A stretch of 64,000 bases of DNA from Cognatundibacterium oligocarboniphilum (GTDB lineage: Bacteria; Pseudomonadota; Gammaproteobacteria; Burkholderiales; Burkholderiaceae_D). Within the stretch, counting starts at the first letter, position 1; each line of letters begins with the position of its first letter. This document shows, in pieces, positions 1-64,000 of the stretch. Both the position numbers and the translations under genes were made by a program. A model generated the notes under the pieces. The model saw only the letters and a program-made list of their open reading frames with translations, made no database searches and had not been told where the DNA came from. The DNA lies in contig NZ_JABXYJ010000006.1 of assembly GCF_013377855.1 (NCBI RefSeq), positions 164,377-228,376 on the forward strand, in the 5' to 3' direction.

Positions 1-713
1 ACCGGCAGATCATCCGGCAAGACCGGCAAAGGCACTGTCGGAAATCCTGTGCCTTTCGGAAAATGCTCGAAATGAAATTTCGCCAGATGCAGATGTTTGG
101 GGCTGGCAATGCCGCCGGTTTCGAGCATCAGGCGCGGAGCGCTGGTCTGCAGGACATCACAGGCTTCGGCGAGCGCCTTATATTCGATGCTGTTTTTGTC
201 GGGCTTGAACAGCAGCGCCAGTGCCAGCGGTTTCATCGCGTCCGGCAGGCGGTGCTGCTTCAGTTCTTCCACATAAGCCGCCTGCACCAGCAATTGCTGT
301 TTCTTTTTTTCGATACCGGCCAGAGCAGCCTGCAACGAAGCTTCCGGTGCGGCCTTGTAGCGGCCACGGCCTTTTTTGTAGAAATATACCGGTGCCTGGT
401 GCAGCGCCAGAATCAGGCCCGCCGCTTCCACTGGCTGCGGGACATGACCAAAGTATTCGGCACCCAGTTCAGCAAAACCGAATTCTTCCTGCCCGGCGAC
501 TTCCCATAAAAAACCAAGATCAGCTTCTGCCGCCGCAGCTTTGGCCTGTTCGATCAGCGTGACCGGATCGGGCGCGGTGAATTGCAGCAGTACATCCTTG
601 GCCTTAACCTTGGTGCGCTTGCCGCTGGCGAGCTCGACCTGATACGCCTCGCCTGCCTGCGATAACACTGTGCCAGCTTTAAAATCACCTGATTCTTCAA
701 AAAATAAATTCAT
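1..713 (-). CDS. RNB-domain (RNase II/R-like) ribonuclease, N-terminal part; gene runs off the window
   Basis: The minus-strand frame is open from an ATG at 711-713 to the window edge, giving about 237 residues. The protein begins MNLFFEESGDFKAGTVL and continues through SGKRTKVKAKDVLLQF, which looks like the small N-terminal beta domain of the RNase II-like proteins common in Burkholderiales; the catalytic RNB domain would lie outside the window. The role inferred is 3'-5' exoribonuclease. The 208 bp upstream, before the end of ubiC, contain a C-tract palindrome that may be a regulator site. Family assignment rests on my recognition of the N-terminus only, so the exact subfamily is unsure. 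Confidence 0.7.
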   Translation of the reverse strand, partial: MNLFFEESGDFKAGTVLSQAGEAYQVELASGKRTKVKAKDVLLQFTAPDPVTLIEQAKAAAAEADLGFLWEVAGQEEFGFAELGAEYFGHVPQPVEAAGLILALHQAPVYFYKKGRGRYKAAPEASLQAALAGIEKKKQQLLVQAAYVEELKQHRLPDAMKPLALALLFKPDKNSIEYKALAEACDVLQTSAPRLMLETGGIASPKHLHLAKFHFEHFPKGTGFPTVPLPVLPDDLP

Positions 714-815
714 GCAAACTTCTTTGTCTCTATGTCAGTCCGGCCTGGAAAAACCAGGTTTTATGAGGAGTATCTGTCAAAATTGCCTTGATGACCCCGA
801 TTAATCAGGGCAAAA

Positions 816-840
816 AAATATACTCCCCTCTAGTATATTT
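816..840. promoter_or_regulatory. 25-bp palindrome with C tract, RcnR/CsoR-family-like operator
   Basis: The arms AAATATACT (816-824) and AGTATATTT (832-840) are perfect inverted repeats around CCCCTCT. The core TACT-N7-AGTA with a C/G-rich middle resembles the site described for the nickel/cobalt regulator RcnR (TACT-G6-N-AGTA) and relatives. On the minus strand TATACT (837 to 832) could act as a -10 about 120 bp before the ribonuclease start. No regulator gene of that family is in the window, so the function is inference. Confidence 0.45.
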
Positions 841-921
841 AATATGCTTTTACGTTAATGCGCTGTTGCGGCGCTGTGTTTTTATTCTGTGCCTTTGTGC
901 TTTTCGTTGTATCCGATCCGT

Positions 922-1554
922 TCAGTCTGACTCCGGCGCCGACAGTAAAACCGGCAAGGTCAGCACCGCGGGCAAAAACACTTCAGTTACCAGCAGGCAA
1001 GCCCCCTTACGCCAGAACAGAGAGCGGCGTGCCGGCAGGCTGGCGGCCTGTATCTGCGGCAGCACCGCGCGGATCCGCCGCATCAGCGGATGTTGTGCAT
1101 GCAGCCGGGCAAACGACAAACGCCCGCGCTCAACCAGCGGATCGTTAAATAAAGTGCTGCCCAGCGAGCGCTCTCCCAGTCCGCGGAATAAAGGCCACTG
1201 CGCGGCAGTTGCGGTCAATGGCACGACGGTATGGCCATAAATCATCGCCTCGCCGTCGCAACGCAAAATCACTTCGCGTTGATGCACTTTTTCCACCCGT
1301 GCCAGTCCCAGCGCAGCATACTCGTCCGTCAGGCACAACGCCTTGTGCTGTGACAAGCGCTGTACGCGGAACTGTCCGCAACGCGCCACCAGCCTGGCGG
1401 TCAGCGAGTCGCGGTTGGTCAGCCAGTCCTGCATGCTGCGCCGCTGATCGACCGTCTGCACATGACTGAACCATTGCCCCGCCGCACGGTGGCGCGGCTG
1501 CATTGCCCCGGGTTGCGGGATGGTGACCGGTAAAATATTGAGCACCGGTTTCAT
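922..1554 (-). CDS. ubiC: chorismate--pyruvate lyase (UbiC)
   Basis: A 210-residue protein matching the small UbiC family, which converts chorismate to 4-hydroxybenzoate and pyruvate, the first committed step of ubiquinone synthesis, in the cytosol. Visible family features are WLTNRDSLT near residues 44-52, REVILRCDG at 93-101, an LFNDPL stretch near 135-140, and the C-terminal RRSLFW...LVTEVFLP, whose Glu191 corresponds to the conserved catalytic glutamate. The ATG at 1554 was chosen because it gives the normal family length; the frame stays open further upstream but that extension overlaps the neighbouring esterase gene. It lies 10 bp after that esterase gene on the same strand, so the two are probably co-transcribed with mpl. 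Confidence 0.85.
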   Translation of the reverse strand: MKPVLNILPVTIPQPGAMQPRHRAAGQWFSHVQTVDQRRSMQDWLTNRDSLTARLVARCGQFRVQRLSQHKALCLTDEYAALGLARVEKVHQREVILRCDGEAMIYGHTVVPLTATAAQWPLFRGLGERSLGSTLFNDPLVERGRLSFARLHAQHPLMRRIRAVLPQIQAASLPARRSLFWRKGACLLVTEVFLPAVLTLPVLLSAPESD

Positions 1555-1564
1555 TGTTGACGAA

Positions 1565-2152
1565 TCACGCATCGCAAGCATCATCCGCATCACAAAAAGC
1601 CATAACTTCCGGCAGATAATCTGCAAACTCCGCAATGCCGTGGTCGCTGCCCTGAATAATATGCTGCCGTGCACCGGGGTAATGGGCAACCATTTCACGC
1701 CAGTCCAGCACCTCGTCGCCAGTGGCCGCCAGCAGGAAATAACGTGCCGGACGGGTAATCTGCGACACCGCCAGCGCCCGCAATTCGTCCACGTATTCCG
1801 GCTTGAATTCAAAACGCTCGTTACTGTGATAATAAGTCGTCACCCCGACGTAGCTTTCCAGATCGCGCGGCGGCTTGACTGCAGGGTTGAGCAAAACCGC
1901 GCGACAGCCGTATTTTTCTGCCAGCCAGGTCGCATAATAACCGCCCAGCGAAGAGCCGATGATGCTGATGGCAGCGCAGTTTGCGGCAGTTTGCAGAATG
2001 GCTTCCGCCTGCAGCATCGCCTGCGCCGGAGAAGGTGACAGCGCCGGGCAATGCCATTCGGCACTGCGTGCGCGACGCGCCATCTCCTGCTGCATGAGCC
2101 GTGCCTTGTAGGATTGGGGAGAGGAGCGGAATCCGTGCAGATACAAAATCAT
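1565..2152 (-). CDS. YqiA/YcfP-type alpha/beta-fold esterase
   Basis: A 195-residue small alpha/beta hydrolase. It starts MILYLHGFRSSPQS (the HGF oxyanion-region strand) and has the nucleophile elbow GSSLGGYYA around residue 68, a late acid residue in TGDEVLDW, and the catalytic His in QGSDHGI. These are the features of the YqiA family, esterases of short acyl chains with unknown physiological substrate. Its start codon overlaps the mpl stop (ATGA, 2149-2152), showing translational coupling with mpl. The family is clear; the natural substrate cannot be read from sequence. Confidence 0.8.
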   Translation of the reverse strand: MILYLHGFRSSPQSYKARLMQQEMARRARSAEWHCPALSPSPAQAMLQAEAILQTAANCAAISIIGSSLGGYYATWLAEKYGCRAVLLNPAVKPPRDLESYVGVTTYYHSNERFEFKPEYVDELRALAVSQITRPARYFLLAATGDEVLDWREMVAHYPGARQHIIQGSDHGIAEFADYLPEVMAFCDADDACDA

Positions 2153-3543
2153 GCTGCCACAACTCCGGCCGCAGCCCGCTGATGCAGCCGGTCGAGCAAT
2201 TTCTGATGCACGCCGCCGAAGCCACCATTGCTCATAATCAGCACATAATCGCCCGCCTGCGCCTGCTGCGCAATGGCCTGCACCAGTTCAGGAATTGTAT
2301 GGAAACAGGCCACTTTATCTCCCAGCGGCGCCAGTGCGGCCGCCAGATCCCAACCCAGCGCATCCTTGCCTTCGGTCGCGCCGAAACCAAATACCCGGTC
2401 AGCCTGCGCCAGACTGCCCGGCAAAGCCTGTTTCATTGTCCCCAGCTTCATGGTGTTGGAACGCGGCTCCAGCACAGCCAGAATGCGTGCTGCGCCGACT
2501 TTGCGCCGCAGCCCCGCAATCGTGGTCGCGACAGCCGTCGGATGGTGTGCGAAATCGTCGATCACGGTCACACCGTCTTCGACGCCGCGCACTTCCATGC
2601 GCCGTTTCACGTTCACGAAATGCGCCAGCGCTTCGATGGCGAGTTCAGGTTTGATGCCGACATGGCGGGCTGCCGCAATCGCGGCCAGCGCGTTCTGGCG
2701 ATTGTGTTCGCCATTCAGCTGCCATTGCACCGTTCCCTGATATTTCTCATCGAAAAATACGTCGAAATCCTCACCGTCTTTCAGTCTGATGTGCCACTGC
2801 TGATCGCTGCCGAAAAATTCTTTCTCGCTCCAGCAACCTCGCTGCAGCACACGTTGCAGCGCATCGTTGTGACCATTGACGATCAGACGTCCGACGCCGG
2901 GCACGGTGCGCACCAGGTGGTGAAACTGCGTCTCGATCGCTCCCACATCCGGAAAAATATCGGCATGATCGTATTCCAGATTATTCAGGATGGCAGTCTT
3001 CGCATGGTAGTGCACAAACTTACTGCGCTTGTCAAAAAAAGCCGTGTCATATTCGTCCGCCTCGATCACAAAAAAATCCGAAGCGTGATTTCCCTGCAGG
3101 CGGGCTGAAATACCGAAATTCAGTGGCACGCCGCCAATCAGAAAGCCCGGCGCATAACCGGCGTATTCCAGTATCCAGGCCAGCATGGCGGATGTGGTGG
3201 TTTTACCATGTGTACCAGCTACCGCCAGCACCCATTTGTGGCGCAGGATATGGTCACCCATCCATTGCGGTCCGGACACATAAGGCAGGCCGCGGTTCAG
3301 GATTTCCTCCATCAGCGGATTGCCACGCGACACCACATTGCCGACAACGTACAGATCCGGCTCCAGTGCGATCTGCTCTGCACCGAATCCCTGTGTCAGG
3401 GTGATGCCCTGCGCTTCGAGCTGCGTGCTCATGGGCGGATAAACATTGGCATCGCAGCCAGTCACCGTATGCCCCGCCTCTTTGGCCAGAACTGCCAGCC
3501 CTCCCATGAAGGTGCCGCAAATACCGAGGATATGAATATGCAT
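2149..3543 (-). CDS. mpl: UDP-N-acetylmuramate:L-alanyl-gamma-D-glutamyl-meso-diaminopimelate ligase (Mpl)
   Basis: A 464-residue Mur-ligase-family protein. Mpl re-attaches recovered murein tripeptide to UDP-MurNAc with ATP during peptidoglycan recycling in the cytosol. The N-terminus MHIHILGICGTFMGGLAVLA is the Mpl-type Rossmann start, the ATP loop [11 protein letters not shown] lies near residue 110, the central EADEYDTAFFDKRSKF stretch is characteristic of Mpl rather than MurC, and VIDDFAHHPTA is the C-terminal domain motif. The ATG at 3543 is preferred over a TTG four codons upstream because it abuts the conserved first strand. It heads the minus-strand group mpl-yqiA-ubiC and is divergent from the gene at 3637. 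Confidence 0.92.
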   Translation of the reverse strand: MHIHILGICGTFMGGLAVLAKEAGHTVTGCDANVYPPMSTQLEAQGITLTQGFGAEQIALEPDLYVVGNVVSRGNPLMEEILNRGLPYVSGPQWMGDHILRHKWVLAVAGTHGKTTTSAMLAWILEYAGYAPGFLIGGVPLNFGISARLQGNHASDFFVIEADEYDTAFFDKRSKFVHYHAKTAILNNLEYDHADIFPDVGAIETQFHHLVRTVPGVGRLIVNGHNDALQRVLQRGCWSEKEFFGSDQQWHIRLKDGEDFDVFFDEKYQGTVQWQLNGEHNRQNALAAIAAARHVGIKPELAIEALAHFVNVKRRMEVRGVEDGVTVIDDFAHHPTAVATTIAGLRRKVGAARILAVLEPRSNTMKLGTMKQALPGSLAQADRVFGFGATEGKDALGWDLAAALAPLGDKVACFHTIPELVQAIAQQAQAGDYVLIMSNGGFGGVHQKLLDRLHQRAAAGVVAA

Positions 3544-3636
3544 AATTTCAATCAATTTCAGAATCCCGCAATTCTACCTGAGTGCTGCCCGGTTTCCGTA
3601 TGCACAAAGGAACAGATGTTAGGTTATGATGCATCC

Positions 3637-4254
3637 ATGATGATTCACAATCCCAATGAAGCCGAAGCCCTGCGTACAGAAATCGCGATGCTGGCAGCGC
3701 GCATGATCGCCGAAGACGGAGCGGATTACGCCACCGCCAAGCGAAAAGCGGTGCGCCAATTGCTCGGCAACCAGAAACCCAGAGGCGATATCCTGCCCGA
3801 TAATGCACAGATCGAACAGGAAGTACGGGAATACCATGCGCTGTTTTTTGGCGACACCCAGCCACAGCGCCTGCTGCAGCTGCGTCAGCTGGCGGCGGAT
3901 CTGATGGAAGAACTGGAACGCTTCAACCCCTATCTGGTCGGTGCGGTGCTGAACGGCACCGCGGGCCCGCATTCAGACATCTACCTGCATCTTTATGCTG
4001 ACAATACCAAAGATGTCGCGATCTACCTGCTGAATCAGGATATTGAATTCGAGGTATCAGAAAGCTTCAACCATCGGCATGACAGTATTGAAACACTGAG
4101 CTTCATGCGCGGGAAAGAGGGCGTGCATCTGGTATTGCAGGGACAGGATGCGATCCGGCAGGGGAAAAACCAGGAACGCGCCAACCTGCAAGCCCTGCGC
4201 GCGCTGATCAGCGATAGTCTTCACTCTGCGGAAAATTCTTATGGAACTGATTAA
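3637..4254 (+). CDS. nucleotidyltransferase-like protein with altered catalytic motif
   Basis: A 205-residue protein I cannot name. The first ~90 residues are helical and charged. The segment from residue 102, GAVLNGTAGPHSDIYLHLY, resembles the nucleotidyltransferase core (G-S/T ... D-h-D), with GT at 107-108 and Asp114. The position of the second metal-binding Asp is Tyr116, so activity may be lost or different. The start at 3637 (or the adjacent ATG at 3640) gives a compact protein; the frame is open upstream into mpl. A TATGAT sequence at 3625-3630 could be a -10, which would leave almost no leader. The last 14 nt overlap the start of the thioredoxin gene, implying coupling. Function unknown. 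Confidence 0.6.
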   Translation: MMIHNPNEAEALRTEIAMLAARMIAEDGADYATAKRKAVRQLLGNQKPRGDILPDNAQIEQEVREYHALFFGDTQPQRLLQLRQLAADLMEELERFNPYLVGAVLNGTAGPHSDIYLHLYADNTKDVAIYLLNQDIEFEVSESFNHRHDSIETLSFMRGKEGVHLVLQGQDAIRQGKNQERANLQALRALISDSLHSAENSYGTD

Positions 4255-4789
4255 TAAAAAATTTGCAGGCGCCATCCTGCTGGGACTCAGCTTCACAGGA
4301 CTCGGCATCTATGCCGGCAACCTGCAAACCACACCCGACACACCGGAAAGCAGCGCAGTCCGCCAGGTCATGAGTAAAAAATTCCCTGATAGCAATGGAC
4401 TGCGGCAATCACTTTCAAGCTGGAAAAACCAGTTGCTCGTGGTTAACTTCTGGGCAACCTGGTGCGCGCCCTGCGTACAGGAAATGCCGGAATTATCCGC
4501 CTTGCAACACGAATTATCCGGCAAGCCAGTGCAGATCGTCGGTCTGGGCATCGACAGTCCGTCGAATATTTCGGAATTTGCCAAAAAGTACAGTATCAGC
4601 TACCCGCTGCTGGTTGCCGGACTGGAAGGCAGCGAACTATCCCGCCAGCTCGGCAATCAGGCAGGCGGACTACCCTTCACCGTCCTGATCACCCCGGATG
4701 GGAAGGTTGCCAAAAGCTATCTGGGTCGCCTGAAAATGGATGCACTGCGCGCCGACATCGCCAAATTTTCTGCGGAAAAATCAAAGTAA
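4241..4789 (+). CDS. TlpA/ResA-family membrane-anchored thioredoxin
   Basis: A 182-residue protein with an N-terminal hydrophobic segment (about residues 9-25) that is a signal anchor or uncleaved signal peptide, followed by a thioredoxin fold. The active site WCAPC is at residues 74-78 within VVNFWATWCAPCVQEMPEL, and the cis-Pro region is GGLPFTVLI. These are features of TlpA/ResA proteins, which reduce disulfides in periplasmic partners such as cytochrome c apoproteins. The start overlaps the end of the nucleotidyltransferase-like gene by 14 nt. The specific partner cannot be told; no cytochrome maturation genes are nearby. Confidence 0.85.
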   Translation: MELINKKFAGAILLGLSFTGLGIYAGNLQTTPDTPESSAVRQVMSKKFPDSNGLRQSLSSWKNQLLVVNFWATWCAPCVQEMPELSALQHELSGKPVQIVGLGIDSPSNISEFAKKYSISYPLLVAGLEGSELSRQLGNQAGGLPFTVLITPDGKVAKSYLGRLKMDALRADIAKFSAEKSK

Positions 4790-4855
4790 GTCGATTTTTC
4801 CTTGCCAATCTGCTGTTAATGACGGCAAAATGCGGCCATCTTCGTCAAATCAAAC

Positions 4856-5299
4856 ATGACTATGGCAAGCAAACTGCTGCTGTTGAATGGCCCGAATCTG
4901 AATCTGCTCGGCACCCGTGAGCCCGCCAAGTACGGTGCAATCACTCTGAGCGAAGTGGAAACTGCCGCCCAGGCGCAGGCAACAGTCGCAGGCGTAACAC
5001 TGACCACATTCCAGAGCAACCACGAAGGTGCGCTGATCGACCGCATTCACGCGACCCGCAGCGAAGCCATCGATGCCATCATCATCAATCCAGGCGGCCT
5101 CACACACACCAGTGTGGCGCTGCGCGATGCGCTGGCAGCAGTCGCGATTCCTTTTGTTGAAATCCACATCACCAACATCCATCAGAGAGAAGCATTCCGG
5201 CATCACTCCTTCCTGTCTGACATCGCTCGTGGCGTCATCTGCGGTTTCGGCACCGACGGCTACCGGCTCGCCATTGATTTTTGCATAAAAAATCTTTAA
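4856..5299 (+). CDS. aroQ: type II 3-dehydroquinate dehydratase
   Basis: A 147-residue type II dehydroquinase, which dehydrates 3-dehydroquinate to 3-dehydroshikimate in the shikimate pathway and acts as a dodecamer in the cytosol. Conserved features are [20 protein letters not shown] with catalytic Tyr26, FQSNHEG at 52-58, [17 protein letters not shown], and [11 protein letters not shown] with catalytic His104. Length matches the family. ATG codons at 4856 and 4862 are both possible; the difference is two residues. It precedes accB, as in many betaproteobacteria and gammaproteobacteria. Confidence 0.95.
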
Positions 5300-5347
5300 C
5301 TCCTTTTATCTTCGCGCATTATTAAACAATTTCCGCTTATTTTGATG

Positions 5348-5404
5348 TACAATCAAACTTTAAGCGTCATTGCCAGAACGATTAAATCGTTCTATATTGC
5401 GCTT
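5348..5404 (+). promoter_or_regulatory. putative accBC promoter -10 and structured leader
   Basis: TACAAT at 5348-5353 is a good -10 candidate although no clear -35 stands 17 bp upstream. Just downstream lies an inverted repeat AGAACGAT-TAA-ATCGTTCT (5375-5393), nested inside AAGCG (5362-5366) and CGCTT (5400-5404). It could be an operator or a leader hairpin 40-70 nt before the accB start codon. In E. coli the accBC operon is autoregulated, so some control here is expected; the mechanism is inference. Confidence 0.4.
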
Positions 5405-5442
5405 CCGTTCATTCAAAATTACCTTTTTCAAAGGGGCTCCAC

Positions 5443-5889
5443 ATGGATTTAAGAAAACTCAAAACCCTGATCGACCTCGTGGCAGAATCGGATATCGCCG
5501 AACTCGAAGTGACTGAAGGTGAAGGTAAAGTCCGTATCGTCAAATCCTCTGCAATGCCCCAGAATCAAGTAGTCATGATGCCGCAACAGGCACACCAGGC
5601 TGCCGCGCCCGTCGCTGCTGCACCGGTTGCTGCCGCGGCACCGGCAGTGCCGGAAGGTCATATCGTCAAGTCTCCTATGGTCGGAACTTTCTACCGCTCT
5701 TCTGCCCCGGGTGCTGCCCCATTCGCCGATATCGGCAAGAGTGTCGGCAAGGGCGATACGCTGTGCATCATCGAAGCAATGAAGTTGCTGAACGAAATTG
5801 AAAGCGATTTCGAAGGCACGATTAAACAGATTCTGGTGGAAAATGGTCAGCCTGTTGAATACGGTCAGCCGCTATTCGTGATTGGCTAA
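5443..5889 (+). CDS. accB: biotin carboxyl carrier protein of acetyl-CoA carboxylase
   Basis: A 148-residue AccB. It carries the biotin that is carboxylated by AccC and passes the carboxyl group to acetyl-CoA, making malonyl-CoA for fatty acid synthesis. An N-terminal helical/charged domain (1-45) is followed by an Ala/Pro-rich flexible linker (about 47-70) and the biotinyl domain (72-148). The biotinylation motif is EAMKLLNE with Lys114 as the modified residue. An AAGGGG ribosome-binding site precedes the ATG by a few bases. It sits 67 bp before accC, forming the usual accBC operon. Confidence 0.96.
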
Positions 5890-5956
5890 TCCGGGCTGCC
5901 GTACCTGAGGTCCCGGACGCCTTCCGTTGTAACCATTGCCACCGCAAAGTTAAATC

Positions 5957-7324
5957 ATGTTTGAAAAAATTCTTATCGCCAATCGAGGTGAAATCGCGCT
6001 CCGTATCCAGCGCGCCTGCCGCGAAATGGGCATCAAAACCGTGGTCGTGCACTCTGAAGCAGACCGCGAAGCAAAATATGTGAAGCTGGCTGACGAATCT
6101 GTCTGTATCGGCCCTGCTCCATCGAATCTGAGTTACCTGAGCATGCCCGCGATCATCAGCGCCGCTGAAGTCACCGACGCGCAGGCGATTCATCCTGGCT
6201 ATGGCTTCCTGTCGGAAAATGCGGACTTCGCCGAGCGCGTTGAGCAATCCGGTTTCGTCTTCATTGGTCCACGCGCCGAATCGATCCGCATGATGGGCGA
6301 TAAAGTTTCTGCCAAACATGCCATGATCGCAGCCGGTGTGCCATGCGTACCAGGTTCGGAAGGTGCATTGCCGGATGATCCGAAAGTGATTGTCCAGACC
6401 GCCCGCAAAGTCGGCTATCCGGTCATCATCAAAGCTGCCGGCGGCGGCGGTGGCCGTGGCATGCGCGTGGTGCATACCGAAGCAGCCTTACTCAATGCAG
6501 TCACCATGACCAAGACGGAAGCCGGTGCAGCATTCGGCAACCCGGAAGTCTATATGGAAAAATTCCTGGAAAATCCGCGTCACGTGGAAATCCAGATTCT
6601 GGCCGATCAGCATGGCAATGCGATCTGGCTTGGCGAACGCGACTGCTCCATGCAGCGCCGCCATCAGAAAGTAATTGAAGAAGCGCCGGCTCCCGGCATT
6701 CCGCGTAAGCTGATCGAAAAAATCGGCGACCGCTGCGCGGCAGCCTGCCGCAAGATCGGTTACCGTGGCGCCGGTACGTTTGAATTCCTGTATGAAAACG
6801 GCGAATTTTATTTCATCGAAATGAACACTCGCGTGCAGGTTGAGCATCCGGTCACTGAAATGATTACCGGCATCGATATCGTGCAGGAGCAGATCCGGAT
6901 TGCATTCAATGAAAAACTGCGTTTCAAGCAGAGCGAAGTCACGCTGAAAGGCCATGCGATCGAATGCCGGGTGAACGCGGAAGATCCGTTTAAATTCATC
7001 CCATCCCCCGGCCGCATCACCTCCTGGCACACGCCGGGCGGCCCTGGCATCCGCGTTGATTCTCACGCTTATGCAGGCTACTTCGTGCCGCCGAATTATG
7101 ACTCCATGATCGGTAAAGTTATTGCCTACGGCGAAACCCGTGAGCAGGCAATCCGCCGGATGCAGATTGCTTTATCGGAAATGGTGGTTGAAGGCATACA
7201 GACCAATATCCCGCTGCATCGGGAACTGATGATTGATGCCCGCTTCATTGAAGGCGGCACCAATATTCACTACCTTGAGCACAAACTGGCAGACATGCCG
7301 GATCTGGCCAAGAAAAACAAGTAA
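5957..7324 (+). CDS. accC: biotin carboxylase subunit of acetyl-CoA carboxylase
   Basis: A 455-residue ATP-grasp enzyme that carboxylates biotin on AccB using ATP and bicarbonate. The N-terminal [17 protein letters not shown] is diagnostic; the glycine-rich ATP loop is [14 protein letters not shown] near residues 159-172; [16 protein letters not shown] around 283-298 holds the metal- and biotin-binding residues. Length is normal for the family. It is co-oriented with accB and followed 71 bp later by prmA, the arrangement seen in many proteobacteria. Confidence 0.97.
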
Positions 7325-7395
7325 GTTATTATCAGCAGTCATGACCGTGATGGCCCTGCTTAACAGCGGGGCCGTTGCACAGAAAGAGCCGGATA

Positions 7396-8307
7396 ATGGG
7401 TTGGATAGAAATTATTATTGAAGTAGCGCGTGAGCAGGCAGAACCGCTGTCGGATGCCCTGATGGATGCTGGCGCATTATCGGTATCGGTGGAAGATGCG
7501 GACGAAGGCACCGCCAACGAAAAACCTATTTTCGGCGAACCGGGCATGGAACCGGAAGAAGCCGCCTGGGACCGCAGTCGCGTCGTGGCACTGGCAGAAA
7601 AAGACAGTGATCATCAGGCCATCGTGGCTGAAGCAGCGGCGGCCATCGGACTGGCCGAAGCGCCGTCACACACGGTACGCACAGTTGAGGAGCAGGACTG
7701 GGTACGGCTGACACAATCGCAGTTCGCACCGATTCATATCGGTAAAAATATCTGGGTCGTACCAAGCTGGCACGATGTCCCGGATCCGACCGCGCTGGTG
7801 CTCGAACTCGACCCGGGGCTGGCCTTTGGCACCGGCAGTCATCCGACTACCCGCCTCTGCATGGAATGGCTGGAAGCCCATGCGCCAGCACAGAAAACAG
7901 TGCTCGACTACGGCTGTGGCTCCGGCATTCTGGCGATGGTCGCCAGCAAGCTCGGCGCCCGCAGCGTGATCGGGGTAGACATCGATCCGCAGGCCATAGA
8001 ATCAGCGCATTTCAACGCAGAGCGCAATCAGTGTCAGATCGAATATGCGCTGCCGGAAGCCTTTGGCGAAGCCCATCCGGCATCAGAAAAATTTGACGTG
8101 GTGGTTGCCAACATTCTCTCCAGCCCGCTGAAACTGATGGCGCCGATGCTGGCCGGCCGGGTTGCGGCCGGCGGTTCGCTGATTTTGTCCGGCGTGCTGG
8201 CACGCCAGGCGGAAGAAGTCGCGGCAGCCTATGCGCCCTTCATCAGACTCAGTGTCTGGGCTGAACATGAAGGCTGGGTTGCGCTGTCGGGCAGCTTGCC
8301 GGACTGA
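7396..8307 (+). CDS. prmA: ribosomal protein L11 methyltransferase
   Basis: A 303-residue class I methyltransferase that trimethylates ribosomal protein L11 with S-adenosylmethionine. The N-terminal substrate-recognition domain starts [10 protein letters not shown]; the SAM site is [20 protein letters not shown]; the acceptor loop is [10 protein letters not shown]. The ATG at 7396 was chosen because the conserved N-terminus begins there; an in-frame start 21 bp upstream would add seven unrelated residues. Five bases separate it from the zinc-ribbon gene, so the two are probably co-transcribed. Confidence 0.94.
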
Positions 8308-8312
8308 TCAAG

Positions 8313-9611
8313 ATGGCGCTCGCCACCCGCTGCCCTCATTGCCAGACCACGTTCCGGGTCGCCAATGATCAGCTGAAACTGCATGCCGGGCTGGTCCGTT
8401 GCGGAGCCTGCCAGCAGACTTTCAACGGTGTCGAGCATCTCATTGCGCCGGATACTGCGGAACAATCAGCCGTCGTCCGGCCAACGGTATCTTCTGCCAC
8501 TCCGGAAATCCGCCAGAACCCTCCCGCAGCCACCGAAGCATCCCGTGCTGCTGCCAGCATACCGGCGACTCCGCCAGTTCAAACGCAGGATAATGATAAG
8601 GATAAGCCCGCTCTGCAGGTGTGGAAAACCGCTTCAGCAACAATGCATGAAGAGTCTGCAGAGACATTCCAGGGACACGCCGGTTCCGCTGCAAACAGCG
8701 CGCCTGACACCCATGATTTGTCTGCCTCACTCGATTTTGTACTGGGTGATGAAGATCCGGCAGGCACCTTGTCCAGCTTGCAGGAACAACCGGTGGAAAT
8801 CATTGCAGCACAGGTTGAACTCGAAACCAAGGCAGCTTTACTGGATGAACCCAGCATAGACTGGTCAGTCGCCGACCTCGCTACCGAAGATCTTTCTGCG
8901 GGCGACAGCGAAACAATCGCTGCTGCCGGACCAGTGCTGCACGCCGTCACAACCACTCCGTATGCCGCCGAAGATAACGCGAATACCGATGAACTGACAG
9001 ACCTTCATGGCGACGATCTTTTGCAGTCCGGCGCGCAGACTTTACCGGGGGAAGATGACGATTCCCATGCGGAAGCCGATGACGATAAACCTGATTTTGT
9101 ACTGCAGGCCGAAAAAGAGCAGCGTCATGGCAAATGGCTGCGCATGACCTATCTGCTCATGATTCTGATACTGCTGCCATTGCTGTTGGCACAGGCCGCC
9201 TATTTTTTCCGCATCCAGCTCAGTGCTGTTTTCCCGGTGACCCGGCCGGTACTGACTCATGTCTGCCAGTTGTTACGCTGCCAGATTGGTCTGCCCGCGC
9301 AAATCGATGCCATCAGCATTGAATCCAATGAACTGCAGGCGCTGGCTCCGGATAAAAACGTTTTTTCACTCGTGATGCAATTACAAAATCACGCAGCAAC
9401 AGCGCAGGCATGGCCAGTGGTGGAACTGGTGCTGAATGACAGCAAAGACAAAGCCGTCCTGCAAAAAGCATTTCAGCCAGCTGACTACTTACCCGCCAGC
9501 AGCGACCTCAGTAAAGGTTTTTCGCCGGGTACAGAACAAAATATCAAACTCTTTTTTGAATTACCGAAACTCAAAGCCGCAGGCTACCATGTCAGCGTGT
9601 TTTATCCCTGA
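8313..9611 (+). CDS. zinc-ribbon (MJ0042-type) membrane protein with C-terminal DUF3426
   Basis: A 432-residue protein in three parts. Residues 1-36 form an MJ0042-type zinc ribbon with two CxxC knuckles, CPHCQTTF and CGACQQTF. A long acidic, Ala/Ser/Asp-rich low-complexity linker follows to about residue 270. A single membrane helix (LLMILILLPLLLAQAAYFF region) then leads to a C-terminal extracytoplasmic domain of DUF3426 character, ending in YHVSVFYP. Function is not established. The gene commonly follows prmA in betaproteobacteria, which is why I link it to that family. It is convergent with psuG, with 76 bp between stops. Confidence 0.75.
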   Translation: MALATRCPHCQTTFRVANDQLKLHAGLVRCGACQQTFNGVEHLIAPDTAEQSAVVRPTVSSATPEIRQNPPAATEASRAAASIPATPPVQTQDNDKDKPALQVWKTASATMHEESAETFQGHAGSAANSAPDTHDLSASLDFVLGDEDPAGTLSSLQEQPVEIIAAQVELETKAALLDEPSIDWSVADLATEDLSAGDSETIAAAGPVLHAVTTTPYAAEDNANTDELTDLHGDDLLQSGAQTLPGEDDDSHAEADDDKPDFVLQAEKEQRHGKWLRMTYLLMILILLPLLLAQAAYFFRIQLSAVFPVTRPVLTHVCQLLRCQIGLPAQIDAISIESNELQALAPDKNVFSLVMQLQNHAATAQAWPVVELVLNDSKDKAVLQKAFQPADYLPASSDLSKGFSPGTEQNIKLFFELPKLKAAGYHVSVFYP

Positions 9612-9687
9612 ATGCAGGCGCACCGCCCCCCTCCCGGACGCCTTCCTTACCCTGAATATTATCCAGTCCTACCCGGACAGCGCCCGG

Positions 9688-10602
9688 TCAGTGTTTTTTA
9701 TGCAGTGCACATGCCAGCTTCGCTCCGGCACGGGCATTATTTTTAACCAGTGCAATATTCGTCGCCAGACTGCGGCCGCCCGACAATTCCTTGATACGTG
9801 CCAGCAGAAATGGCGTTACCGCCTTGCCGCCAATTCCCTGTTGCGCGGCTTCCTGCAAAGCCTGAACGGTGATCTGCTCAATCTCTGCACGCGGCATCGC
9901 ATCTTCTTCCGGCACCGGGTTGGCAATCACAATACCGCCACGCAATCCCAGCTGCCATTTGGTGTGAATAAAATCGGCCTGCTGTTCCGCGCTATCGAGC
10001 TGGAAATCCGCAGAATATCCGCTGTCGCGCGTAAAAAATGCCGGAAACGCGCGCTGCCCGATACTGACTACAGGCACGCCATACGTTTCCAGATATTCCA
10101 GCGTCAGACCCAGATCGAGTATAGACTTGGCACCGGCACAGACCACTGCCACCGAAGTCTGCGCCAGCTCCTGCAAGTCGGCGGAAATATCGAAGCTGGT
10201 TTCCGCGCCACGGTGAACCCCGCCTATGCCCCCGGTCACAAAGACCTGGATATCCGCCAGCGCTGCGCAAATCATCGTTGCCGCCACCGTAGTGGCGCCC
10301 AGCTGACGACTTGCCAGCACATAAGCCAGATCACGACGGCTCACCTTAATGGCGTCGGCAGACTGCCCCAGACGGATCAGGTCGGCATCTGACAAACCGA
10401 TATGGATTTTTCCCTCCATGACCGCGATCGTCGCAGGCACCGCCCCCTGTTCGCGAATAATCTGCTCGACCTCCCTGGCCGTCTGCACATTCTGCGGATA
10501 GGGCATCCCGTGTGAAATGATGGTCGACTCCAGCGCCACAACCGGTTTACCGGTCATTTTTGCGGCACGGACTTCATCAGAAAATACCAGATAAGATTGC
10601 AT
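9688..10602 (-). CDS. psuG: pseudouridine-5'-phosphate glycosidase
   Basis: A 304-residue PsuG-family protein. It reversibly cleaves the C-C glycosidic bond of pseudouridine 5'-phosphate to uracil and ribose 5-phosphate. Conserved blocks include [17 protein letters not shown] (catalytic Glu25), the [16 protein letters not shown] region, [21 protein letters not shown] (catalytic Lys) and ANPVPEE. The ATG overlaps the psuK stop as TAATG, so translation is coupled to the kinase that supplies its substrate. Confidence 0.93.
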
Positions 10603-11702
10603 TAGGATTCCTCATCAAAAATAGCAGGGTTGATTGCCGCAGCAACCGTGGTCTCGGTTTGTATCGTGTAAGCAGCCAATTGCAGGCCTCGCTGGCAGGC
10701 CAGGTGCAAATCATCCGGCACCCGTTGCAATGACCAGCAGACACCGGCAGAAAAAGCATCACCAGCTCCCGTCACATCCTGTACCGCCGCTGGCAAGGCC
10801 GGGAGTATGCCAAAACCCTGCCCGGCGCGCCGGTTCGTCATCCCGACACCCTGCGCCCCCAGGCTGACCAGCACATCTTCCACGCCTTGCTGCTGCAGAT
10901 GCCCGCAGGCCTGTGCCAGGCTGGCGACATCCGGCAAATGCCGCCCTGCGCGCTGCTCCAGCTCAGAACGGTTTAAAATCAGCAAACGCACACCCTGCAG
11001 ATCATCGGGTAAATGCACCATCTTCGGCAGGGAAACCGCGATCAGAATCAGTGGTTTGACGGTGCGTCTGGCTTCTTCCTGTAAAAAACTGATACTGGCC
11101 CGGCATAAATTCAGATCGGCAATCAGCATCACTGCGGCAGCCAGTCCGCTCTGCCGTTGCTGCAATATCTCCGGAGTCAGGGCGCTGCAAAGTTCCATCT
11201 CGGAAAACGCCATTTCCATTTCCCCCGCAGGATTCAGCACAGCGGTGTACGTGCCGCTGGCTGCACCGGGCAGAATCAGACTGTGTTCCGTCTGGATGCC
11301 CAGTGCCCCGGCATGTTTCAGCAAGGACTGGCCGGCAGCATCATCGCCAACCGCGCTCAACAGACTGCAAAGACCTCCCAGCCGCGCCAGATTTTCCGCA
11401 ATATTCCGTGCCACGCCGCCGAAGGATTCACGCTGCACGACCGGATTTGAAGTTCCGTTCTGCAAACTGGCGGACAGCCTGAGTTTCCGGTCAATATTTG
11501 CACCGCCGATACACAGAAAAGTACGGTGATCCGGCAATACATAGGCACGTCCCAGAATCCGCCCCTCTTTGGTCAGTTGTGCGATATAGCCAGCCACGGC
11601 AGAGCGCGACAGGCTCAGATGCGTCGCCAGCTCTTGCTGACTGAGGTAAGGATTTGCCTGTATCAATGCGAGAATCTGTTCTTTATTCGTTTCCGCTTTC
11701 AT
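10602..11702 (-). CDS. psuK: PfkB-family pseudouridine kinase with N-terminal winged-helix domain
   Basis: A 366-residue fusion. Residues ~1-60 ([20 protein letters not shown], then [20 protein letters not shown]) are a winged-helix DNA-binding domain; the rest is a PfkB sugar kinase starting [11 protein letters not shown] and ending with the anionic-hole motif [12 protein letters not shown]. In this family and next to psuG it should phosphorylate pseudouridine at the 5' position. E. coli YeiI has the same HTH-kinase layout, so a related nucleoside is possible. The start at 11702 (MKAETNKEQ) was chosen at the edge of the HTH; in-frame starts up to 11771 exist. The fused HTH suggests autoregulation through a palindrome upstream. 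Confidence 0.85.
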
Positions 11703-11782
11703 GAAACCCCTTGTCGATCCGCCGCTCATCGAGGCTGAGCGTAACATTTGTGCAGGGAACATCTTATTCACTACTCAGCAAT

Positions 11783-11796
11783 AAAACAATTGTTTT
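11783..11796. promoter_or_regulatory. perfect 14-bp palindrome upstream of psuKG
   Basis: AAAACAATTGTTTT is a perfect palindrome 81 bp before the psuK start codon in an AT-rich stretch suited to a promoter. It is a plausible operator for the winged-helix domain fused to PsuK. Short A/T palindromes occur by chance, so confidence is limited. Confidence 0.35.
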
Positions 11797-12157
11797 AAAA
11801 AATAAACTTTTGTTCTTGTTAAATTTAACATCCGATTCTCATCGACCTCTGCACCTCAGGTCGCACCAACCTGACACGATCAGGTATACCTGGCAGCCAA
11901 AAGGGTTTCTTGCCAGTTTCTTGCCACTCTTTTGATCATTTCTTGCTGAAATTACCCGCTCAAACGCCAAAATATTTCTCATGCGATACCGGCAAACGGC
12001 ATGATCCAATTCCTATTTGACAGCACCGTCTGTCTGCCCGACAATCTCGCACGCTCTTCTGATACGGTAGAACAAAAATACAGTGCCCGTCGTCTGATTT
12101 TTCTGCTCCGGCCGAACACCGGATTGCACAAAATTTCACCAAAAATCCGGGAATCGC

Positions 12158-12187
12158 TTGACGAGCGGAAGTAGCCCATAGTTAAAT
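12158..12187 (+). promoter_or_regulatory. sigma70-like promoter of the nucleoside operon
   Basis: TTGACG (12158-12163) and TTAAAT (12182-12187) are separated by 18 bp. The predicted transcription start falls at or inside the LacI-type operator that follows, about 45 bp before the ribokinase start codon, a normal repressor arrangement. Confidence 0.5.
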
Positions 12188-12199
12188 ACGAAAACGATT

Positions 12200-12215
12200 G
12201 CGCAAACGATTGCGC
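12200..12215. promoter_or_regulatory. LacI-family operator
   Basis: GCGCAAACGATTGCGC is a near-perfect palindrome around a central CG (six of seven arm positions pair), the hallmark of LacI/PurR/RbsR-type sites. An overlapping direct repeat, ACGATTGCGCA twice at an 11-bp step (from about 12193), could hold a second half-site. It lies just downstream of the putative -10. The regulator is not encoded in the window. Confidence 0.6.
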
Positions 12216-12242
12216 ACCTTCTAATATTGAGAAAAAAGTATC

Positions 12243-13172
12243 ATGAAGCCACGCATCACAGTAGCCGGCAGCGTCAACATGGATCTGGTTTTCCGCACAC
12301 CGCGCATGCCCGCTTTAGGCGAAACTTTGCACGGTCATGAGTTCCGGCAGATTCCAGGCGGTAAAGGTGCCAACCAGGCAGTGGCTGCCGCCCGGCAAGG
12401 TGCTGACGTCAGCTTCATTGGCGCAGTCGGTGACGACGGTTTTGGTGATGTTTCACGCCAGACGCTGGCAGCTGAGGGAATTGATCTGCGTTATCTGACG
12501 CGGGTTGCCGGAGTAGCGACCGGCGTCGCCGGCATATTGGTTGAAGACGGCGGGGACAACAGTATCGTGCTGGCCGCCGGTGCCAATGCCAGCGTATCGG
12601 TTGCCCAGATTGAAGCCGCCCGCGATACGATTTGCAATGCCGGCATGCTGCTGTGCCAGCTCGAAATACCCTTGGCAAGCGTCACCCATGCCATCCAGAT
12701 CGCGCACGACACCGGAGTCAAGGTGATCCTGAATCCGGCACCGGCGCAGGATCTTGATCCTGCTTTGCTGGCGCAGGTCGATTACCTGATCCTGAACGAA
12801 ACGGAAGCCACCCAACTGAGCCAGATCGAAGTGACCGACCAGACCAGCGCCCGTTATGCGGCAGAAAAACTGCTGGCGCTCGGAACTGGTGCCGTGTTGC
12901 TGACGATGGGCGGTCATGGCGCACTGATTGCGCAGACGGGTGAATGCCAGTTTATTCCAGCGATTAAAGTGAATGTGGTCGATACCACAGCAGCGGGCGA
13001 TACTTTTGTCGGCGCATTCGCCGTCGGCATTGCGAATGGTCTCAGCATTGCTGACGCCAGCCGTGAAGCGCAATACACCGCCGCACTGACGGTGACCCGG
13101 CTCGGTGCGCAGACATCGATTCCGCAACGTCAGGAAGTGCTGGATTTCATGGCGGCCCGTCAGGCCGCCTGA
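12243..13172 (+). CDS. rbsK: ribokinase (PfkB family)
   Basis: A 309-residue PfkB-family kinase closest in layout to ribokinase, which makes ribose 5-phosphate from ribose and ATP. It begins ITVAGSVNMDLVFRTPRMP, has the family-1 signature GGKGANQAVAAAR near residues 40-52, the substrate/NPAP region LNPAPAQ, NETEA in the linker, and the catalytic DTTAAGDTFVGAFA with Asp as base. It is the first gene of the plus-strand nucleoside operon, behind a LacI-type operator, so it most likely phosphorylates ribose released by the downstream nucleoside hydrolase. A different pentose or nucleoside substrate cannot be excluded. Confidence 0.88.
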   Translation: MKPRITVAGSVNMDLVFRTPRMPALGETLHGHEFRQIPGGKGANQAVAAARQGADVSFIGAVGDDGFGDVSRQTLAAEGIDLRYLTRVAGVATGVAGILVEDGGDNSIVLAAGANASVSVAQIEAARDTICNAGMLLCQLEIPLASVTHAIQIAHDTGVKVILNPAPAQDLDPALLAQVDYLILNETEATQLSQIEVTDQTSARYAAEKLLALGTGAVLLTMGGHGALIAQTGECQFIPAIKVNVVDTTAAGDTFVGAFAVGIANGLSIADASREAQYTAALTVTRLGAQTSIPQRQEVLDFMAARQAA

Positions 13173-13349
13173 AGCCGTCTCAACGGATTTCAGGGCCCGT
13201 TGCTGTATTTGATAAAATTTTTCCCGCATGAAGTGAAGCCGCACCGCTCCATGTTAGGCTGGTGAAAGCAAGCGTGAAATGACCATCCCGCTGACCATCG
13301 TTTTCTACCAGCTGTTTTCACTGAATGATCTCTGAATAAGGAAGCTCTC

Positions 13350-14345
13350 ATGAAACTTAAACCATTCTGCCTGACTCTGGCTGGTCTGCTCACAGCAGCC
13401 AGTGTTTATGCCGCAGATCCGAAGTTTGCAGTGATTTACGATGCAGGTGGTAAATTTGATAAATCTTTCAACCAGTCTGCTTCCGAAGGTGCGGAACGCT
13501 TTAAAAAAGAAACCAAGATCGGCTTCATGGAAGTTCAGGTCGCCAGCGACACCCAGACTGAACAGGTATTACGCAATCTGGCGCGTAAAAAAGTCGATCT
13601 GATCGCCTCCATCGGTTTTGCCCAGGCACAGGCAGTCCAGAATGTCGCCAAAGAATTTCCTGCCACAAAATTCGTTCTGATCGATGGCGTCGCCAAAGGC
13701 GATAACGTCAGTTCAGTGCTGTTTAAAGAACAGGAAGGCTCTTATCTGGTCGGCGTGGCAGCAGCGATTGCCAGCAAATCGAAAAAAGTCGGCTTCATCG
13801 GCGGCATGGATATTCCACTGATCCGCAATTTCTCCTGCGGCTATGTGCAGGGCGTCAAAGCAACGGATGCCAAAGTCGAGATCGTGCAGAATATGGTCGG
13901 CACCACTACCTCCGCATGGAATGACCCTGCCAAAGGCGGTGAACTGGCACGAGCCCAGTTTGAACGCGGCGTCGATGTGATTTTTGCAGCAGCGGGTGGC
14001 AGCGGTATGGGTACTCTGCAGGCCGTCAAAGAAAAAGGCAAGCTCGCTATCGGCGTTGACTCGAATCAGAATTACATGTATCCGGGCAGCATGCTGACAT
14101 CCATGGTCAAGCGCGTCGATCAGGTCATTTATGACAGTTTCATGCAAATGAAAAACGGTAACTGGAAAGCCGGCGTCGCCTATAAAGGTTTGAAAGAAGG
14201 CGGTGTGGACTGGGCGCTGGACAAGGATAACCGCAGTGTGGTCAGTGCGGATATGGAAAAGCGTGTCAATGCCGCCAAGCAGGACATCATCAGCGGTAAA
14301 GTGAAAGTAGTTGATTTCCGCGATGCCAACAAGTGTCCGGTCTGA
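13350..14345 (+). CDS. BMP-family ABC transporter substrate-binding protein (nucleoside importer)
   Basis: A 331-residue periplasmic binding protein of the basic membrane protein (BMP) family. It has a cleavable signal peptide, MKLKPFCLTLAGLLTAASVYA, with cleavage after Ala-Tyr-Ala near residue 22, and no lipobox. The mature start FAVIYDAGGKFDKSFNQSA carries the BMP motif DxGxxxDxSFN, and later GGMDIPLIRNF and GVDSNQN are family-typical ligand-pocket segments. BMP proteins with this type of ATPase and permeases bind purine and other nucleosides. A GGAAGC site precedes the ATG. A strong hairpin after the stop may raise its mRNA level relative to the membrane components. Confidence 0.9.
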   Translation: MKLKPFCLTLAGLLTAASVYAADPKFAVIYDAGGKFDKSFNQSASEGAERFKKETKIGFMEVQVASDTQTEQVLRNLARKKVDLIASIGFAQAQAVQNVAKEFPATKFVLIDGVAKGDNVSSVLFKEQEGSYLVGVAAAIASKSKKVGFIGGMDIPLIRNFSCGYVQGVKATDAKVEIVQNMVGTTTSAWNDPAKGGELARAQFERGVDVIFAAAGGSGMGTLQAVKEKGKLAIGVDSNQNYMYPGSMLTSMVKRVDQVIYDSFMQMKNGNWKAGVAYKGLKEGGVDWALDKDNRSVVSADMEKRVNAAKQDIISGKVKVVDFRDANKCPV

Positions 14346-14360
14346 CGACATATTCCTTGC

Positions 14361-14383
14361 CGGGGCGCAGATGATGCGCCCCG
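14361..14383 (+). promoter_or_regulatory. intercistronic GC-rich hairpin between binding protein and ATPase
   Basis: A perfect 9-bp stem, CGGGGCGCA / TGCGCCCCG, closes a GATGA loop 15 nt after the binding-protein stop. No T-run follows, so it is more likely an mRNA-stabilising or partial-attenuation hairpin than a full terminator. Confidence 0.5.
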
Positions 14384-14448
14384 CATTGCGTCGTCACCCC
14401 TGATTCCGAATCATGCCCCTTCTTCGCCGAACCTAACATCCTGAACGT

Positions 14449-15978
14449 ATGCAGCCAGCAGTCGAATTTCAACACATCTCCAAACGCTTTGGTGCGGTAC
14501 AAGCCAATCGCGATGTGAGCTTCTCCATTGCGGAAGGATCAATCCACGGTGTCATCGGCGAAAATGGTGCGGGCAAGTCCACGCTCATGAGTATCCTGTA
14601 CGGCTACTATCGCGCAGATAGTGGCAAATTACTCATCAATGGCCAGCAACACGATATCCGCAACAGCCATGAGGCAATCGATCTCGGAATCGGCATGGTG
14701 CATCAGCACTTTATGCTGGTCGAGAACATGACCGTGCTCGACAATGTGATGCTGGGCAGCGAAGGTGGCTTCCGTCTGCAAAAAAACCGTAAGCAGCTTG
14801 AGCAGCAATTGCGTGACATCTGTCAGCGCTATTCACTCGACGTCGATCCGCTCGATAAGATAGAAGATTTATCCGTCGGGGTTCAGCAAAGAGTAGAAAT
14901 CCTGAAGCAGATCTATCGCAGCGCGAACATCCTGATTCTGGATGAGCCGACCGCGGTGCTGACGGTACAGGAAACCGCCTCGCTGTTTGCCGTCTTGCGC
15001 CTGTTCAAAGAGCAGGGCAAAACCATCATTCTGATTACTCACAAGCTGCAGGAAATTCTCGACATCACCGACGAAGTAACCGTGATGCGCGCGGGTACCG
15101 TCGTCGGTTCTGTGCAGACAGCAAACACTAATAAAGAACAACTGGCTGAACTGATGGTGGGTCGCCCTATCGAAACACATCTGCCGCGTGCACCGTATGC
15201 GCCAGGTGAAACGGTGCTCGATGTAAAGGGTCTGAACCTGATCAATGCGCAGCAAGTCAGCCTGCTCAAAGATCTGAATTTCAATATCCGCGCCGGAGAA
15301 ATCGTCGCCATCGCTGGCGTCTCCGGCAATGGACAAAGCGAACTGCTGGAAGTGCTGAGCGGTATGCATCTGCCGAGCAGCGGCACCGTCAGCATGCAAG
15401 GAAAACCACTGCCATTTGCGGGCCGCAAGGATGCTGACGGCCTGCCGGCGACTTTCCGCGAGCTTGGTATTGCCCACGTCCCGGAAGACCGTTTGCGTGA
15501 CGGGGTTGTGAAGAATTTTTCGGTGATGATGAACAGCTTTCTCGGTTACCAGAAAAAGCTGGGCAAAGCCTTTGGCCTGCTCGACTACAAAACCATACTA
15601 AAAACCTGTAACGAACTGCTGAGCAAATTTGATGTGCGCCCGGCCGACCCGCATTTGCGCATCGCCCTGCTGTCTGGTGGTAATCAGCAAAAAGTGGTGA
15701 TGGCGCGCGAAATGGCATCGTCACCCAAACTGATGCTGGTCGGCCAGCCAACACGCGGTGTCGATATCGGCACCATAGAGAGCCTGCACGCACGCTTGCT
15801 GGCGATGCGCGATGCCGGTGTCGCCATCCTGTTAGTGTCAGTGGAACTCGAAGAAGTCCGCGCGCTGGCTGACCGCATCTTGGTGATGTCCGGTGGCTGC
15901 ATTACCGGCGAACTGAAAGTAGAAGAATTTGATGCGACCCGCATCGGCCTGCTGATGGGCGGATTACATAAGCACTAA
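14449..15978 (+). CDS. ABC transporter ATP-binding protein, two nucleotide-binding domains (nucleoside importer)
   Basis: A 509-residue double ATPase like those of sugar/nucleoside importers. Domain 1 (about 1-245) has Walker A GENGAGKST, a divergent signature LSVGVQQR and Walker B LILDEPTAVL. Domain 2 (about 255-509) has a degenerate Walker A GVSGNGQSE, the signature LSGGNQQK and a Walker B region reading VGQPTRGVD in place of DEPTRG. From memory, the QPTRG form occurs in other BMP-type nucleoside ATPases and so is not damage. It energises transport through the two permeases that follow. Confidence 0.92.
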   Translation: MQPAVEFQHISKRFGAVQANRDVSFSIAEGSIHGVIGENGAGKSTLMSILYGYYRADSGKLLINGQQHDIRNSHEAIDLGIGMVHQHFMLVENMTVLDNVMLGSEGGFRLQKNRKQLEQQLRDICQRYSLDVDPLDKIEDLSVGVQQRVEILKQIYRSANILILDEPTAVLTVQETASLFAVLRLFKEQGKTIILITHKLQEILDITDEVTVMRAGTVVGSVQTANTNKEQLAELMVGRPIETHLPRAPYAPGETVLDVKGLNLINAQQVSLLKDLNFNIRAGEIVAIAGVSGNGQSELLEVLSGMHLPSSGTVSMQGKPLPFAGRKDADGLPATFRELGIAHVPEDRLRDGVVKNFSVMMNSFLGYQKKLGKAFGLLDYKTILKTCNELLSKFDVRPADPHLRIALLSGGNQQKVVMAREMASSPKLMLVGQPTRGVDIGTIESLHARLLAMRDAGVAILLVSVELEEVRALADRILVMSGGCITGELKVEEFDATRIGLLMGGLHKH

Positions 15979-16032
15979 GCAGCAGCCTGTCAAAAACCGA
16001 ATATAAGCGAACAAACAAGCGACGAACCACGT

Positions 16033-17115
16033 ATGAATCAAGCCGATCTTCCCCGCTGGGCCACCGCCTTTGCCCTGCCTTTACTGAATTTGCTGTCTGC
16101 CCTGCTAGTCGCAGCGGGTGTGATTTATCTGCTGGGTGAAAGCCCGCTGGAGTCGCTGGGCATACTGCTGAATGCCGCTGTTTTCAATCCTGAAGGAATG
16201 GGTTACACCCTGTTCTACGCCACCACATTCATCTTCACCGGATTGTCGGTGTCAATTGCGATGCAAGCGGGCTTATTCAATATCGGCAGCGAGGGTCAGA
16301 TGTATCTGGGCGGTCTCGGGCTGACACTGGTATTGCTGGCTTTTGATGCCAGCTTACCGACATGGCTGTTGATACCGCTGGCAATAGCAGGCAGCGCGAT
16401 TTTCGGTGCGGCATGGGCTTTTTTACCTGGCTATCTGCAGGCAAAGCGTGGCAGCCACGTCGTCGTCACCACCATCATGTTCAACTTCATCGCCGCCAGC
16501 CTGATGAATTACATCATCGTCAGCTTTCTGATTCCTGCCGGTGAACAAAACACCGCCAGCCGGGTCTTTGCCGACAGTGCATGGCTGCCTAAACTGAATG
16601 GCATCCTTCCTATCCTTGGTGAAACACCGCTGAATATCAGCTTCATCATGGCCTTGCTGGCATTGCTCATTTACGGTATTGCTGTGTGGCGCACAACCTG
16701 GGGTTATCAATTACGCGCAACAGGTCTGAACCAACACGCGGCGCACTATGCCGGTATTTCTATCAGTAAAACCATCATCATTGCGATGATGATTTCCGGC
16801 GCACTGGCGGGTCTGGCATCCGTCAATTCCGTGATGGGTTCCACCCATTATCTGGGATTGAATTTCCCTGCCGGCGCCGGTTTCATCGGCATCGCCGTTG
16901 CGCTGATGGGACGCCAGCATCCGATAGGGATTTTGCTGTCATCGATACTGTTCGGCGCGCTGATTCAGGGCGGCTTTGATCTGTCGCTGGAAAAACCGAA
17001 TATTCCGACCGAAACTTTTATTTTCATTCAGGGCCTGATCATTCTGTTTTGCGGTGCGATGGAAAATCTGTATGCCCCGGCGATTTCTGCTTTGCTCAAG
17101 CGTAAGGAAAAATGA
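16033..17115 (+). CDS. ABC transporter permease 1 (nucleoside importer)
   Basis: A 360-residue inner-membrane permease of the branched-chain amino acid/sugar-type permease superfamily. About eight to ten hydrophobic helices are visible, starting LLNLLSALLVAAGVIYLLG. The conserved block FNIGSEGQMYLGG (about residues 81-93) is typical of the first permease of BMP-type nucleoside transporters, as is GSHVVVTTIMFNFIA. It partners the permease encoded next; their genes overlap by 4 nt (ATGA, 17112-17115). Confidence 0.92.
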   Translation: MNQADLPRWATAFALPLLNLLSALLVAAGVIYLLGESPLESLGILLNAAVFNPEGMGYTLFYATTFIFTGLSVSIAMQAGLFNIGSEGQMYLGGLGLTLVLLAFDASLPTWLLIPLAIAGSAIFGAAWAFLPGYLQAKRGSHVVVTTIMFNFIAASLMNYIIVSFLIPAGEQNTASRVFADSAWLPKLNGILPILGETPLNISFIMALLALLIYGIAVWRTTWGYQLRATGLNQHAAHYAGISISKTIIIAMMISGALAGLASVNSVMGSTHYLGLNFPAGAGFIGIAVALMGRQHPIGILLSSILFGALIQGGFDLSLEKPNIPTETFIFIQGLIILFCGAMENLYAPAISALLKRKEK

Positions 17116-18083
17116 TGTTTGATGATTTTCAATTTTCCAGCATTCTGGTCTCTACCATCCGTAATGCACCGGTATTAATGTTTGCAGCGATGGCAGGTCT
17201 GTTTGCCGAACGCAGCGGCGTGGTTGATCTGGCACTCGAAGGCAAGATGCTGGCGGCGGCCTTTGTTTCTGCAGCGGTCGCATACGCTACGCAAAACCCG
17301 TGGTTCGGCATACTCGCCGGTGTCGGCATTTCTGCGGCCATCGCCTTGTTGCAGGGCTTCGTCAGCATCACGCAAAAAGGTAACCAGCTGGTCGCTGGTA
17401 TTGCGTTGAATATCGCCCTGAGCGGTCTGACCTTTGTACTGGCGCAGTTTTTCTTCATGCAGGGCGGACGCACGCCTGACCTTGGCTCTGCCCGTCTGTT
17501 TGATATCGTTTTGCCGGGTTCAGATGCGGTGGCAGGTATTCCGTTTCTCGGCTGGTTTTACACCAAGCTGATCGGCGGCCACAGCGCGCTGGTATATCTG
17601 GCGTTTGCCCTGATACCGCTGGTGCACTGGATCCTGTATCACACCCGTTTCGGCCTGCGTCTGCGTGCCGTCGGTGAAAACCCGCACGCCGCAGATGCCG
17701 CTGGCATTAATGTCGAGCGCACCCGCTTTATGGCGATGCTGTGCGCCGGTGTGCTGTGTTCATTCTCGGGCGCGTATCTGTCCATCGTACAAAGTGGTTT
17801 CTTCCTGCGCGATATGTCGGCCGGTAATGGTTATCTGGCGCTGACTGCGCTGGTGTTCGGTAACTGGCGGCCGCTGCAAACAGCGCTCGGTTGCCTGATG
17901 TTCGGTTTTTTCGCTGCTCTGCAAGTTCAGATCGAAGGCGTGGTCTTCCCTGGCCTGGGCAAAGTACCGGGATCATTGATACAGATGATTCCTTATGTAG
18001 TCACCGTCGTCGTTCTTGCGGGCCTGATGGCGAAATCCGTCGCGCCGAAGGCGATAGGCGTGCCGTTTGTAAAGTCAAGATAA
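17112..18083 (+). CDS. ABC transporter permease 2 (nucleoside importer)
   Basis: A 323-residue integral membrane permease with about eight to ten hydrophobic helices. The segment AGLFAERSGVVDLALEGKML near residues 28-47 corresponds to the second permease of this transporter class, and FGLRLRAVGENPHAAD AAGI is the coupling-helix region. Translation is coupled to permease 1 through a 4-nt overlap. With the binding protein and double ATPase it completes a full importer. A 173-bp gap follows before the hydrolase gene. Confidence 0.92.
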   Translation: MMFDDFQFSSILVSTIRNAPVLMFAAMAGLFAERSGVVDLALEGKMLAAAFVSAAVAYATQNPWFGILAGVGISAAIALLQGFVSITQKGNQLVAGIALNIALSGLTFVLAQFFFMQGGRTPDLGSARLFDIVLPGSDAVAGIPFLGWFYTKLIGGHSALVYLAFALIPLVHWILYHTRFGLRLRAVGENPHAADAAGINVERTRFMAMLCAGVLCSFSGAYLSIVQSGFFLRDMSAGNGYLALTALVFGNWRPLQTALGCLMFGFFAALQVQIEGVVFPGLGKVPGSLIQMIPYVVTVVVLAGLMAKSVAPKAIGVPFVKSR

Positions 18084-18256
18084 AAGACTATAAAACCTGC
18101 TGGCAAACTGCATGGGGCTGACCCGTGCCGGCTGCCGGTGATTTATTTTTTAAATCGACAACGTTACGGCCTCCTTGAACCAGGTCAAACACAACAAATT
18201 GCTTCAAGCTGGGTTCTGTTCAATGGCCAGCTGAAGTTAATTCCTGGAGTATTTCC

Positions 18257-19249
18257 ATGCAAGCAAAACATAAAGTCATTTTCGATACGGACCCGGGTGT
18301 AGATGACGCAATGGCGCTGTATTTCGCGCTGGCGCATCCTGATATCGATGTCGTCGGTATCACCACCACCTTCGGTAACGTGTATGTCGAACAGGCAACA
18401 ACTAACGCGCTCTACCTGACCCGCATCGCAGGCCGCACTATTCCCGTGGCACAAGGTGTGAATGTGCCGTTTGCGAAAGCCGCCGGCACGCCGCCTGACT
18501 TCATCCACGGCGCAGATGGCCTCGGCAATCTGCCATCGCGTATCGACGTCGGCGGTAAAGCGGAAGTGGAAAGCGCAGCAGAATTCATCGTCAAGATGGC
18601 GCGTCAGCATCCGGGTGAAATCACACTGGTCGCGGTGGGCCCGCTGGGCAATCTGGGTCTGGCACTGAAAATGGAACCACAACTGCCTAAGCTGCTGAAA
18701 AAAGTCGTGCTGATGGCAGGTGCTGTTGATGAACCGGGCAATGTCTCGCCTGTTGCAGAAGCCAATGTCTGGAATGATCCGGATGCTGCTGATCTGGTCT
18801 TCACCGCAGGCTGGGATCTGACCATGGTGGGTCTGGATGTGACTCACCGCGTGGTCTTGCCATCCAGCTTCTTTGCGCGTCTGGCGGAACAACATAAACA
18901 CGTCGCGATGGATACCCTGTCGCACGCAGTGAATTTCTACGCGAACTTCTACCAAAGCATACGCCCTGACCTCGGTCACGCCTGCTACGGTCACGATGTG
19001 CTGGCCTTTGTCTGGCTGGTCGCGCCGGAAATCTTCGAAACGCAAAACGGTCGCGTGCGCGTTGCCAAAGAAGGCATCGGCAATGGTCAGACCATGATGG
19101 CAAAACTGGCGATTCCTTACCCGCAAGCAGGTTGGGAAGCCAGCAAACCAGAAACCCGCGTCTGCATGAAAGTCGATGCCGACGCCTGCGCTAAATTAAT
19201 CGACCAGACCTTGTCCGGCGACTGGCTGAAACCAGCACTGGCAAAATAA
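18257..19249 (+). CDS. inosine/uridine-preferring nucleoside hydrolase
   Basis: A 330-residue nucleoside hydrolase that splits ribonucleosides into base and ribose using a Ca2+-activated water. The metal site is VIFDTDPGVDDAMAL with Asp10, Asp12, Asp16 and Asp17; KVVLMAGAVDEPGNV and EANVWNDPDAADLVF form the substrate pocket; GHDVLAF supplies the late conserved His-Asp. No signal peptide, so it acts in the cytosol on imported substrate. It lies downstream of the importer and 11 bp before the oxygenase gene. Base preference cannot be fixed from sequence. Confidence 0.93.
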   Translation: MQAKHKVIFDTDPGVDDAMALYFALAHPDIDVVGITTTFGNVYVEQATTNALYLTRIAGRTIPVAQGVNVPFAKAAGTPPDFIHGADGLGNLPSRIDVGGKAEVESAAEFIVKMARQHPGEITLVAVGPLGNLGLALKMEPQLPKLLKKVVLMAGAVDEPGNVSPVAEANVWNDPDAADLVFTAGWDLTMVGLDVTHRVVLPSSFFARLAEQHKHVAMDTLSHAVNFYANFYQSIRPDLGHACYGHDVLAFVWLVAPEIFETQNGRVRVAKEGIGNGQTMMAKLAIPYPQAGWEASKPETRVCMKVDADACAKLIDQTLSGDWLKPALAK

Positions 19250-19260
19250 GGGGAACCGTC

Positions 19261-20100
19261 ATGCTGATACAACCAGTTGATTACCGTGATCCGGATGCGG
19301 CACGCAAATTCACCGAAAGCCTGCACAACACCGGCTTTGGCGTACTGACCAATCATCCTTTATCGCAAAATCTGCTCAATACCATTTATCAGGAATGGTA
19401 TGAGTTCTTTCAGACGGATGCGAAAAACAAATACACCTTTACGGAAAAAATGGACGGCTATTTCTCGCCGAAAATTTCCGAAACCGCCAAGGGTTATGCC
19501 AAGCGCGACCTGAAAGAGTTTTACCACGTCTACCCGTGGGGACAATATCCATCCGAGGTGTCTAAAGCTGCGCTGGAATACTACGAACACGGCAACAAAC
19601 TCGCGACCGAATTGCTGCAATGGGTCGAAGATTACACACCGGCAGACATCAAGGCCAAATATTCCATGCCCTTGTCTGACATGATCACCGACAGCGATCT
19701 GACCCTGCTGCGCGTGCTGCACTATCCACCGCTGACCGGCGATGAAGAGCCAGATGCAGTGCGGGCTGCAGCACATGGCGACATCAATCTGCTGACCGTG
19801 CTGCCAGCCGCGACGCAGGCTGGTTTGCAGGTATTGGGCAAAGACAATACCTGGCATGACGTGCCGTGCGACTTTGGCATGCTGATCGTCAACATCGGTG
19901 ACATGCTCGATGAAGCCTCACAAGGTTATTACCCTTCGACCATTCACCGCGTGCTGAACCCGACCGGCGAAGAAGCGAAGAAATCCCGTATTTCGCTGCC
20001 ACTGTTCCTGCATCCGCGTCCAGACGTCGTCCTGTCTGAACGTCACACATCCGGCAGCTACCTGCAGGAACGTTTGCGCGAACTGGGCGTCAAAAAATAA
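19261..20100 (+). CDS. 2-oxoglutarate/Fe(II)-dependent oxygenase (isopenicillin N synthase-like)
   Basis: A 279-residue double-stranded beta-helix oxygenase. Iron ligands are visible as His172-x-Asp174 (AAHGDINLLTVL) and His229 (STIHRVLNP); the 2-oxoglutarate carboxylate would be bound by Arg243 in SRISLPLF. All catalytic residues are present, so it should be active. Only 11 bp separate it from the nucleoside hydrolase gene, with a GGGGAA ribosome-binding site between, so it is firmly part of the nucleoside operon. A hairpin terminator follows. Its substrate is unknown. IPNS-fold dioxygenases acting on thymine and on pyrimidine deoxynucleosides are known in fungi, so oxidation of a modified base or nucleoside is a reasonable guess. 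Confidence 0.88.
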   Translation: MLIQPVDYRDPDAARKFTESLHNTGFGVLTNHPLSQNLLNTIYQEWYEFFQTDAKNKYTFTEKMDGYFSPKISETAKGYAKRDLKEFYHVYPWGQYPSEVSKAALEYYEHGNKLATELLQWVEDYTPADIKAKYSMPLSDMITDSDLTLLRVLHYPPLTGDEEPDAVRAAAHGDINLLTVLPAATQAGLQVLGKDNTWHDVPCDFGMLIVNIGDMLDEASQGYYPSTIHRVLNPTGEEAKKSRISLPLFLHPRPDVVLSERHTSGSYLQERLRELGVKK

Positions 20101-20189
20101 ACTCTCAATACTGCTGCACCTGTCAGGGCAACAATGCGCTGAAGTGCAGAAAATAAGCGCAGCAGATATCAGGGATGAACGTGAACAAG

Positions 20190-20217
20190 AAAGGCATGCT
20201 GGTAAGCATGCCTTTTT
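20190..20217 (+). terminator. rho-independent terminator after the oxygenase gene
   Basis: Stem AAAGGCATGC (20190-20199) pairs with GCATGCCTTT (20206-20215) around a 6-nt loop, running into TTTTT. It ends the importer-hydrolase-oxygenase transcript 90 bp after the oxygenase stop. Confidence 0.8.
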
Positions 20218-20225
20218 AAATAGAC

Positions 20226-20737
<512 letters not shown>

Positions 20738-20750
20738 ATTTCTACCCAAT

Positions 20751-20792
20751 AAAAAATCCCCGGCACATCGTTAGATTTGCCGGGGATTTTTT
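20751..20792 (+). terminator. rho-independent terminator after cdd
   Basis: The stem TCCCCGGCA / TGCCGGGGA is flanked by AAAAAA on the left and TTTTTT on the right (20751-20792), so it could stop transcription from either direction; it marks the right border of the nucleoside island. Confidence 0.85.
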
Positions 20793-20891
20793 ATTGAACT
20801 GATCAGCGTGACGAGCAACAGATGCATGAAAAAAAGGTATTAACCCAAGACAGAGGGCGAAGCGGAACTATAACTTGCTTGTTATAGAAAT

Positions 20892-21130
20892 CTAGCCTCC
20901 ACTGAGTGCTCGTTTCAAAGAGGGCGACACATTAAAAATACGAGATAGCCCACTAACCATTTTTGCTTGTTTTATATGACCGTTCTCTTCAAGTAAGTTG
21001 AGTATATAGTCAACAATTACTATGTTTTCGCTAATTAGCTCCTGAATTTCAGCGTTACTTGTCAGCTTCTCGTTCACTATGGCGGAGACTACCGCTTCAA
21101 TCTTACGGTGATAGTCGGGAATAGCTGCTT
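20892..21130 (-). pseudogene. out-of-frame C-terminal tail of the TIR gene
   Basis: Read in the frame starting at GCAGCTATTCCC, this stretch encodes AAIPDYHRKIEAVVSAIVNE and continues to SPSLKRALSGG. It looks like a winged-helix-type tail (ILNLLEENGHIKQAKMVSGL) that similar TIR proteins carry. It joins the TIR frame if one A is restored in the CAAAAG run (plus-strand T run 21129-21132). No good ribosome-binding site or ATG supports an independent gene; the first start-like codon is a GTG at 21077. It could be a real lesion, a phase-variable tract or a sequencing error. Confidence 0.55.
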
Positions 21131-21838
21131 TTGCGTATAAGTCAAGCCCAAAGTGGTTATTTGATACGAAGGAACACCGCCGCTCAGTAATCGTAGAAAG
21201 TCAATATAACCACTGTTATCAAGAATTTCTAAGGAATCGATCAGTTCTTCTTCTGGCACAATTGGTTTGCCATCTTTAAAAAAGATGTGTTCTGGATCAA
21301 CGAAAACGTCTTTTGTATTTAAAACCTCTTCGCAAGACAAACGAAGTACAAGACTATCAATGTTATTTAGCTCTCCGATGGATTGAGCAAACGACTGGAC
21401 GTATTCAGGTGGATGTCCAATGGGTGGTTTGTCATTGGCACCATAGATCGAGGCAACGACACGATCAAAGCTTGAGTCATAAGCTGATAGATCAGTGATA
21501 GATTCCCACAACGTACTTTTAAGTGCCTCTGGGACTTCGCAATCGTCGATAACAATTGGAATAAGCTTGCTGCCGTTGTTGATCCTCTTAACAAAAGCAG
21601 CGTTAAGTTCCTCTCTTACCCACGGCTTTTCTACACTGAACTTTGATAGGACGATGATAATAGCCCTTGCCTCCTTTATTCCCTCCTCAAATATTTTGTC
21701 TACGAGACTATCCCCTGGAAGCATTTCCCATTTATCTAACCAAGCATCAATACCATTTTGACGAAGGCGCTCTGAGAACCGAAGTACAAATCTATCTTTG
21801 TCTTCGCTGGCATGACTAACAAAAACTTTGGGGGACAT
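21089..21838 (-). CDS. TIR-domain protein, apparently truncated by frameshift
   Basis: A 249-residue reading frame. Residues 1-130 form a bacterial TIR domain: KVFVSHASEDKDRFV, then DAWLDKWEMLPGDSL, then KPWVREELNAA with a candidate NADase glutamate (Glu76 or Glu77). Residues ~150-245 are an uncharacterised alpha-helical/winged segment. The frame ends at TITVRLKR, but the next frame continues the protein sensibly for ~80 residues to 20892, so the gene appears to carry a 1-nt deletion in a short A run (see the downstream entry). TIR proteins of this type often act in anti-phage defence by degrading NAD+. The gene is AT-richer than its neighbours, suggesting acquisition. No partner gene is seen beside it. 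Confidence 0.75.
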   Translation of the reverse strand: MSPKVFVSHASEDKDRFVLRFSERLRQNGIDAWLDKWEMLPGDSLVDKIFEEGIKEARAIIIVLSKFSVEKPWVREELNAAFVKRINNGSKLIPIVIDDCEVPEALKSTLWESITDLSAYDSSFDRVVASIYGANDKPPIGHPPEYVQSFAQSIGELNNIDSLVLRLSCEEVLNTKDVFVDPEHIFFKDGKPIVPEEELIDSLEILDNSGYIDFLRLLSGGVPSYQITTLGLTYTQKQLFPTITVRLKR

Positions 21839-22398
21839 AGAGCCTCTGGTTTCTATTTAATGTGAAATAGTGAAAAGTTAACAGTCGAATGCAAAATTAA
21901 CAATATCACTCTCTCTATTAAGCAGCTAATGTTTATTGCTTTTTTCATTTTTAGCGACTCCCTGTCGTCACATTAAACTCAATAAACAAAGCAAATTTGC
22001 GAATTGCTTCTTGCCAGTCTTTAACGGCAAAGTTCCTTACCATTTGCCTCATTGCCCCGTCCTGCCTCAAAAGCCCCTCAAACGGCATAAATATACTCCC
22101 CCCAGTATCTTTAAAGCCCCTTTATTCTTGTTGAGGTGAAGGTGATTTCCATTAAAAATGGGGGGAGTATATGGTTTTCTGGTTATCAGACGACGCAAGC
22201 ACGCTGTTATCATCAGCGCCAATGCTGAGCAAGCGGTGCACAAAGTTTGCGCTGCCTCAGCAAGCGTGCATTCAATGCGGCATTCTCAATGCCTGGCGCT
22301 GCGCCTGCTATCTGTATGGCATCACTCTGGCTATACTTGACGCTTCGGGCGAAGCGGCAGTCAGCGCCATGCCCTGATTATTCAGTGAGGAAATTCAA
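21839..22398. other. AT-rich intergenic region between TIR gene and beta-CASP gene
   Basis: About 560 bp with no convincing gene. The first ~230 bp are very AT-rich and should contain the TIR promoter. The middle holds the C-tract inverted repeats listed separately. From 22171 to 22377 a 68-codon open frame exists, but it has no recognisable domain and a poor start context, so I do not call it. A GTGAGGAAA ribosome-binding site for the next gene lies at 22385-22393. Confidence 0.6.
22091..22172. repeat. 82-bp segment bounded by perfect 14-bp inverted repeats with C6/G6 tracts
   Basis: ATATACTCCCCCCA (22091-22104) and TGGGGGGAGTATAT (22159-22172) are exact inverted copies. The left copy extends into TACT-C6-AGTA (22094-22107), which resembles an RcnR/CsoR-family operator and the palindrome at 816-840. 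It may be a paired operator or the ends of a small non-coding element. Confidence 0.45.
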
Positions 22399-23820
22399 TT
22401 GAAACTGTCATTTCATGGTGCCGATCTTGGTGTGACCGGCTCTTGCCATCTGCTCGAATGCGACGGTGTGCGCATACTGATTGACTGCGGCATGTATCAG
22501 GGCAGCCGTAATCTGAATGAAGAAAATGCCGATGCATTCGGCTTCGATGCGGCGTCGATCGATTACGTGTTGCTGACGCATGCGCATCTGGATCATTGCG
22601 GTCGCCTGCCTTTGCTGGTGCGACGCGGATTTCGCGGCAACATCATCGCCACCGCGGCGACCCGTGATCTGGCGCGCATCGTGCTGCTCGATTCTGCGCA
22701 TCTGCAGGAATCGGAAGCCGACTATCAGAACAAGAAAAATGCGCGGCGCGGCAACGACAAGCACATGGAAGCGCTGTACAACACGCATGATGTGCTGCAT
22801 ACGCTGGATCATTTTAACCAGATGGTGCATTACGATCAGGAACTGCTGATCGCGCCCGGCATCACTGCCACGTTTATCGATGCCGGCCATATTCTGGGTT
22901 CATCGTCTGTCGTGTTGAATCTGACGGAAGATGGCAAAAAATGCCGCGTCGTTTTTTCCGGTGATATCGGCAGCAACGGCAGAAAGCTGCTGCGCAATCC
23001 GGCGACACCGCCGAAAGCCGATGTGGTGGTGATGGAAACCACGTATGGCGACCGTCTGCACAAGCCACTCGATCTGTCGATCGAGGAACTGTATCAGGTG
23101 ATTACAGAAACCTTCCGGCATGGCGGCAATGTCGTGATTCCGACCTTCGCGCTGGAACGTGCGCAAGAGTTGCTGTATTACCTGCGTGAAGGCGTGGAGA
23201 AACACATCTTGTCGCGTTCCATGCAAGTATTTCTGGATTCACCGATGGCGATCTCGGCAACGGAGATTTTCCGCCAGCATACCGGCTGTTACGACGCGGA
23301 AACCGCCGCCATGTTCAGCAACGAGCACGATCCTTTCGATCTGCCGGGTCTGCATTTCACACGCGATGTGACAGACAGTATGGCGATCAACCGCTTTTCC
23401 GGTGGCGCCGTCATCATGGCGGGCGCGGGTATGTGTACCGGCGGCCGCATCCGCCATCATCTGAAGCATCATCTGTGGCGGCAAAACGCCAGCATCGTCT
23501 TCGTCGGTTTCGCCGCCCAGGGAACGCTGGCAAGGGAAATTATCGACGGTGCCCGTACAGTGCGGGTGCTTGGTGAAGAGATTGCGGTCAGGGCTGGCAT
23601 CCATACGATCAACGGATTTTCAGCCCACGCCGACCGTGATGAATTACTCGCCTGGCATCAGCATACGCACGCCAGACAGACGTTCCTGGTGCATGGCGAA
23701 GAAGAAGTCATGCACAGCTTTGCGCACTTGCTGCCAGCAGGGAAAGTCAGCCTGCCGCAGACGGCCGACAGCATTGATCTGACGCCGTATTGCCATTCTC
23801 AGAAAACAGCCGAACACTAA
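22399..23820 (+). CDS. metallo-beta-lactamase/beta-CASP RNase-like protein
   Basis: A 473-residue protein of the CPSF-like beta-CASP family (TTHA0252 type). The metallo-beta-lactamase metal motif is THAHLDHCGRLP; DAGHILGSSSV supplies another metal His; SGDIGSNGRKLL and METTYGDR follow; the beta-CASP insertion runs from about residue 190 to 370; and HTINGFSAHADRDELLAW is the terminal beta-CASP His motif. Family members are RNA endo- or exonucleases, so RNA processing or decay is the likely role. Translation appears to start at TTG (22399) seven bases after GAGGAA, since no ATG fits the conserved MKLSFHGA start. A terminator follows directly. Confidence 0.85.
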   Translation: MKLSFHGADLGVTGSCHLLECDGVRILIDCGMYQGSRNLNEENADAFGFDAASIDYVLLTHAHLDHCGRLPLLVRRGFRGNIIATAATRDLARIVLLDSAHLQESEADYQNKKNARRGNDKHMEALYNTHDVLHTLDHFNQMVHYDQELLIAPGITATFIDAGHILGSSSVVLNLTEDGKKCRVVFSGDIGSNGRKLLRNPATPPKADVVVMETTYGDRLHKPLDLSIEELYQVITETFRHGGNVVIPTFALERAQELLYYLREGVEKHILSRSMQVFLDSPMAISATEIFRQHTGCYDAETAAMFSNEHDPFDLPGLHFTRDVTDSMAINRFSGGAVIMAGAGMCTGGRIRHHLKHHLWRQNASIVFVGFAAQGTLAREIIDGARTVRVLGEEIAVRAGIHTINGFSAHADRDELLAWHQHTHARQTFLVHGEEEVMHSFAHLLPAGKVSLPQTADSIDLTPYCHSQKTAEH

Positions 23821-23827
23821 AAAAATC

Positions 23828-23859
23828 CCTGCTCACAGCGCACTGTGGCAGGAATTTTT
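23828..23859 (+). terminator. rho-independent terminator after the beta-CASP gene
   Basis: Stem CCTGCTCACAG / CTGTGGCAGG with a CGCA loop and one bulge, followed by TTTTT, begins 8 bp after the stop codon. Confidence 0.8.
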
Positions 23860-23864
23860 CTTAT

Positions 23865-23890
23865 ACGACAGGAGAAATTGTCCCTGTCGT
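23865..23890 (-). terminator. hairpin after lldP, possible weak terminator
   Basis: ACGACAGG / CCTGTCGT form an 8-bp stem 14 bp past the lldP stop on the minus strand. No clear T-run follows in that direction, so terminator function is uncertain. Confidence 0.35.
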
Positions 23891-23903
23891 TTATGTCGCG
23901 TTT

Positions 23904-25613
23904 TTAATGCACTAATGAAGTAAATGGCGCAACGTAGGCTTGCATAAACACGAAGAAGCCAACCAGCACCGCCAGCGCCAGACTGTGGAAAAACACGAAC
24001 CGCAGAATCGTGCCTTCATGTCCATACCAGCGTGTCGCGGTACTGGCGACCACGATACTCTGCGCATCGACCATCTTGCCCATGACACCGCCCGAACTGT
24101 TGGCGGCGGCCATCAGTACAGGGCTTAAACCCAATTGCTCTGCCGTGGTTTTTTGCAGGCCGCCAAACAGCACATTGGCTGCCGTATCCGAGCCGGTCAG
24201 CGCCACACCGAGCCAGCCGAGCAGAGTACCGAAGATCGGGTAGAAGGTGCCGGCATGTGCAAACACCAGACCGAGTGTCGCATCGGTGCCGGAATAGCGC
24301 GTCAGATAACCCAGCGCCAGCATCAGCACGATGGTCAGCAGGGAATACCGTACCAGCCAGATCGTACGGAAATAGATTTTGACCAAATCAATGATTTTGT
24401 ATTTCATCAGCAGGCCGCTGATGACCGATGCCAGGAAAATCCCGGAACCAGTGGCCGACAACCAGTTCAGCGTGTACACCGCTGGTTCTGTATGCGGCTT
24501 GGCGACGACAGGGGCGACTTTTTCCACCAGATTATGCAAGCCGGTAAATGGAATCTTGAACACAGAAATACCATCGACCCATTTTTTGAATTCCGGAACG
24601 CCCCAGACAAATACCAGCGTCGTTAAGATCACCCACGGCATCCAAGCCAGCACCAGCGCGCGGGTATCGTGTTTTTTGAAAATCGCTGCCGCAGCATCGG
24701 CTTCATGGCCATGCGGTTTTTCGCTTTCCAGATCAGGCTCGCCAGAATCCGTTTCATGACCTTTGAGGGAAGTCGATGTCCAGATTTTTTTCGGTTTCCA
24801 GACTTTCAGGAACAGGATCAGGCTGATCATGGACACAATCGCCGCCACCACGTCCACCAGCCACGGACCATGGTAGTTCGATACAAGATATTGCGGAATC
24901 GCGAAACTCAGCCCGGCCACCAGAATCGCTGGCCAGATTTGCAGCATACCGCGGAAACCGGCAAACGCCCAGATCAGCCAGAATGGCACCAGCAAAGAAA
25001 ATAAGGGTAATTGGCGACCGATCATGCCGGACAATTGCATCAGATCGATGCCAGTCACAGCGGCCAGCGCAATCACCGGTGTGCCGAGCGCGCCATACGC
25101 CACCGGTGCAGTATTGGCGATCAGACACAGGCCGGATGCCGCCAGCGGAGAAAATCCCAGACCGATCATGATCGCGGCAGTCACCGCCACCGGCGTACCG
25201 AAACCAGCAGCACCTTCAAAGAAAGCACCGAAGCAAAAAGCGATCAGCAATAACTGTATGCGGCGATCATCGGTGATGCCGGTCAGGCTGTCCTGCAATA
25301 CTGAAAACGAACCATTTTCTATGGTCAGCTGGTGCAGGAAAATAATATTCAGAACGATCCAGCCTATCGGCAACAGACCAAATGCTGCGCCGAAACCCGC
25401 CGCATTCCATGCCAGCCCGGCAGGCATGCCGAAACCGAAAATCGACACCGCCAGCGCGCTCGCCAGCCCCAGCCCGGCAGCGTAATGCGCCTTCATGTGC
25501 CCAAATGCAATACATCCCAGCATCACAACCACCGGTATCGCCGCCATCAGGGCGGACAACCATATATTGCCTAGCGGGTCATAAACCTGACTCCAGACCA
25601 TTTCTATCTCCAT
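23904..25613 (-). CDS. lldP: L-lactate permease (LldP family)
   Basis: A 569-residue polytopic inner-membrane protein with about 12-14 hydrophobic helices. It begins WSQVYDPLGNIWLSALMAAIP, the LldP/GlcA-type N-terminus, and contains FGAFFEGAAGFGTPVAVTAA and LGWLGVALTGSDTAANVLFG, conserved family blocks lining the transport path. It should import lactate (possibly glycolate) with protons. A second ATG four codons in (25601) is also a possible start. No lactate dehydrogenase gene is adjacent. It is divergent from a dienelactone-hydrolase-like gene, with an inverted repeat between. Confidence 0.92.
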   Translation of the reverse strand: MEIEMVWSQVYDPLGNIWLSALMAAIPVVVMLGCIAFGHMKAHYAAGLGLASALAVSIFGFGMPAGLAWNAAGFGAAFGLLPIGWIVLNIIFLHQLTIENGSFSVLQDSLTGITDDRRIQLLLIAFCFGAFFEGAAGFGTPVAVTAAIMIGLGFSPLAASGLCLIANTAPVAYGALGTPVIALAAVTGIDLMQLSGMIGRQLPLFSLLVPFWLIWAFAGFRGMLQIWPAILVAGLSFAIPQYLVSNYHGPWLVDVVAAIVSMISLILFLKVWKPKKIWTSTSLKGHETDSGEPDLESEKPHGHEADAAAAIFKKHDTRALVLAWMPWVILTTLVFVWGVPEFKKWVDGISVFKIPFTGLHNLVEKVAPVVAKPHTEPAVYTLNWLSATGSGIFLASVISGLLMKYKIIDLVKIYFRTIWLVRYSLLTIVLMLALGYLTRYSGTDATLGLVFAHAGTFYPIFGTLLGWLGVALTGSDTAANVLFGGLQKTTAEQLGLSPVLMAAANSSGGVMGKMVDAQSIVVASTATRWYGHEGTILRFVFFHSLALAVLVGFFVFMQAYVAPFTSLVH

Positions 25614-25930
25614 TGTTTTAAAAGCTTTTGCGCACAGTTGGCGCTATGGCGGGGATAGTACGACAGGAAGCGAGACAGTTTTCATGGCGCTCGGATGAAA
25701 TGATTTTCAACTATTGTTGAATAATTCGATACTTTCCTTAAAACAGAATTGCGCTTTAGTTAAAAACATTATTTGATGTCGCCACATTACCCGCTTTCAG
25801 CTCATTCAGACGTGGTTCAGCTACGCTTTCGCAGCGACAGAATAATTCTCTGTTTCAGGTTAATATATTTTCTGAGGCTGCCAGTCGGTTTCCAGCCTTC
25901 ACTCCCCACCCCATCCCTACGGAGAAAGCC
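25614..25930. other. divergent intergenic region lldP / dienelactone hydrolase
   Basis: 317 bp holding promoters for both genes. The centre is AT-rich and contains the inverted repeat at 25706-25721. No small gene or RNA was recognised. Confidence 0.6.
25706..25721. promoter_or_regulatory. inverted repeat TTCAAC-N4-GTTGAA, candidate operator
   Basis: Perfect 6-bp arms with a TATT spacer, about 90 bp upstream of lldP and 210 bp upstream of the other gene. GntR-type lactate regulators use sites of similar size, but the sequence is not the known LldR consensus. Confidence 0.35.
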
Positions 25931-26812
25931 ATGCAACTTGAGAAAGACTGCCGCAGCCTGATCGGCCATTCGGATATTGATGAAGGTATCAATCGCAGAA
26001 ATTTTATCCAGACAGCGGTCGGCGTCGGCTTTGCGGCTGCAACGCTCCCCGTGTTTGCGCAAAGCGTGATCAAAACTGATGCCACTGGCTTGACCGCCGG
26101 TGTGATCTCACTGGATATTCATGGCCAGAAAGTACCGCTCTACTATGCCCAGCCGGAAGGTAAAAGTAATCTGCCGGTGATTCTGGTGGTCTCTGAAATA
26201 TTTGGCGTTCATGAGCATATCTCGGATGTGGCGCGCCGTTTTGCAAAACAGGGTTATCTGGCACTGGCACCGGAATTATTTATCCGTCAGGGGGACGCCG
26301 GTAAATATAGTTCGATTGCAGAACTGATTAAAGAAGTGATTTCCAAAGTGCCTGATGCGCAGGTGATGAGTGACCTGGATGCCGTCGTCGCCTGGGCCGG
26401 CCAGCACGGCGGCGATATCACACGTCTGGGCATTACCGGATTCTGCTGGGGTGGACGCATCACCTGGATGTATGCGGCGCATAATCCTTCGGTAAAAGCC
26501 GGCGTCGCCTGGTATGGTCGGCTGATTGATCAGCCAAATGCCTTATCCCCGACCAATCCGATTGATATCGCACCAACACTCACTGTGCCGATCCTGGGAC
26601 TGTACGGTGCCAAAGACACCGGTATCAGCGTTGAGTCTGTCCAGAAGATGCAGTCGGCGCTGGCAAAGGGTAACAGCCATTCTGAGTTCAGGATTTATGA
26701 AAACTCGGGCCACGCATTCCATGCCGATTACCGTCCCAGCTATGTCGAAGCGGATGCCAAAGATGGCTGGGCGCGCTGTCTGGCATGGTTTAAAGCACAT
26801 CAGGTCATCTGA
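25931..26812 (+). CDS. Tat-exported dienelactone hydrolase family protein
   Basis: A 293-residue alpha/beta hydrolase of the dienelactone hydrolase (DLH) family. A twin-arginine signal is visible: NRRNFIQTAVGVGFAAATLP with the arginines at 22-23 and probable cleavage after FAQ near residue 44. The catalytic triad is Cys172 (GFCWGG), Asp229 (YGAKDT) and His261 (SGHAFH), with the DLH-type Glu89 in SEIFGVHEH. The export signal suggests a periplasmic role. No chlorocatechol pathway genes are nearby, so the substrate is probably not dienelactone itself and remains unknown. Confidence 0.88.
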   Translation: MQLEKDCRSLIGHSDIDEGINRRNFIQTAVGVGFAAATLPVFAQSVIKTDATGLTAGVISLDIHGQKVPLYYAQPEGKSNLPVILVVSEIFGVHEHISDVARRFAKQGYLALAPELFIRQGDAGKYSSIAELIKEVISKVPDAQVMSDLDAVVAWAGQHGGDITRLGITGFCWGGRITWMYAAHNPSVKAGVAWYGRLIDQPNALSPTNPIDIAPTLTVPILGLYGAKDTGISVESVQKMQSALAKGNSHSEFRIYENSGHAFHADYRPSYVEADAKDGWARCLAWFKAHQVI

Positions 26813-26951
26813 GTCTGCTGCCTGACCGTATTCTTCCGGCGCAAAATTCCGGTGGATACGGTCATACCTGCAGGCGGTTTGCAGAAAACCCGGCAATATG
26901 TTTTAATTTGCAACCATGTTGCAAATCTGAGGTTTTAAAATTCATTCCACA

Positions 26952-27713
26952 TTGCTGTCTATTATTTTTACCACCGCCATCGCGGGTGTACTCAGCATTT
27001 CTGCTGCGGCTGTTTTTTCCTATTCCTTCCTGACCCGCATTGTCGAACGCATGGTCAGTCTGTCGGTCGGCATCATGCTGTCGACTTCCTTACTGCACGC
27101 TTTGCCGGAAGCGTTTGAATCACAGGCGGATACCCGCACCCTGTTTGCCTGCCTGCTGGGCGGGCTGCTCGCATTCTTCCTGCTGGAGAAGATGGCGATT
27201 CTGCGGCACTCTCATCACCATGAGGGCGATGGCCACCACCATGAACATGGTCATGATGCGCATGAAGCGGGTAAAGCCGGATGGATGATTCTGGTCGGTG
27301 ACGGCATGCATAATTTCACCGACGGCATCCTGATTGCCGCCGCCTTCCTCGCCAATCCGGAGCTCGGGCTAGTCACGGCGCTGGCAATCATTGCGCACGA
27401 AATTCCTCAGGAAATCGGTGATTTTATTGTGCTGCTGAATGCCGGATTCAGCCGTATGCGCGCTTATCTGTACAATCTGGCCTGCAGCCTGCTGGGGGTC
27501 ATCGGCGGCATCCTGGGATATTTCACACTCGAAAAAGCCAGCGGCATGATTCCGTATGTGCTGGTGTTTGCCTCATCCGGCTTTATTTATATCGCCGTCA
27601 GCGATCTGATGCCGCAAATGCAGCGGCGCGCCACCCTGCGGGAAACAGTACCGCAAGTCCTGCTGATCGCACTCGGCATCATGCTGGTGCTGTTCGTCAC
27701 ACGGCATCATTAA
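26952..27713 (+). CDS. ZIP-family metal transporter
   Basis: A 253-residue inner-membrane protein with about eight helices, a His-rich cytoplasmic loop (residues 86-104, HSHHHEGDGHHHEHGHDAH) and the ZIP motifs HNFTDGILIA and AHEIPQEIGDF in helices 4 and 5, which bind Zn2+ or Fe2+. It should import divalent metal into the cytosol. The start is unusual: no ATG fits. TTG at 26952 is listed, but a GAGG site at 26929-26932 is correctly spaced for an ATT codon at 26940, which would add four residues (xHST). No metal regulator gene is adjacent. Confidence 0.87.
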   Translation: MLSIIFTTAIAGVLSISAAAVFSYSFLTRIVERMVSLSVGIMLSTSLLHALPEAFESQADTRTLFACLLGGLLAFFLLEKMAILRHSHHHEGDGHHHEHGHDAHEAGKAGWMILVGDGMHNFTDGILIAAAFLANPELGLVTALAIIAHEIPQEIGDFIVLLNAGFSRMRAYLYNLACSLLGVIGGILGYFTLEKASGMIPYVLVFASSGFIYIAVSDLMPQMQRRATLRETVPQVLLIALGIMLVLFVTRHH

Positions 27714-27801
27714 GCTTAAGCCGCTGCCAACATCAAGGCAATAGTACGGCGCAATGCTGTGCTGACCATCCACAGGCATTCAGACTTCGACCAGCAAGCA
27801 C

Positions 27802-28647
27802 TTATCGCGCAACCGGACGCGCCGGATCGGCGCACCACTCGCTCCATGAACCGGGGTACAGGGCAGCACCGCATAAACCGGCCACTTCCAGCGCCAGCAG
27901 ATTGTGGCAGGCCGTCACACCAGAGCCGCATTGCATAATCGCTCTGGCCGGATCCGCCACCAGTTGCGACCATTCCTGACTCAGCTGGAGAGGTGATTTG
28001 AATGTACCGTCCGGCTGCAGATTGTCTTTGAAAAACCGATTCAGCGCACCGGGAATATGGCCACCCACCGGATCGATCGTTTCATTTTCTCCGCGATAAC
28101 GGTCTGCTGCCCGCGCATCCACCAGCGTCATGGCGGCACTGGACAGATTTTCCAACACATCTCCGATACTGACCTGCACAGTCAGGGGCGGATGCTGCGA
28201 AATCGTCCCGGCTGAAGGGATGCTGAGGTCCGTTGACAGCGGCAGTCCTGCCGCGGTCCAGGCGGTAATACCGCCATCGAGTACCGCGACCGCCTCATGC
28301 CCGACCCAGCGCAACATCCACCACAGGCGTGCCGCAAACATGCCGCCATGCGCATCATAGGCAATCACCTGAGTGTCATCACTGATTCCCAGCGAACGCA
28401 GAGTCTGGATAAACGTTTGCTGATCAGGCAAAGGATGGCGGCCGCGGAATATACCATCATGATCCCGGCTGCAGGCAGACAGTTGCTCATCCAGATGCAC
28501 GAACAAAGCACCCGGCAAATGCCCTTGCGCGTAAGCCTCCCTGCCAGCCTGCGGATTGCCCAGATCATGCCGGCAATCCAGAATCACCTGATTGCGATCC
28601 TGCTGATGCCGTACCAGGTCGGCGACGCTGATTAACGTAGTCCACAT
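27802..28647 (-). CDS. sseA: 3-mercaptopyruvate/thiosulfate sulfurtransferase (two rhodanese domains)
   Basis: A 281-residue tandem-rhodanese protein. The inactive N-terminal domain spans about 1-140 (VILDCRHDLGNP, DAHGGMFAARLWW) and the catalytic domain about 155-281, with active-site loop CGSGVTAC and catalytic Cys240. The CG(S/T)GVTA loop is typical of SseA-type 3-mercaptopyruvate sulfurtransferases, which move sulfane sulfur to thiophilic acceptors such as cyanide or thiols. It is cytosolic, with no signal. It lies 12 bp after the EamA transporter gene on the same strand. Confidence 0.9.
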   Translation of the reverse strand: MWTTLISVADLVRHQQDRNQVILDCRHDLGNPQAGREAYAQGHLPGALFVHLDEQLSACSRDHDGIFRGRHPLPDQQTFIQTLRSLGISDDTQVIAYDAHGGMFAARLWWMLRWVGHEAVAVLDGGITAWTAAGLPLSTDLSIPSAGTISQHPPLTVQVSIGDVLENLSSAAMTLVDARAADRYRGENETIDPVGGHIPGALNRFFKDNLQPDGTFKSPLQLSQEWSQLVADPARAIMQCGSGVTACHNLLALEVAGLCGAALYPGSWSEWCADPARPVAR

Positions 28648-28659
28648 GCTTATCTCCTT

Positions 28660-29571
28660 TTATTCAGAGGTGATCGGGTCAGAAGCGGGTCGCTGCTGGT
28701 TTCTGGCATTATAAAAGCTGGCAATCAGTCCACTCAATAGAATGATGACGATCCCGCACCAGCTCAGCCAGGCCAGATGCTCGTTCCACAAAAAGACATC
28801 CCAGCAGCTGGAAAAGACAATCCCCGCATACTGCAGATTGGCTGTCAGTAAGGTATTCCCCAGCCGGTAAGCGCGTGTCATGGCCATCTGCGCGCTGGCT
28901 GCCGTCAGCCCGATCGTCAGCAGCAGCAACGCGCCATGCAGATTCACCGGATGCCAGACAGGCTGACCAGCCGGGGTGGGCGGAAACAGCGCCGTCCCAA
29001 TCACACCGGCGACCGCACAACTCATGGAGAAATAAAACACCACGCGGTATTCCGGCTCTCCCATCAACCCCATTTGCCGTACCTGCAAATACGCCAGCGC
29101 TGCCAGTATGCCGGACACCAAAGCAACCACTCCGCCGATCCACTGGTCTGCATGTATGCTTGGCCGCAGCAACAAGACCACACCGCCAAACCCCATGATA
29201 ATCGCAGCCATCAGGCGCCAGTCCATATTGCGCTGCCTGCGCCACCAGGCGCTCACCAGCAGAATAGCGGCGATCCAGATTGGCGACATATAATTCAGCG
29301 TCACCGCCATTGCCAGCGGCAATTGCCCAATCGCATAAAACCATAACCATAAGGCACTGACGCCGACGCTGCCGCGCCACAGGTGATGACCTGCCATTCC
29401 GGTTTTCAGACTGCCGCCTTGCCAGCGTATCAACGCCAGGATCATCAACATGCCGATCACGCCACGATAGGCGACGATTTCCGAAGTTGAATAATCAACC
29501 GATGCCAGCTTGACACAAACACCCATGATCGAAAACAGAAAACTCGCAACCAGCATCCACAAAGACTGCAT
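28660..29571 (-). CDS. EamA/DMT-family transporter
   Basis: A 303-residue inner-membrane protein with ten predicted helices in two EamA repeats, starting MQSLWMLVASFLFSIMGVCVK. Family members export amino acids, metabolites or drugs; the substrate here cannot be read. The ATG at 29571 is preferred because GGAAG precedes it by about five bases; upstream in-frame ATGs at 29613 and beyond lie inside the terminator hairpin of the previous gene. It is followed by sseA at 12 bp. Confidence 0.85.
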   Translation of the reverse strand: MQSLWMLVASFLFSIMGVCVKLASVDYSTSEIVAYRGVIGMLMILALIRWQGGSLKTGMAGHHLWRGSVGVSALWLWFYAIGQLPLAMAVTLNYMSPIWIAAILLVSAWWRRQRNMDWRLMAAIIMGFGGVVLLLRPSIHADQWIGGVVALVSGILAALAYLQVRQMGLMGEPEYRVVFYFSMSCAVAGVIGTALFPPTPAGQPVWHPVNLHGALLLLTIGLTAASAQMAMTRAYRLGNTLLTANLQYAGIVFSSCWDVFLWNEHLAWLSWCGIVIILLSGLIASFYNARNQQRPASDPITSE

Positions 29572-29595
29572 CAACACTTCCAATCCAAAATTTCC

Positions 29596-29626
29596 AAAAA
29601 GAAGGGAGGCCATCTGCCTCCCCTTC
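29596..29626 (-). terminator. rho-independent terminator of the Rieske oxygenase gene
   Basis: On the minus strand GAAGGGGAGGC pairs with GCCTCCCTTC around a short loop and runs into TTTTT (plus-strand A run 29596-29600). It separates the oxygenase gene from the EamA transporter gene. Confidence 0.75.
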
Positions 29627-29645
29627 GTGATCTGACCAGACCGGA

Positions 29646-30746
29646 TCAGAATACCATTCTGCGCCGGTACCATTCATGAAAATGCTGCATGCCATCTTCC
29701 ATCGGCGACTGATACGGACCTACTTCATTCTCGCCACGGTCCAGCAGGATTTTACGGCCAGCATCCATGCGTATGCCGATCTCATCATCCTCGATGCAAG
29801 TTTCCATGTAAGCGGCGCGCTCGGCTTCGATGAATTCACGCTCAAACAGCACGATTTCTTCCGGATAATAAAATTCGACCACATTGCGGGTCTTGCCGGT
29901 TTCAGTCGGCCATAAGGTCGAGACCACCAGCACATGCGGATACCATTCCACCATGATATTCGGATACAAGGTCAGCCAGATCGCACCGTATTGAGGCGGT
30001 TCGCCATTGCGGAATTTCAGCACCTGTTCCTGCCAGCGCCGGTATTTTTCCGAACCAGACTTCAGCAAACCGTGATTGACGCCGACGGTCTGGACGCTGT
30101 AATCATCGCCGAATTCCCAGCGCAGATCATCGCATGTGACGAAGCTGCCCAGACCGGGATGGAAAGGCTCGACGTGATAATCTTCCAGATAAACCTCGAT
30201 AAAGGTTTTCCAGTTGTAATCACAGTCATGCACTTCAACGTGATCGAGCATGTATCCCGTAAAGTCGAGATCGCGGGTCACGGTCAGTTGCGACATGCGC
30301 TCCATGACATTGTAACCATTCTGCTCGAATAACAGGCCATTCCAGTTTTGCAGCGGCGTGCGCTTCAGATTCATGCAAGGCGTATCGGCAAAATGCGGCG
30401 CACCGATCAGTTCACCTTTCAGATCATACGTCCAGCGATGCAGCGGACATACGATATTATTCGCATTGCCGCGGCCATTAAACATTAAAGCCTGACGATG
30501 GCGACAGACGTTCGACATCAGCTCAATTCCCTGAGCGCTGCGAACCAGCATGCGGCCTTCATTTTCGGAAGCCAGTGTGGCGAAATCCCCCACATTCGGC
30601 ACCATCAGTTCATGACCCACATAGCGAGGGCCAGCCTGGAACAGATCTTTTATTTCGCGTTCTAATAACGCTTCATCAAAATAAACCTGAACCGGAAGTT
30701 GCGCGTCAGAACGCGCCAGTGTAGACAAAGAAGCCAGATCGGACAT
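29646..30746 (-). CDS. Rieske [2Fe-2S] aromatic-ring-hydroxylating/demethylating oxygenase, alpha subunit
   Basis: A 366-residue protein. The N-terminal Rieske domain binds [2Fe-2S] through Cys81-x-His83 and Cys100-x2-His103 (CRHRQ and CPLHRW). The C-terminal START-like catalytic domain holds the mononuclear iron site in VYLEDYHVEPFHPGL. This layout fits the choline/carnitine/betaine-type and aromatic oxygenases. Electron transfer needs a reductase, and none is adjacent. The start at 30746 (MSDLASL) follows a G-rich ribosome-binding site; the frame stays open 69 codons further upstream but that part is not protein-like. Substrate unknown. Confidence 0.85.
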   Translation of the reverse strand: MSDLASLSTLARSDAQLPVQVYFDEALLEREIKDLFQAGPRYVGHELMVPNVGDFATLASENEGRMLVRSAQGIELMSNVCRHRQALMFNGRGNANNIVCPLHRWTYDLKGELIGAPHFADTPCMNLKRTPLQNWNGLLFEQNGYNVMERMSQLTVTRDLDFTGYMLDHVEVHDCDYNWKTFIEVYLEDYHVEPFHPGLGSFVTCDDLRWEFGDDYSVQTVGVNHGLLKSGSEKYRRWQEQVLKFRNGEPPQYGAIWLTLYPNIMVEWYPHVLVVSTLWPTETGKTRNVVEFYYPEEIVLFEREFIEAERAAYMETCIEDDEIGIRMDAGRKILLDRGENEVGPYQSPMEDGMQHFHEWYRRRMVF

Positions 30747-32265
<1,519 letters not shown>

Positions 32266-32321
32266 AAGCGCATCATTTCATTTCCAGCATAATGTATCTG
32301 TCAAAGTCGGAGGCCGGTCAG

Positions 32322-33290
32322 ATGAAAAAGAAAAATGTGGCTGTTGCATGCGTGCTCTCAGGTTTTATCTGCGCTTTTTTCTTAACCAACAGCCTGCCAT
32401 TGCAGGATACCCACACTCCGGTCAGGCTCACTACCGGAGACATTTCTTTTTCTTTTGTCCGGTCCATGACAGGCAGCAACACGGACGGTGACGCTACGCA
32501 GACCGATCAGGGCGACCTGATCATTACGCAGGATTTACGACTGCTGTTTGATTACTATCTGTCGGCGGTCGGCGAAAAAGAATTGCCCGATATCCGGAAG
32601 CAGATTGAGCAGGTACTGCGACAAAAATTATCGATTCATGCAGCAGGACAGGCCATGCGCTTACTGGATCATTACCTTGCTTATAAACAGGCGCTGGCTG
32701 ACCTTGAGCTACATGGCTCTGCCGATATCAGCATAGCGGGCAATCAGCTGGCCGCAATCCGCCAGCGCTGGCAAAAAATGCAGGCTTTGCGGCTGGAGTA
32801 TTTCAATGCGGCGGAAAATCAGGCGCTGTTCAGTTTTGATGATGCATACGATCAGGATGCACTGGCAAGACTGGAAATCAGCCAGGACACCGCACTAAAC
32901 GCAGAACAGAAAAAAGCACGCCTGCAGGCACTGGACGATGCGATGAACCCTGAACTGCGGGCAGCCAGGCAGGCACCTTATCAGGTTATCCGGCTGGAAG
33001 AACAGGTGCAGCAAATGCGCAATCAGGGGGCCAGTGAAGACGATATCTATCGCTGGCGCGCGCAAAACACCACACCTGAAGCAGCGGAGCGTCTGACGGC
33101 AGTCGACCGGGAAGCCGCAGAATGGAAAACCCGGATCCGCATATATCTCGAACAGCGTCAGCTATTGCTCAGCCATGCCGGAAACACGACAGATTCGGCA
33201 CAACTGACCGGCCTGCAACAGATACGGGATCGCTATTTCAGTCCGCAGGAACAGCGCCGTCTGGCAGCGTATGAAGGAAATACACAATAA
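32322..33290 (+). CDS. lifO: lipase-specific foldase (LifO/Lif)
   Basis: A 322-residue steric chaperone anchored in the inner membrane by an N-terminal helix (about residues 5-24, VAVACVLSGFICAFFLTNSL), with the rest periplasmic and highly helical. The diagnostic Lif motif R-x-x-F-D-Y-x-L-S-A is present as RLLFDYYLSAVGE. It folds the lipase encoded just upstream. The ATG at 32322 is chosen because GGAGG stands nine bases before it; a start ten codons earlier lacks a site. It is convergent with the DUF1631 gene, nine bp apart. Confidence 0.93.
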   Translation: MKKKNVAVACVLSGFICAFFLTNSLPLQDTHTPVRLTTGDISFSFVRSMTGSNTDGDATQTDQGDLIITQDLRLLFDYYLSAVGEKELPDIRKQIEQVLRQKLSIHAAGQAMRLLDHYLAYKQALADLELHGSADISIAGNQLAAIRQRWQKMQALRLEYFNAAENQALFSFDDAYDQDALARLEISQDTALNAEQKKARLQALDDAMNPELRAARQAPYQVIRLEEQVQQMRNQGASEDDIYRWRAQNTTPEAAERLTAVDREAAEWKTRIRIYLEQRQLLLSHAGNTTDSAQLTGLQQIRDRYFSPQEQRRLAAYEGNTQ

Positions 33291-33299
33291 CCGGGTAGA

Positions 33300-35576
33300 T
33301 CAGGCTGCGCTGGCAACCTGATCGTCTGCAACTGGCGCAACCGTATCGGGCGTAGATTCTGGCATGGTTTCGAGCGCTTCCAGCAAAGCCTGATTCATCA
33401 CTTTATCCAGATTCAGCACCTGTGCCCGCTGTTCGCGGAAGGCCTGCTCCAGCTCTGTAACGGGAATAGAAAAACTTTTCTCTTTCTGGCTGGAAGTGAA
33501 AATATACAGACTGCGCATCGGACTGACCCATGCCAGCCGCACCCGGATTGACTCTTGCCCTGTCACTGGGATGTAATTAATCCAGATACCGCGTTCGAGC
33601 TGGTGAACCTGTCTGCTCGACTCGTCATCGTCTTCACTGACTTGTTGTGCTGCTTTTTTCTCTGCTTCCGCACGTTTTTGCAGCCGCCGTTCGGCAGCCT
33701 GCTGGGCCGCTTCCACCGCCAGCTCCAGCTGTTTATCGGGCGACAGTTCCAGTGGCGCCCGGACAATGGACGCATGGCATTCCGCCAGTTCTGCAAAAAA
33801 ACGTACACGGTCTTCATCCTGCCACTTAATCAGGCTCAGCCATTTATTCAGCCGCGCCAGAATCGCGGGTAAACGATTCAATAATTCCTGTCTTTCCTGC
33901 AAAGTGATTTTCGGCTTGACACTCCAGATCAGGTCATCCATAGTACGCAGTGCATCTTCGACAGCATGCGGCTTCTCTTCCTGTACGCTATATGCGAGCG
34001 TCAACACCTTGATCCAGCGGTTTTCCAGAAACGCCTCCACAAACGCGACCACCTCTCCGGTGCCGATGCGTAATGCGACTTCATTGTTGGCCGTCATGCT
34101 GGCTTGTTTGATTTTTTCTTTGAGTAACGCATGCTGAATCGGTGTCTGCAAAGCCTCCGCCTCGGCAGTCTCTTGTTTTGCAATAAAGTTTTCGAGATCC
34201 GTCACCACCTCATCAAATAAGGCAATTTCCTCATTGAATTCTTTGGAAATCCGCTGTACATTTTTCTGCATCGCCTGGAACAGCGGATCATCTTGCCCCT
34301 TACTCTGATCCAGGGTCGGGCTGTAACGCGACAGCAAGTCAATCAACCGGCGTGCGGGATGTTGTTCCTTAAAAAAGAAACCCTGATCGATCAACGCTGC
34401 TTTCAGTACCGGTACCTGAAGCACTGAAATCAGCTCCTTGACCGGTTGTGGGATCGCGCTATTCCGGAACACATGATCAAAGACTTGCGCCAGCAAATCA
34501 ACAGTATGCTTTTCCACACCGCTGCTGGCCATTTCCGGGAAATACTCGCGGATTTGCGACAAGCGCAGAATATCCTTTGCCTCTGCCATCAGTTGGTGGA
34601 GCTTGAGACTGTGCTGCAAACCTGCCAGATGCTGAAAAAACGCCGATTGTGCGGGGGATGCAGATGACTGATAGCCTGTAGCAGGCTGCGCGTACGACTG
34701 CAGTTGCGGTGCTGCATGATCCTGACCGCTTGCCGCATAAACTCCCGGTGGCGCTGCGGAACGTCCTCCGGAAAAATAACGATCCAGCTTTTGCTGCAGA
34801 CCTAAACTATTCCCACTACTGTCTGGCTGGCAATTTTCCCGCCCAGGCGACGCCGGACGCGTTTTTTTGACCAAATTCTGCCTGATCCGGTAAGACTCCT
34901 GCAAATCAGGCAATATGCCCTTTCCAACCAGAACCAAGTTTAATTCATACAAAACCGGCGCAAGATCAAACAGGATATCGGCACTCAGTAAAGGCAAAAT
35001 CAGCTCATGCGTATTTTCTTCCGGTTCAAACTGACACCAGGCATTGTACAAAGCCTGTAATACGATATCAGGGCGGAACGGATTCTGAGCAATGCTGAGT
35101 GTATCTCTACCCAGCACATGGGATAAACGCATATTCAGCGCAGCGTATTGTTCTGCGTTATCAAGCTCGATGGTACGACTGATGCGGCTGAACGTCAGCT
35201 TCTTATCCATTTCCTCATAACTGACCAGACTCAGATCCTGATCATCCCCTCCAGCACAGGCAGACGCCAGCTTTCCGGTACACAGCAAAACCTGTATATC
35301 GTTGCTAAAAGCAGTTTCCAGCTCTTTCGCCGCAAGATGATAAAAAGCATAGGAATTTCTTTTTAGCAACTGCCCGGCCTGAAAGCTCAGATTTGCCTCG
35401 CGCGAATCCATGCTTTGCTCAGATAAGGCCAGCATCGCATTCGACAATCTGCCGGAAAAAGCATCCAGTTGCGCCAATACCGGCTGCATTGCGGCCGGAA
35501 CCAGCCCGGACAACACCTCTCCGGCGCCTGCAGACGCAGTCTCCGGCAAGATCTGTTGTTTTTTAGGGCTGTTCAT
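33300..35576 (-). CDS. DUF1631-family protein
   Basis: A 758-residue, mostly helical cytosolic protein that I recognise as the DUF1631 family, found widely in beta- and gammaproteobacteria and sometimes mislabelled thymidine phosphorylase. Features: LNAEQYAALNMRLSHVLGRD-like region in the N-terminal third, a Ser/Ala/Gly/Gln-rich break around residues 240-310, a long coiled region with AEAEKKAAQQVSEDD near 640-660, and a C-terminal PilZ-like beta stretch (GIWINYIPVTGQESIRVRLAWVS region). No enzyme motif is visible. It is monocistronic with long flanking gaps. Function is not established. Confidence 0.75.
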   Translation of the reverse strand: MNSPKKQQILPETASAGAGEVLSGLVPAAMQPVLAQLDAFSGRLSNAMLALSEQSMDSREANLSFQAGQLLKRNSYAFYHLAAKELETAFSNDIQVLLCTGKLASACAGGDDQDLSLVSYEEMDKKLTFSRISRTIELDNAEQYAALNMRLSHVLGRDTLSIAQNPFRPDIVLQALYNAWCQFEPEENTHELILPLLSADILFDLAPVLYELNLVLVGKGILPDLQESYRIRQNLVKKTRPASPGRENCQPDSSGNSLGLQQKLDRYFSGGRSAAPPGVYAASGQDHAAPQLQSYAQPATGYQSSASPAQSAFFQHLAGLQHSLKLHQLMAEAKDILRLSQIREYFPEMASSGVEKHTVDLLAQVFDHVFRNSAIPQPVKELISVLQVPVLKAALIDQGFFFKEQHPARRLIDLLSRYSPTLDQSKGQDDPLFQAMQKNVQRISKEFNEEIALFDEVVTDLENFIAKQETAEAEALQTPIQHALLKEKIKQASMTANNEVALRIGTGEVVAFVEAFLENRWIKVLTLAYSVQEEKPHAVEDALRTMDDLIWSVKPKITLQERQELLNRLPAILARLNKWLSLIKWQDEDRVRFFAELAECHASIVRAPLELSPDKQLELAVEAAQQAAERRLQKRAEAEKKAAQQVSEDDDESSRQVHQLERGIWINYIPVTGQESIRVRLAWVSPMRSLYIFTSSQKEKSFSIPVTELEQAFREQRAQVLNLDKVMNQALLEALETMPESTPDTVAPVADDQVASAA

Positions 35577-35979
35577 GATGACGATCTATTAATTTTAGAA
35601 GAAATTTCTGCAATACTGGCTCTGTGCTGACAACGAACAACAGAGGTACGTTCTGCCCTCCGCTTCCGATCAAAACAGAATTTTGCTTTCTTTGCATGAA
35701 CCCGCACCTGACCGGATAAAGCGGCTGCATTTGAACTATACATACAGAATTTCCACATGGAAATGTTCAGAACACAATTTATCCTATTCTTTGAGTATAA
35801 AATGCCCCGTCCTCAATAAACATTTTCCTGATTGAAACAATAATTTCCATTTGTAACAGAATTAACTTTCCATATCCGCCAATTTCCGCTCAAGGTTTCC
35901 GTATTACTCTAAAATAGCCGGTTGAACGCATTTTGCGCATTTCAGCGCGACGTTTGAACAACGATGGACAAGAACTGGT
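35577..35979. other. AT-rich divergent region between DUF1631 gene and xseB
   Basis: 403 bp without a recognised gene. It should hold promoters for both directions; TAAAAT at 35910-35915 is a possible -10 for xseB-ispA-dxs but lacks a good -35. No strong hairpin or repeat was seen. Confidence 0.5.
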
Positions 35980-36246
35980 ATGCCTAAAAAACACGCTGAC
36001 ACTGCCCTGCCAGGAGTCATCCCTACCCCGGCCTCCTTCGAGGCGGCGATGAAAGAGTTAAGTGAATTGGTAACAAAAATGGAAGCTGGTGATCTGCCTA
36101 TCGAAGCTTCTGTGGCGGCGTATCAGCGTGGCTCAGAACTGATCCGATTCTGTGCTGCACAACTTGAGCAGGTTGAACAACAAGTAAAAATCCTGGACGC
36201 AGGGATGTTGAAATCTTTCCAGATTAATGATGGGGACGCCGCATGA
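35980..36246 (+). CDS. xseB: exodeoxyribonuclease VII small subunit
   Basis: An 88-residue small subunit of exonuclease VII, which trims single-stranded DNA with the XseA large subunit. The family pattern is clear: SFEAAMKELSELVTKMEAGD, then LPIEASVAAYQRGSELIRFC, then LEQVEQQVKIL. Its stop overlaps the ispA start by 4 nt (ATGA at 36243-36246), so the two are translationally coupled, a common order in proteobacteria. Confidence 0.94.
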   Translation: MPKKHADTALPGVIPTPASFEAAMKELSELVTKMEAGDLPIEASVAAYQRGSELIRFCAAQLEQVEQQVKILDAGMLKSFQINDGDAA

Positions 36247-37130
36247 GCGATGCATTCCGCAACTGGATGGAACAGACACAGAAGCGTTGTGAAACCGATC
36301 TGTCGGAATTCATTCCTGCCCCATCCACCGTTCCCGCCCATTTACACGATGCCATGCGCTATGCGGCACTGGATGGCGGCAAGCGCATCCGGCCACTGCT
36401 GGTGTTTGCGGCGGGTCGCCTGTTTCAGGCTCCTGAAGATCTGTTGCGGCGGGCGGCGGCCGCCACCGAAATGATCCACGCTTATTCGCTGGTACATGAT
36501 GATATGCCTTGCATGGATGATGACGCTTTGCGGCGCGGCAAACCAACCGTCCACGTGAAATACGATGAAGCCACCGCCTTGCTGGTGGGAGACGCTTTAC
36601 AGGCGCAGGCCTTTCTCGTGCTGTCGGAAGGTGATGGCGATCCGGCTGCCAAACTGGCAATGGTTCGCGTACTAGCGCATGCCGCAGGTTCCGTGGGCAT
36701 GTGCGGCGGACAGGCGATTGATCTGGCCAGCGTCGGACTGGCGCTGACCCGGGAGCAGCTGGAACAGATGCATCGCCTCAAAACCGGCGCTTTATTGCGC
36801 GCTTCCGTATTGCTCGGCGCCATGAGCGGTAAATTACTGAGCGCTGAGGAAACCGCCGCACTGGATACTTATGCTGCGGCCATCGGACTGGCGTTCCAGG
36901 TGGTAGACGATGTGCTGGATGCCACTGCAGATTCTGCCACACTGGGCAAAACAGCAGGAAAAGATGCCGCAGACAATAAACCTACTTATGTCAGCCTGCT
37001 CGGGCTTGAAGCGTCCCGGCAATTAGCCATTCAACTCTCCCAGAAAGCCCACGAAGCTTTGCAGCTGTTCGGCACAAACGCACAATTCCTGCATGATCTG
37101 GCCGATCTGATCGTGCAGCGACAAGCATAA
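36243..37130 (+). CDS. ispA: farnesyl/geranyl diphosphate synthase
   Basis: A 295-residue trans-prenyltransferase that condenses IPP with DMAPP and GPP to make farnesyl diphosphate. The first aspartate-rich motif is DDMPCMDDD (Asp86-Asp87 onward) and the second is DDVLD (222-226), both binding Mg-diphosphate; GGKRIRPLL near 45-53 binds IPP. It lies between xseB (4-nt overlap) and dxs (12 bp), giving an isoprenoid operon. Confidence 0.95.
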   Translation: MSDAFRNWMEQTQKRCETDLSEFIPAPSTVPAHLHDAMRYAALDGGKRIRPLLVFAAGRLFQAPEDLLRRAAAATEMIHAYSLVHDDMPCMDDDALRRGKPTVHVKYDEATALLVGDALQAQAFLVLSEGDGDPAAKLAMVRVLAHAAGSVGMCGGQAIDLASVGLALTREQLEQMHRLKTGALLRASVLLGAMSGKLLSAEETAALDTYAAAIGLAFQVVDDVLDATADSATLGKTAGKDAADNKPTYVSLLGLEASRQLAIQLSQKAHEALQLFGTNAQFLHDLADLIVQRQA

Positions 37131-37142
37131 CTGACTATTCCT

Positions 37143-39020
37143 ATGACGAATTTACTTCAAAAAATCAATTCCCCGGCCGATTTACGGCTCATGTCACGTC
37201 ATCAGCTCAAGCCATTGGCCGATGAGTTGCGCCAGTACGTGCTGGATTCCGTCTCCAAAACAGGCGGACATCTGTCGTCCAATCTCGGCACAGTAGAGCT
37301 GACGCTGGCTTTACATTACGTGTTTAATACCCCGGAAGATCGTCTGGTCTGGGATGTCGGCCATCAGACCTATCCGCACAAAATCCTGACTGGCCGGCGT
37401 GACCAGATGCATACGCTGCGCCAATGGGAAGGTATTTCCGGATTTCCGCGCCGGAATGAAAGCGAATACGATACTTTCGGCACCGCGCATTCATCGACCT
37501 CGATTTCGGCGGCGCTCGGCATGGCGCTGGCGGCACGCACGCAAGGCAATAACCGGCACGCGGTCGCTATCATCGGCGACGGCTCAATGACGGCGGGTAT
37601 GGCATTTGAAGCACTGAACAATGCAGGGGTTTACGACGATATCAACCTGCTGGTGGTACTGAACGACAATGACATGTCGATTTCTCCGCCAGTCGGCGCA
37701 CTGAACCGCTATCTGGCACGACTGATGTCCGGCAAGTTTTACGCGGCGGCCCGCAATGTCGGTAAATCCGTCTTGCCTTCACCTGTACTCGAACTCGCCA
37801 AGCGCTTTGAGGAGCACGCCAAAGGTATGCTGGTGCCAGCGACCATGTTTGAAGAATTCGGCTTCAATTACATCGGCCCGATTGATGGCCACGATCTCGA
37901 CTCCCTAATCCCGACACTGCAAAATATCAGGCAGCTCAAAGGGCCGCAGTTCCTGCATGTGGTCACCAAAAAGGGACAGGGATATAAACTGGCGGAAGCC
38001 GACCCTGTGCTATATCACGGCCCAGGAAAATTCAATCCCGCTGAAGGCATCAAGCCCAGCGCATCCACGAAGCAGACTTACACCCAGGTTTTCGGACAAT
38101 GGCTGTGCGATATGGCAGCCGCCGACCAGAAACTGATCGGCATTACACCTGCCATGCGCGAAGGCTCCGGCATGGTCGAGTTTGAAAAGCAATTTCCCCA
38201 ACGCTATTACGACGTGGGCATTGCGGAACAGCATTCCGTCACCTTTGCGGCCGGTCTCGCCTGCGAAGGGTTGAAACCCGTGGTGGCGATTTACTCCACT
38301 TTCCTGCAGCGTGCTTACGATCAACTGATTCATGATGTCGCTCTGCAAAATCTGGACGTGACCTTTGCGCTGGATCGTGCCGGCCTCGTCGGTGCCGATG
38401 GCGCTACCCATGCCGGCAATTACGACCTGGCCTATCTGCGCTGCATCCCGAATATGGTCGTCATGGCTGCCTCGGATGAAAATGAATGTCGCCAGATGCT
38501 GACTACCGGCTATCACCATCCTGGCCCGGCAGCGGTACGTTATCCGCGCGGCGCTGGTATCGGTGTTACGCCAGACACCGCATTGAGCAGCATTCCGCTC
38601 GGTAAAGCCGAACTCCGGCGTCAGGGCAGCAACATTGCCATCATGGCTTTCGGCTCTATGCTGCAACCTGCATTGAAAGCAGCGGAAACCCTGAATGCGA
38701 CCGTCGTGAATATGCGCTTCATCAAACCACTTGATCAGGAGATGGTAGAGCAGCTGGCAGCCAGCCACGACATGCTGGTGACCGTCGAAGAAGGTTGTGT
38801 GATGGGAGGCGCCGGCTCCGCCGTTGCGGAAGCAATGGCCGCGACATCCATCAGCAAACCATTGCTGCTGCTCGGCCTGCCGGATAAATTTATTGACCAC
38901 GGTGATCCCGGTCTATTGTTGAAACAATGCGGGCTCGACGCCCCCGGCATTGAAGCCTCTATCCGCCAACGATTTGATCTCACTGCGAAGCCTGCCGCAA
39001 AACTGGCGGTCAATCAGTAA
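37143..39020 (+). CDS. dxs: 1-deoxy-D-xylulose-5-phosphate synthase
   Basis: A 625-residue thiamine-diphosphate enzyme that condenses pyruvate and glyceraldehyde 3-phosphate, the entry step of the MEP isoprenoid pathway. It starts like the family ([20 protein letters not shown]), has the TPP-binding block [18 protein letters not shown], the transketolase-like middle domain with [15 protein letters not shown], and [16 protein letters not shown]. Length is typical. It is the last gene of xseB-ispA-dxs; 133 bp separate it from the methyltransferase gene. Confidence 0.96.
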
Positions 39021-39153
39021 TCGACGGACTCATCAGGTGTTCCAATTCTGATCTACAATGCTTCCTGACCGGAGGCATTTCTTATTGCGCTTTCCGCTGC
39101 CAGCTAAATTTCCTCAGTCTTTCGCCCCGGCACATTGATATACAGGATTATCG

Positions 39154-39765
39154 ATGAGTAAACGTCAACATTGGGAACAGGTTTACCAGACCAAGGCACC
39201 GGATGCCGTCAGCTGGTATGCCCCGCATCTGTATCAGTCACTGTCTTTCATTGAACGTATCGCGGATAAGTCAGATCGCATCATTGACGTCGGCGGAGGT
39301 GAGTCTACGCTGGTCGATGATTTACTGGAACGCGGTTATGAACACCTCAGCGTGCTGGATATTTCACAGGCCGCTATTGATGGTACCCGTCAAAGGCTAG
39401 GTGCCAAAGCCAGCCATGTGCAGTGGATTACAGGCGACATCACGCAGGTAGCGCTTCCTGTGCGATATTTTGATGTCTGGCATGACCGTGCAGTATTCCA
39501 TTTTCTGACCAGTCCTGAACAAAGACACGCGTATGTCCGGCAAGTCGGTCAGGCAATGAAACCCGGTGGCCATATCATTGTGGCGACATTTGGCCCGCAA
39601 GGACCGGAACAATGCAGCGGGCTGGAGGTGGTACGCTACGATGCAGATTCGCTGCATGAGCAATTCGGAACCCGCTTCAGACGGGTGGACAGCACCATCG
39701 AACTGCATGAAACACCGTTTGGTACGATCCAGCAGTTTTTGTATTGCTATTGCAAAATCGAATAA
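39154..39765 (+). CDS. class I SAM-dependent methyltransferase, substrate unknown
   Basis: A 203-residue small methyltransferase. The SAM-binding motif I is IIDVGGGESTLVDDLL (residues 43-58) followed by the acidic end of strand 2 at LDIS (68-71); DVWHDRAVFHFL resembles motif IV. The N-terminal HWEQVYQTKAPDAVSWY is a pattern seen in thiopurine/tellurite-type and related small-molecule methyltransferases, but I cannot assign a substrate. It is followed by convergent lpxC. Confidence 0.8.
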   Translation: MSKRQHWEQVYQTKAPDAVSWYAPHLYQSLSFIERIADKSDRIIDVGGGESTLVDDLLERGYEHLSVLDISQAAIDGTRQRLGAKASHVQWITGDITQVALPVRYFDVWHDRAVFHFLTSPEQRHAYVRQVGQAMKPGGHIIVATFGPQGPEQCSGLEVVRYDADSLHEQFGTRFRRVDSTIELHETPFGTIQQFLYCYCKIE

Positions 39766-39821
39766 GGCAGTACAGGCAGAGCTCAGCTAACAGAATAATC
39801 CGTAGCCGACACGCCATCATC

Positions 39822-40757
39822 TCAGGCAAATACCCATTCCCTGTCAGCCTGCCCTGCGTAACTGACCGGTGCCTGCAGTACATCGTCAAACGTAACGATC
39901 TCATAAGCATCCGGCTGGGATAATAATACCCGCAACAGCTGATTATTCAATCCATGCCCGGATTTATGTGCCGTATAACTGGCCAGCAAGGGATGTCCGA
40001 TCAGGTACAGATCGCCAATGGCATCGAGTATTTTATGACGCACAAACTCATCATCAAAACGCAGGCCATCTGAATTCAATATCCGGTATTCATCCATCAC
40101 GATGGCATTTTCCATGGAGCCGCCACGGGCAAGACCAATGCCACGCAGCATTTCCACATCCTGCATGAAACCGAAAGTACGCGCTCTGGCGACATCCTTA
40201 ACAAACGACACTTTTTCAAAATCGACTTCTGCTGTCTGGACGGTGCCATCGACAGCAGGATGATTGAATTCAATAAAAAAATGCAGTTTGAATCCGTTAT
40301 ACGGCTCCAGGCGAGCCCATTTCTCTGCAGCCCCTTTGCCTTCACGAATTTCCACTGACTTTAATACACGGATAAATTTCTTGGCAGCGTCCTGCTCCTG
40401 CATCCCGGCCTGCTGCAACAGATAGACAAAAGACGAAGCAGAACCATCCATGATCGGAATTTCTTCGGCGCTGACATCGATATAGAGATTATCGATTCCA
40501 AGACCAGCACAGGCAGATAACAGATGTTCGACCGTCGAAACCCGTTCGCCATTGTTTGACAGCGTGGATGCCATGCGGGTATCGCCGACCCCGGTTGCAC
40601 TGGCGGGAAACACCAGCGGAGGAACAAGATCGGTGCGGGTAAATACGATGCCCGTGTCAACCGGAGCGGGGCGCATGACCAGTTCAACCTTGGTGCCTGA
40701 ATGCAGGCCAACACCGATTGTTTTGACTGTTTGTTGGATAGTGGTTTGCTTTAACAT
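39822..40757 (-). CDS. lpxC: UDP-3-O-acyl-N-acetylglucosamine deacetylase
   Basis: A 311-residue zinc deacetylase, the committed step of lipid A synthesis, cytosolic. It starts [21 protein letters not shown] as usual. Zinc ligands are His78 (VEHLLSA), His241 and Asp245 (HKILDAIGD), and the catalytic His268 lies in [10 protein letters not shown]. Length is normal. It is downstream of the dcw cluster and the peroxiredoxin gene, but a terminator before it suggests its own promoter. Confidence 0.96.
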
Positions 40758-40884
40758 CCCGCTATTATAGCGATTCGCCGGATAATCGATGTAAGTCAGC
40801 TCACCGCAATACTTGGGGCAGACAAAAAGACAACATCAGATGCACACAAGCTCGGCGGTTTATCGCCAACACCGGAAATCATCA

Positions 40885-40924
40885 GAAAAAAAAAAGCGCA
40901 AGGCCAACCGGCGCTGCGCTTCTT
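40885..40924 (-). terminator. rho-independent terminator of the peroxiredoxin gene
   Basis: On the minus strand AAGCGCAGCGCCGG folds back on GGCCTTGCGCTT and is followed by a run of about ten T residues (A run 40886-40895 on the plus strand). It separates the peroxiredoxin gene from lpxC. Confidence 0.8.
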
Positions 40925-40944
40925 TGACTGCAGATCTGAAATGA

Positions 40945-41451
40945 TCAGCCCAACTGAGCCAGCAATGTTTCCGCGTTGGACACTTCAAATTTACCAGGAG
41001 CCTCAATATTGACCTGTTTGACGATACCGTCAACCACCAACAAAGAATAACGCTGAGACCGTGTTCCCATACCGAACTGACTGAAATCAGCGTCCAGTCC
41101 GAGCGCCTTGCTGTATGCGGCATTACCGTCAGCCATCATACGCACGATACCGGTAGCTTTCTGATCGCGTCCCCAGGCACCCATCACAAACGCATCGTTA
41201 ACTGAAATACACCAGATTTCATCCACGCCTTTGGCTTTCAACGCAGCGGCGTGCTGAATATAGCCCGGCACATGCTTGGCAGAGCAGGTCGGCGTGTAAG
41301 CGCCTGGCAATCCAAAAATGGCAATCGTCTTACCCTTGACCAGATCGGCGACCTGAAAAGTATTCGGGCCGAGAGTGCAGCCTTCGCCTTCCACTTCGAT
41401 GAATTCTGCCAGGCTGCCGGCAGGTAAATGTTCGCCAATCTGTATGCTCAT
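40945..41451 (-). CDS. peroxiredoxin (Prx5/AhpE-like)
   Basis: A 168-residue atypical peroxiredoxin of the Prx5 type, reducing peroxides with a thiol donor. The active-site loop is GLPGAYTPTCSAKHVPGY, with peroxidatic Cys56; the second cysteine of Prx5 proteins is at Cys24 or absent, so donor use is unclear. The second of two adjacent ATGs is chosen for spacing to AAGGAA. It sits between ftsZ and lpxC, an arrangement common in Burkholderiales, and is bounded by terminators on both sides. Confidence 0.9.
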   Translation of the reverse strand: MSIQIGEHLPAGSLAEFIEVEGEGCTLGPNTFQVADLVKGKTIAIFGLPGAYTPTCSAKHVPGYIQHAAALKAKGVDEIWCISVNDAFVMGAWGRDQKATGIVRMMADGNAAYSKALGLDADFSQFGMGTRSQRYSLLVVDGIVKQVNIEAPGKFEVSNAETLLAQLG

Positions 41452-41570
41452 CATGTTTCCTTTAATTAATTCAAAATAAATTGCCTACCGGCACCGCGTC
41501 AGCTTTCCCGTGAAAGCTGCGTCTGCGCGCAGTATGCCTGAGTTGAAAAAAATCTGCAGAATGCACAAAA

Positions 41571-41600
41571 AAAACAGCACAAGAAAACTTGTGCTGTTTT
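41571..41600 (-). terminator. rho-independent terminator of the dcw cluster after ftsZ
   Basis: AAAACAGCACAAG and CTTGTGCTGTTTT form a perfect 13-bp stem with a 4-nt loop; on the minus strand it runs into eight T residues. It is 60 bp past the ftsZ stop. Confidence 0.9.
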
Positions 41601-41659
41601 AAGTGAAGCTACTGATAGAGGGTTTAAACAAGCATCAATCTGCCTGTTTAGGCGACCTG

Positions 41660-42859
41660 TCAGTCAGCCTGTTTACGCAGGAATGCAGGAATGTCGTAAG
41701 TCTCCATTCCGTTTTTTTCCAGTGCACGAACGGTATCTGAAGCTGATTCACGACGCCAGACAGCAGGTTTGCTCAGACCATCAAATGCCGGTGCTGCCGT
41801 TGCCATGCCGTTTGACACTGTGGTGGCGCTCATTGCTGCCGCTGCCATGACTGGTTCATTATTGGTACCCGTCCGCAACATCGGAGTCTGTACCAACTGA
41901 ATATTTTTCTTGCCACGACCCAGTCCTGTTGCAACGACGGTGACACGGATTTCATCACCCATGTTTTCATCGTAAGCAATACCCTGAGCGATGGAAGCGT
42001 CCGGTGCCGCAAATGCACGGACTGCCGACATCACTTCTTTAATTTCCTTACCTTTGAGGCTGCGGCTGGCAGTTACATTCACCAGCACGCCGCGGGCGCC
42101 GGACAGATCGATGCCATCCAGCAGCGGCGATGCGACTGCCTGTTCTGCAGCGATACGCGCACGGTCAACACCGGAAGCAGTCGCCGTACCCATCATGGCT
42201 TTGCCTTGTTCGCCCATGATCGTTTTGACGTCATTGAAATCGACATTGATGTGTCCGGGTACATTGATGATCTCAGCAATACCGGCAACCGCATTATTGA
42301 GCACATCGTCGGCATGCTGCAGCCATTCGATCATGCTGTCGTCTTCGTAAATTTCTTCCAGCTTCTCATTGAGAATAATGATGAGCGAATCCACGTGTTG
42401 TGTCAGTGCATCCAAACCTTCGTCGGCAATATCCATGCATTTTTTGCCTTCGTATGAGAAAGGTTTGGATACCACGGCTACGGTCAGTGCACCGAGTTCT
42501 TTTGCAACCTGTGCCACCACAGGAGCAGCACCAGTGCCAGTGCCGCCACCCATACCGGCAGCGATAAACACCATGTGTGCGCCACGCAAAGCGTCTTCAA
42601 TCCGGGAACGGGAATCTTCTGCCAGTTTGCGACCGACTTCCGGTTTCATCCCTGCACCCAGACCAGTTTCACCGATCTGAATCACGTTATGCGCTTTGGA
42701 TTGCAGCAATGCCTGTGCATCGGTATTAGCAGCAATAAATTCAACGCCGGACACGCCTTTGTTGATCATATGCTGAACTGCATTACCGCCTGCGCCACCT
42801 ACGCCGACAACCTTAATTACGGTGCCTTGTGTGGCGTTATCAACCATATCGAACTCCAT
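41660..42859 (-). CDS. ftsZ: cell division GTPase FtsZ
   Basis: A 399-residue tubulin homologue that forms the Z ring at midcell. The GTP-binding signature GGGTGTG is at residues 104-110; the T7 loop with catalytic Asp residues is NVDFNDVKTIM; the flexible linker follows about 320-385; and the conserved C-terminal peptide DIPAFLRKQAD binds FtsA and ZipA. Of two adjacent ATGs the second (42859) is better spaced from GGAGG. The 123-bp gap to ftsA contains a long hairpin, listed separately. Confidence 0.97.
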   Translation of the reverse strand: MEFDMVDNATQGTVIKVVGVGGAGGNAVQHMINKGVSGVEFIAANTDAQALLQSKAHNVIQIGETGLGAGMKPEVGRKLAEDSRSRIEDALRGAHMVFIAAGMGGGTGTGAAPVVAQVAKELGALTVAVVSKPFSYEGKKCMDIADEGLDALTQHVDSLIIILNEKLEEIYEDDSMIEWLQHADDVLNNAVAGIAEIINVPGHINVDFNDVKTIMGEQGKAMMGTATASGVDRARIAAEQAVASPLLDGIDLSGARGVLVNVTASRSLKGKEIKEVMSAVRAFAAPDASIAQGIAYDENMGDEIRVTVVATGLGRGKKNIQLVQTPMLRTGTNNEPVMAAAAMSATTVSNGMATAAPAFDGLSKPAVWRRESASDTVRALEKNGMETYDIPAFLRKQAD

Positions 42860-42878
42860 CATGACTCCTCCAGGTAGG

Positions 42879-42931
42879 CAGTTATCAGTCGCTAATCATC
42901 ACACGGTGAGACGACTAGCGACTAATAACTG
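42879..42931 (-). promoter_or_regulatory. 53-nt hairpin in the ftsA-ftsZ gap, just before the ftsZ ribosome-binding site
   Basis: CAGTTATCAGTCGCTA (42879-42894) and TAGCGACTAATAACTG (42916-42931) pair at 15 of 16 positions around a 21-nt loop that itself contains TCAC/GTGA. It ends a few bases before the GGAGG of ftsZ. No T-run follows, so it is not a terminator. It may control ftsZ mRNA processing, stability or translation, or be a small palindromic repeat. Confidence 0.55.
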
Positions 42932-42982
42932 TAGATCAGACCATTATAAAATGAGTACACCTGTAATGGTGTAAAAAGCTGA

Positions 42983-44215
42983 TTAAAAATTTCCTAAAAA
43001 CCACTCTTTCATGCGCTGCCAGACTGCTTTGGCAGACCCTTCCTGCCGCGTCACCAGATGGCCACGCAGATACTGCTTCTTTGCTTCCAACAACAAACCA
43101 AGAACCGTTGCATAACGCGGGCTGCGCACCACATCAGCCAGTTGCCCTGTATATGCGGGCATGCCGAGTCTGGTCGGCTTCAGAAAAATATCTTCCGCCA
43201 TTTCTACCATGCCGGGCATCGCTGCGGAACCGCCAGTCAGCACAATACCTGACGACAGCACGTCTTCATATCCGGATTCACGAACCACCTGATGAACCAG
43301 CGCAAACAATTCTTCGACACGCGGTTCAATCACTGCCGCTAACGCCTGACGCGACAAAGAGCGCGGACCACGATCGCCCAGACCCGGCACCTCCAGCGTA
43401 TCGGCAGGATCTGCCAGCACCTGCTTGGCGACTCCGAAACGAACCTTGATTTCCTCCGCTTCCGATGTCGGCGTCCGCAAGGCCATCGCAATATCATTCG
43501 TGATCTGATCACCTGCAATCGGAATCACCGCCGTATGGCGAATCGATCCTTCGGAAAATACCGCTACATCCGTAGTACCGCCACCAATATCAATCAGGAC
43601 GACGCCCAACTCTTTTTCATCCCGTGTCAATACAGCCTCTGCCGAGGCCATCGGTTGCAGAATCAGGTCGGACACCTCCAGCCCGCAACGACGCACGCAT
43701 TTCACGATGTTCTGCACCGCAGACACAGCACCGGTCACGATATGCACTTTGACTTCCAGCCGAATGCCGCTCATGCCGATGGGCTCGCGCACATCGTCCT
43801 GGCTGTCAACGATGAATTCCTGCGGCAATGTATGCAGCAATTGCTGATCGGTCGGAATATTCACCGCCTTCGCCGTTTCTATCACGCGCGAAACGTCCGC
43901 TGCGGTGACTTCTTTATCTTTGATGGCAACCATGCCGCTGGAATTGAAGCTGCGGATATGACTGCCTGCAATACCGGTATATACCCGGCTGATTTTGCAG
44001 TCGGCCATCAGCTCCGCTTCTTCGAGTGCGCGCTGTATGGATTCGACGGTAGCCTCAATATTCACCACCACGCCTTTTTTCAGCCCTTTGGATTCATGCT
44101 GTCCCAGACCAATCACTTCATGTCTGCCATCCGGCATGACTTCAGCAACGACCGCCACAATTTTAGATGTGCCGATATCGAGACCTACGATCAGATTTTT
44201 TGCGTCTTTTGTCAT
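42983..44215 (-). CDS. ftsA: cell division protein FtsA
   Basis: A 410-residue actin-like ATPase that tethers FtsZ to the membrane. Phosphate-1 motif is GLDIGTSKIVAVVAE at the N-terminus, phosphate-2 is VLIDIGGGTTDVAVF, and the adenosine motif is GIVLTGGSAAMPGM. The C-terminal amphipathic helix MKEWFLGNF is the membrane anchor. It overlaps ftsQ by 4 nt (44212-44215). Confidence 0.97.
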   Translation of the reverse strand: MTKDAKNLIVGLDIGTSKIVAVVAEVMPDGRHEVIGLGQHESKGLKKGVVVNIEATVESIQRALEEAELMADCKISRVYTGIAGSHIRSFNSSGMVAIKDKEVTAADVSRVIETAKAVNIPTDQQLLHTLPQEFIVDSQDDVREPIGMSGIRLEVKVHIVTGAVSAVQNIVKCVRRCGLEVSDLILQPMASAEAVLTRDEKELGVVLIDIGGGTTDVAVFSEGSIRHTAVIPIAGDQITNDIAMALRTPTSEAEEIKVRFGVAKQVLADPADTLEVPGLGDRGPRSLSRQALAAVIEPRVEELFALVHQVVRESGYEDVLSSGIVLTGGSAAMPGMVEMAEDIFLKPTRLGMPAYTGQLADVVRSPRYATVLGLLLEAKKQYLRGHLVTRQEGSAKAVWQRMKEWFLGNF

Positions 44216-44994
44216 GTCTTCCCACTTGCCTTTGTTTGCTTTTTCAACCCGATAGCACCATGGCTGGATTTCAGCGCCAGACCATTCGGATAACGCATAT
44301 CCACACTTTGAATACTATCCTGCAGACTGGCAATCAGTTGCGGATACACCGTCATCAGCTGATTCACCCTCGACTCCAGAGTAGTACCGTCCTGCACCCG
44401 CCCGAGTTCCACCTGCATACCGTTGTTCAGCCTGACACTCCATGCGTAACGATTGGAGTACCGGACCGCCTCCGGCGCCAGGTGGATTCTGGAAAACCAT
44501 TGCTGAAATAACTGATACTGCGCCAGCACTTCTTTTTCACTGCCGTCCGGACCGCTCAATGAAATCAGTTCGGCATCTTCTTCCGCCTCGGCCAGATTCG
44601 CGGTAAACACATCACCGCGCACCGAAATCAGGCGGCCGTCCTCCCCCCATGTTCCTAACACGGCATGTTCCTCCAACCTGACAGTCAGCTTATTCGGCCA
44701 TTCACGCTGCACACTGGCCCGTCTGACCCAAGGGACGCTTTCAAAAGCAGCACGGACTGCATCAAGATTAGCGGTAAAAAAATTCCCCCGGATTTTAGGA
44801 ATCGCCGCATTACGGATCGTCAGCGCATCGACGTGCCTTAATGGCTCCGTATGCATCGCTTCTACCCGTATTGCAGCCAGCGTAAACATCGGCCGCTGGA
44901 TCACCCACCAGACTCCCGACGCCATCAGGGCGAGCAACACCATGCCGAACAGGGCATTCGCGGTGATGTTCATCCATCTGATGTCATGCCACAT
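44212..44994 (-). CDS. ftsQ: cell division protein FtsQ
   Basis: A 260-residue bitopic membrane protein linking early and late divisome parts with FtsB and FtsL. One helix (ALFGMVLLALMASGVWWVI) follows a short cytoplasmic tail; the periplasmic POTRA domain begins FTLAAIRVEAM, and the beta domain contains PWVRRASVQREWPNKLTVRL. It is located between ddl and ftsA as in classical dcw clusters, and is 29 bp from ddl. Confidence 0.95.
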   Translation of the reverse strand: MWHDIRWMNITANALFGMVLLALMASGVWWVIQRPMFTLAAIRVEAMHTEPLRHVDALTIRNAAIPKIRGNFFTANLDAVRAAFESVPWVRRASVQREWPNKLTVRLEEHAVLGTWGEDGRLISVRGDVFTANLAEAEEDAELISLSGPDGSEKEVLAQYQLFQQWFSRIHLAPEAVRYSNRYAWSVRLNNGMQVELGRVQDGTTLESRVNQLMTVYPQLIASLQDSIQSVDMRYPNGLALKSSHGAIGLKKQTKASGKT

Positions 44995-45023
44995 GGCTGC
45001 AATCCTTTTTCCAGAGTCCCCGA

Positions 45024-45995
45024 TTAATTCGTGATTGATTTCACTTCAGTCCGGATTTTCAAACGCGCCGTTTTCAAAATTTCCATACACAGATCTTCAT
45101 AACTCATACCCGTTGCCTTCGCCGCCATCGGAACCAGCGAGTGGCCGGTCATCCCCGGCGAGGTATTAATTTCCAGCAAAAATGGCCGGTTATCAGACTT
45201 ACGCAACAGCACATCGAGTCTCGCCCAGCCTTCGCAATCAAGCGCGCGATAGGCATCTACCGCCATCTCCTGAATCTGCTGCGTCAGTACCGGATCTAAC
45301 GATGCAGGACACAGATATCGGGTGTCATCGGTAAAGTATTTATTCTGATAATCGTAATTGCCGTCTGGTGCCACGATTTCGATGATCGGCAACGCATATG
45401 CCTGCTCGCCCTGACCAAGTACAGCAACAGTCAGCTCCCTGCCCTCGATAAACTCTTCTGCCAGCACCACGTCATCAAATTGTGCTGCCAGCGCATAGGC
45501 TTCCGACATCTCGGAATATCCCCTGACCTTGGAAATACCGATCGTCGATCCTTCATGCGGCGGTTTGATAATCAGCGGTAGCCCCAGATCATCCGGCACA
45601 GTACGCAATTGTGTCTGCGGTGTCAGCACTGCGTATTTCGGCGTGCTCAGACCATGTGTCTGCCAGATACGTTTGGTGAATATCTTATCCATCGCAATCG
45701 CAGAGGCCATGACACCGCTGCCGGTATAAGGAATATTCAGCTGCTCCAGCACACCCTGCAGACTGCCGTCTTCGCCATAACGTCCATGCAAGGCAATAAA
45801 AACACGGTCAAATTTTTCAGCTGCCAGTTCTGCAATGCTGCGCTCGGCAGGATCAAAGGCATACGCATCCACTCCTTTACTCTTCAGAGCTGCCAGTACG
45901 CCATTGCCTGACATGACAGACACGTCACGCTCAGCAGAACGTCCGCCAAATAACACACCCACTTTACCCAGAGACTGACTATTCAATTCACTCAT
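45024..45995 (-). CDS. ddl: D-alanine--D-alanine ligase
   Basis: A 323-residue ATP-grasp ligase (DdlB type) that makes D-Ala-D-Ala for peptidoglycan precursors. VGVLFGGRSAERDVS is the N-terminal substrate strand; LPLIIKPPHEGSTIGISKV is the ATP-grasp core; FLLEINTSPGMTGHSLVP carries metal- and substrate-binding residues. Size and position between murC and ftsQ are standard. Confidence 0.96.
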   Translation of the reverse strand: MSELNSQSLGKVGVLFGGRSAERDVSVMSGNGVLAALKSKGVDAYAFDPAERSIAELAAEKFDRVFIALHGRYGEDGSLQGVLEQLNIPYTGSGVMASAIAMDKIFTKRIWQTHGLSTPKYAVLTPQTQLRTVPDDLGLPLIIKPPHEGSTIGISKVRGYSEMSEAYALAAQFDDVVLAEEFIEGRELTVAVLGQGEQAYALPIIEIVAPDGNYDYQNKYFTDDTRYLCPASLDPVLTQQIQEMAVDAYRALDCEGWARLDVLLRKSDNRPFLLEINTSPGMTGHSLVPMAAKATGMSYEDLCMEILKTARLKIRTEVKSITN

Positions 45996-46016
45996 GATGA
46001 TCTGACCGTAAAAATT

Positions 46017-47402
46017 TTATTTTGCCTGCGCCAGTTTTGCCGGCACTGCACTGATAGAACCTGCTCCCATGACGATCAGCACGTCGTCATTTTTCAATAC
46101 CCGCAGCAAACTCTCCGGCATGTCCTGAATATCTTCGACAAACACCGGCTCAACCTTTCCTGTAACCCGCAGCGCACGCGTCAGAGCGCGACCATCTGCC
46201 GCCAAAATCGCTGCTTCGCCGGCTGCATAAACTTCGGCCAGTACGACAGCATCTGCCGTGGAAATAACTTTGACAAAATCCTCAAACAAATCACGAGTCC
46301 GGGTATACCGGTGCGGCTGAAATGCCAGCACCAGCCTGCGTCCCGGATAAGCGCCGCGTGCTGCTGCCAGGGTGGCCGCCATCTCCACCGGATGATGTCC
46401 GTAATCGTCCACCAGAGTGAAATGGCCACCCGCAGTCAGAGGAATATCGCCATAACGGGTAAAACGTCGCCCCACGCCGTTGAATTCACTGAGCGCCTTT
46501 TGTGTGGCGGCATCGGCGACACCGACTTCACGTGCAATCGCAATTGCGGCGCAAGCATTCTGAACATTGTGCATGCCGGGCTGATTCAGGCTGACCGGCA
46601 TGTCGGCATAGCCATCCTGTACAACGGTGAAATGCATCTTGCCATCTGCAGCCCGCGCATCGACCGCATGCACATCCGCGTCAGGGTGAAAACCATAGGT
46701 CACCACCGGTTTTGACACAAATGGCATGATCTCGCGCACATTGACATCATCCAGACACAGCACAGCAACACCGTAAAACGGCAAACGCTGGGTAAATTCA
46801 ATGAACGCCTGCTTCAGACGGGCAAAATCGTGTCCGTAAGTTTCCATGTGATCGGCGTCGATATTCGTAATAACTTCGATCACCGGTAACAGATTCAGGA
46901 ATGAGGCATCGGATTCATCTGCCTCCGCCACGATGAAATCACCGCTGCCTAATTTGGCATTGGCTCCCGCGCTGTTGAGCCTGCCGCCGATCACAAAGGT
47001 CGGGTCCAATCCACCCTGCGCCAGCACGCTTGCCACCAGACTGGTAGTCGTGGTTTTGCCATGTGTGCCGGCAATGGCGATGCCGCTTTTCAAACGCATC
47101 AGCTCTGCCAGCATCAGCGCCCGCGGCACAATCGGGATATGCCGTGCGCGTGCCGCGACGACTTCCGGATTGTCGCCCTTGACGGCTGTTGACGTCACGA
47201 CAGCATCGGCGCCTTCAATATGTTGTGCATCATGACCAATGCTGATCTGCGCCCCGAGGCCGGATAAACGCTGTGAGGCAGCATTGCTGCTGAGATCAGA
47301 ACCGGAGACGGTGTATCCGAGATTCAGCAAGACCTCAGCAATACCGCTCATTCCCGAGCCGCCGATACCAACAAAATGTATGTGTTTAACTTTATGTTTC
47401 AT
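46017..47402 (-). CDS. murC: UDP-N-acetylmuramate--L-alanine ligase
   Basis: A 461-residue Mur ligase adding L-Ala to UDP-MurNAc. [20 protein letters not shown] is the N-terminal nucleotide fold, [20 protein letters not shown] the ATP loop, [10 protein letters not shown] the catalytic glutamate region, and [11 protein letters not shown] the C-terminal motif. The ATG at 47402 is used because the conserved fold begins there; it overlaps murG by 4 nt. An upstream in-frame start at 47486 would add 28 unrelated residues. Confidence 0.96.
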
Positions 47403-48481
47403 GTTAATGATTCCAAAATCCCGGCGATATGCTGACTCGCTTCGCGCTGCCCCAATGCGTAGGCACGTTCCGCCATGTTCTGGCACGCTGTCCGGTCCAG
47501 CAGCAGCAATTGTTCCGCCAGTGCGGTCGGCGTCAGTTTTGCCTGCGGCAGGAACAGTGCGGCCTTTTGGCCGGCCATCCAGACCGCGTTTTCCTGCTGA
47601 TGAGATGTGCTTGATGCCATGAAAGGCACCAGGATGCTTGCCACACCGGCAGCCGTCAGCTCAGACACCGTGATTGCCCCGGCACGGCAGATCACCAGAT
47701 CAGCCTGTGCATAACGACGCGGCATATCGTTAATAAAATCCAGTATTTCTGCTTGTACGCCGGCGGCTGCATAGTTTTTTTGCAGTGCTGCGATATTCTG
47801 TTTCCCCGACTGGTGCGTCACTATCGGCCGCAGGTGTTCCGGAATCAACGCCAGCGCCTGTGGCAGACAGTCATTCAATGCCCGCGCACCCAGACTGCCA
47901 CCGACCACCAGTATCCGTAAAGCGCCTTGCCGCTGACCGTAACGAAGCTGTGGTCCGGGTAACGCACAGATTTCCTGACGAACCGGATTACCGGTAATCT
48001 GTATCTTCTGATCTGCCGGCAAATCCCTGGCCGGCAAGCCAAATAGCAAGCGGCTGGAAAACGGGCGTAAAGCCTTGTTCGATAACAGCAAGGCAGCATC
48101 TGCATTCATCAGCACCAGCGGCCGGCCTCGCAAAAACGCCATCAAACCACCGGGAACTGTGACATAGCCGCCCATGCCCAGTACCACGTCCGGATTCCGC
48201 TGGCCGATGAAGCGGAAGCAAGTCAAAAAACTGGTCAGCAGTTTCCAGGCGCCGCTCACACTGTGCTTCCAACCCTTGCCGCGCAAACCGGTGAATGCCA
48301 GTTTATCCATCGGAATGCCGTGCCCCGGAACGATTTGCCCTTCCATGCCGGTACTAGTGCCCAGCCAGCTGATTTCCCAGCCCCGTTCACGCATGACTTC
48401 AGCAATGGCTAATCCGGGAAAAATATGCCCCCCCGTGCCGGCCGCCATAATCATCAGTTTTTTGGTCTGCCCAGATTTCAT
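47399..48481 (-). CDS. murG: undecaprenyldiphospho-muramoylpentapeptide beta-N-acetylglucosaminyltransferase
   Basis: A 360-residue GT28 glycosyltransferase that adds GlcNAc to lipid I to make lipid II at the inner face of the cytoplasmic membrane. The N-terminal G loop is [31 protein letters not shown] and the [20 protein letters not shown] stretch bind UDP-GlcNAc. Overlaps of 4 nt with both ftsW and murC. Confidence 0.96.
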
Positions 48482-49695
48482 GCGCGGCCTCCCCGCATCA
48501 GCACACGGTTTTCATAATCGACACGGAGCAGGATTGCCAGCCCGATACAATTAATCATGACACCCGAACCGCCGTAACTCATCAATGGCAAAGTCAATCC
48601 CTTGGTCGGCAGCAAACCAAGATTCACCCCCATATTGATGAATGCCTGCACACCAATCCAGATACCGATTCCTTTGGCGGTCAACCCGGCAAACGTCTGA
48701 TCAAGCGCAATCGCCTGCCTGCCGACTTCAAATGCCCGCTTGATAATCCAGTAGAACAGCAACACCACCACCATCACACCGACAAATCCCAGTTCTTCGC
48801 CTATCACCGCCAGCAGAAAATCGGTATGCGCTTCCGGCAGATAATGCAGTTTTTCAACGCTCCCGCCGAGCCCCACGCCAAACAACTCACCGCGCCCAAA
48901 TGCGATCAGCGAATGCGTCAACTGGTAAGCCTTACCCAGCGCATGGTCATCATCAAACGGGCTCAGATAGGCGAAAATCCGCTCCCGCCGCCAGGGAGAT
49001 AAAACAATCACCAGTGTAAAAATACCGACCAGTGTTGCTGCAATACCACCGAACCAGATGCCGTTGATTCCGCCTAAAAACAGAATTCCCATCGCGATAC
49101 AGACAATCACGCCGAAGGCGCCGAGATCAGGTTCCAGCAGTAGCAGCAACCCGACCACACCGACTGCGGCCAGCATGGGTACAAATCCTTTGGTCAGTTT
49201 ATGCATATAATCTTGCTTGCGTACCGTATAGTCAGCGGCATACAACACCATGAACAGCTTCATAAACTCGGAAGGCTGCAGGTTGAATATCTTGAATGAC
49301 AGCCAGCGCTTTGCACCGTTCACTCCTTTACCCAACCCCGGAATCAGGACAGCAACCAGTAAAATCAGTGTGAATACGAACAGATAAGGCGCCAGTTTTT
49401 GCCAGCTTAAAACCGGTATCCGGAATACCAGCGCAGCCATGATGACGGATACCAGAACAAACATCGCCTGGCGAACCAGGAAATGCGTGTTTTTGTAATT
49501 CGCGTATTTCGGTGAATCAGGTAAAGAAATCGAGGCGGAATACACCATGACCATGCCAAACAGCATCAGAATCATCGTGACCCAGACCAGCGGCTGATCG
49601 TAATTCATCATCCGGGAACGATTCACCAACCGGGTCTCAGGACCAGGTGTCGCAAACGGCGACCAGCGCTGCAAAGGAAGCAATAACTGTTTCAT
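48478..49695 (-). CDS. ftsW: peptidoglycan glycosyltransferase FtsW
   Basis: A 405-residue SEDS-family septal glycan polymerase with ten helices. [15 protein letters not shown] is the first periplasmic loop; [18 protein letters not shown] region reads [19 protein letters not shown]; the catalytic Asp region is around [34 protein letters not shown] is the C-terminal signature. Works with FtsI. The ATG at 49695 overlaps the murD stop (TGATG); a TTG one codon upstream is less likely. Confidence 0.95.
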
Positions 49696-51197
49696 CAACA
49701 GATCTCCCCACGGTCAAGCGCCATTTCACGCACCGCATCGGCGAATACCTGGGCGCGGTGCGCATAATTACGGAACATATCAAGGCTGGCACAGGCCGGG
49801 GACAGCAAAACCACATCGCCTTCCTTGGCGATCGCTGCTGCCTGTTGCACGGCTTCCTCGAGCGAATTGCAATCCTGCATCTCTGTCTGGCTGGCAGTCA
49901 ACGCTGCTCGGATTTCCGGGCGCGCCCGGCCAATCAGCAACACCTTTCTGGCATAGCGCTGAACAACTTCTGCGAGAGGTGAGAAATCCTGTCCCTTACC
50001 TTCACCGCCTGCGATCAGCAGTATCCGTTTTTCCGATGCAGCAAACTGCTGGCCAAGACCTTTCAGAGCAGCGACGGTTGCACCGACATTCGTTCCCTTG
50101 CTGTCATCGATATAGTCAACGCCGCTAACGGTACTGATGAGCTCCACCCGGTGCGCTTCGCCTTTATATTCACGCAGACCGTGCAGCAAAGGAGCAAACG
50201 GCAAGCCGATACCGCGACACAGCGCCAGTGCCGCCAATGCATTTGCCGCATTATGCTGGCCACGGATCTGCAGGGCATCAGATGGCATCAACCGGGTCAT
50301 TGTGACGGGAATTTCTTCCGCCTCTTTTTTCTTGCGCCGGCCAGAAGCGACGGGAGCATCCTCTGCCGGCGTCGCCGTTGCCAGCCAGCTCATGTCGTGT
50401 TCGCTGACCAGACCCAGATCCCCGGCGTGTTCCGGTGCATCCGTACCAAAACTGAGCACTGTGGCAGTGGGCTTTGCCATCGCCATCACCAGCGCATCGT
50501 CACGGTTGAGTACCTGTACAGTCTGCTCGCCAAAAATCCGGGCTTTATCCGCACAATACGCCGGCATGCTGCCATGCCAGTCCAGATGGTCCTGAGTGAC
50601 GTTGAGTACAGTTGCCACATCTGCCTGCAAGCTGATTGTCGAATGCAACTGGAAACTCGACAATTCCAGCACCCAGACCTGGGGTAAGGTGTTTTGTTCC
50701 AGCACTGTTCGCATGACATCCATCACGGCCGGGCTGATATTTCCGGCGACCCGGACTGTCAGACCGGCCCGTTCGCACAGCAAACCAACCATGCTGGTAA
50801 CGGTCGTTTTGCCGTTGGTGCCGGTAATCGCAATCACTTTCGGCTGGTATCCGTTTTCTGCGCGCAGGGCAGCCAGCGCCTGTGCAAAAAATTCCATCTC
50901 GCCCCAGAGCGGTAGCTGACGCGCGCCGGCTGCCGGAATAATTTTTTCCAGTTCACGCAACGGCGATAATCCAGGACTGACGGCAACCAGATCCATATCT
51001 TCTAGCAAAGCTTCGCTGAATTCACCGGGAATAAATTCTGTCTGCGGTTGCAGCTGCAACAGACTATCCAACCGCTCCGGATGAGCACGGGTATCTGCAA
51101 CACGTAAGCGTGCACCGGCGCGCAATAACCACTGCGCCATTGCCAGACCGGATTCTCCCAGTCCAAGCACTAATACACGTTTGTCAGAAAAATTCAT
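49695..51197 (-). CDS. murD: UDP-N-acetylmuramoyl-L-alanine--D-glutamate ligase
   Basis: A 500-residue Mur ligase adding D-Glu. [18 protein letters not shown] is the N-terminal fold, [20 protein letters not shown] the ATP loop, [11 protein letters not shown] the D-Glu/UDP region, [17 protein letters not shown] the C-terminal motif. It is longer than E. coli MurD (about 438) because of a charged, low-complexity insertion ([14 protein letters not shown]) in the central domain. Start at 51197 fits the conserved fold; overlaps ftsW by one base. Confidence 0.95.
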
Positions 51198-51249
51198 ACC
51201 CGGTAATCCAATCAGCACTTCAATATCAACTTCTTTATGTGCGCCTGAT

Positions 51250-52419
51250 TCAGCGCAGCTTCAGCGAGGACAAACCAATCAGCACCAGAAGCATAGTAAT
51301 GATCCAGAAACGGACTACGACCTGCGTTTCTTTCCAGCCCTTCTTTTCAAAATGGTGGTGCAGCGGTGCCATCAGGAACAAGCGGCGCCCTTCACCGTAA
51401 CGTTTTCTGGTGTATTTAAAATAGGAAACCTGGAGAATGATCGACAAGGTCTCAGCCACAAAAATGCCGCCCATGATGAATAGCACGATTTCCTGGCGCA
51501 CAATGACAGCAATTGTGCCCAGTGCGCCGCCCAGCGCCAGCGCACCGACGTCGCCCATGAAAACCTGAGCAGGATGTGCGTTGAACCACAGGAAGGCCAG
51601 ACCTGCTCCGGTGAGTGCTCCGCAAAAGATGAGCAATTCACCAGCGCCCGGAATATGTGGAATCAACAGATATTTCGAATAGCCGACGTGTCCGGATAAG
51701 TAAGCAAATAAACCGAGCGCCGTTCCCACCATGATGATAGGCATAATCGCCAGACCATCAAGGCCATCGGTAAAATTCACGGCATTACTGGTGCCGACAA
51801 TCACACAATAGGTCAGGGTGATAAAGCCCCATACGCCGAGCGGATAGCTGACTGTTTTAAAGAAAGGCACGATCAGATCAGCCTTGGGCGGCAAGTCCAT
51901 ACTGAAGCCGGAACGCACCCAGGCAAACAGCAAATCCAGAATCTGCGAATTGGACGGTGCAGAAACAGAGAATGCGAGATAGAAGGCCGCAGCAATACCG
52001 ACCAGCGACTGCCAGAAATATTTTTCACGGGAACGCATTCCTTCCGGATCTTTATGAACGACTTTGCGATAGTCGTCCGCCCAGCCGACAGCGCCATATC
52101 CCAGCGTCACAATCATCACAACCCAGATAAAACGATTGCTCAGGTCTGCCCACAATATCGTCGATATCGCAATCGCAATCAGAATCAGCACACCACCCAT
52201 GGTCGGTGTGCCGGATTTCACCAGATGCGTTTCCATGCCATAGGAACGCACGGCTTGCCCCACCTTCATCCGGGTCAGCATGCGGATCACGGCCGGACCG
52301 GCGAAAATCCCGATCGCCAGCGCCGTCATGGTAGCGAATACCGCGCGAAATGTAATAAAACCGAAGACGCGCAGCAGCCCCAGATCCTGTTTAAAATATT
52401 CTGCCAGCCAGAGCAACAT
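51250..52419 (-). CDS. mraY: phospho-N-acetylmuramoyl-pentapeptide-transferase
   Basis: A 389-residue polytopic enzyme that transfers phospho-MurNAc-pentapeptide to undecaprenyl phosphate, making lipid [15 protein letters not shown], the Asp-rich [22 protein letters not shown] and [18 protein letters not shown] are catalytic blocks; [13 protein letters not shown] is the conserved His loop. One base separates its start from the murF stop. Confidence 0.97.
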
Positions 52420-52420
52420 G

Positions 52421-53818
52421 CTAATGAATTCCTATGGTATCGGGTGTAGTAAAAATCTGATCGCTGCCGCCCTGCAAGTGTGCAACGACACGTTCCATTT
52501 TCATGAAACGGGAACCTTTGATCAGTACGGTCTGATCACGTTTCAGACTGGCATCCAGCGCCAGCAGTAAATCATTCAGGTTATCAAAGTGCCGCGCGCC
52601 GCTGAAAGTCATGGCGGTATAACGCACCAGGTCGCCCAGTAAGAACATTTCCTGCACGCCCCGGGCTTTGGCATAGCTGCCGATTTCAGCATGAAAATCC
52701 GCACCGTTCTCGCCGACTTCGCCCATGTCTCCCAGCACCAGTACCGTGGAGCCGCCAATCTGGTGCAATACATCAATCGCGGCGCGTACCGAGTCAGGAT
52801 TGGCGTTATAGGTATCGTCGATCAGCGCGGCACCACAGATAGCCGCTTTACGCTGCAACCTGCCATTCACAGGATGAAAATTTTCCAGTCCGCGCACGAT
52901 CACCGGCATGGCAATTCCAATCGCATGGCAGCAGGCTACCGCCGCCAGTGCGTTCAGCACATTGTGCTGTCCGGCTGCCTGCAAAAATACATCTCCACTA
53001 CTGCCATTGATGTTGAACTGAATACGGCTGCCAAATACATCAGGATTGAAAGTCGCACTGACGTTGGCGTCGGGTGTTAATCCGAATGTCAGTACTTTGC
53101 GCTGCCCGGATTCACGCGCATAAGCACGCCACAAATCCGCATAATCATCCGCCAGCGGAAAAACGGCTATGCCGTCTGCAGGCAAAGCCCGGATTGCTGC
53201 GCCATTTTCTTCCGCCACAGCACGAACATTTTGCATAAATTCCTGATGCTCGCGCTGGGCATTGTTGACCAGCACAACGGTCGGTAATGCGACAGAGGCC
53301 AGCACTGCAATCTCTCCGGGATGATTCATCCCCATTTCAATCACTGCAGCCCGATGCTCCGCGCTGAGTTGTTTCATCGTCAGGGGAACACCGATTTCAT
53401 TATTCAGGTTGCCTGTGGTGGCCAAACGGTGCGAAGCGCCAAAAGCCTCGGCCAGTATGGCAGAGATCATTTCTTTGACGGTTGTCTTCCCGTTGCTGCC
53501 GGTGACGCCGATGACAGGCAAAGTAAATTGCTGACGCCAGTAGCGTCCGGCTTCTGCCAGTGCTTTTTTGGTATCGGGAACAATCAGGGCAGGCAGCTTG
53601 AATGCCGGTGGCAACTGTTCTGCAATCACTGCAGCCGCACCAGACTGTACGACCTGTGGCAAAAAGTCATGGGCATCAAAATGTTCCCCGCGCAATGCGA
53701 CAAACAAATCACCCGGTTGGATTTTGCGACTGTCTGTCGTTAATCCCGTGATGGCGACATCCTCAGTCATCACAGCAGAGCTGAGTGCCTGTTGCAATTG
53801 TTGAAGCGTGGCATGCAT
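52421..53818 (-). CDS. murF: UDP-N-acetylmuramoyl-tripeptide--D-alanyl-D-alanine ligase
   Basis: A 465-residue Mur ligase adding D-Ala-D-Ala made by Ddl. [20 protein letters not shown] is the uracil-recognition domain, [12 protein letters not shown] the ATP loop, [10 protein letters not shown] the catalytic region, and [12 protein letters not shown] the C-terminal motif. ATG at 53818 overlaps the murE stop as TGATG. Confidence 0.96.
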
Positions 53819-55344
53819 CAATTAGCCCTTTTCAGATTGCCGCTGGTTGCTACTGTCGCCAGTGCCAGCGAAGCATGTTCTTCATCGGAAAATGGCCATT
53901 TTTTACCGTTGATGTCCTGATAGGTTTCATGCCCTTTGCCCGCCAGCAGAACCACATCATGATCACCGGCATGTTTGATCGCAAACAGAATCGCATTTGC
54001 TCTGTCTTCAATCACATGAGGAGGATTTTTCATTCCGCGCAAAATATCCTGAATAATTGAGGCAGGGCGTTCGGTACGGGGATTATCACTGGTGACGATC
54101 ACATGCTGTGCCATTTCGGCGACTCGCCCCATTTGCGGGCGCTTACCCGGATCACGGTCTCCGCCGCAGCCGAATACACACCACAGTTCGCCACCCCGCT
54201 CTGCGGCGACGGTACCCAGAGTCTCCAGAGTTTTTTCCAGCGCATCCGGTGTGTGCGCGTAGTCCACCACAACCATCACATGACCGGCAGTACCCAGTAA
54301 TTGCATCCGGCCCGGTACTGGCGTGAGTTTTTCGATCAGACCAAGTGCCTTGGTAAAAGGAATTTCCCTGGTGAGCAGCACTGCCAGCACTGCCAGAATA
54401 TTACTGACATTAAATCTGCCGATCAGCTGTGTTTTCACCAGTCCGGAGCCAAATGGCGATTCAAGATGGAAGCTGGTTCCTGCATATCCCGAGCGGCAAT
54501 GAGAGGCGCTCAAGATTTCACATCCCTCTGCTTCAGCACCATTCAGGCTGTACGCCAGAATCCGGACTGCCGGACGATTCACGCGCAAATGCTGAACCAG
54601 CTGAATGCCGAAATCATCGTCCAGGTTAATGACCGCGACTGATAACGTATCCCAATCAAACAATTTTTGTTTGGCGGCGCCGTAATGCGCCATATCACCG
54701 TGGTAATCAAGGTGATCCCGCGTCAGATTGGTGAACAATCCGATGTCGATATGCATACCATTTAAACGCCCCTGCTCCAATCCGATCGAAGAAGCCTCGA
54801 TCGCCAGCGCCGTTACGCCCGAGTCCTGCATCCGGCGCAGTTCTTTTTGCAGACTGATGGCGTCCGGCGTGGTTAATCCGGTTTCCTGCAGCTCGCCGGC
54901 CATGCCCTGCTGATAAATTCCATTCCCCAGAGTACCGATGACTCCTGCAGTCACTTTGTTTAAAGAAAATGCCTTGGCAAGCCACTGAGTACAGGAAGTT
55001 TTCCCATTGGTTCCGGTAACGGCAACCGTCAGCATGGAGTGATCCGGCTGCTGATACCAGTGATTGGCGATCATGCCCCATTCACGAGCCAATCCGGAAA
55101 CTGCCAGATGCGGAATATCGAGCGCCCCATCCCAGACATAATTTCCCGGTTCGTACAGCACGGCAATCGCACCCTGCCCGACCGCATGACGAATATAGTC
55201 CCGCCCGTCGCTATGATGACCAGGTGCAGCCAGAAATACGTCGCCAGGCTGAATCTGACGTGAATTGGAGCTCAGTTGCGCGTCGGGCGCATATTGTCTG
55301 AGCCATTGAATAATGTCGTTCATTGAAATAATAGCGTGTGTCAT
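53818..55344 (-). CDS. murE: UDP-N-acetylmuramoyl-L-alanyl-D-glutamate--2,6-diaminopimelate ligase
   Basis: A 508-residue Mur ligase. LSSNSRQIQPGDVFLAAPGH is the N-terminal domain, GTNGKTSCTQWLAKAF the ATP loop, EASSIGLEQGRLNG the conserved substrate strand, and VVDYAHTPDALEKTL the C-terminal domain start. The motif reading TSDNPRTERP holds the DNPR box that selects meso-diaminopimelate, so this is the Gram-negative specificity. The ATG at 55344 overlaps the ftsI stop (TGATG). Confidence 0.96.
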   Translation of the reverse strand: MTHAIISMNDIIQWLRQYAPDAQLSSNSRQIQPGDVFLAAPGHHSDGRDYIRHAVGQGAIAVLYEPGNYVWDGALDIPHLAVSGLAREWGMIANHWYQQPDHSMLTVAVTGTNGKTSCTQWLAKAFSLNKVTAGVIGTLGNGIYQQGMAGELQETGLTTPDAISLQKELRRMQDSGVTALAIEASSIGLEQGRLNGMHIDIGLFTNLTRDHLDYHGDMAHYGAAKQKLFDWDTLSVAVINLDDDFGIQLVQHLRVNRPAVRILAYSLNGAEAEGCEILSASHCRSGYAGTSFHLESPFGSGLVKTQLIGRFNVSNILAVLAVLLTREIPFTKALGLIEKLTPVPGRMQLLGTAGHVMVVVDYAHTPDALEKTLETLGTVAAERGGELWCVFGCGGDRDPGKRPQMGRVAEMAQHVIVTSDNPRTERPASIIQDILRGMKNPPHVIEDRANAILFAIKHAGDHDVVLLAGKGHETYQDINGKKWPFSDEEHASLALATVATSGNLKRAN

Positions 55345-57107
55345 CACATGCTCTCCTGAACACTGGTATCAGGAATGATGCTGGTGACAGAAGAATCTGG
55401 CGGAACATTCAGCGAACGCAGAACATTCGCTGTAATGGCAGCGAATACCGGCGCCGCTACGGTGCCGCCGTAATATCCGCCGACTGTTGGCTCGTCAATC
55501 ATCACGGCAACAATGACGCGCGGATTGGAGACCGGTGCAAAACCAACAAAATCGCCAACGTATTTTTTTACGTAGTGTCCGCCTTCGAGTTTATGGGCAG
55601 TCCCTGTTTTACCGGCGACGCGATAACCGGCAATGCGTGCCTGCGTAGCCGTGCCGCCGGGCTCAGTCACCGCTTCCATCATCAGGCGCATCTGCTGTGC
55701 CGTCTTTTCTGAAATGACGCGATGCCCTGCCGGACGTTCACTGGACTTCTCAAACGTCAAAGGAATCAGATCGCCATCCCGTGCAAATATCATGTATGCC
55801 CGCGCCATCTGAATCAGCGACACCGAAACACCGTGTCCGTAACTCATGGTGGCCTGCTCAATCGGGCGCCAGTTTTTATAATTGCGCAACCGGCCAGCCA
55901 CCGCTCCTGGAAAGCCGAATTTTGGCTGCTGCCCAAAACCCACGGTGGTAAACATCTCCCACATTTCCTTCGGCGGCATTTGCAACGCCATTTTGACGGT
56001 GCCGATATTCGATGATTTCTGAATCACTTGCGCAACAGTCAATGCACCCTGTTTATGCGCATCATGAATCGTATCCGGGCCAATCGTCATGGTACCCGGC
56101 GCGGTCTGGATCACGGTATCCGGCGTAACGCGGCCAGTTTCAAGCGCCAACGCAACGGTGAAAGGTTTCATCGTTGAACCCGGTTCAAAAGTATCGGTCA
56201 TCACACGGTTCCGCAACTGCGCGCCGGTCAGCACCGAACGGTCATTCGGGTTATAGGCCGGCAAATTTACCAGTGCCAGCACTTCGCCCGTCCTGACGTC
56301 CAACACCACTGCCGCACCAGCTTTAGCCTTGTGTTTTTCAACGGCGTCTTTCAGGTGGGTAAAAGCAATGTACTGAATCTTGCTATCCACTGACAACGCC
56401 AGATCTTTTCCATCATGCGGTTCGCGAATAGCCTGAATATCTTCCACGATGCGCCCCAACCGATCCTTAATGACGCGGCGGCTGCCGGTTTTTCCGGCCA
56501 GATTTTTTTCAGACGCCAGTTCAATTCCTTCCTGGCCAATATCTTCCACGCTGGTAAAGCCAACGACATGCGCCATGACTTCCCCCTCGGGATAAAAGCG
56601 TTTGTATTCCTTGCGGGTTTCCACGCCGGAAATGCCCAATGCCTGAATCTGGTCCGACACTGCCGGCTCTACCTGCCGTTTCAGATATACGAACTGGCGG
56701 TCCGAATCGAGCTTTTTGCGCAACTCCGCTTCGCTCATATCGAGTAGCTTCGCCAGTTGCTGGATTTTTTCTTTCGGTGCTTCCAGGACATCATCAGGAA
56801 TGGCCCAGATCGCCTTGACCGGCACAGATGAAGCCAGCACCTGTCCATTGCGGTCAGTAATCTTGCCGCGCGTTGCCGGTAATTCCAATGTCCGGGCATA
56901 ACGGCTGGCGCCCTGTTTTTGCAGAAATTCGGTTGTCATGCCCTGCAGCCATAACGCCCTGGCAATCAACGCAACGAAGGCGCCGAACAACAGGAAAAGC
57001 ACCAGACGGGAACGCCAGGTCGGGAGTTTCACTTCCAGCACAGGATTGGAAGAAAACGAAACCCCGCGGGATGCGGCAGTGCGGGACATGTTTCCGGGGC
57101 GGCTCAT
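55344..57107 (-). CDS. ftsI: septal peptidoglycan transpeptidase FtsI (PBP3)
   Basis: A 587-residue class B penicillin-binding protein. A cytoplasmic tail and one membrane helix (about 35-53) precede the pedestal domain and the transpeptidase domain. Active-site motifs are Ser311-x-x-Lys314 (GSTMK), Ser363-x-Asn365 (SSN) and Lys498-Thr-Gly (KTG). It crosslinks septal murein with FtsW. Overlaps ftsL by 4 nt and murE by one base. Confidence 0.97.
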   Translation of the reverse strand: MSRPGNMSRTAASRGVSFSSNPVLEVKLPTWRSRLVLFLLFGAFVALIARALWLQGMTTEFLQKQGASRYARTLELPATRGKITDRNGQVLASSVPVKAIWAIPDDVLEAPKEKIQQLAKLLDMSEAELRKKLDSDRQFVYLKRQVEPAVSDQIQALGISGVETRKEYKRFYPEGEVMAHVVGFTSVEDIGQEGIELASEKNLAGKTGSRRVIKDRLGRIVEDIQAIREPHDGKDLALSVDSKIQYIAFTHLKDAVEKHKAKAGAAVVLDVRTGEVLALVNLPAYNPNDRSVLTGAQLRNRVMTDTFEPGSTMKPFTVALALETGRVTPDTVIQTAPGTMTIGPDTIHDAHKQGALTVAQVIQKSSNIGTVKMALQMPPKEMWEMFTTVGFGQQPKFGFPGAVAGRLRNYKNWRPIEQATMSYGHGVSVSLIQMARAYMIFARDGDLIPLTFEKSSERPAGHRVISEKTAQQMRLMMEAVTEPGGTATQARIAGYRVAGKTGTAHKLEGGHYVKKYVGDFVGFAPVSNPRVIVAVMIDEPTVGGYYGGTVAAPVFAAITANVLRSLNVPPDSSVTSIIPDTSVQESM

Positions 57108-57379
57108 CTGAGCTCCGCCGCTGTCAGGTATTGCGTCCGCTCCGGTGTAACAGGCACCATATTGAGTTCCTGTGTCGCCACAGCTTCAATCCGTGAATGT
57201 TTTCCGTAGGTCGACTGATCCAGCCGCAGCTGGGTCCATTGCAAGTCATATTGCTTGCTGAGGCTTTGCTCACGCTCCAGTTCAATGAACAGCCGACGTG
57301 CCTGATATTGAGCATTAATCAGCGATAACGCACAGCCGATCAGCGCAATCATCAGTGCAATATTAATCCGGGTAATCAT
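57104..57379 (-). CDS. ftsL: cell division protein FtsL
   Basis: A 91-residue bitopic protein with one N-terminal helix ([17 protein letters not shown]) and a periplasmic coiled coil ([19 protein letters not shown]). It joins FtsB and FtsQ and activates FtsWI. Sequence conservation of FtsL is low, so the call leans on size, topology and position between rsmH and ftsI, with 4-nt overlaps to both. Confidence 0.92.
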
Positions 57380-58335
57380 ACCGAATCTCCCGGCAAACGC
57401 TCCGCCACCCGCAAAATAGCTGAACGGGCACGGGGATTCCGCTGTACTTCGGCATCAGATGGCTTCAACCGGTTCAGGAGTCGCATCTGCGGCTGCGGTA
57501 AATCTGCCTGCCGTATCGGTAAACGCCGGTCCGGCTGTGCAACCCTGACTCTGGCGGCAAAAAACTGTTTGACGATACGGTCTTCCAGCGAATGAAAGCT
57601 GATGACGGACATCCGGCCATAAGGTGCCAGCACACTGTAAGCCGCTGCCAACCCTACTTCGAGATCTTCAAGCTCCTGATTGATGAAAATCCGTATAGCC
57701 TGAAAGGTGCGAGTTGCCGGGTCCTTACCCTTCTCGCGAGTTTTGACGGCGTGTGCAACAAGTTCTGCGAGCTGTCGGGTTCCAGTAATGGACTCCGCCT
57801 GCCGGCGAGCAACAATCGCCTTTGCAATCTGAAAAGCAAACCGTTCTTCCCCATAATTTTTAATCACCTCCCTGATTTTTTCTTCTTCTGCGACCGCCAG
57901 CCATTCAGCAGCCGACATACCGCGCGTGGTATCCATGCGCATGTCCAGCGGACCATCGGTGCGAAAACTGAAGCCTCGTGCAGCATCGTCAACCTGGGGC
58001 GACGATATGCCCAAATCCAGCAATACGCCGTCCACCTGTTCAATATTCAATGCCTGCAAGGCCTGCGCGACCGTCGCAAAACTGTCGTGCACGATCTGAA
58101 AGCGCGGATCGGTGATCTGACTCGCGCAGGCGATCGCCTGCGTATCCTTATCAAATGCAATCAGCCTGCCGTGCGGCCCCAGACGCTCGAGAATAAGCCG
58201 GCTATGCCCGCCGCGCCCGAACGTACCATCGATGAAAATGCCATTGCTGCGCTCATTCGCGATCCCGAGCGCATCCACTGCTTCGTGCAGAAGCACGGTT
58301 TGATGTGTGAATTCTGTCGCTTGCTGTGTTGTCAT
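57376..58335 (-). CDS. rsmH: 16S rRNA (cytosine(1402)-N(4))-methyltransferase
   Basis: A 319-residue methyltransferase acting on C1402 of 16S r[16 protein letters not shown] and [18 protein letters not shown] form the SAM site; [24 protein letters not shown] is the family signature; [18 protein letters not shown] is the conserved C-terminal block. Nine bp from mraZ. Confidence 0.97.
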
Positions 58336-58344
58336 TGCCTGCGA

Positions 58345-58773
58345 TCAGAAAGAAAAATTGTTGAGCACATCCGGCGCACCGGATGCTTTGGCATTTGCCT
58401 CATTCTCAGCCAGGCGGCCAGCATCCCAAATCTCGAAATGACTCCCCATGCCCAGCATCATAATGTCGCGCTGAATACCAGTTGCCTGGCGCAATTCCGG
58501 CGCCAGCAAAATACGGCCTGCACTGTCCATGTCCACATCAAACGCATTGCCGAGGAAAATCCGTTTCCAGTCCCGCGCCTGAATCGGCCAGGCAGCAATT
58601 TGCTCACGATGGTTTTCCCAGGTGGGTCGCGGAAACAGCAAAAGGCAGCCGTCGGGATGGCGGGTCAGCGTCAGCTGTCCCTGATACTGGTTGCTCAGGG
58701 CATCACGATAGCGGGCAGGAATAGACATTCTGCCTTTCGCATCGAGATTGAGTGCAGATGGACCCTGAAACAC
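58345..58773 (-). CDS. mraZ: transcriptional regulator MraZ
   Basis: A 142-residue MraZ with two AbrB-like SpoVT repeats: [20 protein letters not shown] near residues 7-26 and [20 protein letters not shown] near 80-99. It binds TGGGN-type repeats to control the dcw promoter; four such repeats lie 70-105 bp upstream of its own start, so autoregulation is expected. First gene of the cluster. Confidence 0.95.
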
Positions 58774-58844
58774 GCTGATACCTTTAACCTGGATTGAGAT
58801 TGAAATGAGGTGCTTTGTGAAGATAATCGAATCGCTGAGATTTA

Positions 58845-58879
58845 TCCCACAAAATTACACTTTTTCACACTGTTTCCCA
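58845..58879 (-). promoter_or_regulatory. four MraZ boxes
   Basis: On the minus strand TGGGA (58879-58875), TGTGA (58869-58865), TGTAA (58859-58855) and TGGGA (58849-58845) recur at exactly 10-bp steps. MraZ is known to bind TGGGN direct repeats separated by 5 bp. The outer two are perfect and the inner two are degenerate. Confidence 0.85.
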
Positions 58880-58907
58880 CTTTAGAGGATGCAATAAGCG
58901 TGGTCAA
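58879..58907 (-). promoter_or_regulatory. putative dcw (mraZ) promoter
   Basis: On the minus strand TTGACC (58907-58902) is followed after 17 bp by TAAAGT (58884-58879). The start of transcription would fall near the first MraZ box, so bound MraZ would block it directly. Confidence 0.6.
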
Positions 58908-59135
58908 GAGAAATTAAAGGCAAAAAAGAGAATTTCCTTAATGAAGTCAATGACTTAGCGCAACTACTTCGAAATTTTATTTTGAAAATAGCTCTATAAA
59001 TGAAGTACTTACAAACGAATTTGAAAGTAGCTTATCAGAAGGCAAGGTGACGGGAGCCCGTTTAATTTTCCAAAAGCAAGTTTGATGGGTGTACCGGGAG
59101 AGGCGACGGTAGGGGGGGAAAACGACAGGAAAATT
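58908..59135. other. AT-rich spacer between dcw promoter and GGDEF-EAL gene
   Basis: Together with the mraZ upstream sites this makes a 362-bp gap. Beyond the promoter the stretch is AT-rich with no gene recognised; ACGGGAGCCCGT (about 59051-59062) is a short palindrome that might end a transcript. The stop of the large minus-strand... EAL gene lies at 59136, so its terminator would be here, toward lower coordinates, but no strong one is seen. Confidence 0.4.
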
Positions 59136-62100
59136 TCAGTGAGCAAGTACTGACTTGGCATTCGTCATTTGTGTTTGCAGCAGATGCAAAAATTCTTTGA
59201 CCGGCACAGCTTTACTGAAATAAAAGCCCTGATATTCATCACAGGAAAAGTTCGTCAGCGAGACCAGTTGATCGGCGGCATCCACACCTTCAGCAATCAC
59301 TTTCAATCCCAGCGTATGCGCCATGACGATAATGGCCTGAACAATCGCCGTATCATTCGGATCAGCAGGAATGTCTTTGATAAATGAACGGTCAATTTTG
59401 ACACTGTCAACCGGAAAGCGTTTCAGGTAGGACAGCGAAGAATAGCCTGTTCCGAAATCATCAATCGACAAGCTGAATCCAGCGTCTTTAAAGCCATCCA
59501 TCAACACCATCGCCTGTTCTCGATTGTGCATCACCATGCTTTCGGTAATTTCAAACTCAATGGCACTGGGCGGCACGCGCCAGAAATCAATCACACTCCG
59601 TATCTCTTCCAGCAGCTGATGATCATTGAACTGGGAACCGGACAAATTAATCGCAATCCGCCCAAACTGTCCGTCTATCTGACGAAAACTCAGGATATCC
59701 TTGCAAACGATATCCAGCACCAGCATCCCCATACGCCCGATCAGACCGGCCTCTTCTGCCAGCATGATGAAATCATTCGGATACAGAATCCCCTGCTCCG
59801 GATGACTCCAGCGGACTAATGCTTCTGCTCCTACAATTTTTCCGGTTGTCAGGGAAATCTTAGGTTGGTAGTAGACTACAAATTCACGTCTTTCAAGTGC
59901 TTTACGCAAGCGTGCTTCAAAAGCAAGGCGCTCGATGGTGTGAATATTCATTTCCGAAGCATAAAACTGGTAATTATCTTTCCCCTTGTTTTTAGCCCGG
60001 TACATGGCGATATCTGCGTTCTTCAGCAGTGTCTGCGCATCACGCCCATCATTGGGGAAAGTCGCGATACCAATACTTGCGCTGAGCTGGTATTCCTGGC
60101 CGCCGATTTCAAAAGGTTGCGCAGCCTCGTAGAGCAATTTGCCGGCGATATCCCCCAGATCACGCGGCTCATTGAACTGATCGACCAGCAAGATGAATTC
60201 ATCACCACCAACCCTGGCGACAATATCTGATTCACGCAAAGTGTGGCGGAACCGCTGCGCAACACGGCGCAAGACCTTATCCCCTTCATCATGACCAAAG
60301 GTATCGTTAATGTTTTTAAACCGGTCGAGATCCAGGAATAGCACTGCCAGACAACGGCTGTTGCGCTCAGCCAGCAACAAGGCTTTCGCCAGATGCTGGT
60401 TATATAAAAATCGGTTTGGCAAACCGGTAAGCTCATCGTAGTGTGCCAGCTGGAGAATCTTTTTCTCTGAACGGCGGCCTTCAATCGCAATGCCTGCCAA
60501 CTCAATCATGGCGCCGACCAGTCGCTGATCATCCAGACTCAGTGACAAACCGGACAGCAACAGCACAGTAAAGCTCCCCAAAACCTGTCCATGCTTATCC
60601 ATCAGTGGCCAGGCACTGCCGGAGCTGTATTCAGTCAACTCTTCCAATCCATTGACAAACTGCATGCAGGCAGCCTGCTGCAATGATTCAGCCTGTACCG
60701 GACAAGCCAACAGGATCGCCTCGCTCCACAGACCACTACCGTGAGATACCGGCGCGCCTGTCATTTGTTGCGTCAGGATTTCCGGGAAATGGCGGCCGAC
60801 AGACTGCACGAAAATTTTCTGATCATCATCCAGCAACTGAATCCCGACCCGCCACCATGGGCGCAGCTCCTCCACAAAATCGCAGATCGCATTCAGAATA
60901 TATGAAGGCTCCTCATTTGCGCCTATCAATTGCAGCAAACGATTCTGGCCTTCCAGTAAACGTTCCGAATATTTCTGACTGTTGATGTCGCGCGCCACGC
61001 AAAACAACAGCATTTCGCCGTTTAATTCAACCCGGCTCAGGGAAACCTCGCTGTAATAAGGCTGACCATTTCTTTCCGTGACCCATTCAGCCCGTTGCAC
61101 ACCGCCCTCCATGACCTTATTCATCAGAGTCGTCATCTGTTGTTCGCTGCTGATATGCAGATCAGAAAACTGTAGCTGGGGTGTCGTGAATTTCGTCACT
61201 GAATGTCCGATGACGTCACTTAAATTCTGCACATTCAACAAAGTCAGTGCCGCGCGGTTACAGTCCACATAACACCATTGCCGATCCACCAGAAAGATCG
61301 GGTCCTGAGCACCGGTAAAAATCAGTCTGTAGCGGTTTTCGCTGGCTTCAACTTGCTGCCGGGATATTTGTAACCGCCGGATCTGCCGCAACAGAAAAAT
61401 CGTCAGCAACAGAATCAGCAGTGCTATGACCGCAGAAAACATCAGCTTATGATTTAATCTGGTACTCCAGTCTGACAAAATAGTCGCCGTGCTCCTGGCA
61501 TACACCAGCGTCAGTGGAAAGCCGGTGATTTTTCGGTATGTGTATTGAAATTCTCCGGCGTCACCAGAAAATCCCGGTGCATACAAAGCGCCTTCCCCGG
61601 CAGCAGCGGTCAATACCGACAGCAGCGGAGATGGAGGTACAACATTCCGGATCAAGTTCTGATCAAAAGGAGCGCTGGTCAGCAGATTGCCGGACTGATC
61701 ATGCAAGGAGAGAACTGCAGCACTGCCGCGTGCAACCACTTCATAAAATTCCTGAAAATAACTGAGGCTGATATTGGCCTCAATCAGCGCCACCAGCTTT
61801 CCCCGGGCATCGTAAATATTTTTGGCAACCGGCAAAATACCCCGATTGCCGCCCTCCCAGAGGACAGGGCCGGTCACGATCTGCTTCTGCCCCGGTTGCG
61901 CAAGCAATTTTCTGATGTGCTCAGGCAGCGATCGTTTGTCCTGATAGCGGGCATGACTCGAAAATAGCACCGTTCCGTCCGGATTGAACACCGACATCCC
62001 ACACAGATATGCGGAATTCTGGCGTTGCTCCGCGAGTATGTCGCCGAAATTCGGCTTTTGTACCAGAGTGATGTCGGCGGTATCTCTCAGCGCATTTTCC

Positions 62101-62327
62101 AGCTCAGCGATCACCTGGACAGCTTCTGCCAGCTCGTGATTGGCCTGCTCTTCCAGAATGCGTACCGTGAAATAGCTATGACGCTGCGCTTCAGATAAAG
62201 TCTGGTTACGGTCTTCTATCGCTGCCCACCATGCCTGCGCGATCATAGCCAGCACAATCAGGGCAATGCCTCCCGTAAATACAGCCAGTGGCACCTTTCT
62301 TTGTTTTTTTGAGCCCTGAATTTCCAT
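59136..62327 (-). CDS. membrane sensor with Cache-like, PAS, GAF, GGDEF and EAL domains
   Basis: A 1063-residue cyclic-di-GMP protein. Helix 1 (about 13-35) and helix 2 (about 294-315) bracket a ~260-residue periplasmic Cache-like sensor. Then PAS (about 325-455), GAF (465-615), GGDEF (630-790) and EAL (805-1055). The GGDEF motif is intact at 707-711 with an inhibitory RESD site at 698-701. In the EAL domain E835-A-L, NLSGSQ (Asn894), EITES, DDFGTGYSS (Asp956-957), Lys977, AEGVD and the terminal Gln are all kept. Both synthase and phosphodiesterase activities are therefore possible. It is monocistronic. Confidence 0.92.
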   Translation of the reverse strand: MEIQGSKKQRKVPLAVFTGGIALIVLAMIAQAWWAAIEDRNQTLSEAQRHSYFTVRILEEQANHELAEAVQVIAELENALRDTADITLVQKPNFGDILAEQRQNSAYLCGMSVFNPDGTVLFSSHARYQDKRSLPEHIRKLLAQPGQKQIVTGPVLWEGGNRGILPVAKNIYDARGKLVALIEANISLSYFQEFYEVVARGSAAVLSLHDQSGNLLTSAPFDQNLIRNVVPPSPLLSVLTAAAGEGALYAPGFSGDAGEFQYTYRKITGFPLTLVYARSTATILSDWSTRLNHKLMFSAVIALLILLLTIFLLRQIRRLQISRQQVEASENRYRLIFTGAQDPIFLVDRQWCYVDCNRAALTLLNVQNLSDVIGHSVTKFTTPQLQFSDLHISSEQQMTTLMNKVMEGGVQRAEWVTERNGQPYYSEVSLSRVELNGEMLLFCVARDINSQKYSERLLEGQNRLLQLIGANEEPSYILNAICDFVEELRPWWRVGIQLLDDDQKIFVQSVGRHFPEILTQQMTGAPVSHGSGLWSEAILLACPVQAESLQQAACMQFVNGLEELTEYSSGSAWPLMDKHGQVLGSFTVLLLSGLSLSLDDQRLVGAMIELAGIAIEGRRSEKKILQLAHYDELTGLPNRFLYNQHLAKALLLAERNSRCLAVLFLDLDRFKNINDTFGHDEGDKVLRRVAQRFRHTLRESDIVARVGGDEFILLVDQFNEPRDLGDIAGKLLYEAAQPFEIGGQEYQLSASIGIATFPNDGRDAQTLLKNADIAMYRAKNKGKDNYQFYASEMNIHTIERLAFEARLRKALERREFVVYYQPKISLTTGKIVGAEALVRWSHPEQGILYPNDFIMLAEEAGLIGRMGMLVLDIVCKDILSFRQIDGQFGRIAINLSGSQFNDHQLLEEIRSVIDFWRVPPSAIEFEITESMVMHNREQAMVLMDGFKDAGFSLSIDDFGTGYSSLSYLKRFPVDSVKIDRSFIKDIPADPNDTAIVQAIIVMAHTLGLKVIAEGVDAADQLVSLTNFSCDEYQGFYFSKAVPVKEFLHLLQTQMTNAKSVLAH

Positions 62328-62570
62328 GTATCCGGAATCTGCTTAATCTGACCGAAGGTAAGGGAATTGATTTATACATTCGCACGAGTCAGGATGCTGA
62401 TATTTCAGCCATCATGCTGTGCGCAGCTCAGTTTAGCATGCGACAGATAAAAAACGGGAAAATGGAAATGATGTGAAAACAACGGCGCGAGTATGCAGCA
62501 GGACGTTTTTCGCAATTCAGCGCTGGCAATAATAAATGAATTGCCCGCAGTATGAGGGAACCGGAAAAAT

Positions 62571-62938
62571 AAAGCAGGCCGGTAGGCCGGATTCTGTTAC
62601 GGCACGCTGCATTGCTGCAACCCGCTATGACAATCATTCCTCTAGGCGACGAATTGCTCCGTCGCTCAAGCTTTCTACCCGCACGCTCCGCGAGCCACCT
62701 CAACGCGTGCCTATTTGAAATTGCTCCGGGTGGAGGTTACCGCGTTTCACCCTTTGTGGTTTAGCACAGGCTTGCGCCCGCTACTCCCCAAAGACTCGTC
62801 TCTGTGGCCCTATTCCTCGCCTTATACCTTGCGGCTTTCAGCGTACGGCCGTTAGCCGTCACCCTGCTCTGTGGAGTCCGGACCTTCCTCCCGTCGCTGT
62901 GCAAAACACAGCAACCAGCGATTGTCTGGCCTGCTTCA
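62571..62938 (-). ncRNA. rnpB: RNase P RNA (class A)
   Basis: On the minus strand the RNA begins GAAGCAGGCCAGACAATCGC and contains the universal core GAGGAAGGTCCGGACTCC, the GGGTGACGG-like region CAGGGTGACGGCTAACGGCC, a second core ACAGAGACGAG, GGGTGAAACGCGGTAACC, and the P1/3' partner AGAATCCGGCCTACCGGCCT. The 5' GCAGGCC and 3' GGCCTGC ends pair to close the molecule. It is the catalytic RNA that matures tRNA 5' ends. End positions are set by this pairing and could be off by a few bases. Confidence 0.95.
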
Positions 62939-63049
62939 TGCGTCATTTTACCCTAGTCGCCACAGTTTCCGCTGATTCTCTGCAGAAGCGCTGCAAATTC
63001 GGCAAGCTTTCTGGTAGCGTACTGATTTTCTTTTTCCGGTTTACCTATC

Positions 63050-64000
63050 ATGCTGAAGTCACGTTCCGGTGGTCAATTGATTGTGGATGCTTTGGAAGTT
63101 CATGGCGTCGATACCATTTTCGGTGTTCCAGGCGAAAGCTATCTGGCAGTACTGGATGCACTACATGACAGCAGCATCCGTTTCATTATCAACCGCCAGG
63201 AAGGCGGGGCAGCCTTCATGGCCGACGCCTATGGGAAAATGACCGGCCAACCGGGCATCTGCTTTGTGACCCGCGGCCCTGGCGCGACTAACGCATCCAT
63301 CGGCGTGCACACGGCTCACCAGGATTCGACACCGATGATTCTGTTCATCGGACAGGTCGGCAATGATTTTGTGGAACGGGAAGCGTTTCAGGAAATCGAT
63401 TATCGCCGCATGTTCGGGCAGATGGCGAAATGGGTGGCACAGATCGACCGTGCCGACCGGATACCGGAATACATCGCTCATGCTTTTCAGGTCGCCACCA
63501 GCGGTCGCCCGGGTCCGGTCGTGCTGGCATTACCGGAAGATATGCTGGTGCAGCAGGCCATCGTCGCTGACACCCGCCGCTACACACCGGTACAGGCTGC
63601 GCCTTCACCCACCCAGATCACGCAGCTGCGTGCGCTGCTGTCAGCAGCGACACGCCCGGTTTTCCTGCTCGGTGGCAGCGGCTGGGACTGCCATGCCTGC
63701 AAACGCATCGCCGATTTTGCAGAGCGCCACCATATCCCGCTGGCTTGCACCTTCCGCTTTCAGGATCTGGTCGACAATGCGCATCCGAATTATATCGGCG
63801 ATGTCGGCATCGGCATCAACCCCAAACTGGCGCAACGCATTCAGAATGCCGATCTGGTTGTCGCCATCGGCCCGCGTCTTGGCGAAATGACGACCGGTGG
63901 CTACACGTTGCTGGAAGCACCGCTGCCCAAACAAAAACTGATTCATGTTCATAGCGATGCCAGCGAGCTTGGCCGTGTCTATCAGGCCGATCTGATGATC
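63050..64000 (+). CDS. thiamine-diphosphate-binding enzyme (acetolactate synthase-like), 5' part
   Basis: 317 residues before the window edge. It starts MLKSRSGGQLIVDALEVHGV and has the TPP pyrimidine-domain pattern FGVPGESYLAVLDAL, NRQEGGAAFMADAYGK with catalytic Glu, TRGPGATNASIGVHTA, and GPVVLALPEDML, then the central nucleotide-fold domain. This fits the acetolactate synthase/benzoylformate decarboxylase superfamily. The TPP-binding C-terminal domain is outside the window, so the reaction cannot be fixed; such stand-alone genes are often annotated acetolactate synthase-like without being IlvB. No small-subunit gene is visible here. Confidence 0.85.
   Translation, partial: MLKSRSGGQLIVDALEVHGVDTIFGVPGESYLAVLDALHDSSIRFIINRQEGGAAFMADAYGKMTGQPGICFVTRGPGATNASIGVHTAHQDSTPMILFIGQVGNDFVEREAFQEIDYRRMFGQMAKWVAQIDRADRIPEYIAHAFQVATSGRPGPVVLALPEDMLVQQAIVADTRRYTPVQAAPSPTQITQLRALLSAATRPVFLLGGSGWDCHACKRIADFAERHHIPLACTFRFQDLVDNAHPNYIGDVGIGINPKLAQRIQNADLVVAIGPRLGEMTTGGYTLLEAPLPKQKLIHVHSDASELGRVYQADLMI

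Follow-up and report, generated by a model that had tools for sequence, protein, structure and literature searches.

Gene content and transcription signals of the locus

The window analysed here is a 64,000-nucleotide stretch of contig NZ_JABXYJ010000006.1 of Cognatundibacterium oligocarboniphilum, and all positions given below refer to it. By combining open reading frame prediction with profile searches, positions 12243-20100 were found to hold a single co-directional run on the forward strand, leading from a ribokinase over a BMP-type importer and a nucleoside hydrolase (NH) to a 2-oxoglutarate (2OG)/Fe(II) oxygenase. The run opens with the ribokinase gene rbsK (12243..13172; TIGR02152, 359.4 bits, above cut-off), followed by the genes of the ABC importer, which encode a BMP/PnrA-type binding protein (13350..14345; PF02608, 231.5 bits), an ATPase (14449..15978; PF00005 in two stretches) and two permeases (16033..17115 and 17112..18083; both PF02653). 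It closes with the genes for an NH of 330 aa (18257..19249; PF01156, 292.2 bits) and an oxygenase of 279 aa with an IPNS-like fold (19261..20100; PF03171 and DIOX_N), which belongs to the SO_2589 (3ON7) family. The Pfam domains 5' of the NH gene (PfkB, Bmp, ABC_tran and two BPD_transp_2 permeases) all score above cut-off, which supports, together with the TIGR match, the complete BMP-type importer and ribokinase that an earlier note on this DNA had placed upstream of the oxygenase. The 11 bp spacing reported in that note was likewise correct, the NH stop codon TAA occupying positions 19247-19249 and the oxygenase start codon ATG beginning at 19261.

Across the whole genome there is one PF01156 match and one PF03171 match, and these two adjoin each other. 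Importer, glycosidase and sugar kinase, the combination by which we recognised a salvage operon, lie in the same co-directional run. Salvage operons composed of a BMP importer, NH and ribokinase are already known and all their parts are present here; what distinguishes the operon in the window is a 2OG oxygenase built in as a conserved member. A search of the PMC literature by title and abstract returned no description of such an oxygenase in a nucleoside operon.

An operator-like palindrome, TGCGCAAACGATTGCGCA, is located at 12199..12216, 26 bp 5' of the ribokinase ATG, and may resemble LacI-family operators; it is the sole match in the window to the core motif GCAANCGNTTGC. The motif occurs within 200 bp upstream of the ribokinase gene in 8 of 23 other loci carrying both NH and ribokinase and, at any position, in 12 of the 43 nucleoside-linked loci described below compared to 5 of the 117 others, while mononucleotide shuffles of the 43 linked loci gave a mean of 0.54 matches. 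Directly 3' of the oxygenase gene, a terminator-like hairpin on the forward strand (20188..20217; -19.7 kcal/mol, z -5.78) carries a U run in its 3' part, so that the oxygenase looks like the final gene of the unit; this hairpin is absent from the list produced by a consensus terminator scan. The same scan did point to a second terminator-like site at 18126-18140, between the second permease and NH genes, which taken alone folds no better than shuffled sequences. Between 11700 and 20400, promoter-like sites showed no excess (3 compared to 6.8 in shuffles), and the consensus scan gave 14 terminator-like sites compared to 9.4 in shuffles. Judged from sequence signals, the run from ribokinase to oxygenase is likely to form one transcript.

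Past the hairpin, and 238 bp behind the oxygenase gene, lies a cytidine deaminase gene (20339..20737, forward strand; TIGR01354, 145.8 bits, above cut-off). The interval includes a 111-bp repeat-like stretch (20225-20335), for which three more partial matches were seen elsewhere in the genome. Further on, the reverse strand encodes a TIR-domain protein (21089-21838; PF13676, 98.6 bits, with a weak ThsB_TIR match), which may have a role in defence. On the other side, two genes diverge from the run on the reverse strand, encoding a PfkB kinase resembling pseudouridine kinase (PsuK-like, 10602..11771; PF00294 and an N-terminal HTH_24, best NCBIfam matches below cut-off) and a PsuG-type pseudouridine-5'-phosphate glycosidase (9688..10602; PF04227, 436.7 bits), the PF04227 family presumably having PsuG function. 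Neither these two genes nor that for cytidine deaminase figure in the earlier note. The N-terminal winged helix domain of the PsuK-like protein suggests that it may combine the roles of kinase and regulator. Elsewhere in the same genome we found a separate cluster of the deoC-deoA-deoD type and three PhyH (PF05721) proteins.

The oxygenase and its family

The oxygenase scores 63.5 bits with PF03171 (cut-off 23) and 40.7 bits with DIOX_N (cut-off 27.3). Its iron triad HxD...H (H172, D174, H229) and 2OG-binding RxS motif (R243) are complete, exactly as the earlier note had read them from the translated frame. Among 134 representative homologues, R243 is retained in 132 and S245 in 130, and these near-invariant active-site positions make it likely that the homologues have one function across the family. 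Full-length homology, the same fold and the same active site unite the protein with SO_2589 of Shewanella oneidensis (PDB 3ON7), a 'putative oxygenase' whose function is given as undefined in the review PMC10467617. Among the neighbourhoods compared, a single named Shewanella copy (L079) and its neighbours on the tree (L232 and L234) gave no NH, NupC or BMP match by tblastn.

The nearest characterised fold to the predicted oxygenase structure is that of fungal thymine-7-hydroxylase (T7H), which is weak evidence on the substrate because SpoC and gibberellin 2-oxidase score within 1.5 Z units of T7H. Compared to T7H of Neurospora crassa (5C3P-S), the oxygenase shares the IPNS-like fold, the Fe/2OG site and the position of the base-stacking Phe, whereas the Neurospora enzyme is fungal, acts on a free base, is 24% identical and has Tyr217 where the window protein has Ile. 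An aromatic residue at the Tyr217 position was looked for and I175 was found instead, with Ile in 132 of the 134 representatives, the equivalence being set by motif spacing (the residue following the iron Asp) rather than by structural overlay. A PF05721 domain is absent from the oxygenase, PF03171 and PF14226 being its only matches at an E-value of 0.001.

Homologues with 35-50% identity are also carried at 31 loci on viral contigs (L129-L159). The three viral proteins tested match PHROG 30382 (unknown function), as does the window protein. Of the viral loci, 29 were viewed, and neighbouring genes include those for peptide deformylase, ThyX, NAMPT, DNA ligase and phosphoesterase. Two adjoining oxygenase copies within one genome, 54-55% and 44% identical to that of the window, were observed for L215 (also L018).

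Recurrence of the nucleoside linkage

At an E-value of 1e-40 or better, the oxygenase gene is present in 18 of 195 genomes of the window's family, and it was found in 39 of 369 genomes in a class sample and in 32 of 398 in a phylum sample, each sample counting the window's own genome. In all 17 family relatives with the gene, the window's own genome excluded, NH adjoins the oxygenase. Longer neighbourhoods were then compared for 160 loci, consisting of the 80 best of 585 loci plus 80 from the family (14), class (38) and phylum (28) sets; the family part covers 14 of the 17 relatives (G431, G455 and G472 being left out). Context labels were assigned by tblastn with queries derived from the window and from a few relatives, so that divergent nucleoside genes are missed. 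By these labels, NH, NupC or BMP is nearby in 43 of the 160 neighbourhoods, divided over 14/14 in the family set, 3/38 in the evenly drawn class set (in which 4 further neighbourhoods are truncated), 7/28 in the phylum set and 19/80 among the best 80 of 585. The other 117 comprise 107 with nothing, 7 incomplete neighbourhoods, 2 with thyA and 1 with pyrC. The survey of homologue neighbourhoods for NH and BMP linkage that the earlier note had called for thus bears the linkage out fully within the family (17/17) and in part overall (43/160, NupC included), but not in the larger share of neighbourhoods (117/160) or in the class set (3/38).

Where the linkage occurs, it is tight. Among the 134 representatives, 19 of the 21 NH matches and 14 of the 15 NupC matches lie within 1.6 kb of the oxygenase, always on the oxygenase strand; a weak case is L115, where a BMP-NH cluster starts about 3.5 kb downstream. 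Neighbouring genes were picked by mechanical ORF calling, which mis-called some high-GC loci. Pfam matches of the adjoining upstream co-directional genes, covering 81 of 92 representatives, comprise NupC-type transporters (14), NH (12), Dus (5) and thymidylate synthase (2); this tally leaves out L252, L256, L258, L261, L262 and L264, which have NH upstream, as well as L055, L056, L061, L227 and L215. The downstream tally covers 78 of 82 representatives (without L112, L091, L121 and L197), and the remaining representatives of the 134 have no co-directional neighbour ORF under the rule used.

On a tree of the 134 representatives and the window protein, built with a quick method, the linked/unlinked label changes at least six times (four of these changes being forced by starred branches) compared to a shuffled mean of 30.7, and a four-state context label changes eight times. 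The linkage label therefore clusters, as is expected for related rows, but not as a single block, and the nucleoside linkage is not one inherited block. The linked copies stand at several places on the tree. One of these joins the window's family and Comamonadaceae-type loci, linked to NH. At another, Thiolinea groups with two genomes from the window's class; here L111 and L196 have ribokinase-NH, and L216 has a BMP importer directly upstream. A further place is that of Kaistia and a Rhizobium, of which the Rhizobium is a weak case. L224, from another class of the phylum, has one run of ribokinase, NH, oxygenase, BMP importer and cytidine deaminase, 13 Alteromonadaceae-type rows show the order uridine kinase-NupC-oxygenase, and the uridine kinase-NupC pair is also present in Pseudoalteromonas denitrificans. 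The NupC link is absent from six rows in the Alteromonadaceae or its family code (L092, L203, L226, L229, L231 and L233). The placements of L206, L251, L189, L202, L224 and others are unsure because of their long branches. Three importer families serve these runs, namely BMP-ABC, NupC (PF07662) and NupG-type (PF03825), the last represented in the linked locus L254, which counts among the 43, by a symporter (433 bits) encoded between the ribokinase and NH genes; this symporter was spotted by eye and then confirmed with Pfam. Taken together, several lineages have the oxygenase as a recurring member of their nucleoside uptake modules.

The other partners change. Cytidine deaminase occurs in 7 of the 160 neighbourhoods, in L258 an adenosine deaminase gene follows the oxygenase after some 30 bp, the downstream Pfam matches include a second adenosine deaminase, and 5'-nucleotidase-type genes are found downstream in L072 and L257. 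The tRNA dihydrouridine synthase gene dusA is placed directly upstream, with short gaps or overlap, in L188, L195, L200, L209 and L219, and 3-6.6 kb upstream in L193, L201 and L215, while a DsrC/TusE-type gene is found upstream in two representatives. In the Comamonadaceae-type loci L062 and L105 (and L060 by cluster), a sulfite/nitrite reductase-type gene follows the oxygenase. In L091, which has the NupC context, two more genes lie further upstream; for one of them a weak phosphonate-binding model is the only match, and the other gave none.

Possible substrates of the oxygenase

On the basis of this gene context, the substrate of the oxygenase is very probably a nucleoside or a compound closely derived from one. 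The enzyme probably frees recycled RNA building blocks of a modification, which may be a methyl group, the divergent pseudouridine-type genes pointing to RNA as the nucleoside source. Demethylation at the 2'-O of the nucleoside is our preferred reading, with a probability of roughly 0.4, and is held with lower certainty than the nucleoside substrate as such. In the uridine kinase-NupC context tblastn gave no NH nearby, which points to the nucleoside itself as the substrate and away from the base, and since the deaminase partner varies between cytidine and adenosine types, recognition would more likely be via the ribose. The bacterial route for modified nucleosides or bases suggested by the earlier note is supported in part.

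Both NH and uridine kinase generally depend on a ribonucleoside whose 2'-OH is free, RK9NH (see below) being an exception for 2'-O-methyl. A soluble Fe(II)/2OG oxygenase would work intracellularly on the free nucleoside, at the ribose instead of the base, and before N-glycosidic cleavage or phosphorylation of the 5'-OH. The methyl group of a 2'-O-methyl nucleoside would become hydroxylated and leave as formaldehyde to give an ordinary ribonucleoside, which NH could split into base and ribose, with ribokinase converting the latter to ribose 5-phosphate; in Alteromonadaceae, uridine kinase may take the demethylated product in place of NH. Among the ten window genes scanned, no Pfam name indicates a formaldehyde-handling gene, a point against this route.

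The reaction proposed has a precedent in the FJS/PHYHD1 demethylases, 2OG oxygenases which demethylate free 2'-O-methyl nucleosides (PMC12709175, NAR 2025) but are PF05721 proteins, thus of a different Pfam family. According to the same paper, from December 2025, little has been explored of how cells break down 2'-O-methylated nucleosides, PHYHD1 demethylation being newly identified, and 2'-O-methylcytidine is not naturally metabolised by the E. coli screening strain. Another comparison is provided by the RK9NH/AgNH clusters, in which NH genes occur with an aldolase gene (and a ribokinase gene in related genomes) and which were tied to 2'-O-methyl nucleoside breakdown (PMC6278475); there the hydrolase itself takes the methylated nucleoside, and the available part of that paper mentions no oxygenase. 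That RK9NH hydrolyses not only uridine but also 2'-O-methyluridine (PMC6278475, Table 2) counts against the preferred reading, for a hydrolase can manage alone. Other points weigh in the same direction: most of the homologue neighbourhoods examined (117 of 160) lie outside nucleoside operons, the three PhyH proteins of the genome might do the same job, no residue or structural feature points to the 2' position, and the single-lineage neighbours dusA and thyA suit other substrates.

Extended to the whole family, and then more tentative still, the preferred reading would make the SO_2589 proteins an overlooked and widespread group of bacterial, and also phage-carried, IPNS-fold 2'-O-demethylases of free nucleosides, independent of PHYHD1/FJS, with a dedicated operon for import, demethylation, hydrolysis and phosphorylation in the window's lineage. 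If true, this would add a second, unrelated oxygenase family genetically tied to nucleoside import, provide a function for the 3ON7 structure and account for an oxygen-dependent step in salvage.

Several other activities have to be weighed against 2'-O-demethylation. The fold likeness to fungal T7H might reflect a base-directed nucleoside or nucleobase oxidase, attacking the methyl group of thymidine, 5-methyluridine, an N-methylated nucleoside or a base released by NH. This we regard as unlikely, given the Ile that replaces Tyr217 almost throughout the family, the inconstant deaminase partner, the lack of a base-catabolism gene by Pfam among the ten window genes scanned and the closeness of SpoC and gibberellin 2-oxidase in the fold comparison. 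A 2'-hydroxylase converting DNA-derived 2'-deoxynucleosides into ribonucleosides cleavable by NH would suit the operon in another way, since RK9NH leaves deoxyuridine and thymidine uncut (0 percent, PMC6278475 Table 2), and it has a precedent in the fungal nucleoside 2'-hydroxylase PDN2'H (PMC12709175). The genome's own deoC-deoA-deoD type cluster suggests that deoxynucleosides are already served, so that there is less need for such a hydroxylase, and the pseudouridine-type genes suggest an RNA and not a DNA source; we consider this activity rather improbable.

The presence of dusA upstream of the oxygenase in eight representatives, directly so in five, and of a DsrC/TusE-type gene in two suggests other modified RNA-derived nucleosides, for example dihydrouridine (by desaturation) or a thiolated wobble nucleoside. 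The dusA-linked rows are confined to one part of the tree (supports 88 and 92, unstarred) and may mirror one ancient gene order, and a substrate of this kind would be quite a surprise to us. Finally, the oxygenase could be a passenger acting on something unrelated to nucleosides, such as an amino acid or a secondary metabolite. Ethylene formation was considered as well and set aside, the common fold being all that speaks for it. A passenger role is improbable too, as the linkage recurs at separate places on the tree with three importer types and as NH and NupC are placed so tightly on the oxygenase strand.
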